Assembly: GCF_002211445.1 (NCBI RefSeq)
Contig: NZ_LSTO01000002.1
Span: forward strand, 219,210 to 251,254
DNA: 32,045 nucleotides
Source: Noviherbaspirillum denitrificans
GTDB lineage: Bacteria; Pseudomonadota; Gammaproteobacteria; Burkholderiales; Burkholderiaceae_D
Reading direction: 5' to 3'
Position 1 is the stretch's first letter; each line of letters begins with the position of its first letter. Of the stretch, positions 1 through 32,045 are shown one piece after another. The position numbers were made by a program, and so were the translations under genes. The notes below the pieces were generated by a model. The model saw nothing but the letters and a program-made list of their open reading frames with translations, was not told where the DNA came from and made no database searches.

Positions 1-166
1 CGATGGTGACCGTCCCCTTGATGCTGTGCACGCCGTTCTTCATGCCGGTGTGCTTCGCAGCCAGCGCCGCCTGCAACAGCCCCATCATGCCGCCGGCGCC
101 GAGCGCACCCGCTGCGAGCAGGCGCAGCGTCGAACGCCGGGCCAGCTTCGTCCGGTTCTTTTCCAT
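1..166 (-). CDS. Exported protein with Tat-type signal peptide, 5' part only
   Basis: Only the first 55 codons are inside the window; the gene continues past base 1. The N-terminus starts MEKNRTKLARRSTLRLLAAG, a basic region with a twin arginine followed by a hydrophobic, Ala/Gly-rich stretch ending near ALAA. This is the layout of a Tat (or possibly Sec) signal peptide. The mature part visible (KHTGMKNGVHSIKGTVTI) is too short for a family call, though it resembles the start of FecR-like or periplasmic beta-domain proteins. The start at 166 was chosen because GGGAGGGG lies just upstream. An ATG four bases further upstream opens another frame. Function unknown. Confidence 0.6.
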   Translation of the reverse strand, partial: MEKNRTKLARRSTLRLLAAGALGAGGMMGLLQAALAAKHTGMKNGVHSIKGTVTI

Positions 167-242
167 GCATCCCCTCCCTTCGCGGTAACCGTTTCTTTAC
201 GGACATTCTATCGGTTCACGCAGTGATGGGAAGAGGCAATTG

Positions 243-584
243 TTACTCGTCGCGCTGCCTGTCGCGCGAAGAGGACAGCAGCGGTGCGAACAACATGCGC
301 GTAAAGCCGGCAAGCTGGCCGAGGAAGTAAGCCTGCGCCTCGCCCATCATCCGGTTGTACGCCTGGCGGTCGACGGTGCCCTCGCATTCTTCGGACTTCA
401 ACCGTCCGTCCTCGTAGCGGGTTTCGCGCATCCTCACGTGCAGGTTGCCGCCTTCCGAAAAGATTTCGGTCGAGGAATAGCGAAAGGTAAAGAATCCCTG
501 CGGCGCTTTCCATGGTGTGCCGGCACGCGGTTCGGCAAGCGCGTCGCTGACGCTCGTACGCACCCTGTCCAGTTCCTTGCTCAT
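243..584 (-). CDS. Hypothetical protein, 113 aa, coupled to lon
   Basis: I do not recognise the family. The product is soluble and 113 residues long, with no signal peptide or membrane segment. It has a mixed charged N-terminal half (RTSVSDALAEPRAGTPW) and a C-terminal part with a helical stretch rich in Ala, Met and aromatic residues, ending in a polar Ser/Arg/Asp tail. The start codon overlaps the stop of the Lon gene as ATGA, and the only good ribosome binding site (GGAGG) lies inside the last codons of lon. Its translation is therefore probably coupled to Lon, which suggests an accessory role or substrate relation. That functional link is inference from position only. Confidence 0.75.
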   Translation of the reverse strand: MSKELDRVRTSVSDALAEPRAGTPWKAPQGFFTFRYSSTEIFSEGGNLHVRMRETRYEDGRLKSEECEGTVDRQAYNRMMGEAQAYFLGQLAGFTRMLFAPLLSSSRDRQRDE

Positions 585-2971
585 TCCTTACCTCCGATTG
601 TCGGGTTGCAGATGGCTTCTCGCAGCGCATCGTCGACTGTTTCCAGCCACACGAAACGCAGCGCCTTGCGTGCCTCTTCGGGAATGTCGTCGAGTTCCTT
701 GCGATTGCGTGCGGGAAGCATCACCACGCCGACGCCGGCCCGCAGTCCGGCCAACACCTTTTCCCTGACGCCGCCGACCGGGAGCACCAGTCCGCGCAAG
801 CTGATCTCGCCGGTCATCGCGCAGTCGTTGCGCACCGGCCTTCCACGCACCAGCGAGGTCAGCGCGACATACATTGCCACGCCGGCGCTGGGCCCGTCCT
901 TGGGCATGGCACCCGCCGGCACGTGCACGTGGATGTCATTCCTGTCGAAGACATCTGCATTGACGCAGAGTTCTTCGCAGTGCGCCTTGAGCAGCGTCAG
1001 CGCCGCTTGCGCGCTTTCCTTCATCACGTCGCCGAGTTGCCCGGTAAGAATGAGCTTGCCGCTGCCGGGCGTGCGGCTTGCCTCGATGAACAGGATGTCG
1101 CCGCCGGACGGCGTCCACGCCATTCCGGTCGCTACGCCGGGCAGGCTGGTGCGCAGCGCGGTCTCGCTTTCGAATTTCCGCGGGCCAAGGATTTCCGCGA
1201 GCGCGCCTTCGCCGATGCGCAAGGGCTGCGTCCAGCCTTCCGCGATGCGCATCGCCGCATGCCGGAATACATTGCCGATCTCGCGCTCGAGGTTGCGCAC
1301 GCCCGCTTCGCGGGTGTAACCGCGGATCAGCGCAAGCAGCGCATCCTCGCCTAGTTCGCACTGCGACGCGGCGATGCCGTCGGCATCGCGCTGCCGAGCC
1401 ACCAGGAAGCGGCGTGCAATCTCCAGCTTTTCCTCTTCGGTGTAGCCGGGCAGGTGCAGCACTTCCATGCGGTCCTGCAGCGCAGCGGGAATGGTGTCGA
1501 GCACGTTGGCGGTGCCGATGAACATCACCTTCGACAGGTCGAAGGACTGGCCGAGGTAATTGTCGCGGAAGCTTGCGTTCTGCTCCGGATCCAGCACCTC
1601 CAGCAGCGCGGCGGCGGGATCGCCGTGCACGCCCGCGCCCAGCTTGTCAATCTCGTCCAGCATCAGCACGCAGTTGCGCGTGCCCGCCTTGCGGATCGCC
1701 TGGATGATGTTGCCCGGCATGGCGCCGACATAGGTGCGGCGATGGCCGCGGATTTCCGCTTCGTCGTGCACGCCGCCGAGGCTGACGCGCGCGAACTTGC
1801 GGCCGGTGGCGCGCGCGATGCTCTGGCCGAGTGACGTCTTGCCGACGCCCGGCGGACCGACGAAGCAGAGGATGGGGCTCTTGCCCTGCGGGTTCAGCTT
1901 GCGCACCGCGAGCGTTTCAAGGATGCGGCGCTTGACCTTGCCCAGCCCGAAATGGTCTTCATCGAGAATACGGCGCGCCGCGGCAATGTCGATGCGCTCT
2001 TCCGTCATCGTCGCCCATGGCAGCTCGCTCATCCATTCGAGGTAGGTGCACTGCATCGCATACTCGGCCGACGCTTCCTGCATGCGCTCCAGCCGCTGCA
2101 GTTCCTTGCGCACATGATTCTCGATCTCTTCCGGCATGCCGGAGCGGGCGATTGCGTCCTCGATCTCACGCACATCGCTGTTGCCGCCCTCGGCCTCGCC
2201 GAGTTCGTGACGGATGGTCTTGATCTGCTCGCGCAGCAGGAATTCGCGCTGGCGGTCGTCGATGCGTTCCTGCGTCTGTTCGTTGATCTCCTGCGACAGG
2301 CGCAGGACGGCGATGCGCCGCACGAGGTGGTCGAGCAGCTTGTCGATGCGGCTGTGGAGGTCGATGGTTTCGAGCAGATCCTGTTTCTGCGGCAGCGGCA
2401 GGTCGATGAAACCGGCGACGAAGTCGGCCAGCGCGGCAGCCGATGCGATGTTGTCGGCGGCGCTCGCCAGTTCGGCCGGCGCCTGTGGCAGCAGGCCGAT
2501 GATTTCCGCCGTCTTTTCCTTGAGCTGGATGAAGCGCGCCTGGATCTCCGGCGATTGTTCCTCGGCATCGTCAATCTGTTGCACCCGCGCTGCATGGAAA
2601 GGGTAGCCGTCGACGAACTCGAGTATGCGGAAGCGGCGTTCACCCTGGCAAACCAGGTAGTTGGTGCCATCCTGGCCGCTGATGTAGCGCAGCACGGTGG
2701 CAACAGTGCCGGTGCGGTACAGCTGCCCGGGTTCCGGCGCCTCCACCTCGGCGTCGTGCTGCAGCAGCAGGCCGACCTGGCGCTCGCTGCGCATCGCTTC
2801 CTGCGCGGCGGCAATGGAGCAGGCGCGGCCGAGGCTGATGGGCGCGATCATGCCCGGAAACAGCACGAGGTAACGCAGCGGCACCAGCGGCATGACATCA
2901 GCCGGAAGGCCGGTCAGGACCGGTACGCCGCTATCGGGGGCATTCATGATGACGCTTTCTGGTCCATGCAT
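581..2971 (-). CDS. lon: Lon-type ATP-dependent serine protease
   Basis: A 796-residue cytoplasmic AAA+ protease with normal Lon length. The order is an N-terminal LON substrate-binding domain (about 25-220), a coiled coil (about 225-300), the AAA+ module and the C-terminal protease domain. Walker A is GPPGVGKT at 372-379 and Walker B is VLMLDEID at 435-442. The catalytic dyad is Ser695 in KDGPSAG and Lys738 in GGVREK, 43 residues apart as in E. coli Lon. The LON domain (VPLRYLVLFPGMIAPISLGR) looks divergent from the housekeeping enzyme, so this may be a second paralog; that is inference. The start at 2971 has AGGAA 8 nt upstream; an internal Met at 2947 is possible. The gene is divergent from the PfpI gene, and its 3' end overlaps the next ORF by 4 nt. 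Confidence 0.95.
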   Translation of the reverse strand: MHGPESVIMNAPDSGVPVLTGLPADVMPLVPLRYLVLFPGMIAPISLGRACSIAAAQEAMRSERQVGLLLQHDAEVEAPEPGQLYRTGTVATVLRYISGQDGTNYLVCQGERRFRILEFVDGYPFHAARVQQIDDAEEQSPEIQARFIQLKEKTAEIIGLLPQAPAELASAADNIASAAALADFVAGFIDLPLPQKQDLLETIDLHSRIDKLLDHLVRRIAVLRLSQEINEQTQERIDDRQREFLLREQIKTIRHELGEAEGGNSDVREIEDAIARSGMPEEIENHVRKELQRLERMQEASAEYAMQCTYLEWMSELPWATMTEERIDIAAARRILDEDHFGLGKVKRRILETLAVRKLNPQGKSPILCFVGPPGVGKTSLGQSIARATGRKFARVSLGGVHDEAEIRGHRRTYVGAMPGNIIQAIRKAGTRNCVLMLDEIDKLGAGVHGDPAAALLEVLDPEQNASFRDNYLGQSFDLSKVMFIGTANVLDTIPAALQDRMEVLHLPGYTEEEKLEIARRFLVARQRDADGIAASQCELGEDALLALIRGYTREAGVRNLEREIGNVFRHAAMRIAEGWTQPLRIGEGALAEILGPRKFESETALRTSLPGVATGMAWTPSGGDILFIEASRTPGSGKLILTGQLGDVMKESAQAALTLLKAHCEELCVNADVFDRNDIHVHVPAGAMPKDGPSAGVAMYVALTSLVRGRPVRNDCAMTGEISLRGLVLPVGGVREKVLAGLRAGVGVVMLPARNRKELDDIPEEARKALRFVWLETVDDALREAICNPTIGGKE

Positions 2972-3116
2972 TCGCCGGGTTCCTGGTTGCCGATGCCGAT
3001 TTTTCAGGCATTGGACATGGGCGCGATATTACCGTTCCTCATCTGCGGCAAGGAAAAGGCGTCAGAACTTAAGCCATCGCGCCAAAGTCGAAATGCGCAT
3101 CTGAGAAAGGAAAGTT

Positions 3117-3716
3117 ATGGACAACCAGACTCTGCCCGGCCTGCATGTGGCCGTCCTCCTGACCGACGGCTTCGAACAGGTCGAATTCACCGAACCGCGC
3201 AGCGCGCTCGAACAGAACGGCGCCATCGTCAAGATCATCTCCGGCGCGCGCGGAAAGGTGAAGGGCGTGCATCACGGCGCGCCCGGCGATGACTTCAATG
3301 TCGATGCCACTTTCGATGAAGCCGATCCCATGGATTTCGATGCGGTGCTCCTTCCGGGCGGCAAGGAAAACGGCGACCGCATTCGCGGCGTATCGGCCGC
3401 GCAGGATTTCGTGCGGCACATGGATGAAGAAGGCAAGCCGATTGCCGCCATCTGCCACGGCTCGTGGCTGCTCGCCTCTGCCGGCCTGGCGCAGGGCCGC
3501 ACGCTGACCAGCTGGCCGTCGATCCAGGACGATCTCCGCAGCGCCGGCGCCAACTGGGTCGACGAGGAAGTGGTGGTGGACAGGAACCTCGTGACCAGCC
3601 GCAAGCCAGAGGACATTCCCGCATTCAACGAAAAGATGGTCGAGGCGTTTTCCTGGCGGATGAATGCCAACCCGGGGACACAGGCGGAAAGGGCGAGCGC
3701 GGGGCCGTCGAGTTAG
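3117..3716 (+). CDS. DJ-1/PfpI family protein (type 1 glutamine amidotransferase-like)
   Basis: A 199-residue cytoplasmic protein of the PfpI/YhbO group, members of which are described as proteases, chaperones or protein/nucleotide deglycases in stress protection. The nucleophile is Cys113 in the elbow AICHGSWLL, followed by His114. Glu20 (DGFEQVEF) is at the position of the conserved acidic residue next to the Cys. The motif VLLPGGKENGD (about 77-87) is typical of the family. The start is supported by GAAAGGAAAG just upstream. The gene is divergent from lon over about 145 bp and convergent with the MgtC-type gene, with which it overlaps by 4 bp, so both stop codons share bases. The physiological substrate is not evident from the sequence. 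Confidence 0.93.
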   Translation: MDNQTLPGLHVAVLLTDGFEQVEFTEPRSALEQNGAIVKIISGARGKVKGVHHGAPGDDFNVDATFDEADPMDFDAVLLPGGKENGDRIRGVSAAQDFVRHMDEEGKPIAAICHGSWLLASAGLAQGRTLTSWPSIQDDLRSAGANWVDEEVVVDRNLVTSRKPEDIPAFNEKMVEAFSWRMNANPGTQAERASAGPSS

Positions 3717-4462
3717 TTTCGAGCGTGCGACAATTGGAAACTGTCCACGCCTTCCAACTCCACCAGATCGCGTGACAGCGCGCTGATGCGCGTGCCGCTG
3801 GTGCGATTGAAGGCCACTGCGACGAACTGCCATTCCATCTTTCCTTCGTGCAGTCCGACCACGATCGAGCCGCCGGCCAGTTCGTAGCCGTTCTTCAGCA
3901 TGCGCTCTTGCACCACCTTCTCGTCCGGCATATGGCCCGGCTTGAACGATAGAGAAATGGCGATCGCGGGACGGGATGGCAGCCGCCGGGAAAACTTGGC
4001 GACGGACACCATGCACACCGCGGACATGATGGCCAGCAGGATGGCGGCGAGGTAAAAACCGACACCGACCAGGATGCCGGTCACCGACGCCGCCCAGATG
4101 GACGCCGCGGTCGTCAGCCCGCTGATGTTGAAGCCTTCCTTCATGATCACGCCGGCGCCGAGGAAGCCGATGCCGGTGACGATGCCCTGGATGATGCGGG
4201 TGGGATCGGCGCCGTTGCTGACGGCGACCTGGCCGCCGTACCATTCATGCGGATAGCCGGCGATGACGACCAGTGCTGCCGAGGCCATGCAGACCAGGCC
4301 ATAGGTGCGCATGCCGGCCGCGCGCCCGTGATAGAAACGTTCGTAGCCGACCAGGAACCCGAGCAGCAGGGCGCCGGTCAGGGTGAGGAAAACAATGACA
4401 TTGCTCTCCAGAACCGGCCCGGTCCAGAACGCGCGCAGCGCTTCCTGCGTAAGCATGGTCAT
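3713..4462 (-). CDS. MgtC/SapB family inner-membrane protein
   Basis: A 249-residue protein with about five membrane helices in the first 160 residues and a soluble C-terminal domain of about 90 residues, as in full-length MgtC-type proteins. Diagnostic motifs are GFLVGYER (35-42) followed by AGMRTYG (49-55), and the block GIGFLGAGVIMKEG (97-110) followed by GLTTAASIW (115-123). Members affect Mg2+ limitation responses, membrane potential or F-ATPase activity. The gene follows the Crp/Fnr-type gene on the same strand with a 52-bp gap, so they may be co-transcribed. An ATG two codons in (4456) has better Shine-Dalgarno spacing (AAAGGG, 6 nt) and may be the true start. Confidence 0.92.
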   Translation of the reverse strand: MTMLTQEALRAFWTGPVLESNVIVFLTLTGALLLGFLVGYERFYHGRAAGMRTYGLVCMASAALVVIAGYPHEWYGGQVAVSNGADPTRIIQGIVTGIGFLGAGVIMKEGFNISGLTTAASIWAASVTGILVGVGFYLAAILLAIMSAVCMVSVAKFSRRLPSRPAIAISLSFKPGHMPDEKVVQERMLKNGYELAGGSIVVGLHEGKMEWQFVAVAFNRTSGTRISALSRDLVELEGVDSFQLSHARN

Positions 4463-4514
4463 CCCTTTCTTCTTTGTCGATTGATCCCGTTGCCTGCGCT
4501 CCGGCGCGACGGCG

Positions 4515-5201
4515 TCACATGCGGAAACGCCGCAGGCCGTCGAGGTCCAGGATCTGTATGCCGCCGTAATCGACCTTCAGCAAGCCTTCCTTTTCCAGCA
4601 CCTGCAGCGCCTGGTTCGCCCGCTGGCGCGAAGCGCCGGACAGGTAGCCGATTTCTTCCTGCGAAATCTGCAGCAGGGGATCGGTGCCGGGATAGAGATG
4701 GGAATTGAACAGCGCGGCCAGGCAGCGCGCGACGCGCGTGTCCACATCCAGCAGGCGGTCGAACTCCACCATGCCGATGAACTGGCCCAGTCTTTCGTTG
4801 AGCTGCATCAAGAGGAAGCGCGTAAACGGCAAGCTATTATCCAGCAGCCACATGAAGGTCTTGGCAGGCATGCGCGCGATGCGGGTGTCGCGCAATGCCA
4901 CGACGTCGTACTTGCGCGTTTCCTGCTTGAGCAGCGTGCCTTCGCCGAACCAGCCGCCTTTCGGCACACCGGTGAAGGTCACCGATTTTCCCTCGGGGGA
5001 GAGGTTGTTCATCTTGACGAGGCCGTCGATGACACCGATCCAGGCATCGACCATCTCGCCCTTGCGGCAGACATAGCCGCCCTTCGGGACAAACTGTTCG
5101 ACGGTGTCGGCTTCCACGCGCGCCAGCTGTTCCGGGGTCAGGTCGCTTGCCCAGATTGTGTGGCGCAGTACCTCTTTGAATTCGGGCTTCTCGGACGTCA
5201 T
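4515..5201 (-). CDS. Crp/Fnr family transcriptional regulator
   Basis: A 228-residue DNA-binding regulator. A cyclic-nucleotide-binding-type beta barrel occupies about residues 20-120 (GWFGEGTLLK near 83-92), followed by the long dimerisation helix (about 125-160) and a C-terminal winged helix. The helix-turn-helix is SQEEIGYLSGASRQRANQAL (180-199), with SRQRAN as the start of the recognition helix. There is no N-terminal cysteine cluster, so it is not an oxygen-sensing [4Fe-4S] FNR. The barrel has no canonical cAMP phosphate-binding motif that I can see, so the ligand is unknown. An upstream in-frame TTG (5216) is possible, but ATG at 5201 is more likely. It is divergent from the acyl-CoA ligase/ABC operon and is the obvious candidate regulator of it. 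Confidence 0.92.
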   Translation of the reverse strand: MTSEKPEFKEVLRHTIWASDLTPEQLARVEADTVEQFVPKGGYVCRKGEMVDAWIGVIDGLVKMNNLSPEGKSVTFTGVPKGGWFGEGTLLKQETRKYDVVALRDTRIARMPAKTFMWLLDNSLPFTRFLLMQLNERLGQFIGMVEFDRLLDVDTRVARCLAALFNSHLYPGTDPLLQISQEEIGYLSGASRQRANQALQVLEKEGLLKVDYGGIQILDLDGLRRFRM

Positions 5202-5240
5202 TGTGCGGCGCACCAACGAAATTTTATATTTATGGGGGAT

Positions 5241-5256
5241 TGTCAGTCAGATGACA
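5241..5256. promoter_or_regulatory. Perfect dyad TGTCA-N6-TGACA, candidate Crp/Fnr-type operator
   Basis: TGTCAGTCAGATGACA is an inverted repeat with 5-bp arms and a 6-bp spacer, the geometry of Crp/Fnr half-sites. It lies between the divergent Crp/Fnr-type gene and the acyl-CoA ligase/ABC operon. Its centre (5248.5) is 41.5 bp upstream of the start site predicted from the TAGTAT hexamer at 5278-5283, which is the class II activator position. The dyad is seen directly; binding by the neighbouring regulator is inference. Confidence 0.5.
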
Positions 5257-5277
5257 GCGCACGCGAGTACAACTGTC

Positions 5278-5283
5278 TAGTAT
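5278..5283 (+). promoter_or_regulatory. Candidate -10 hexamer TAGTAT for the ligase/ABC operon
   Basis: TAGTAT matches the sigma-70 -10 consensus at 4 of 6 positions. It would place transcription start near 5290, leaving a leader of about 124 nt. No acceptable -35 hexamer is present at the right distance, which fits an activator-dependent promoter using the dyad at 5241-5256. The call is weak without transcription data. Confidence 0.3.
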
Positions 5284-5322
5284 CCTGACTAACAATAACG
5301 GAGACATTGTAAGCCCTTATCT

Positions 5323-5345
5323 GTGCCGGGGATACCCCGAAGCAC
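5323..5345 (+). other. Leader hairpin upstream of the acyl-CoA ligase gene
   Basis: GTGC-CGGGG, a three-base loop ATA, then CCCCG-AA-GCAC forms a 9-bp stem with a two-base bulge in the predicted 5' leader. It is not followed by a T-run, so it is not an obvious terminator. It could affect mRNA stability or translation; no known riboswitch fold was recognised. Confidence 0.3.
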
Positions 5346-5413
5346 GAAGGCTTGCACGCCCACGCAGGCGCTCCGGTCCCTACAAGACGGTTAGACCTGT
5401 TAAAGAGAGTGGG

Positions 5414-7372
5414 ATGATGGTAGAGACGACAAACAAGGGTGAACGCACGTTCCCCCGCTTGCTCCTGCAGCACGCGCAACAACGCCCCGGCAAGCCCGCC
5501 TTCCGCGAGAAGGACCTCGGCATCTGGCAAACATGGAACTGGAAAGACGTCGCTGAAGAAGTGCGCGCGCTTGCCTGCGGTCTTGCGGCCATGGGCTTCA
5601 AGCGCGGCATGAACCTGGCGATCATCGGCGACAACCGGCCGCGCCTGTACTGGTCGATGGCCGCCGCGCAATGCCTCGGCGGCGTCGCGGTTCCCCTGTA
5701 CCAGGATGCGCCGGCCGCCGACATGGCCTATGTGCTCGACGATGCGGAGATCGACTTCGCCATCGTTGAAGACCAGGAGCAGGTCGACAAGCTGTTCGAG
5801 ATCAAGCAGGGCCTGAACCGCATCTCGCACATCATCTACGACGACCCGCGCGGCATGCGCCACTACAAGCAGAAGGAACTCGCATCCTTCGAAAAGGTGC
5901 AGGAGCTCGGACGCGCGTTCGACCAGTCGAACCCGGACTTCTTCATGAAGGAAGTCAACGCCGGCAAGACGAATGACACCGCCGTCATGCTGTACACCTC
6001 CGGCACCACCGGCAAGCCCAAGGGTGTTTGCCAGACGCACGGCTCTTTCATGGCTGCGGCCGAGGGCGGCGTAGGCTTCGACAAGCTGCATGCCGACGAC
6101 GACATCCTGTCCTACCTGCCAATGGCGTGGGTGGGCGACCACCTGTTCTCCTTCGCACAGCAGATGGTGGCGGGCTTCACCGTGAACTGCCCCGAGTCGG
6201 GCGACACCGTGATGACCGACATGCGCGAGATCGGCCCGAGCTACTACTTCGCGCCGCCGCGCGTGTTCGAGAACATGCTGACCACCGTGATGATCCGCAT
6301 GGAAGACGCGAGCGCACTCAAGCGCAAGATGTTCCACCACTACATGGATGTCGCGCGCCGCGTCGGTTCCGACATCCTCGACGGCAAGCCGGTCGGCTTC
6401 ATGGACCGCCTCAGCTACGCGCTGGGCAACATCCTTGTCTACGGTCCGCTGAAGAACGTGCTCGGCCTGACCCGCGTGCGCGTCGCCTATACCGCAGGTG
6501 CGGCGATCGGCCCGGACCTGTTCCGCTTCTACCGCTCGATCGGCGTCAACCTCAAGCAGCTCTACGGCTCCACCGAGACCTGCGCGTATGTCTGCCTGCA
6601 ACCAGACGGCAACATCAAGTTCGACAGCGTCGGCCTGCCGGCGCCGGGCGTCGAGGTCAAGCTGGCCGACAATGGCGAAGTATTGGTCAAGTCCGAGGCG
6701 ATGCTCAAGGAATACTACAAGCGTCCGGATGCGACGGCCGAAGTCATCGACAGCAACGGCTACTTCCATACCGGCGACGCCGGCATCTTCGACGAGGAAG
6801 GTCACCTGAAGATCATCGACCGCGCGGCCGACGTGGGCAAGATGACCAGCGGCGAGATGTTCGCGCCGAACTACATCGAGAACAAGCTGAAGTTCTTCCC
6901 CTTCATCAAGGAAGCGGTCGCCTTCGGCCACGAGCGCGACATGGTGTGCGCCTTCATCAACATCGACATGGAAGCCGTCGGCAACTGGGCGGAACGCCGC
7001 GGCATTGCGTACGCCGGCTACACCGACCTGGCGGCCAAGCGCGAAACCTATGAACTGATCGCCGAGTGCGTGGAAAAGGTCAACGCCGACCTCGCCACAG
7101 AGGCGATGATGTCGGGCACGCAGATCCATCGCTTCCTGGTGCTGCACAAGGAACTCGATCCGGACGACGACGAGCTGACCCGTACCCGCAAGGTGCGCCG
7201 CCGCTTCGTCGCCGACAAGTACAAGGTGCTGATCGATGCCCTGTACACCGGAAAGATGTCGCAATACATCGAGACGCAGGTGAAGTTCGAGGATGGCCGC
7301 AAGGGCTTGGTGTCCGCCGACCTGCGCATCGTGGATGTGAAGACCTATGACGCACTGAAGAAGGCCGCCTGA
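5414..7372 (+). CDS. Long-chain acyl-CoA ligase (AMP-forming)
   Basis: A 652-residue ANL-superfamily enzyme that would activate a fatty or other carboxylic acid to the acyl-AMP and then the CoA thioester. Motifs in order are the phosphate loop YTSGTTGKPKG (194-204), YGSTET (384-389) and YFHTGDAG (450-457). A C-terminal domain follows, with IDRAADVGKMTSGEMFAPNYIE (starting near 468) in place of the usual G-R-x-K-E hinge region. The length and this hinge resemble the long-chain/bubblegum-type group rather than short-chain ligases. It is the first gene of the operon, and the transporter ATPase gene starts one base after its stop. Two consecutive ATG codons open the frame, with an AGAGAGTGGG ribosome binding region. 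The substrate chain is not deducible. Confidence 0.93.
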   Translation: MMVETTNKGERTFPRLLLQHAQQRPGKPAFREKDLGIWQTWNWKDVAEEVRALACGLAAMGFKRGMNLAIIGDNRPRLYWSMAAAQCLGGVAVPLYQDAPAADMAYVLDDAEIDFAIVEDQEQVDKLFEIKQGLNRISHIIYDDPRGMRHYKQKELASFEKVQELGRAFDQSNPDFFMKEVNAGKTNDTAVMLYTSGTTGKPKGVCQTHGSFMAAAEGGVGFDKLHADDDILSYLPMAWVGDHLFSFAQQMVAGFTVNCPESGDTVMTDMREIGPSYYFAPPRVFENMLTTVMIRMEDASALKRKMFHHYMDVARRVGSDILDGKPVGFMDRLSYALGNILVYGPLKNVLGLTRVRVAYTAGAAIGPDLFRFYRSIGVNLKQLYGSTETCAYVCLQPDGNIKFDSVGLPAPGVEVKLADNGEVLVKSEAMLKEYYKRPDATAEVIDSNGYFHTGDAGIFDEEGHLKIIDRAADVGKMTSGEMFAPNYIENKLKFFPFIKEAVAFGHERDMVCAFINIDMEAVGNWAERRGIAYAGYTDLAAKRETYELIAECVEKVNADLATEAMMSGTQIHRFLVLHKELDPDDDELTRTRKVRRRFVADKYKVLIDALYTGKMSQYIETQVKFEDGRKGLVSADLRIVDVKTYDALKKAA

Positions 7373-7373
7373 C

Positions 7374-8162
7374 ATGAACGAGAATCGCAAAATCGGCGAC
7401 GTGATCCTGGACCTCCAGAACATTTCGCTGTCCTTCGGCGGCGTCAAGGCGCTCACCGACATTTCCTTCAACGTGCGCGAGCACGAGATCCGCGCGATCA
7501 TCGGCCCCAACGGCGCCGGCAAGAGCTCCATGCTAAACGTGATCAACGGCGTGTACCGCCCGCAGCTGGGTGACATCATGTACCGCGGCAAGCATCGCAA
7601 GGACATGGACACCTACGCCGCGGCCAAGAGCGGCATCGCCCGCACCTTCCAGAACATCGCGCTGTTCAAGGGCATGTCCGTGCTGGACAACATCATGACC
7701 GGCCGCAACCTGAAGATGCAGACCAACTTCCTGCTGCAGGCGCTCTACTGGGGCCCGGCGCAGAAGGAAGAGATCGCGCACCGCAGGAAGGTGGAAGAGA
7801 TCATCGACTTCCTCGAGATCCAGCACATCCGCAAGACCCCCGTCAGCCGCCTCCCGTACGGCCTGCAGAAGCGCGTCGAACTCGGCCGCGCCCTCGCCGC
7901 CGAACCGGAAATCCTGCTGCTCGACGAACCGATGGCCGGCATGAACGTGGAAGAGAAGCAGGACATGTGCCGCTTCATCCTCGACGTCAACGACCAGTTC
8001 GGCACCACCATCGTACTGATCGAGCACGACATGGGCGTGGTGATGGACATTTCCGATCGCGTCGTCGTGCTGGATTACGGCAAGAAGATCGGGGATGGCA
8101 CGCCGGACGAGGTACGGAGCAATCAGGATGTGATCAACGCCTACCTGGGCGTGGCGCACTAA
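7374..8162 (+). CDS. livG: ABC transporter ATP-binding protein, LivG type
   Basis: A 262-residue ATPase of the hydrophobic amino-acid transporter (HAAT) family, acting on the cytoplasmic face of the permease pair encoded downstream. Walker A is GPNGAGKS (44-51), the Q-loop region is ARTFQNIALF (89-98), Walker B is ILLLDEP (180-186), and the switch His is H218 in LIEHDMG. The ABC signature is the LivG-typical, non-canonical RLPYGLQKRVE (159-169) instead of LSGGQ. The start lies one base after the ligase stop codon, showing tight operon organisation. The family imports branched-chain amino acids, amides, urea or aromatic acids. The flanking ligases argue for an organic acid here (inference). 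Confidence 0.93.
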   Translation: MNENRKIGDVILDLQNISLSFGGVKALTDISFNVREHEIRAIIGPNGAGKSSMLNVINGVYRPQLGDIMYRGKHRKDMDTYAAAKSGIARTFQNIALFKGMSVLDNIMTGRNLKMQTNFLLQALYWGPAQKEEIAHRRKVEEIIDFLEIQHIRKTPVSRLPYGLQKRVELGRALAAEPEILLLDEPMAGMNVEEKQDMCRFILDVNDQFGTTIVLIEHDMGVVMDISDRVVVLDYGKKIGDGTPDEVRSNQDVINAYLGVAH

Positions 8163-8170
8163 CAGACACT

Positions 8171-8273
8171 CCTCCTCCTTCAAGGGGGAGGTCGGGAGGG
8201 GGATGGGTTTCCCCAATACATAAAGAACAGAAACCCATCCCCACCCTAACCCTCCCCCCTTGAAGGGGAGGGA
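8171..8273. repeat. REP-like inverted doublet in the livG-livH spacer
   Basis: Two copies of one roughly 43-nt unit face each other. Each has a palindromic core around CTTCAAGGGGGAGG or CCTTGAAGGGGAGG, followed by a G-rich or C-rich tail ending in ATGGGTTTC or GAAACCCAT. The tails point inward, leaving a short AT-rich loop (about 8215-8230). Transcribed, this would form a long hairpin between two operon genes. The same unit recurs at 9211-9233 and, with opposite arrangement, at 16181-16220 and 16261-16301. Confidence 0.85.
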
Positions 8274-8296
8274 ACCTGACAGAGGGTGAATCAAAC

Positions 8297-9199
8297 ATGG
8301 AACTCAGTTTCTTCTTCGAAGTTTTGATCGGCGGCCTGCTCGCCGGCGTCATGTACGCGCTGGTGGCGCTCGGCTTCGTGCTGATCTACAAGGCCTCCGG
8401 CGTCTTCAACTTTGCGCAGGGCGCGATGGTGTTCTTCGCCGCGCTCACCTGCGTCGGCCTGATCGACAAGTTCGGCGTGCCGCTGTGGGTCGCGATCCCG
8501 CTGACCATGGGCGCGATGGTGCTGCTCGGCCTCGCGACCGAACGCATCGTGCTCCGCCCGCTGGTTGCGCAGCATGAAATCACGCTGTTCATGGCCACCA
8601 TCGGCCTGACCTTCTTCGTCGAAGGCCTGGCGCAGCTGATCTGGGGCGCGGAAGTGCGCCGCCTCGACATCGGCATCGAAGACGTGCCGATCATGTACCT
8701 GCTGGACAACTTCAACATCTCGATTTCGCAATTCGACGTCACCGCGGCAGGCATCTGCGCCATCCTCGTGACTTGCCTCGCACTGTTCTTCTCCAAGACC
8801 AAGATCGGCCGCGCGCTGCGCGCCGTGGCGGATGACCACCAGGCCGCGCTGGCCGTCGGCATTCCGCTGCAACAGATCTGGGGCATCGTCTGGGCAGTGG
8901 CGGGTTTCGTGGCGCTGGTGGCGGGCTTGCTGTGGGGCGCGCGTAACGGCGTGCAGTTCGCGCTGACCTTCGTGGCGTTGAAGGCATTGCCGGTGCTGAT
9001 CCTCGGCGGCTTTACTTCGGTGCCGGGCGCGATCCTCGGCGGCCTGATCATCGGCGCTTCGGAAAAACTGGCCGAGGTGTACATCGGTCCGATGGTGGGC
9101 GGCGGTATCGAAGGCTGGTTCCCGTACATCCTGGCGCTGCTGTTCCTGCTGGTGCGTCCGGAAGGGCTGTTTGGCGAGAAGATCATTCGAAGGATTTAA
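8297..9199 (+). CDS. livH: ABC transporter permease, LivH type
   Basis: A 300-residue inner-membrane permease with about eight hydrophobic segments. The N-terminus matches LivH proteins: GLLAGVMYALVALGFVLIYK (13-32), then SGVFNFAQGAM. The cytoplasmic loop that contacts the ATPase is present near 179-205 (RALRAVADDHQAALAVGIPL). The C-terminal FTSVPGAILGGLIIGASE and LLVRPEGLFGE are also family hallmarks. It would pair with LivM to form the channel. The ribosome binding region GAGGGTG lies just after the repeat doublet that separates it from livG. The last codons (GAAGGGCTGTTTGGC, then CGAAGGATT) use rarer wobble bases than the rest of the gene. Confidence 0.94.
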   Translation: MELSFFFEVLIGGLLAGVMYALVALGFVLIYKASGVFNFAQGAMVFFAALTCVGLIDKFGVPLWVAIPLTMGAMVLLGLATERIVLRPLVAQHEITLFMATIGLTFFVEGLAQLIWGAEVRRLDIGIEDVPIMYLLDNFNISISQFDVTAAGICAILVTCLALFFSKTKIGRALRAVADDHQAALAVGIPLQQIWGIVWAVAGFVALVAGLLWGARNGVQFALTFVALKALPVLILGGFTSVPGAILGGLIIGASEKLAEVYIGPMVGGGIEGWFPYILALLFLLVRPEGLFGEKIIRRI

Positions 9200-9210
9200 C
9201 TTTGGCTTAC

Positions 9211-9233
9211 TCCTTCCCCTTCAAGGGGAGGGA
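9211..9233. repeat. Single copy of the CTTCAAGGGGAG palindromic repeat
   Basis: The core TTCCCCTTCAAGGGGAGGGA sits 11 bp after the livH stop and upstream of livM. It is the palindromic half of the unit seen at 8171-8273, without the long tail. Because it contains AAGGGGAGG it resembles a Shine-Dalgarno sequence, but it is too far from the livM start at 9261 to serve as one. Confidence 0.75.
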
Positions 9234-9260
9234 GAACATCAGAGAATACAGAGGCTACAT

Positions 9261-10319
9261 ATGTTCTACCGCGAAGCAGGTCAATTCAAACCCACCTACC
9301 AGGCCGACAACCAGATCTTCCCGATCCGGCAAGACCGTCTCGGCATCTACGCACTGCTGGCGTTCGCCTTCATCGTCGTGCCGCTGTTTGCGTCGCCGTA
9401 CACGTTCTCGGCGATCCTGATCCCGTTCCTGATCTTCTCGCTCGCCGCGCTCGGCCTGAATATCCTGACCGGTTACGCAGGCCAGCTCTCGCTCGGTACC
9501 GCGGCGTTCATGGCGGTCGGGGCATTTGCTTCATACAACTTCGTGCTGCGCATCCCCGGTATCCCGATCCTGGTGGCGTTTGCCCTCGGCGGCTTGTGCG
9601 CGGCAATGGTTGGCGTCGCGTTCGGCCTGCCCTCGCTGCGCATCCGCGGCTTCTACCTCGCTGCCGCAACGCTGGCGACCCAGTTCTTCGTGGTGTGGTG
9701 CCTGACCAAGATCGGCTGGTTCACCAACTACAGCTCCTCCGGCGTGATCACCGCGCAGCAGATCACCATCCTCGGCTATGAGTTCAACACGCCGGGCAGC
9801 AAGTACCTGCTGACCTTGTCCATTGTTTGCGTGATGGCCCTCATGGTGAAGAACATGGTGCGCAGCAATGTCGGCCGCTCCTGGATGGCCGTGCGCGACA
9901 TGGACGTGGCGGCCGAGGTGATCGGCTTCCGCCTGATGCGCACCAAGCTGCTCGCGTTCGCGGTGAGCTCGTTCTATTGCGGCGTCGCCGGCGCGCTCTA
10001 TGCGTATGCCTACCTCGGCACCGTGGAGCCGGAAGCCTACAGCCTCGACCTGTCCTTCCGCATCCTGTTCATGATCATCATCGGCGGCGTGGGCACCATC
10101 ATCGGTTCCTTCTTCGGCGCAGCCTTCATCGTGCTGTTGCCGATCATGCTGAACATTATTGCCCACACCTTTGGGCTCCCCACTTCGGTTGCGTCGAACC
10201 TCGAACTGATGGTGTTCGGCGCCCTCATCATTTTCTTCCTGATCGTCGAGCCGCACGGCCTGGCCCGCCTGTGGCAGATCGCGAAGGAAAAACTGCGGTT
10301 ATGGCCATTTCCGCATTGA
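9261..10319 (+). CDS. livM: ABC transporter permease, LivM type
   Basis: A 352-residue polytopic inner-membrane protein, the second permease of the HAAT-type transporter. Hallmarks are AALGLNILTGYAGQLSLGTA and AFMAVGAFASY in the N-terminal half, the ATPase-contact loop WMAVRDMDVAAEVIGFRLMR near the middle, and MIIIGGVGTIIGSFFGAAF near the C-terminus. The start ATG at 9261 is preferred because AGAGG lies 7 nt upstream. An in-frame ATG at 9171 would overlap livH and translate the repeat, so it is rejected. The protein ends IVEPHGLARLW, as in other LivM proteins. The neighbours define it as part of a five-component importer. Confidence 0.93.
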   Translation: MFYREAGQFKPTYQADNQIFPIRQDRLGIYALLAFAFIVVPLFASPYTFSAILIPFLIFSLAALGLNILTGYAGQLSLGTAAFMAVGAFASYNFVLRIPGIPILVAFALGGLCAAMVGVAFGLPSLRIRGFYLAAATLATQFFVVWCLTKIGWFTNYSSSGVITAQQITILGYEFNTPGSKYLLTLSIVCVMALMVKNMVRSNVGRSWMAVRDMDVAAEVIGFRLMRTKLLAFAVSSFYCGVAGALYAYAYLGTVEPEAYSLDLSFRILFMIIIGGVGTIIGSFFGAAFIVLLPIMLNIIAHTFGLPTSVASNLELMVFGALIIFFLIVEPHGLARLWQIAKEKLRLWPFPH

Positions 10320-10334
10320 AGCACTGCAGCACCC

Positions 10335-10357
10335 ACAACTAGTTGTCATTGACGTCA
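10335..10357. promoter_or_regulatory. Two small palindromes ahead of the binding-protein gene
   Basis: ACAACTAGTTGT (10335-10346) and TGACGTCA (10350-10357) are perfect palindromes in the 55-bp spacer between livM and the binding-protein gene, just before its AGGAGG ribosome binding site. They could be an operator, part of an internal promoter or a small RNA hairpin. Short palindromes also occur by chance, so support is modest. Confidence 0.25.
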
Positions 10358-10374
10358 CAAATTAGGAGGAGCAC

Positions 10375-11676
10375 ATGAAGTTGATCAAATCAGTCCTGCT
10401 TGGCGCAGCGCTGGCTGGGACCGTCGGCGTTGCCGTCGCCCAGGAGCAATACATTCCCATCCTGTCCTATCGCGTCGGCCCCTATGCCGCAGGCGGATCC
10501 GGCTTCTTCGGCGGATCGATCGACTACTTCAACCTGATCAACGCCAACGGCGGCATCAACGGCGTCAAGCTCAAGTGGGAAGAGTGCGAAACCGAATACA
10601 ACGCATCGCGCGGCGTCGAGTGCTATGAGCGCCTGAAGTCGAAGAACGGCGGCGCCGGCCTGGTCGAGCCGCTCTCCACCGGCATCGCCTACGGCATCCT
10701 GGACCGCGTGGCGCAGGACAAGATCCCGATGACCACCCTCGGCTATGGCCGCTCCGATGCCGCCAACGGCAAGGTCTTCCCGTACGTCTTCCCGCTGATT
10801 ACCTCCTACTGGAACCAGGCTGCCGCGATGACCGCCTACCTGGGCAGCAAGGAAGGCGGCATGGACAAGCTCAAGGGCAAGAAGATCGTCCACCTCTACC
10901 ACGACTCCGCCTTCGGCAAGGAGCCGATCCCGGTTCTCGACGCGCAGGCAGCGCAGTACGGCTTCGAGCTGATCAAGATTCCCGTCGCCCACCCGGGCAA
11001 CGAGCAGCAGTCGCAGTGGCTGCAGATCCGCCAGGCCAAGCCGGACTACGTGATCCTGTGGGGCTGGGGCGTGATGAACGCCGTGGCTATCAAGACTGCG
11101 CAGCGTAACGGCTTCCCGCGCGAAAAGATCCTCGGCGTGTGGTGGGCAGGTTCGGAGGAGGACGTGATCCCGGCAGGCGACGCCGCCAAGGGTTACACCA
11201 CGATGACCTTCAACACCCCGGGCAACTACCCGGTGCTCGACGATATCCGCAAGAAGGTCTATGACGCCGGCAAGGGCAACCTCGACGACAAGACCCGCGT
11301 CGGTTCCGTGTACCACATGCGTGGCGTGACCGCCGCGATCCTGTGGACCGAAGCGATCCGCAAGGCGCAGGAAAAGTTCGGCAAGGGCAAGGTCATGACC
11401 GGCGAGCAGATTCGCTGGGGCATGGAAAACCTGAACGTCGACGAAGCACGCCAGAAGGCGCTCGGCGTGCTCGGCATGTTCCCGCCGGTCAAGACTTCCT
11501 GTGAAGACCATGAAGGTTCGGGCGCCGTGAAGGTGCAGCAGTGGAACGGCACGAAGTGGGTGCCGATCACCCCGAACTGGGTCACCGGCGACAAGGCGCT
11601 GACCAAGAAGCTGATTGACGAATCCTCGGCCAAGTACGCCGCCGAGAAGAAGATCACCCCGGCCTGCGCGAGCTAA
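10375..11676 (+). CDS. Periplasmic substrate-binding protein of the ABC importer
   Basis: A 433-residue Peripla_BP_6-type binding protein. The signal peptide MKLIKSVLLGAALAGTVGVA continues to VA with cleavage predicted at AVA|QEQ (after residue 22), giving a soluble periplasmic receptor. The mature start (YIPILSYRVGPYAAGG) and FFGGSIDYFNLINANGGING are typical of the group that binds carboxylic acids or amides rather than classic LivJ/LivK. KKIVHLYHDSAFGKEPIPVL and KPDYVILWGWGVMNAVAI are conserved lobe segments. Two Cys pairs may form disulphides (C61/C72 and one near the C-terminus). The start has a near-perfect AGGAGG site, suggesting strong translation. The ligand is unknown; the two ligases suggest an organic acid (inference). 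Confidence 0.92.
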   Translation: MKLIKSVLLGAALAGTVGVAVAQEQYIPILSYRVGPYAAGGSGFFGGSIDYFNLINANGGINGVKLKWEECETEYNASRGVECYERLKSKNGGAGLVEPLSTGIAYGILDRVAQDKIPMTTLGYGRSDAANGKVFPYVFPLITSYWNQAAAMTAYLGSKEGGMDKLKGKKIVHLYHDSAFGKEPIPVLDAQAAQYGFELIKIPVAHPGNEQQSQWLQIRQAKPDYVILWGWGVMNAVAIKTAQRNGFPREKILGVWWAGSEEDVIPAGDAAKGYTTMTFNTPGNYPVLDDIRKKVYDAGKGNLDDKTRVGSVYHMRGVTAAILWTEAIRKAQEKFGKGKVMTGEQIRWGMENLNVDEARQKALGVLGMFPPVKTSCEDHEGSGAVKVQQWNGTKWVPITPNWVTGDKALTKKLIDESSAKYAAEKKITPACAS

Positions 11677-11693
11677 GCAGACGAGTGCGGGGG

Positions 11694-11753
11694 CCGCTCC
11701 CCATCCGGGAGCGGTCTCACGCGAGGGCTCGCCACCATGAGCCCTTGCGTGAG
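11694..11753 (+). other. Tandem hairpins between binding-protein and livF genes
   Basis: The first stem pairs CCGCTCCC (11694-11701) with GGGAGCGG (11707-11714), loop 5 nt. The second pairs 11716-11730 with 11739-11753, a 15-bp stem with one G-U pair and an 8-nt loop. Neither is followed by a T-run, so full termination is unlikely. Such structures after binding-protein genes are known to stabilise the upstream mRNA and raise binding-protein levels relative to the membrane parts. That role is inferred here. Confidence 0.6.
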
Positions 11754-11800
11754 ATGTACGAGATGCACAACAAGCTGAACCCGATTCGAGAAGAGACACC

Positions 11801-12646
11801 ATGACAACGCAAACCGTAGCGCAGGCCGCACCCGCGGCGAATGGACAGCCTTACCTCTCCGTCAACAACATCGAAGTGATCTACGACCACGTGATCCTGG
11901 TGCTGAAGGGCGTATCGCTGCAGGTCCCGCAGGGCAAGATCGTGGCGCTGCTGGGCGCGAACGGCGCGGGCAAGTCGACCACCATGAAGTCGATCTCCAC
12001 GCTGCTGCGCGGCGAGCGCGGCGACGTCACCAAGGGCAGCGTCGAATTCAAGGGCGAGCGGGTGGACCAGCTGACGCCGAACGAACTGGTCAAGCGCGGC
12101 CTGTCGCAGGTGATGGAAGGCCGCCACTGCTTCGGCCACCTCACCATCGAGGAAAACCTGCTGACCGGCGCCTATACGCGCAAGTTGTCGCGCACGGAGC
12201 TGAAGGACCAGCTGGAGATGGTGTACCACTATTTCCCGCGCCTGAAGCAGCGCCGCACCTCGCAGGCCGGCTACACCTCCGGCGGTGAACAGCAGATGTG
12301 CGCGATCGGCCGCTCGCTGATGGCCAAGCCCTCGATGATCCTGCTGGACGAACCGTCGATGGGTCTCGCACCGCAGATCGTGGAAGAGATTTTCGAGATC
12401 GTGAAGGATCTCAACAGCAAGGAAAACGTGTCCTTCCTGGTGGCCGAGCAGAACACCATGGTCGCGCTGCGCTATGCGGACTTCGGCTACATCCTGGAGA
12501 ACGGCCGCGTCGTGATGGAAGGCGCCGCATCCGACCTGGCGACGAATGAAGACGTGAAGGAATTCTATCTCGGCGTGTCGGGCGCGGGACGCAAGAGCTT
12601 CCGCGACATGAAGTTCTATCGCCGCCGCAAGCGCTGGCTGGCGTGA
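11801..12646 (+). CDS. livF: ABC transporter ATP-binding protein, LivF type
   Basis: A 281-residue second ATPase of the HAAT-type importer. Walker A is GANGAGKST (52-60), the Q-loop region is VMEGRHCFGHLTIEENL (104-120), the signature is YTSGGEQQM (158-166) and Walker B is MILLDEPS (179-186). The switch His is replaced by Gln in VAEQNTM, as is normal for LivF. It has an N-terminal extension of about 17 residues and a basic C-terminal tail (FYRRRKRWLA), longer than the usual ~235-residue LivF; comparable tails are seen in transporters linked to acyl-CoA ligases. It follows the tandem hairpins, and the ribosome binding site (GAAGAGA) is only moderate. Confidence 0.93.
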   Translation: MTTQTVAQAAPAANGQPYLSVNNIEVIYDHVILVLKGVSLQVPQGKIVALLGANGAGKSTTMKSISTLLRGERGDVTKGSVEFKGERVDQLTPNELVKRGLSQVMEGRHCFGHLTIEENLLTGAYTRKLSRTELKDQLEMVYHYFPRLKQRRTSQAGYTSGGEQQMCAIGRSLMAKPSMILLDEPSMGLAPQIVEEIFEIVKDLNSKENVSFLVAEQNTMVALRYADFGYILENGRVVMEGAASDLATNEDVKEFYLGVSGAGRKSFRDMKFYRRRKRWLA

Positions 12647-12681
12647 TCCGACGGGTGCGCATGACGCATCCTGCATGAGAG

Positions 12682-13041
12682 ATGAATTACGCAAAGCTCG
12701 TTGCCCATTGCAAGACGCTTCCGCACGTGGAGTGGGAGCGCAAGTGGAGCAATACGCTGGCGTTCATGGTGTCGCGCAAGATGTTCGCGCTGTTCATCCT
12801 TGACGAAAAAGACAAGCCGACCGACCTGTGGTGCAAAGTCGATGACGACGTATTCCTGTCCTATACCGGCCAGCCCGGCATCCGTCCCGCGCCTTACCTG
12901 GCGCGCGCGAAGTGGATTGCGATGGCGCCGCAGGCGATGAGCGACGCCATGGCCCGGGAAGTCCTGGGCCGGGCACGCGACCTGATTTTTTCCAAACTCC
13001 CCAAGCGCACGCAGCGCGCATTGCTCGCACAACACGCATAG
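12682..13041 (+). CDS. MmcQ/YjbR family protein
   Basis: A 119-residue small cytoplasmic protein of the YjbR (DUF419) family, which has a CyaY-like or double-wing DNA-binding fold. Supporting segments are the N-terminal HCKTLPHVEWERKW, the central KMFALFILDEKDKPTDLWCKV and PYLARAKWIAM near residue 73. The C-terminal helix includes ARDLIFSKLPKRTQ. It lies 35 bp after livF and 10 bp before the PaaK-like gene, so it is probably in the same operon. YjbR proteins are often found near unrelated enzymes, and no specific role in transport or CoA ligation can be read from the sequence. Confidence 0.85.
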   Translation: MNYAKLVAHCKTLPHVEWERKWSNTLAFMVSRKMFALFILDEKDKPTDLWCKVDDDVFLSYTGQPGIRPAPYLARAKWIAMAPQAMSDAMAREVLGRARDLIFSKLPKRTQRALLAQHA

Positions 13042-13051
13042 GCATCCCATC

Positions 13052-14299
13052 ATGACCGACTATCTCGACTCCCTGGAAACCCGCGACCCCGCGCAGCGTG
13101 AACGCGACCTGATGGCAAGCCTGCCGGCCCTGATCGCACGCGCCCAGGCCGCACCCGGCTGGGCACGCATCCTCAAGGGCGTGAACGCATCCGACATCAC
13201 GTCGCGCGCCGCCCTCGCGCAATTGCCGGTCACGCGCAAGTCGGACCTGAAAGACCTGCAGCATGCGGATGCGCCCTTTGGCGGTTTGACGAGCACACCG
13301 GCGCGCCAGTTGCGCCACCTGTTCATGTCGCCCGGCCCGATCTTCGATCCGGAAGGCACAGGTGAAGACTGGTGGCGTTTCGCGCGACCGATGGCCGCGG
13401 TCGGCCTGCGCAAGGGGCACATCATCCAGAACTGCTTCTCCTACCACTTCACACCCGCTGCCTTCATGGCGGAAGGCGGCGCCGCGAAACTCGGCTGCCC
13501 GGTGATCCCCGCGGGTATCGGCCAGACCGAGATGCAGGTGCAATCGATGGCGGAGCTGAAGCCGGATGCCTACATCGGCACGCCGTCCTTCCTCAAGATC
13601 ATCATCGAGAAGGCGCGCGAAATGGGTGCGGACATCAGCAGTGTGCAGCGCGCCGTGGTCGGCGCCGAAGCGCTGCCGCCTTCGCTGCGCAAATGGCTAC
13701 AGGACAACGGCGTGCCGAACGTGCTGCAGATGTATGGCTCGGCCGACATCGGCAACATCGCGTATGAAACGCAGACCGATGGCCAGGTGAATCCCGGCAT
13801 GGTTCTCGACGAAGACCTGATCCTCGAGATCGTGCGTCCCGGCACCGGCGATCCGGTGGCGGATGGCGAAGTGGGCGAAGTCGTCATCACCTCCTTCAAC
13901 CCCGACTACCCGCTGGTGCGATTCGGCACCGGCGACATGTCGGCCGTGCTGCAGGGCGTTTCTCCCTGCGGCCGCACCAACACCCGCATCAAGGGATGGA
14001 TGGGCCGCGCCGACCAGACCACCAAGGTGCGCGCCATGTTCGTGCATCCGTCGCAGGTGGCGGAGGTGGTCAAGCGCTATCCGCAGATCGCCAAGGCGCG
14101 CCTCGTCGTGACCGGCGAGATGGCCAACGACGTGATGACGCTGCATTGCGAGGTGGACGATCCGGCAACGGTCATGGCGGATTCGGTCGTCGAGACGATC
14201 CGCGACATCACCAAGCTGCGCGGCGAAGTGAAGCTCGTCGGCCGCGGCTCGCTGCCGAACGACGGCAAGGTGATCGAAGACGCCCGCAAGTACGAGTAG
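13052..14299 (+). CDS. PaaK-like (phenylacetate-CoA ligase family) AMP-binding protein
   Basis: A 415-residue cytoplasmic protein resembling phenylacetate-CoA ligases in length and layout: a helical N-terminus, an adenylate-binding domain and a C-terminal domain ending LPNDGKVIEDARKYE. YGSADIG (228-234) and FGTGDMSAV (291-299) match the adenylate-contact motifs, and Lys406 in PNDGK fits the C-terminal catalytic lysine. The phosphate-binding loop is abnormal. Where PaaK has a Ser/Thr/Gly-rich SSGTTGxP, this protein has MSPGPIFDPEG (92-102). It could be a divergent ligase subfamily or one with altered chemistry. It ends the transporter operon, so it may activate the imported acid (inference). 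Confidence 0.82.
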   Translation: MTDYLDSLETRDPAQRERDLMASLPALIARAQAAPGWARILKGVNASDITSRAALAQLPVTRKSDLKDLQHADAPFGGLTSTPARQLRHLFMSPGPIFDPEGTGEDWWRFARPMAAVGLRKGHIIQNCFSYHFTPAAFMAEGGAAKLGCPVIPAGIGQTEMQVQSMAELKPDAYIGTPSFLKIIIEKAREMGADISSVQRAVVGAEALPPSLRKWLQDNGVPNVLQMYGSADIGNIAYETQTDGQVNPGMVLDEDLILEIVRPGTGDPVADGEVGEVVITSFNPDYPLVRFGTGDMSAVLQGVSPCGRTNTRIKGWMGRADQTTKVRAMFVHPSQVAEVVKRYPQIAKARLVVTGEMANDVMTLHCEVDDPATVMADSVVETIRDITKLRGEVKLVGRGSLPNDGKVIEDARKYE

Positions 14300-14331
14300 G
14301 CGAAACGCGGGCATTCCACGGAAGAATCATC

Positions 14332-14365
14332 CGCGCCGCATGGCGGCGCGCGGCCCCACTTTTTT
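14332..14365 (+). terminator. Weak intrinsic-terminator candidate after the PaaK-like gene
   Basis: CGCGCCGC (14332-14339) pairs perfectly with GCGGCGCG (14343-14350) around a 3-nt loop. A run of six T follows at 14360-14365, nine bases beyond the stem, which is further than in canonical terminators. It sits between the PaaK-like gene and the Cache-domain gene and may mark the operon end. Confidence 0.35.
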
Positions 14366-14384
14366 CAACCAAAAGGAAGACACA

Positions 14385-14843
14385 ATGAAGAAGTTCCTCT
14401 CGACGCTGCTCCTCGGCTTGTCAGCGCTCCTGTTCAGCCACGGCGCGCTGGCCGCAGAAAGGGGCTCGGCGGAAGAAGCCACTGCGCTGACCAAGAAGGC
14501 AATCGCCTACCTGAAGGCCAACGGCAAGGAAAAGGCCTTTGCCGAATTCAACAATCCGAACGGGCAGTTCAAGGACCGCGACCTGTACATCTTCGTGTTC
14601 GACCTCAACGGCAAGACGCTGGCGCACGGCACCAACCCGAAGCTGCTGGACAAGAACCTGCTCGACCTGAAGGACGCGGACGGCAAGCTGTTCGTGAAGG
14701 AATTCGTCGATGTCGCCAAGGGCAAGGGCAAGGGCTGGATCGATTACAAGTGGCCGCACCCGGCCACCAAGGCGATCGAGGCGAAGTCCACTTATGTGGA
14801 AAAGGTCGACGACATGCTGGTCGGCTGCGGCATCTACAAGTAA
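14385..14843 (+). CDS. Secreted single Cache-domain protein
   Basis: A 152-residue protein with a clear Sec signal peptide (MKKFLSTLLLGLSALLFSHG then ALAA). The rest is one small sensory domain of the Cache type: ALTKKAIAYLKANGKEKAFA, DLYIFVFDLNGKTLAHG, NPKLLDKNLLDLKDADG and GWIDYKWPHP. These blocks match the single-Cache domain usually found outside the membrane in chemoreceptors and histidine kinases. Here it has no transmembrane anchor or signalling module, so it is a free periplasmic protein, possibly a ligand-binding partner. The start at 14385 has AAGGAAG upstream; an earlier ATG at 14340 lies in the hairpin and is rejected. It is convergent with the next gene, with one base between stops. 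Confidence 0.85.
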   Translation: MKKFLSTLLLGLSALLFSHGALAAERGSAEEATALTKKAIAYLKANGKEKAFAEFNNPNGQFKDRDLYIFVFDLNGKTLAHGTNPKLLDKNLLDLKDADGKLFVKEFVDVAKGKGKGWIDYKWPHPATKAIEAKSTYVEKVDDMLVGCGIYK

Positions 14844-14844
14844 G

Positions 14845-15102
14845 TTAAAAGTCTTTCTTGACGACCTTGTCCGGGGACGTGCCCGGACGGTCGTTGACCA
14901 CTTCATCGACACCGCTGGTGTTGCGCAGGTCGGTATCGACCTGTCCCTCCTGCAGGTCCTTGTAGGCCTGCATCATGTCTTCCCGCGGTCCGCTTTCCTG
15001 GCTCTCGTCCGATTCGTCGCGCTCGTGCGGCATGCGTGGCGTCAAATGTCCGCGCTCGTGTCCCTTGGTGGTGACCTGGTGCTGCTTCAGGGTGGTTTTC
15101 AT
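14845..15102 (-). CDS. Small hydrophilic hypothetical protein, 85 aa
   Basis: I do not recognise a named family. The 85-residue product is highly charged and low in hydrophobic residues. It has a basic, His-rich N-terminus (MKTTLKQHQVTTKGHERGH), an acidic Ser/Asp/Glu centre (ERDESDESQESGPRED) and a basic end (DKVVKKDF), so it is probably disordered. The start at 15102 is chosen because AGGAAA lies 6 nt upstream; an in-frame ATG at 15168 has no such site. Composition and codon use agree with the neighbours. Small charged proteins like this are often stress-induced, but nothing in the sequence proves that here. Confidence 0.65.
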   Translation of the reverse strand: MKTTLKQHQVTTKGHERGHLTPRMPHERDESDESQESGPREDMMQAYKDLQEGQVDTDLRNTSGVDEVVNDRPGTSPDKVVKKDF

Positions 15103-15337
15103 GTCGGATTTCCTGTTTATCAATATGCATTCGAACGCACTGCCACGGAAAGATTCCCCATTGCGCATGCCGTTTTGATAACCTTGGAATCGCCTTCCTT
15201 GATGCGGAACATTGTGTGCGGGGAAACGACAGCGGGAGGATTTCCCGGGGCTTGCCGCATTGAGTTGCAGGACATATCATGGCGCGCTTTGTTAGGATGA
15301 TGTATCCCCCTGTTCCACCCTTCACGAGGTCCGTACC

Positions 15338-15919
15338 ATGACGTATATCGATTCCGAATTCCACCGCACGAAGGCTCGCGAGCTCATGAAGGATGCCGAA
15401 CTGGTGTTCGACGCCGACGCCGTGCAGAAAGCCGTGGACAAGGTGGCACAAGAGCTCAACCAGCGCTTCGATGCCGACGACAGCGAAGCCTTCCCGCTGG
15501 TGCTGGGTGTGATGGGCGGCGCGGTCGTATTCTGCGGCCAACTGCTGACCCGCCTCACCTTTGCGCTCGAGTTCGATTACATGCATGTGACGCGCTACGG
15601 CAGCAAGGACCAGGGCGGCACCATCGAATGGAAGGTGATTCCCCGTTCCAACGTCGAAGGCCGCACGGTGATCGTGCTGGACGATATCCTCGATGAAGGC
15701 GAGACGCTCGCGCATGTGAAGGAGCGGTTGCTGCAGATGGGGGCGAAGGAAGTGGTGATTGCGGTGTTTGCGGATAAGGATATTGGCAAGGCCAAACCCT
15801 GCTGTGCTGATTACATCGGGCTGACCCTGCCTAACAAGTTTGTTGTGGGGTATGGGATGGATGCTTATGGGTATTGGAGGAATTTGCCGGCGATTTGGGC
15901 GGTGAAGACGGGGGGCTGA
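15338..15919 (+). CDS. hpt: Hypoxanthine(-guanine) phosphoribosyltransferase
   Basis: A 193-residue type I phosphoribosyltransferase of purine salvage, converting hypoxanthine or guanine plus PRPP to IMP or GMP in the cytoplasm. The PRPP-binding motif is VIVLDDILDEGETL (111-124). VLGVMGGAVVFCGQL (55-69) is the pyrophosphate-binding loop region, and the C-terminal NKFVVGYGMDAYGYWRNLP contains the base-binding loop. GAGGT lies 8 nt upstream of the start. The last 60 or so codons switch from C-ending to G- and T-ending codons (GGG, TTT, TAT, AGG), unlike the first two thirds of the gene. The switch ends at the large inverted repeat that begins 7 bases after the stop. Confidence 0.94.
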   Translation: MTYIDSEFHRTKARELMKDAELVFDADAVQKAVDKVAQELNQRFDADDSEAFPLVLGVMGGAVVFCGQLLTRLTFALEFDYMHVTRYGSKDQGGTIEWKVIPRSNVEGRTVIVLDDILDEGETLAHVKERLLQMGAKEVVIAVFADKDIGKAKPCCADYIGLTLPNKFVVGYGMDAYGYWRNLPAIWAVKTGG

Positions 15920-15992
15920 TTTGGTTTTTCTTCGGTGACCCAATGCGTTGGGTTCTCCGTGGATGCTGGCCGGGACTGGCCCCGGCGGGCCA

Positions 15993-16024
15993 CTTACTTT
16001 CTTTGCTTCGCCAAAGAAAGTAAG
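15993..16024. repeat. 13-bp perfect hairpin, left arm
   Basis: CTTACTTTCTTTG pairs with CAAAGAAAGTAAG around the 6-nt loop CTTCGC. It is one of two equivalent hairpins in the composite repeat; the partner is at 16461-16492. Confidence 0.85.
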
Positions 16025-16067
16025 CAAAGAAAGGCGACCCCGGCGCGCAGCCCCTTCGGGGTACCCG

Positions 16068-16156
16068 AAAAACTGCATCGGAAAGCGGGAAGCGCGGAAA
16101 CTCGCCTTCGGCTCAGACAGTCCGCGCTTCTTTATCCGCTTTCCGCTGCAGTTTTT
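16068..16156. repeat. Long hairpin with conserved loop, left arm
   Basis: Outer stem: 16068-16077 with 16147-16156 (10 bp). Then one T/C mismatch, a middle stem of 16079-16088 with 16136-16145 (10 bp), a 5-nt bulge TTTAT (16131-16135), and an apical stem GAAGCGCGG (16089-16097) with CCGCGCTTC (16122-16130). The loop is 24 nt (16098-16121). The architecture equals that of the hairpin at 16325-16419 read on the minus strand, though the stem sequences differ. Confidence 0.85.
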
Positions 16157-16180
16157 CGGCTGCGCACAGGGGAAAGTGCA

Positions 16181-16220
16181 AAACCCATCCCCACCCTGGC
16201 CCTCCCCTTGAAGGGGAGGG
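16181..16220. repeat. REP-like unit, left inner copy
   Basis: The unit begins AAACCCATCCCCACCC and ends in the palindromic core CCCTCCCCTTGAAGGGGAGG. It matches the right half of the doublet at 8171-8273 and is inverted relative to 16261-16301. Confidence 0.85.
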
Positions 16221-16260
16221 AATCACAGCTGCCTTGGCATAGTCCGGAGAAGCGCTTTGC

Positions 16261-16301
16261 TCCCTCCCCTTCAAGGGGAGGGTTGGGGTGGGGATGGGGT
16301 T
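16261..16301. repeat. REP-like unit, right inner copy
   Basis: The palindromic core CCCTCCCCTTCAAGGGGAGG is followed by a G-rich tail ending GGGGATGGGGTT. In this pair the cores face inward and the tails outward, the reverse of the doublet at 8171-8273. Confidence 0.85.
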
Positions 16302-16324
16302 AAAGAAGTTCCCCTGTGCCGACG

Positions 16325-16419
16325 CCAAAAGAGCGGGCGGAAAATCGGAAAAAGAAGGGCAGACTGTCTGAGCCGAAGGCGAGTTTCTGCCCTTCCCGAT
16401 TTTGCGCCCGCTCTTTTGG
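16325..16419. repeat. Long hairpin with conserved loop, right arm
   Basis: The outer stem of 15 bp pairs 16325-16339 with 16405-16419. After a G/G mismatch come a middle stem of 8 bp (16341-16348 with 16396-16403), a 5-nt bulge AAAAA (16349-16353), and an apical stem GAAGGGCAG (16354-16362) with CTGCCCTTC (16387-16395). The loop is 24 nt (16363-16386), and 23 of these bases are the exact reverse complement of the left-arm loop. Confidence 0.85.
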
Positions 16420-16460
16420 GAACCCCGAAGGGGCGGCGGAACCGGGGTCGCTTTCTTTTG

Positions 16461-16492
16461 ATTACTTTTCTTGGCGAGACAAGAAAAGTGAT
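16461..16492. repeat. 13-bp hairpin, right arm
   Basis: ATTACTTTTCTTG pairs with CAAGAAAAGTGAT around the loop GCGAGA, with one wobble pair. Position and size match the left-arm hairpin at 15993-16024 while several stem bases differ. Confidence 0.8.
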
Positions 16493-16564
16493 TGGCCCGC
16501 CGGGGCCAGTCCCGGCTAGTCTCCACGGAGACCCAACCGAATCGGGTCACCGAAGAAAACCCGC

Positions 16565-18613
16565 TTACTCCTCCACCTCCACCTTATGCTCACTCACCAT
16601 CCTCTGCTGAGTAGCCGGCGGCACAATATCGTAATGACTGAACTCCACGGTATAACTCCCCCGACCCGCCGTAGTCGAGTTAAGCCGTGACTGATAGCTG
16701 TTCAGCTCCGACAGCGGCACCTGCCCCGACACCACCACCACCGAAGCCTGCACCGTCTGCATCCCGTTGATCTGCCCGCGCCGCGAAGAGAGGTCTCCGG
16801 TGATGTCGCCCATGCATTCCTCGGGTGTGACAATCTCGATGTTGACGATCGGCTCCAGCACCATCGGCCGCGCCTTCATCACCGCGTCGATGAAGGCCTT
16901 CCGTCCGGCCGTGGCAAACGCGACTTCCTTCGAGTCGACGGGATGGCTCTTGCCGTCGTACACGATCACCTTCACGTCCTGCATCGGGAAGCCCGCCAGC
17001 GGCCCGGCGTCGAGCACCTGGCGGATGCCTTTTTCCACCGCCGGAATGAACTGCCCGGGAATCGTGCCGCCCTTGACCTCATCGACGAATTCGAACCCAG
17101 AACCGCGCGGCAGCGTCTCGACGCGGAGGAATACTTCGCCGAACTGGCCGGCGCCGCCGGTCTGCTTCTTGTGCCGGTGATGGCCCTCGGCGCGGCCGGC
17201 GACCGTCTCGCGATAGGCGATCTTCGGCGGATGCGTCGCGACGTCGATCTTGTACACCTCCATCATGCGTTCCAGAGCGGAACGCAGGTGCAGTTCACCC
17301 AGGCCGAGCAGCACGGTTTCATTGGTGCTCGCATTGTGTTCGACCTTCAGGCAGGGATCTTCCGCCGTCAGCTTCTGCAGGATTTCCCACATGCGCTGCT
17401 CATCGCCGCGCTTCTTGGGCTCGATGGCAAGGCCGAAGATTGGCGTCGGGAAGACGGAGGGGCGCAAGTGGATGTGGTCGTCTTCGGCCGCATCATGCAG
17501 CACGGCGTCGTACACCATGTCCTCGATCTTCGCGACCGCGCAGATATCACCCGGGACTGCCTGCTGCACTTCCACCTGCTCCTTCCCCTGCAGCATGTAC
17601 AGGTGCGTCACCTTGAACGGCTTCCGGCCGTCACCGATGTAGAGCAAGCCGTCGCGCTTCACCGTTCCCTGGTGGATGCGGAAGACGGCGATCTTGCCGA
17701 TGAAGGGATCGACCGCGATCTTGAACACATGCGCCAGCACATGCTGCGACGGATCGGGCACGGAACGGATTTCCTTCTTCCTGTCGGGCGCGCTGTCGTC
17801 GTCGCGGTAGAACAGCGGCGGATTGCCTTCCGTGGGATTCGGCATCAGCTTGACGAAGACGTCGAGCAATTCCTTGATGCCGGCGCCGTTCTTGGCCGAG
17901 ACGAAACAGATGGGCACGAGATGGCCTTCGCGCAAGGCCTGCTCGAAGGGCGCATGCAATTGCTCCGGTTCGATTTCGCCCTGTTCGAGGTAAAGCGACA
18001 TCAGGTCGGCATCCACTTCGACCACCTGGTCGACCAGCGCGCGGTGCGCGGCCTCTATAGATGAAAAATCCGACTCGCCGGCCGGATTGAAGAAGCAATC
18101 GACGACTTGCGTGCCGCCTGCCGCAGGCAGGTTGATGGGGAGGCACTCCTTGCCGAAGGTCTCCTGGATGCGCGTGACCAGCGCCGGCAGGTCGGTATGC
18201 TCGGCATCGATCTTGTTGACGACGATCATGCGGCACATGTTGCGCTGCTTCGCCCAATCCATCATGCGGCTGGTAATCATCTCGATGCCGTTCTGCGCAT
18301 TGATGACGACCGCCGCCGTTTCCACCGCGGAGAGGGCGCTGATCGCCTGGCCGATGAAGTCCGGATAGCCGGGCGTGTCGAGCAGGTGGACGCAGGTGTC
18401 GCGATGGTCGATGTGGATGACTGCGGAGTTGAGCGAGTGCTGGTACTTGCGTTCCAGCGGGTCATAGTCGCAGGTGGTGGTGCCGCGTTCGAGGCTGCCA
18501 GGCGTGCCGATCATGCCCGCCCCGTGCAGGAGCGCTTCGGCCAGGCTGGTCTTGCCGCTGGAGGTGTGCCCGACGAGGGCAATGGTACGGATGGCTTCGG
18601 TACTGTATGGCAT
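16565..18613 (-). CDS. Elongation factor G-like translational GTPase (EF-G2 type)
   Basis: A 682-residue five-domain GTPase of the EF-G family. G1 is GHTSSGKT (15-22), G3 is DTPGYPDF (79-86), G4 is NKID (133-136) and G5 is SAKNG. Domain IV and V segments such as GGAGQFGEVFLRVE and GQINGMQTV are present. The switch II histidine of canonical EF-G (DTPGHVDF) is Tyr83 here, and the protein is shorter than typical EF-G, as in the EF-G2 group of Thermus and mycobacterial FusA2. It is thus a paralog of unclear role and not the housekeeping fusA. The ribosome binding site is AAAGGA. The last 50 or so codons shift to G- and T-ending codons next to the large inverted repeat. Confidence 0.92.
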   Translation of the reverse strand: MPYSTEAIRTIALVGHTSSGKTSLAEALLHGAGMIGTPGSLERGTTTCDYDPLERKYQHSLNSAVIHIDHRDTCVHLLDTPGYPDFIGQAISALSAVETAAVVINAQNGIEMITSRMMDWAKQRNMCRMIVVNKIDAEHTDLPALVTRIQETFGKECLPINLPAAGGTQVVDCFFNPAGESDFSSIEAAHRALVDQVVEVDADLMSLYLEQGEIEPEQLHAPFEQALREGHLVPICFVSAKNGAGIKELLDVFVKLMPNPTEGNPPLFYRDDDSAPDRKKEIRSVPDPSQHVLAHVFKIAVDPFIGKIAVFRIHQGTVKRDGLLYIGDGRKPFKVTHLYMLQGKEQVEVQQAVPGDICAVAKIEDMVYDAVLHDAAEDDHIHLRPSVFPTPIFGLAIEPKKRGDEQRMWEILQKLTAEDPCLKVEHNASTNETVLLGLGELHLRSALERMMEVYKIDVATHPPKIAYRETVAGRAEGHHRHKKQTGGAGQFGEVFLRVETLPRGSGFEFVDEVKGGTIPGQFIPAVEKGIRQVLDAGPLAGFPMQDVKVIVYDGKSHPVDSKEVAFATAGRKAFIDAVMKARPMVLEPIVNIEIVTPEECMGDITGDLSSRRGQINGMQTVQASVVVVSGQVPLSELNSYQSRLNSTTAGRGSYTVEFSHYDIVPPATQQRMVSEHKVEVEE

Positions 18614-18696
18614 CGGTCATTCCTTTCCGAAATGCTACTAAACCGCAAAACCCGTTTGCCCTATTATCGTCCTTGGCGGCGCTTACCGCAAACGGA

Positions 18697-19713
18697 TTAC
18701 CATCGCGAAAAATGGTCCTCCGTAACCCCGGCCAAGCGCCGGATTTCCCGCTGCGGCGCATCGGGAGCGGCCTTTACCCAGCCGTGGAAACTGCCGATCG
18801 GCTGCACATAGCGCGACACCGCCACCAGCAGGTTCTTGTCTTCATGGCGCATGCCTTCGGGCTCGAAATGGAGGTCGAGCAATCCGTCTTCAGTGCGGAT
18901 ATGCCACGGCGCCATAGGATCAGCGCGGTCGTAGTCGAAGACGGCGGGGCCGAGCGGCACCAGGCGGCCGTCGATCCACAGCACATTCTCATGGGCGCCG
19001 AAATAACCCGCCTGCAGGTTGAAGCCGATATCCAGGCTGTGCGCCGAGGCCCAGCGCCACTCGGTATCGCGCGCCAGCAGGCCGTTGGAATAATCGACGC
19101 TGGCCACGCCGCCGTTCAGGTCGTAGTTGTCTTGCCTGACCCGCACTTCGCCGCCGAGCAGCATGCCGGGCGACTTCTGCGTGGCATGCACTGAGCCGCC
19201 GTCGATCGGGCCCACTGCCAGCAAGGGCGGCGCGCTGCCAGCATTGAAAGTGGCGTCGATCTCGAAATCGCCGCAGCGCAGTTCCAGCACATGGCTGCGG
19301 CCGCCATCCGCGGCATGGCAGATGATACGCTTGCCGGGGAAGCGGAAATGGCTGGTGCCGTGCGGCGCATGCGGGACATGCGCGGTCAGCCCGGGGATGC
19401 CGTCCTGCGACATGGAGGCGACGATGGCGCGCCGGCGGCGGTCGAAGGCATAGGCGAAGGCGGTATTGGTCCAGCCGACGTCGACGATGGCGATGCCGCA
19501 GAAGATGTGCTCCGTGCTCAGCGCGATGTAATGCCAGCGCTTGTGGTGCAGGCGGCGCCAGAATGCATTGCGCGCATAGGGAGGCCGCAGCGCGGACCAG
19601 TCGATCTGGCCCGCCGTCCCGGCGAAACGGCCGAACTGCGGATAGCCGTCGGCATCCGGCACGCCGAGCGCGGCGGCGGGAGGCAGGACAACCGGAATCG
19701 GCGACAGGTCCAT
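18697..19713 (-). CDS. DUF2804 family protein
   Basis: A 338-residue protein without signal peptide or membrane segment. It matches the DUF2804 family in size and in blocks such as FWRRLHHKRWHYIALSTEH (51-69), CGIAIVDVGWTNTAFAYAFD (72-91) and, near the C-terminus, the Trp/His/Asp-rich WHIRTEDGLLDLHFEPEGMR. The many aromatic residues and predicted beta strands suggest a lipocalin-like beta fold like the family of AttH-type proteins (inference). No enzyme motif is visible. It follows the c-di-GMP gene pair on the same strand, about 75 bp after the GGDEF-EAL gene, and precedes the EF-G-like gene by about 80 bp. Function is unknown. Confidence 0.8.
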   Translation of the reverse strand: MDLSPIPVVLPPAAALGVPDADGYPQFGRFAGTAGQIDWSALRPPYARNAFWRRLHHKRWHYIALSTEHIFCGIAIVDVGWTNTAFAYAFDRRRRAIVASMSQDGIPGLTAHVPHAPHGTSHFRFPGKRIICHAADGGRSHVLELRCGDFEIDATFNAGSAPPLLAVGPIDGGSVHATQKSPGMLLGGEVRVRQDNYDLNGGVASVDYSNGLLARDTEWRWASAHSLDIGFNLQAGYFGAHENVLWIDGRLVPLGPAVFDYDRADPMAPWHIRTEDGLLDLHFEPEGMRHEDKNLLVAVSRYVQPIGSFHGWVKAAPDAPQREIRRLAGVTEDHFSRW

Positions 19714-19789
19714 TGCGGCTTGTATCGGCGGGGAATGGTTGTGAAAACAACCATATTACCCCTGTGCCACAAAGCTGGCTTGCCGCCTG

Positions 19790-22393
19790 TCAAATCGCCA
19801 GTTGGCGGGGGGCTTCCTGCGGTACGTGCATCGTCGCCGACGGGCGGCTGATGTGGTAGCCCTGCGCATAGTCGATGCCCAGCGCGCTGACTGCCTTGAG
19901 GATGTCCGCATCCTCGACGAATTCGGCCACGGTCTTGATCTTCAGCTCCTTGGCCAGCGTCACGATACTCTTGATGAAGGCGAGGTAGGTGTCGTCGTGC
20001 AGCATGTTGCGGATGAATTCGCCCTCGATCTTGATGTAGTCCACCGGGAAGCACTTGATGTACTGGAAGGACGAGTAACCCGAACCGAAGTCGTCGACCG
20101 CGAAGCTGAATCCCTGCACCTTGGCGTCGAGCACGAACTTTTCCAGCAGCGTGAGGTTGCGTACCGTCTCGCGCTCGGTGATCTCGAACACGATGCGCGA
20201 CGGCGCGATGCCGTACTCGCCGGCGATGCGGCTGACATGCGACGCGAACTCGCCGACGATCAGCGCCTTGGGCGACAGGTTCACGAACAGCATGCCCTTG
20301 TAATCCTGCTTGCTGATTTCGGCGAACGCCTTTTCGATCAGCTGGTAATCCATCTTGTGGGCGATGCCCATGTTCTCGGCTTCCTCGATGAAGTCGTTGG
20401 CGGTGACGACTTCATCGTCGAGCTGGATGCGCATGAGCAGCTCGTGGATCACGATCTCGCCGGTGTGCGCATTGCAGATCGGCTGGAAGTAGGGAACGAT
20501 GCGCTGCTGGTCAAGCGCGGCCTGGATCATGATCGCCTTCTCGCCCGCCTTGCGGAAGACTTCGGCCATCTCGTCCTCGCTCGGCATGGCGATCGCGTTC
20601 TTGCCGGCGGCCTTGGCCTTGTACATCATGTTGTCGGCCACCAGGAACAGGTCCTTCGGATTATCGCCGTGCGTCGGGCTCATCGCGATGCCGATCGAGG
20701 TGGTGGCCTTGATGCGGTTGCCGTCCGGCGTGTCGATCCAGAAATGGTCCAGCGACTCGGCGATGCGCTGCGCCACCATGTGCGCCTGCGTCTCGCTGGC
20801 TTCCGGCAGGATGATGCAGAATTCGTCGCCGCCGTAGCGCGCGATCATGTCGCCGTTGCGCACCGACTCGTGCAGCACCTTCGCGAACTCCTGCAGGAAG
20901 GAGTCGCCGAAGTGGTGGCCGAAGCGGTCGTTGATGGTCTTGAAGTTGTCCAGGTCGAGCATCATCACCGCGAAGGTCTGGCTGTGCCGCTTCGAGCGTC
21001 CGATTTCATAGCCCAGCAATTCCCAGAACATGCGCTGGTTGTACAGGTCGGTCAGCGGATCGCGCGTGGCGTAGTGCTCGAGGTCCTTGGTGTACTTGTA
21101 GATCGCCTTGACCGAGCCGACCAGGTTGAGCAGCGTGGTCAGGATGCTGCCGATCACCATGTTGCGGATGTTGTCCTCGGCCATCATCGACTGCACGCCG
21201 ATGCCGACGATGCCGCCGATCTTCGGCGTTTCCAGCAGCAGGGTCTTGGTCTGCACTTCGATGTCGCGCGGGCTCAGCTCGGGCAGGAGGCCTGTCTCGT
21301 CGGCGATGTTGTGCGCGATCGGCAGCAGGCGGGCGCCGTGGAAGAAAGGCGTGTCATCGAGCTGGCGGCGCAGGATCTTTTCGAACAGGCGCTTGGTCTT
21401 TTCCTGCGGGGGATTGCGCCAGAACACTTCGCATTCGTAGGCTTCTTCTTCCACGCGGAAGATGGTCACCAGCGCATACGCGTCGATGATGGGATTGATT
21501 TCCAGCAGCAGGTTCTTGATGAACTCGCGCCAGTCGCGCACGACGTTGGACGTGATGATGAATTTTTCCAGCAGCCGGATCTCGAATTCCAGCACACCCT
21601 TGTCCACCGCGACCCGCTTGATCTTGTCGACCAGCAGGGTCACGTTGTCGAAGGCCTGGTTGAATTCCTCGAAGCCGAAGTCGACCTTGTGCATGTCGAA
21701 GCGGTCGAAGTCCTTGATGGTGCTGAAGGACTCCACCTTGCCGCGGAACAGGTCCATCGAGCGCTTGAGGCGTCGCGCGGCGAAGCTTGTCAGCGCCAGC
21801 GCCGCCAGCAGCACCACGAGTGCAAGCGCGAGGAAAAGCGCGACGTAATAGATACGCACCGTGGACCGCACCGTCTGCAGCTTGTGGGTGACTGCGGTCA
21901 CGCCCAGCACCTCGCCGGCCTTTGCGTTGGTGTGGCAGCGCAGGCATTCCGCGTCGGCCAGCACCGGCTGCGCGTACGCGACGTGGGTCCCGGTTCTCAC
22001 GGTTACCGGGGTGCCGCTGGCCATGGCCTGGCGCGCGTGCTCGGGTAGCTCCTGTTGCAACCGGCCGTAACGCGCTTCGACACCCTGCGTACGGTAGACA
22101 TCGATGCTGTCGACCGTGGAAGAAAAGGTCGTGGTGCTCGCGGCGATGACCTCCTCCAGCTGTTGGCGGCTGATGCCGCTACGTAATGCGCCGACGATCG
22201 TATCGATGTTCTGGCGGGCGATTTCGCCCGAGGATTCCAGGTTGCGTTCTTCCAGCAGTTTTTCGTAGAGCAGCGAAGACGCCAGGGTGGCGCCGAGGAA
22301 CACCACTGCGGCGACGCCGACCGTCGCGCTGAACACGAATCCACGCAAGGTCGTCAGCATGCGGGCGACGATACTGGTCATAAATTTATCCAT
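19790..22393 (-). CDS. Membrane GGDEF-EAL protein with periplasmic c-type haem motif
   Basis: An 867-residue c-di-GMP enzyme. Order: TM1 (about 18-43), periplasmic sensor (44-180) with CLRCH at 150-154 in a Tll0287/DUF3365-like context, TM2 (181-204), a linker and GAF-like region (about 270-430), GGDEF and EAL. GGDEF is intact at 521-525 with an inhibitory I-site RNGD (512-515). The EAL motif reads ELL (651-653), but the other catalytic residues are present: FVNLSP (703-708), EITERE, DD767-768 and the Lys of YIKIE. Both activities are therefore possible. The CxxCH should bind haem covalently in the periplasm, making it a redox or gas sensor (inference). The start overlaps the diguanylate cyclase gene by 8 bp, with AGGAG upstream. 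Confidence 0.92.
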   Translation of the reverse strand: MDKFMTSIVARMLTTLRGFVFSATVGVAAVVFLGATLASSLLYEKLLEERNLESSGEIARQNIDTIVGALRSGISRQQLEEVIAASTTTFSSTVDSIDVYRTQGVEARYGRLQQELPEHARQAMASGTPVTVRTGTHVAYAQPVLADAECLRCHTNAKAGEVLGVTAVTHKLQTVRSTVRIYYVALFLALALVVLLAALALTSFAARRLKRSMDLFRGKVESFSTIKDFDRFDMHKVDFGFEEFNQAFDNVTLLVDKIKRVAVDKGVLEFEIRLLEKFIITSNVVRDWREFIKNLLLEINPIIDAYALVTIFRVEEEAYECEVFWRNPPQEKTKRLFEKILRRQLDDTPFFHGARLLPIAHNIADETGLLPELSPRDIEVQTKTLLLETPKIGGIVGIGVQSMMAEDNIRNMVIGSILTTLLNLVGSVKAIYKYTKDLEHYATRDPLTDLYNQRMFWELLGYEIGRSKRHSQTFAVMMLDLDNFKTINDRFGHHFGDSFLQEFAKVLHESVRNGDMIARYGGDEFCIILPEASETQAHMVAQRIAESLDHFWIDTPDGNRIKATTSIGIAMSPTHGDNPKDLFLVADNMMYKAKAAGKNAIAMPSEDEMAEVFRKAGEKAIMIQAALDQQRIVPYFQPICNAHTGEIVIHELLMRIQLDDEVVTANDFIEEAENMGIAHKMDYQLIEKAFAEISKQDYKGMLFVNLSPKALIVGEFASHVSRIAGEYGIAPSRIVFEITERETVRNLTLLEKFVLDAKVQGFSFAVDDFGSGYSSFQYIKCFPVDYIKIEGEFIRNMLHDDTYLAFIKSIVTLAKELKIKTVAEFVEDADILKAVSALGIDYAQGYHISRPSATMHVPQEAPRQLAI

Positions 22394-23570
22394 TGACCAC
22401 TGCTCCTTGCGGCAGCGGCGGCGTGCAACCGACGACGCGGTTCCTGCCGCCCATCTTGGCCTCGTACATGCGCTGGTCGGCAATCTCCACCAGCTCGTGC
22501 CAGGTACTGGCGCTGTCCGCGAGACGCTCGGCGATACCGATGCTGGCGGTCACCGGGCTACCGTCCGGGCGCAGGCCCAGACCGATCTTCAACAGGCGCG
22601 CGACTGCGCTGGCAGCGGTCTGCCCGTTGGCGCCCGGCAGCACGATCACGAATTCCTCACCGCCCCAGCGCAGCAGGATGTCGCCGGAGCGCAGGTTGCC
22701 GCGCAGGGTTTCCGCCGCCTTGCGCAGCACGCGGTCGCCGGCGTCATGGCCGTGGGTGTCGTTGATCTTCTTGAAGTGGTCGAGGTCGAGGAAAACGACC
22801 GACAGCGGCGCCCCGCTGCGCGAAGCGATATGGAACTGGATGTCCAGCAGCTCCTCGCCGCTGGTCCGCGAGAAGCAGCCAGTCAGGCCGTCGTGAGTGG
22901 CCTGGCGCACCAGCGACATCATGAAACTCAGCTGGCTCATGCCGGCGAGCGCAGCGACGGTCGCGATCAGGAACAGCAGCCAGAACGCGCCCAGGTGCGA
23001 ACTCCAGTTCAGCATGTCGAGCTGCAGCAGCGCCACCAGCGCCTCGGCGGCGAGGACCGGCATCGCGAACAGCGCGCTTTCCACCGCGGTCAGCGGGAAC
23101 ACGCTCAGGCCGGCCACCATCACGAAGGGCAGGAATGCATAGCCGGCGGCGATGGCGGCAGCGGGGCCGGCCATGTCGAAATGCGACAGCAGCGGGTGCG
23201 AATACATGAAGAACAGCGTCGGGATGCTGAACATGTAGGCCAGCGCACGGTAGGCGTCGCGCATGCGGATCGACTTGCGGAAAGAAACCGCCAGCACGCC
23301 GAAGGCGATGGTGGTCACGATGCGGCCAACGACCAGCAGGATGGTCACCGGCCAGCTGAAGACCAGCAGGTCGATCACGATCCAGAGCGGGGTCAGGATG
23401 GCGAACAGGCCGGCGATCATGCGTATGCGCGAGATGATCATTTCAGCGCGGCGCCGCGCCAGCAGCGACGCATGGCCGCGGGGCAGGATGAGTTCGCGCA
23501 GCATGTCGCGCGGCATCGCGGCGAATACGGTGCGGCTGAGGAAATTTTGAAGCTGGGAAAATCTGAGCAC
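22386..23570 (-). CDS. Membrane-bound diguanylate cyclase (GGDEF)
   Basis: This makes c-di-GMP from two GTP. The 394-residue product has an N-terminal block of about six membrane helices (roughly residues 50-215) acting as sensor, then a GGDEF domain. The catalytic motif is GGEEF in LLRWGGEEFVIVLPG, preceded by an I-site RSGD, so product inhibition is expected. There is no EAL domain. The GTG start at 23570 is chosen because AGGAAA lies just upstream; an upstream in-frame TTG at 23591 and an internal ATG are alternatives. It overlaps the haem-motif GGDEF-EAL gene, so the two are translated together and probably act on the same local c-di-GMP pool (inference). Confidence 0.92.
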   Translation of the reverse strand: MLRFSQLQNFLSRTVFAAMPRDMLRELILPRGHASLLARRRAEMIISRIRMIAGLFAILTPLWIVIDLLVFSWPVTILLVVGRIVTTIAFGVLAVSFRKSIRMRDAYRALAYMFSIPTLFFMYSHPLLSHFDMAGPAAAIAAGYAFLPFVMVAGLSVFPLTAVESALFAMPVLAAEALVALLQLDMLNWSSHLGAFWLLFLIATVAALAGMSQLSFMMSLVRQATHDGLTGCFSRTSGEELLDIQFHIASRSGAPLSVVFLDLDHFKKINDTHGHDAGDRVLRKAAETLRGNLRSGDILLRWGGEEFVIVLPGANGQTAASAVARLLKIGLGLRPDGSPVTASIGIAERLADSASTWHELVEIADQRMYEAKMGGRNRVVGCTPPLPQGAVVNG

Positions 23571-23582
23571 GCTGTTTCCTAC

Positions 23583-23603
23583 GCATTCCAACCGGCGGAA
23601 TGC
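23583..23603 (-). other. Inverted repeat just upstream of the diguanylate cyclase start
   Basis: GCATTCC (23583-23589) and GGAATGC (23597-23603) are perfect 7-bp arms with a 7-bp spacer, about 13 bp upstream of the GTG start and immediately before its Shine-Dalgarno. In RNA this is a hairpin next to the ribosome site; in DNA it could be an operator. The role is unknown. Confidence 0.35.
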
Positions 23604-23794
23604 TTTGCCGGGGACGCAGTCAAGTCAGGAGCGGCGTCGCGCGTGCTGGCGCCGTGAAGGCTGTGCTAACCCCGATGTTGAACCCTCTTCGGTTGCGAGC
23701 AATGTACTCCTGGTGGCGTGGAAATTAATTGCTTTGAATCAAAATTTCCAGAAATAAATTGTTGCGTCGCCAATCATTTTGTGGCTAGTAATTG

Positions 23795-24301
23795 CTAGGC
23801 GGCAATAGCGACCGACGAGTCCGTCCGGCGGGAGCGGGCGCGCTTGGACAGGATCTGCTGCAGCTTGGTGCGCAGGGTGTCGGCATTGAACGGCTTGACG
23901 ATATAGCCATCTGCGCCGGCCTTGGCTGCGGCGAGGATCATGTCGCGCGTCGCTTCCGCCGTCACCAGCAGCACCGGCAGGTCGCGCAGACCCTCTTCCT
24001 CGCGGATGGCGCGCAGCAGGTCGAGTCCGCTCATGTTGGGCATATGGCAATCGGTGACGACGAAGTCGAAAGGCTTGCCCTCGGCATCCGCGGACTTCAG
24101 CATCTGCAGTGCGCTCCTGCCATCGGCGGCTTCGGAAATTCGGACATTGCGCAGCTGGTCCTTCAGCAGGCTGCCGATGACGCGGCGCATGCTCGAGATG
24201 TCGTCGACAACCAGGAAATTCGAGTGCGGATGATAGGCGGAATCACTCGCCGCCAGGAGGGCGGCGGGGGCCAGGGAGGCCATGAGGTTCGTCGGGCACA
24301 T
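23795..24301 (-). CDS. CheY-like single-domain response regulator
   Basis: A 168-residue receiver protein. After a roughly 25-residue N-terminal extension (MCPTNLMASLAPAALLAASD) the receiver domain begins with NFLVVDDISSMRR. The acidic pair is D33-D34, the phospho-acceptor is Asp84 in VVTDCHMPNMSG, with Thr114 in LLVTAEA and Lys136 in YIVKPFN. RNVRISEAADGRSALQML resembles chemotaxis CheY. There is no output domain, so it must act through a partner. It lies 225 bp upstream of the diguanylate cyclase on the same strand, suggesting a signalling cluster, although an AT-rich gap separates them. The start at 24301 has AGGAAG upstream; an upstream ATG at 24328 is less likely. Confidence 0.92.
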   Translation of the reverse strand: MCPTNLMASLAPAALLAASDSAYHPHSNFLVVDDISSMRRVIGSLLKDQLRNVRISEAADGRSALQMLKSADAEGKPFDFVVTDCHMPNMSGLDLLRAIREEEGLRDLPVLLVTAEATRDMILAAAKAGADGYIVKPFNADTLRTKLQQILSKRARSRRTDSSVAIAA

Positions 24302-24435
24302 GGTGGTTCTTCCTTTTTGCTTGTGCACGTCGTGTCGGCGCGCGGCATTGCGTCTTGGCCGGTCTCCCTGTGTTTTTTATCTGGCCAGACAGCCACTTCA
24401 GCTTTGAAGGGGCATGAAGGAAGCTTATTCCTGTT

Positions 24436-24451
24436 ATTTCCGTACGGAAAT
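24436..24451. promoter_or_regulatory. Perfect 16-bp palindrome ATTTCCGTACGGAAAT
   Basis: This palindrome lies 135 bp upstream of the response-regulator start, in an otherwise non-coding gap. A perfect 16-bp dyad is unlikely by chance at a given site and has the form of a dimeric repressor or activator site. No cognate regulator is encoded next to it. Confidence 0.4.
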
Positions 24452-24479
24452 GATTGGGGTCAAGGAATGTGGTTGTTTG

Positions 24480-24532
24480 TTCGGTGAACCCGTGCGTTGA
24501 TTTCTCCCTGGCGGGACCTGCTTTCTTTGCGC
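24480..24532. repeat. Degenerate partial copy of the composite-repeat arm
   Basis: The order TTCGGTGA, TGCGTTG, TTCTCC, GGGAC, CTTTCTTTGC matches the left arm of the large repeat (about 15931-16005) with substitutions and short deletions. It starts four bases past the M1-type peptidase gene's stop codon, again at a gene 3' end. Confidence 0.5.
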
Positions 24533-24535
24533 GAT

Positions 24536-26521
24536 TTAGTTCGCCACCTTGACCAATTTTCCCGGTGCCGGCCACACGCCCCGCCCGATTGCCCGGCTGC
24601 CGTCAAACGCGACCCAGCTCTGCGCGCCGTAATGCGGCAAGGGACGCAGCAGCGCGCGCAACGCGTCGACGCTTTCCGCCGACACCACCGCAAGCGGTGC
24701 GCCCTCGCGCGCCACGGTCCATACCTGCGCAGTACCCTTGCCTGCAAGCGCGGGCGGGCGTGGTGGAAGGCCGGTACGCGCGAGGGCGGCGTCGACATCG
24801 GCGTGCAATCCGGCCAGCAGGAGGGGCGTGCCGCCATTGATCGCATCCAGCGACACGGTGCGCGGTGGCGTTTCGAACAGGCGCTGCGCGAGCTGCTCGA
24901 CAGCTTCGCGTGTGTCGGGCGAGGCAATTGCCAGCCTTGGCGCGCGCGCAATGAACCACTGGCGCAGGATGGGCGGTAGCTGGTCGCGTTCCAGCACACG
25001 CCACAGATGCAGGTCAGGGTCGAGACGGACGCCGGAGGGTACGGACGTGACGTCGACGCTCACTTGTTCGCGTGCACGTGCCACGTCGAACCAGCGCAGC
25101 TCGGATTTGTCCTTGTACACCAGCTCGACCGGGATGCGCATCGCATACGCGGGCGTGCCTTGTTCCACCGTCAGCAGCAGGCGCTTGCCGTTTTCCGCCA
25201 TGCGCGCCTCGGCGATGCCCGGCGCCGGTCCTCCGGCGCGGTGCAGCCACTGGTCGAAGAATTCTCCCAGCCGCTTGCCCGATGCTTCCTCGAAGGCCGC
25301 ACGCAGTTCGCCCCATCCCGCGCGCCGGAAGCGCTGCTTGTCCCAGAACGCGCGGATGCCCTTGGCGAATGCGTCTTCGCCGATCAGGTCGCGCAGCATC
25401 ACGAACAGCATCGCCGACTTGCCATAGCCGACCGCAGCAGCAGCGCCGTGCGTGCGCGAGCGGAAGTCGGCCAGCGGCGTGTGGTCGCCGGCCGGCACCG
25501 ATGCGAAATCACGCAGCCAGCCGAGGCGCATCTCGCGCGCGGCGTCGGCGGATTCGTGCTCCTTGTATGCATAGTCGGCCATGAAGGTGGTCAGGCCTTC
25601 GCTCCAGTTGCCTTTCGCATAGTCGACATACACGCCGTTGCCCCACCAGTTGTGCAGCACCTCGTGGCCGAGCGAGGTGGCGCGGATGAAGGGCAGGCGG
25701 ATCACGTCGGCGCCGAGGTAGGTCAGCGTCGGCATGCCGAAGCCGGTCGGCAGCGGGCTGGCGACGACGGAGAAGCCGGCGAAGGGATAGGCGCCGATCT
25801 GTTCCGCGTAGCGCTCGAGGTAGCGGCGCGTGTCGTCGAGATAGCCATCGGCCAGGCCGGGGACGGCATCGAGTTCGCGCGTGAAGTAGGTGCGCAGGCG
25901 CAGGGGTTCGCCGCCGGCACGGGGCGCCATCTTCTCGCGCACAACGTACGGGCCGGCCATCAGGTCGATGCCGTCTGCGGGCTGGTCGAAGTCAAAGCGT
26001 GCGCGGGTGTGGCCGGCATCGCTGCTTTCCGACGCGAGCCGTCCGGGTGCGATCGCGTGCTGGCCTGCGGGCACCGTTACGTCGAGACGGTAGCTGAACA
26101 GCGCGGCAGGCTGTGGATACCAAGCGCCGCCGGCTGGCAGGAAGCTGCCTTCCGGCGAGGCCATCGGCGGCAGGCCGCGCAGCACGCCGCGATGATCGAG
26201 GTTGCGGTCGAGTGCGGGCAGGGTGCCTGCGTATTCGATGTGCACACGCTCCGTGCCTGCAGGAACGCCGATCCGCCAGACACGCGCGCCGCCCTCGCTG
26301 GCACTGGCAGCTACCTTGAGCGGCTTGCCGTTTGCCGATGCCGCACTGATGCTGAGCGCGTCATGGAGCAGGAAGCGGAAGTCCTTCGTCGCGGGCGCGA
26401 CGTCGGCCACTGCCTTGAAGCGTCGCGTGGCGGGATCGAGTTCGACTTGCAGGTCGAGCTGTGCGGCGTGCGCGAAGGCGCCGGCCAGCGCAAGCAGCAG
26501 GGTTGCGGCGGTTCTTTTCAT
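24536..26521 (-). CDS. Exported M1-family metallopeptidase-like protein
   Basis: A 661-residue protein with a Sec signal peptide (MKRTAATLLLALAGAFAHAA). The zinc site is HEVLH (286-290) in HEVLHNWWGN, with the third ligand Glu308 in NWSEGL, exactly 18 residues after the second His, as in gluzincins. A Tyr in GYGKSAMLF (about 360) fits the catalytic tyrosine. The exopeptidase GAMEN motif is missing; the corresponding stretch is TGFGMPTLTYLG (259-270), so N-terminal amine recognition may differ and it might be an endopeptidase or have another specificity. A C-terminal part of about 250 residues lacks recognisable motifs. The start codon overlaps the ChaN-PDZ stop as ATGA, so the two are translationally coupled. 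Confidence 0.88.
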   Translation of the reverse strand: MKRTAATLLLALAGAFAHAAQLDLQVELDPATRRFKAVADVAPATKDFRFLLHDALSISAASANGKPLKVAASASEGGARVWRIGVPAGTERVHIEYAGTLPALDRNLDHRGVLRGLPPMASPEGSFLPAGGAWYPQPAALFSYRLDVTVPAGQHAIAPGRLASESSDAGHTRARFDFDQPADGIDLMAGPYVVREKMAPRAGGEPLRLRTYFTRELDAVPGLADGYLDDTRRYLERYAEQIGAYPFAGFSVVASPLPTGFGMPTLTYLGADVIRLPFIRATSLGHEVLHNWWGNGVYVDYAKGNWSEGLTTFMADYAYKEHESADAAREMRLGWLRDFASVPAGDHTPLADFRSRTHGAAAAVGYGKSAMLFVMLRDLIGEDAFAKGIRAFWDKQRFRRAGWGELRAAFEEASGKRLGEFFDQWLHRAGGPAPGIAEARMAENGKRLLLTVEQGTPAYAMRIPVELVYKDKSELRWFDVARAREQVSVDVTSVPSGVRLDPDLHLWRVLERDQLPPILRQWFIARAPRLAIASPDTREAVEQLAQRLFETPPRTVSLDAINGGTPLLLAGLHADVDAALARTGLPPRPPALAGKGTAQVWTVAREGAPLAVVSAESVDALRALLRPLPHYGAQSWVAFDGSRAIGRGVWPAPGKLVKVAN

Positions 26522-27705
26522 TGTTTCGCCGGGAACTTGACTACGATGTCCAGCAGTTCGTCGCCGCGCTTGACGCGTATCGGCAGCCATGTGCCCGGCG
26601 GCTGGCGGCGCACCGAGGCAGCGACTTGCGGCGCCTTGCCGACAGCCGTGCCGGCAATCTCCAGCAGGTGGTCGCCGACCTTCAGTCCGGTGCGCTCCGC
26701 CAGGCTGCCTGCAGTGACTTCGGTCAGGCGCACGGCGCCTTCTGCGTCTTCCAGGCGCACGCCGAGGCGCGGCGGTTCCGGCTTGTCGTCTTCCTGCAGC
26801 GGCAGCGTGAATACCGCGTCGGCCATGCCGGCGGGGAGGTCCTTGCATTCGGCATCGGCGGGCATTGCCACCAGGGCGCCGACATTGGTGATGCCGAGGT
26901 CACGCAGCTGGTGCGGGATGCCGTGGCCGAAGCGCAGGTGGCCGCTGCCGACGATACCCACTGCCAGCGGCTTGCCGGCGGACTTCACCTGTTTCGCCAG
27001 TGCTTCCGCCATTGCGCGGTCCCAGGTCGTTTGCGATTCCACGAAGCGGCCGAAGGCGGGATCGGTCTTTGCTGCCTTCGTGCCCTTGTCTTCCTTCGCG
27101 CCGTGCCCGCTGGCATGCATGCGGTAGACGTCGAACAGGTAATCGCGGTACGCCTCCACCGGCGCCGCCGCGCGGCCTACGCCTTCGCGCTGCGCTTCGG
27201 GTACCTGGCTCCAGCCTTTTTCGCGGATCGCCTTGTTGAGCGCGTTATCGACATTCAGCGCGACCATCGGGATGCGGTTGATGCGCGCGAACTGGAACAG
27301 CGGGACATACAGGTCGGCCGGCGTGTTCCACACCTTGTCCCATTCGGACTGTTCGAGGAATTGCTTGAGCGTGAGCTCGCCCTTGACCCAGCGGTCGAGC
27401 ACCGGCTGCACGCGGCGCGGAAACATCTCGAAGCCGATCACCATGTCCGGCCGCTTTACGTGCAGCGCAGAGAGCATCTGCACCTGCCAGCGGTGCTGGT
27501 CGTCCTCGTCGTGGAATTCGCCGAGCAGCACGACATCGCGCTTCGCCATGTCGGCGACGATGTCGGTGGCGGATGCGTTACGGGGTTTCTTGTCCAGTAG
27601 TGTCCATGCGGCGGGCGGATAACAGCCCACCGCCTGGGCCGGCGGCAGCGCGATGATCCACAGGGCAAGCGCTGCGGGCAGCGCGCGTTGGAAGAAAAGC
27701 TTCAT
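26518..27705 (-). CDS. Exported ChaN-like haem-binding-type protein fused to a PDZ domain
   Basis: A 395-residue protein with a signal peptide ending AQA near residue 25. A ChaN (DUF399) domain follows at about 45-285: VVLLGEFHDEDDQHRWQVQ (58-76), VIGFEMFPRRVQPVL and GIVGSGHLRFGHGIP. ChaN of Campylobacter binds haem as a dimer in iron uptake. A PDZ domain occupies about 305-390 (RLGVRLEDAEGAVRLTEVTA, then GLKVGDHLLEIAGTAV). PDZ domains bind C-terminal peptides, so the protein may present a substrate to the peptidase encoded next, which it overlaps by 4 bp (inference). The GC near the cleavage site is a poor lipobox, so it is probably soluble and periplasmic. Confidence 0.88.
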   Translation of the reverse strand: MKLFFQRALPAALALWIIALPPAQAVGCYPPAAWTLLDKKPRNASATDIVADMAKRDVVLLGEFHDEDDQHRWQVQMLSALHVKRPDMVIGFEMFPRRVQPVLDRWVKGELTLKQFLEQSEWDKVWNTPADLYVPLFQFARINRIPMVALNVDNALNKAIREKGWSQVPEAQREGVGRAAAPVEAYRDYLFDVYRMHASGHGAKEDKGTKAAKTDPAFGRFVESQTTWDRAMAEALAKQVKSAGKPLAVGIVGSGHLRFGHGIPHQLRDLGITNVGALVAMPADAECKDLPAGMADAVFTLPLQEDDKPEPPRLGVRLEDAEGAVRLTEVTAGSLAERTGLKVGDHLLEIAGTAVGKAPQVAASVRRQPPGTWLPIRVKRGDELLDIVVKFPAKQ

Positions 27706-27789
27706 AACACCCTTTCGTGCAACTTGCTTCCATGCAGCGTAGGGGAAGTCCAGATCCGGCGGAATGATCCGGATCTACCAAACGCAAAA

Positions 27790-28704
27790 TTATCCGCGTG
27801 CCGCGCGCGCCTTGGTCAGCTCCATCATCGGCTGGTTGAGGCCCGCGACAGGAATGATTTCGCCGGTGCGGTCGAACAGCTTGTCCTTGTTCGCAGCCAG
27901 CGCTTCCGCTGCATCGGGGCCTCCGCCGATATGGATACCGTCGCTCAGGGTGATATTGGAACGCGAGAAAGTCCCGGCGCCCGCGCACAGCACGGTCTTG
28001 TTCGGGCCATCCTGCGACACCAGCCAGATCATGCCCGGCGTCACGTTCTCCGGCTTGAGCAGTTCGAGATCATCGGGGCTGAGGATGCCTTCCGTCATGC
28101 GTGTGGCGGCAGTGGGGGCGAGGCAGTTGACGCGGATGTTGAACTTCTCGCCTTCCAGCGCCAGCGTCTGCATCAGCCCGACCAGCGCCATCTTCGCGGC
28201 GCCGTAATTCGATTGCCCGAAGTTGCCGAACAGTCCGGAAGACGAGGTCGTCATCACGATGCGGCCATAGTTCTGCTGCTTCATGATGTCCCACACCGCC
28301 TTGGTGCAATACACCGCGCCCATCAGGTGCACGTCGACGATCGCGCGGAAGTCGTCCAGGCTCATCTTGGAAAACGTCTTGTCGCGCAGGAAGCCGGCAT
28401 TGTTGACCAGGATGTCGACGCGGCCCCATTCCTTCATCGCCTGGTCAACCATCTCTTGCACGGCTGCCGGATCGGTGACCGAAGCCGCGCTCGCGATCGC
28501 CTGTCCTCCGGCGGCACGGATTTCCGCGACCACGCTTTCCGCCGGCGTCATTGCATTGCCGGAACCGTCGCGCGCCACGCCGAGGTCATTGACCACGACT
28601 TTCGCGCCGCGCGCGGCAAGTTGCAGGGCATGCGAACGGCCGAGACCGCCGCCTGCGCCGGTAACGATCGCGACCTGGTTGTCGAAGCGGATGGGAGTGC
28701 TCAT
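27790..28704 (-). CDS. Short-chain dehydrogenase, MFE-2-type hydroxyacyl-CoA dehydrogenase-like
   Basis: A 304-residue classical SDR. The NAD(P)-binding motif is TGAGGGLG (15-22), followed by VVNDLG (37-42) and NNAG (101-104). The catalytic residues are Ser154, Tyr167 and Lys171. The N-terminal phrase GRSHALQLAARGAKVVVNDLG is typical of the dehydrogenase part of peroxisomal MFE-2 and related (R)-3-hydroxyacyl-CoA dehydrogenases. The C-terminal extension past residue 250 is also like that group. It probably acts in acyl-CoA oxidation in the cytoplasm. The start at 28704 is preceded only by AAGAGA. It is divergent from the phosphofructokinase gene with a 151-bp shared upstream region. The exact substrate is not certain. 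Confidence 0.9.
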   Translation of the reverse strand: MSTPIRFDNQVAIVTGAGGGLGRSHALQLAARGAKVVVNDLGVARDGSGNAMTPAESVVAEIRAAGGQAIASAASVTDPAAVQEMVDQAMKEWGRVDILVNNAGFLRDKTFSKMSLDDFRAIVDVHLMGAVYCTKAVWDIMKQQNYGRIVMTTSSSGLFGNFGQSNYGAAKMALVGLMQTLALEGEKFNIRVNCLAPTAATRMTEGILSPDDLELLKPENVTPGMIWLVSQDGPNKTVLCAGAGTFSRSNITLSDGIHIGGGPDAAEALAANKDKLFDRTGEIIPVAGLNQPMMELTKARAARG

Positions 28705-28855
28705 GTGTCTCTTGTCATGGTAGTGGGGAAAGAAACTATGGTAGCGGAATTCGCACGACCGTTCTGGTGTGCGCGCCGGTTGTTGGCGAAATGTCATTCA
28801 TTCCTGCGGCGAGATCGTCCATACTCACTACACGCCCACTTCATGGAGGAAAGCC

Positions 28856-30073
28856 ATGCCGTCCGGAAAAATCCTCGTCGCGCAAGGCGGCGGACCCACC
28901 GCGGTCATCAACCAGTCCCTCGTCGGCGTGACGCTCGAAGCGCGGCGCTTCCGAAGCGTCGAGCGGGTATACGGCGCCTGGCACGGCGTGCGCGGCATCA
29001 TCAATGAAGACTTCGTCGACCTCACGCAGGAGACCAGCCACAACCTCGAAATGGTGGCCAATACGCCTTCGTCGGCACTCGGTTCGACGCGTGACAAGCC
29101 GGACATGAAGTACTGCCAGGAGATCTTCGAAGTGCTGCGCGCGCACGAGATCGAACACTTCTTCTACATTGGCGGCAACGATTCCTCGGACACGGTGCGC
29201 ATCGTCAGCCTGGAGGCGCAGAAGGCCAACTATCCGCTGCGCTGCATCCACATCCCCAAGACCATCGACAATGACCTCGTCGGCAACGACCATACGCCAG
29301 GCTTTCCGTCGGCGGCACGCTTCGTCGCACAGGCGTTTGCCGGCGCCAACCTCGACAATGCATCGTTGCCGGGTGTGTATGTCGGCGTCGTGATGGGCCG
29401 GCACGCCGGCTTCCTCACCGCGGCCTCGGCGCTGGGCAAGAAGTTCCCCGACGACGGACCGCACCTGATCTACCTGCCGGAGCGCACCTTCGTGGTCGAC
29501 AAGTTCCTGGCCGACGTGAAGCAAGCGTATGAACGCTTCGGCCGCTGCGTGATCGCGGTGTCCGAAGGCATCCATGACGAATCGGGCGCACCCATCGCCA
29601 CCCTGCTGGCCAAGGATGTGGAACGCGATGCGCATGGCAACGTGCAGCTGTCGGGCACTGGCGCGCTGGCCGACCTGCTGTGCGAAGAGATCAAGTCCAA
29701 GCTCAAGATCAAGCGTGTGCGCGGCGATACCTTCGGCTACCTGCAGCGCTCCTTCATCGGCTGCGTGTCGGATGTCGACCAGCGCGAGGCGCGCGAGGTC
29801 GGCGAGAAGGCGGTGCAGTACGCGATGTGGGGCGAGCGCGACGGTTCGGTGGCGATCAAGCGCACCGGTTTCTATTCCGTCGACTACGAGCTGCTGCCGC
29901 TGGAAGCGGTGGCCGGCAAGACGCGCACGATGGAAGATGAATTCATCGCGCCTTCGGGCACCGACATCACCGACGCCTTCCGACTTTACCTGCGTCCGCT
30001 GGTCGGGTCGAAGATGCCGGATGCTTTCCGCCTGCGGTTCAACCCGGTGCCGAAGCGCATGAACCGCGGTTGA
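28856..30073 (+). CDS. pfp: 6-phosphofructokinase, pyrophosphate-dependent type
   Basis: A 405-residue PFK-A superfamily enzyme phosphorylating fructose 6-phosphate to the 1,6-bisphosphate. The N-terminal GGGPTAVINQS is the phosphate-binding start. GGNDSSDTV (106-114) has Asp109 where ATP-dependent enzymes have Gly (GGDGS), and PKTIDND (134-140) has Lys135 where they have Gly. Both substitutions are the accepted markers of PPi dependence. Asp138 is the catalytic aspartate. MGRHAGFL and ERTF are substrate-binding segments. The start has GGAGGA upstream. It is divergent from the SDR gene and convergent with the small lipoprotein gene, three bases apart. Cofactor use follows from the residue markers and is inference. 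Confidence 0.92.
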   Translation: MPSGKILVAQGGGPTAVINQSLVGVTLEARRFRSVERVYGAWHGVRGIINEDFVDLTQETSHNLEMVANTPSSALGSTRDKPDMKYCQEIFEVLRAHEIEHFFYIGGNDSSDTVRIVSLEAQKANYPLRCIHIPKTIDNDLVGNDHTPGFPSAARFVAQAFAGANLDNASLPGVYVGVVMGRHAGFLTAASALGKKFPDDGPHLIYLPERTFVVDKFLADVKQAYERFGRCVIAVSEGIHDESGAPIATLLAKDVERDAHGNVQLSGTGALADLLCEEIKSKLKIKRVRGDTFGYLQRSFIGCVSDVDQREAREVGEKAVQYAMWGERDGSVAIKRTGFYSVDYELLPLEAVAGKTRTMEDEFIAPSGTDITDAFRLYLRPLVGSKMPDAFRLRFNPVPKRMNRG

Positions 30074-30076
30074 CGA

Positions 30077-30493
30077 TCAGCGGCAAAAATAGTCCGCGAC
30101 CATCGGCTCGTGGCTGCTCTGCGGCACGAAGAGGGTGAACGCGTCGATGCATTGCGAGATCGCGTCGCGCATGCCGTAGATCACAATGTTGCTGCCCGGG
30201 TCCCGGTTCCCGGGATGAGACATGACGAAGCGCGGCGTGCCGTATTCCGCCCGCAGCGCATGATAGGGCTGGCCACGCCATTCCCCTTGCATCTCTTGCT
30301 CGCGGCGCGCGCGCGCCTTGGCCAGCAATTCACTCTCATCGGTGAAGTCGCTCTTCGGCGCGGAAGACGCGGATGCCCCGAAAGTTCCGGAAGACCCGGA
30401 TGAGGCTGGCGGCGCGGACGGTGTGGCGCAGGCGGACAGCAGCGCCAGTGCGGCGAGCATGACCGGCACGTGGTATGGAGCCCTGTATCGCAT
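30077..30493 (-). CDS. Small hypothetical lipoprotein
   Basis: A 138-residue protein with a lipoprotein signal peptide: MRYRAPYHVPVMLAALALLS then the lipobox LLSAC, so the mature N-terminal Cys should carry lipid. A Ser/Ala/Pro-rich linker follows, then a folded part with SELLAKARARREQEMQGEWR and a C-terminal region including IVIYGMRDAISQCIDAF with one Cys, and a final YFCR. I do not recognise the family. An in-frame ATG six codons upstream (30511) is also possible. The gene is convergent with the phosphofructokinase gene, leaving three bases between the stops, and divergent from the sirtuin gene. Confidence 0.75.
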   Translation of the reverse strand: MRYRAPYHVPVMLAALALLSACATPSAPPASSGSSGTFGASASSAPKSDFTDESELLAKARARREQEMQGEWRGQPYHALRAEYGTPRFVMSHPGNRDPGSNIVIYGMRDAISQCIDAFTLFVPQSSHEPMVADYFCR

Positions 30494-30659
30494 TCCCGTG
30501 TTTCTTCCCATTCGTAGTAGGGATACCCAGGTTCATTGTCGCGGGACGGTTTTGTTGTGATTTGTGCAAGCGCAATCGGGGGTATGGCGCAGATCAACGG
30601 CGCACGTGGCACAGCCAGGGGATAGCCGCGATAATAGGAAAACTTTCCCGCGCCCATCA

Positions 30660-31496
30660 ATGAGAACGCCCAGCAACGCGCCCACCGCAACCTTCGGCCT
30701 CGAACCGGCCGGCTACCGCAAGCTGCTCGAACAGTTCATGCATGCGCAACGCATCCTCGTCTACAGCGGCGCGGGCATGTCGGCGGATTCAGGATTGCCG
30801 ACTTACCGCGGCGCGGGCGAGCACTTGTGGACAGGCGACGTGCTGGAACGCGTATCGACACTCACCGGCTACGCGCGCGATCCGGCGTTCGCGATCGATT
30901 GGTATGTGGAGCAGTCGCACCGATTGCTGGCGGCACGTCCGCATGAAGGACACAAGGCACTGGTCGAACTCGAACGCTACTGGGATGTCACCCACGTGAC
31001 GCAGAATGTCGACGTGCTGCTCGAGGAAGCCGGCTGCGCCGACGTGGTCCATCTGCACGGCCGCTTCGACCGCCTCAAGTGCCTGCAGTGCCGCTGGACC
31101 GGCAACGCGACCAATGCAGACGACCTGCGCCGGCCCTGCCCAAATTGCGGCGGCAAGCTGCGGCCCGCGATTGTCTGGATGGGAGAGATGCCCGGGGAAG
31201 AGGACGTGAACCGCGCCGGCAACGCGGCAAAGTCAGCCGGGCTGGTGCTGGTGGTGGGCACGCCGGCCGAGATGTATCCGGGGGCGGCAGTGGTGGAAAC
31301 CGCGCATCGCGCCGGCGTCCCCGTCTGCGTCATCAATCCCGAATGGTGCGAGAACCTGCATTACGCGCAATGGCAGCTGTTCGGCGGCGCGCGCACGGTG
31401 CTGCCGGTCCTCGTGCGCGACGCCATCGCGCGCAGGCAGGCGGAGGGCCAGCCCCTGCCGTGGTTCCTGCGCTGGCTGCCCTCATGGGCCAAGTAG
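30660..31496 (+). CDS. Sirtuin-type NAD-dependent protein deacylase
   Basis: A 278-residue SIR2-family enzyme removing acyl groups from lysine with NAD. GAGMSADSGLPTYRG (37-51) corresponds to the canonical GAGISAESGIPDFRG, with TYR replacing DFR. TQNVDVL (114-120) is the NAD-binding motif, and His133 in HLHG is the catalytic histidine. Four zinc ligands are C141, C144, C160 and C163. VVGTPAEMYPGA and VINPEW match later NAD-site motifs. The start at 30660 is preceded by a GATAAT hexamer (30630-30635), a possible -10 element; no clear -35 was found. The 3' end overlaps the next convergent gene by 15 bp. Acyl-group preference cannot be read with confidence. Confidence 0.9.
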   Translation: MRTPSNAPTATFGLEPAGYRKLLEQFMHAQRILVYSGAGMSADSGLPTYRGAGEHLWTGDVLERVSTLTGYARDPAFAIDWYVEQSHRLLAARPHEGHKALVELERYWDVTHVTQNVDVLLEEAGCADVVHLHGRFDRLKCLQCRWTGNATNADDLRRPCPNCGGKLRPAIVWMGEMPGEEDVNRAGNAAKSAGLVLVVGTPAEMYPGAAVVETAHRAGVPVCVINPEWCENLHYAQWQLFGGARTVLPVLVRDAIARRQAEGQPLPWFLRWLPSWAK

Positions 31497-32045
31497 GTCG
31501 GCGCGCGGAAAGGCCCAGCGCGGCACGTAGCGCGGGCAATCCAGCTTCCTGAAGGCTTCGAAATCCATGGTCGTGAAGTTGACGCTGTCAGCGGGACCGT
31601 AGCGCAGGTCGGTAGCCGCTTTCGCGCCCACCGACGGCGCGCGCGAGAAGCGCATCCACGCCTCGAAATGGCAGTTCCCCTCCTTCAGCGCGCGCAAGGT
31701 ATGCAGGTCGCCGACTTCCGCCGAATAGAAGGCGATCGACGGCCCGGCATTGGGCGGCAGCACGTCGCCCCAGCGGCTGACCGGACACTGCGTGATCGGC
31801 ATCAGTTGCGGCGCCAGGCTCAGCACGCCGCGCCGCAACGCATATTTGCCCGCCTGCTCGTTGCTTTCGACGGACACAAAGGACCAGCATAGCGGATTGG
31901 CGGGATAGGCGGTCAGCGCGACATCGAGCACGCGCGTGGTCCGGTCGGCGTGGTGCAAGGTGCCATTGACGATGCGCCCGGCCTGCCAGGAACCGGCCGC
32001 CTGCAGGCCGATGAAAGCCGCGCCCACAGCAAACGCCGCTGCCAG
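31482..32045 (-). CDS. YdjM-like inner-membrane protein (DUF457), 3' part
   Basis: The gene runs off the right edge; about 187 codons are visible and the frame stays open to base 32045. The first visible residues (LAAAFAVGAAFIGLQAAGSW) look like the end of a membrane helix. The rest is a soluble C-terminal domain containing ALTAYPANPLCWSFVSVESN and LRRGVLSLAPQLMPITQCPV. This arrangement resembles the C-terminal half of YdjM/DUF457 proteins, often annotated as metal-dependent hydrolases. The zinc-binding residues of that family lie in the missing N-terminal part, so activity cannot be judged. It overlaps the sirtuin gene tail by 15 bp on the opposite strand. Confidence 0.65.
   Translation of the reverse strand: MAAAFAVGAAFIGLQAAGSWQAGRIVNGTLHHADRTTRVLDVALTAYPANPLCWSFVSVESNEQAGKYALRRGVLSLAPQLMPITQCPVSRWGDVLPPNAGPSIAFYSAEVGDLHTLRALKEGNCHFEAWMRFSRAPSVGAKAATDLRYGPADSVNFTTMDFEAFRKLDCPRYVPRWAFPRADLLGP

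Follow-up and report, generated by a model that had tools for sequence, protein, structure and literature searches.

A dispersed two-armed palindrome of Noviherbaspirillum denitrificans with a predicted triplex layout in its arm cores

The palindrome and its relatives

What is the large palindrome that lies between two convergent genes of Noviherbaspirillum denitrificans? The window, by which we mean the whole stretch of 32,045 nucleotides that was analysed, holds 634 bases of imperfect palindrome between an hpt-like gene and a gene for an EF-G-like GTPase, and this palindrome is one copy of a dispersed, non-coding, usually two-armed repeat that is present in many bacteria. The earlier note, made from the letters of the window alone, had described nested inverted repeats at 15926-16559 with paired short and long local hairpins, and these are real. 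Three pairs of inverted arms are nested in one another, at 15923-16043/16442-16562 (121 nt, 83% complementary), 16082-16142/16342-16402 (61 nt, 89% complementary) and 16181-16221/16261-16301 (41 nt, 90% complementary). The 16-bp ends are perfect and G/C-rich REP-like units occupy the middle, both as described; a perfect inner pair is also present, but its length is 25 bp (16098-16122/16362-16386) and not 23. The element does fill the intergenic gap, at six bases from the hpt stop codon and five from the EF-G-like stop codon. Its parts and neighbours are as follows.

15338-15919, + strand: flanking gene, phosphoribosyltransferase (hpt-like; PF00156)
15926-16559, no strand: whole composite palindromic element (sequence and inverted-arm comparison)
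15926-15941, + strand: outer end repeat, left, perfect over 16 bp with 16544-16559
15977-15992, + strand: G/C hairpin then T-rich tract, terminator-like, left arm (consensus match only)
15996-16005, + strand: left arm core, pyrimidine stem strand ACTTTCTTTG
16008-16011, + strand: left arm core, loop bases able to pair with 16034-16037 (pseudoknot)
16012-16021, + strand: left arm core, purine stem strand CAAAGAAAGT
16025-16033, + strand: left arm core, third strand CAAAGAAAG (family evidence and window letters)
16034-16037, + strand: left arm core, tail able to pair with the loop
16052-16172, + strand: left long hairpin, apex conserved, self-complementary stem variable
16189-16220, - strand: inner G/C-rich unit, class II triplex layout, Y-R-R (layout compared with the available part of PMC4666352)
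16222-16260, no strand: central spacer
16262-16293, + strand: inner G/C-rich unit, class II triplex layout, Y-R-R
16325-16419, - strand: right long hairpin, same apex, stem sequence partly different
16452-16460, - strand: right arm core, third strand CAAAAGAA, mirror pattern and not direct repeat (G000:C2:235662-235698)
16464-16473, - strand: right arm core, purine stem strand CAAGAAAAGT
16480-16489, - strand: right arm core, pyrimidine stem strand ACTTTTCTTG, type B
16493-16508, - strand: G/C hairpin then T-rich tract, terminator-like, right arm (consensus match only)
16544-16559, - strand: outer end repeat, right
16565-18613, - strand: flanking gene, EF-G-like GTPase

Matched in inverted orientation, the two halves scored 293, whereas none of 94 other 634-bp segments of the sequence exceeded 30; 254 of 303 aligned positions (84%) agree between the halves. 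The predicted RNA fold of the + strand reached -481.6 kcal/mol, compared with -265.9 (sd 7.95) in 20 shuffles (z -27). The left arm is of type A and the right arm of type B, and each therefore keeps a core hairpin of its own where the two arms no longer match. Protein coding inside the element was rejected, as its four overlapping ORFs (122, 145, 391 and 117 aa) matched no Pfam family.

The earlier suggestion of a dispersed element was borne out, as arms occur elsewhere in the same genome and in relatives, some of them alone and often at the 3' ends of genes. The genome of N. denitrificans itself contains three full copies, one reduced copy and short pieces; the other two full copies are 92% and 90% identical to that of the window, all three lie between convergent genes, and the distance from core to stop codon is 74-76 bases on five of their six sides. 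A 255-base arm matched 23 of 60 relatives and 11 of 14 congeners, and two arms that face each other are again found in Noviherbaspirillum, Caballeronia, Paraburkholderia and Herbaspirillum. Exact cores number 55, 86 and 53 in the Caballeronia genomes G060, G061 and G062, respectively. The exact core pattern was found in at least 120 stretches of named genomes; among the matches listed these were mostly from Caballeronia, Paraburkholderia/Burkholderia and other Burkholderiales, together with Lysobacter, Xanthomonas, Neisseria, Eikenella, Selenomonadaceae bins and one Chitinophaga. For the arm cores seen outside Proteobacteria, in Chitinophaga skermanii (L100) and a Selenomonadales bin (L134), transfer and contamination are both possible. 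Seven plasmid records of 0.67-1.9 Mb matched, six from Caballeronia and one from Paraburkholderia. A phage origin was rejected, with no match to a 181-base Caballeronia arm in the phage collection and only two stretches of viral contigs holding the exact core.

That the palindrome might be an artefact of assembly, an outcome for which the earlier note had allowed, was likewise rejected, because facing pairs recur across many independent genomes, four of them on a single contig of more than 4.8 Mb (G251). Some contigs seem to end in or beside an arm (L083, L099, L131, L135; G001:C83, G007:C8, G007:C10), and since assemblies are broken there the copies of the repeat are probably undercounted. 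Runs of N lie at the arms of L002 and L316, and the doubled arm of L316 around its N run is probably an assembly artefact.

Mirror third strand and loop-tail pairing in the arm core

In the arm core, a loop of about six bases separates ACTTTCTTTG from CAAAGAAAGT, and a linker of three bases joins CAAAGAAAGT to CAAAGAAAG. Because the common stem is mirror-symmetric, the third stretch of the common core can be read as a direct or as a mirror copy. Among 303 distinct contexts, 241 were uninformative in this respect, 60 were mirror and 2 were nearer direct; the mirror order is therefore found in 60 of the 62 asymmetric stems, and five stem types agree, core copies within one genome not being independent of each other. 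One of the two stems that are nearer direct looks like a register effect with an extra purine. The type B stem is accompanied by a mirror third strand in 34 of 399 Burkholderiales genomes, spread over 20 of 159 genera, and by a direct third strand in none of the 399. The reading as a direct repeat was rejected on both counts (60 against 2 asymmetric stems, 34 against 0 genomes). The mirror order is not Watson-Crick in origin; it is the rule that an antiparallel purine third strand follows. Class II intrastrand triplexes have this Y-R-R order, in which the third strand runs antiparallel to the purine strand and matches it, and the arm core is, judged by its sequence, a predicted class II intrastrand DNA triplex layout with an added pseudoknot. 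The earlier note, whose interpretation is partly supported overall, had missed both the mirror third strand and the loop-tail pseudoknot, and the arm core with these two features is the new point. At L159:281-326 and L027:2954-2999, the third strand has C in place of G opposite a purine-strand G at the base of the stem; the triple rule may change there, near the linker.

The tail that follows the third strand is complementary to the loop. The longest loop-tail helix averaged 4.44 over 41 distinct loop/tail combinations (181 arms), against 2.99 (sd 0.15) when loops and tails were permuted and a maximum of 3.49 in 1000 permutations. Covariation was scored on 23 cores (22 distinct), made up of 15 of 36 diverse cores and eight picked by hand, all of one stem and loop length, with the structure named after the loop/tail helix result had been seen; in this sample the pairs of the structure are formed in 94.2% of cells, both sides vary in 9 of its 14 pairs, and the covariation score was 0.337, against 0.131 in shuffled alignments (0 of 500 as high) and 0.052-0.108 in controls with a slid structure. 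In the same 23 cores, pair types were no more numerous than in the shuffles (122 of 500). The loop-tail helix itself pairs in 83% of cells, so that some cores lack it. The geometry agrees with a pseudoknot, as the third strand runs from the stem base to a point next to the loop. The covariation, which involves both stem and loop-tail pairs, shows that the arms keep a predicted ability to fold as a single strand (hairpin, third strand and pseudoknot) while their sequence changes.

The long hairpins, at 16052-16172 and 16325-16419 in the window and as 36 hairpins in the loci, combine a conserved tip and a one-sided T-rich bulge with a stem sequence that changes fast. The 36 distinct long hairpins contain 32 distinct stem stretches of 18 bases, yet the stems fold back on themselves. 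Between the two long hairpins of the window, 34 of the 51 pairs of the left one are unchanged, 3 are changed on both sides, 8 are broken and the rest are unaligned.

Facing pairs, half elements and orthologous sites

The facing pair is the common form of the element, and the arms also occur as modules. Opposed arms within 700 bases of each other formed 41 pairs in 120 loci (among the matches listed) and the window. In G060, 46 of the 55 exact cores form 23 facing exact pairs, and most of the others are half elements. A facing pair with 338-520 bases between the cores was present at 49 of the 52 first-fetched loci of G060, G061 and G062 (all but L242, L244 and L249), a sample that is biased for G060, where the loci had been chosen with a query that held an interior. 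Twelve further G060 loci, which came from listing all 55 exact cores, added four pairs and eight single arms, and 8 of the 32 G060 loci are without a facing partner and are apparent half elements (L361, L363-L367, L369, L370). At 21 loci of the general pattern, mainly outside Caballeronia and Paraburkholderia, most show one arm, in a count that a diverged partner would escape. Two Noviherbaspirillum loci carry outward-facing arms between convergent genes, the reverse of the order in the window (L302:2650-3200, L303:2600-3150). Single half elements and outward-facing pairs indicate that the arms are modules, which the earlier note had supposed when it proposed that two copies were inserted head to head. 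As a chance event at one place such an insertion is less likely, because a facing pair of similar spacing recurs and its arms are present or absent together at an orthologous site.

This site is one Caballeronia gene pair, for which 30 loci were read out of 41 genomes with a match, both genes being adjacent in 27. Nine of the 27 loci hold an arm pair, one holds a single arm and 17 hold none. At this site some species carry the unit and others lack it, as is also seen with MITEs and foldback elements. The gap is 21-207 bp at 16 of the 17 armless sites; at L273 the same gene pair is separated by an armless gap of 1365 bases. By eye, the short gaps of L252, L253, L262 and L265 retain only the outermost inverted stem, and from this sequence they look like copies that have collapsed to a short hairpin, whilst L267 and L275 have clean short gaps with no remnant. 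No target-site duplication was noticed by eye at this gene pair, the flanks of which have diverged. In a search for an empty allele of the window's own site, up to 1.5 kb of sequence on either side of EF-G was fetched from 13 congeners and contained neither hpt nor an arm; the 14th congener (G011) has no close EF-G orthologue.

The interiors enclosed by the arms are mostly alike within a genome and can differ between species. At the Caballeronia site, the nine pairs have interiors of three unrelated kinds, one at L251, one at L277 and one shared by seven loci. Compared two by two, interiors share a blastn hit in 253 of 276 comparisons within G060 (159 of them with hits of at least 150 bases), in 153 of 153 within G061, in 55 of 55 within G062 and in 198 of 198 between G061 and G062. 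Between G060 and the other two genomes a hit is shared in 25 of 696 comparisons, all through L360, a figure that supersedes the 0 of 580 obtained before the twelve loci were added, with the query-picked and biased G060 subset (itself 190 of 190, 74 of these covering more than 40% of the interior). One interior family therefore dominates G060, and another, common to G061 and G062, has one shortish G060 relative, L360, which indicates that interior families can coexist in one genome. For the orthologous site, the simplest reading of the sequences would be replacement of the interior with the arms kept; independent insertions are a possible alternative.

Explanations and related systems

We propose, tentatively and with a confidence that falls just short of an even chance, that the arms fold as single-stranded DNA and that the dispersed palindrome is spread by copying or conversion. 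A single strand of the arm would fold into a pyrimidine/purine hairpin, along whose purine stem the purine third strand would lie antiparallel whilst the tail pairs with the loop; in Noviherbaspirillum this arm core would be followed by the long hairpin with its conserved tip. We infer that the fold forms in single-stranded DNA at replication forks, or in repair or transfer, where it would stall synthesis or be recognised, and that units would thereby be copied or converted from site to site. Interiors that are mostly alike in one genome yet differ between species would follow from such copying or conversion. The element sits in intergenic gaps, with a preference for convergent gene pairs; it would be least harmful there, and it may double as a two-way terminator.

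A terminator role is also the main rival of the folded-DNA reading, with which it could coexist, and we regard it as an unlikely explanation by itself, if one to be taken seriously. As a two-way terminator or 3'-end element, each arm, transcribed from the gene next to it, would provide a G/C hairpin and then a T-rich tract, together with large stems, so as to halt RNA polymerase and shield the 3' end. Gene context, read with a home-made gene caller in 105 loci of at least 2 kb and more than 57% GC, the window among them, favours this role. Of the arm pairs with genes on both sides, 34 in number, 12 lie between convergent, 20 between co-directional and 2 between divergent genes; with eight Noviherbaspirillum pairs added (L301 dropped as a repeat of L098) these counts become 17, 23 and 2. 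The 481 arm-free neighbouring gene pairs of the same loci comprise 70 convergent, 328 co-directional and 83 divergent pairs, and thus arm pairs are enriched between convergent genes (17 of 42 against 70 of 481, p 1e-4) and depleted between divergent ones (2 of 42 against 83 of 481, p 0.046), the sites not being fully independent. A baseline restricted to gaps of at least 60 bp (21 convergent, 163 co-directional and 76 divergent of 260) gives p values of 4e-7 and 4e-4, respectively, but omits short convergent gaps; the bias persists, in weaker form, when all neighbours are counted. The placing of the three full copies in N. denitrificans and their regular distance to the stop codon also favour the terminator, as do the terminator-like hairpins matched by consensus in both arms and the outer hairpin that is retained at some collapsed Caballeronia sites. 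However, 23 of the 42 arm pairs have co-directional neighbours, the consensus match on which the terminator scan relies hardly exceeds shuffles (3 against 1.5, sd 1.3), and the mirror third strand is left unexplained. The genes also do without the element, as is seen at the 16 element-free sites of the Caballeronia gene pair with both genes in place and short gaps. The gene-side bias fits a terminator and fits neutral insertion too.

A structured RNA gene, or a pseudoknot of the 3' UTR, appears quite improbable. The arm core would then be an H-type RNA pseudoknot with an A-rich third loop, a topology that fits, and the strong predicted RNA folds agree with it. On the other hand, Rfam gave no match at gathering in the window, and the 23 matches up to E 1 in the element are all below gathering. 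RNA under selection is expected to favour G-U pairs. In 144 distinct cores, the departures from stem pairing are 19 G-T, 25 A-C and 40 other, so that G-T is not in excess over A-C, and in the long hairpins G-T makes up 69 of 1604 predicted pairs; this scarcity of G-T pairs is a weak and indirect pointer to DNA over RNA. The third strand, moreover, matches purine for purine in mirror order, which is the purine motif of DNA, and according to the available part of PMC4666352 purine-motif triplexes cannot form in RNA. Against the folded-DNA reading, the same part of that paper reports no stable triplex in cells for the nearest studied motif.

Least probable, and in our opinion very improbable, is that the element is an ordinary REP/BIME family moved by a RAYT transposase and fitted with extra parts. 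The resemblance to REP, BIME and REPIN sequences with RAYT is that of intergenic palindromes in inverted pairs and many copies, with G/C-rich REP-like units inside, and the genome of N. denitrificans encodes a strong RAYT (202.8 bits, G000:C1:153060-153494), which is not tied to the element. Yet in seven arm-carrying congeners (G003, G007-G010, G012, G013) the best RAYT reaches no more than 47-81 bits, with two congeners slightly above the cut-off of 80 bits, and on these scores the link to RAYT was rejected. The unit is also far larger than a REP, and the 23 aligned cores have neither GTAG nor CGTC at the 5' foot of the hairpin; GTAG occurs at the 3' foot in some core variants. No transposase or other enzyme was tied to the element, and the REP-associated transposases compared across congeners do not track it.

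Taken further, the folded-DNA reading would make the element a new kind of mobile palindrome, whose arms would be read as a folded single-stranded DNA triplex with pseudoknot and whose spread and interior replacement, over dozens of sites in one genome, would proceed by template switching or gene conversion and not by a classical transposase; this stronger claim we think on the whole unlikely, though a little less so than the terminator. MITEs and foldback elements share with the present element their non-coding nature, inverted ends, presence or absence at an orthologous site and many copies, whereas here the arms are defined by their fold and the interior differs between species. No autonomous partner came to light, and inspection of the diverged flanks by eye showed no target duplication. 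Recombination sites that act as folded single-stranded DNA, such as integron attC sites and the ends of IS200/IS605, keep the fold of one strand over its sequence and have a long hairpin with a one-sided bulge, and the same is true here; unlike them, the element has, to our knowledge, no known recombinase.

Mirror change between stem and third strand, together with loop-tail change, over many genera amounts to evolutionary evidence on intrastrand DNA triplexes in living cells, and the arm cores constitute a natural series of compensated mutants with which triplex formation can be tested. The element to which they belong is widespread, and its copies are gained, lost or collapsed and vary in their interiors. 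Our literature search found no earlier description of the repeat, and searching by sequence strings returned, among the matches listed, no title on bacterial repeats; an earlier description is possible, as subscription journals lay outside the scope.

The closest known system is BoxC/PIT/TM_ECO (Holder et al. 2015, PMC4666352). In the available part of that paper, it has a pyrimidine, a purine and a third purine stretch in that order on one strand (class II), as does the arm core. The core described here differs in being A/T-rich and in having a loop-tail pseudoknot of 4-5 bp; third-strand covariation across genomes and a facing two-arm unit with an exchangeable interior are further points that set the present element apart from BoxC/PIT/TM_ECO as presented in that part. 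The TM_ECO consensus given there does not fit the A/T-rich arm core, and the inner G/C-rich units resemble it without an exact match. These inner units (CCCTCCCC, a loop, GGGGAGGG and a G-rich stretch) do have a class II layout like that of BoxC/PIT/TM_ECO (PMC4666352, same part). BoxC/PIT/TM_ECO sequences are, in the same source, also dispersed, intergenic and arranged in inverted pairs, and its authors associate them with instability and with the loss of palindromic sequence down to a shorter hairpin.
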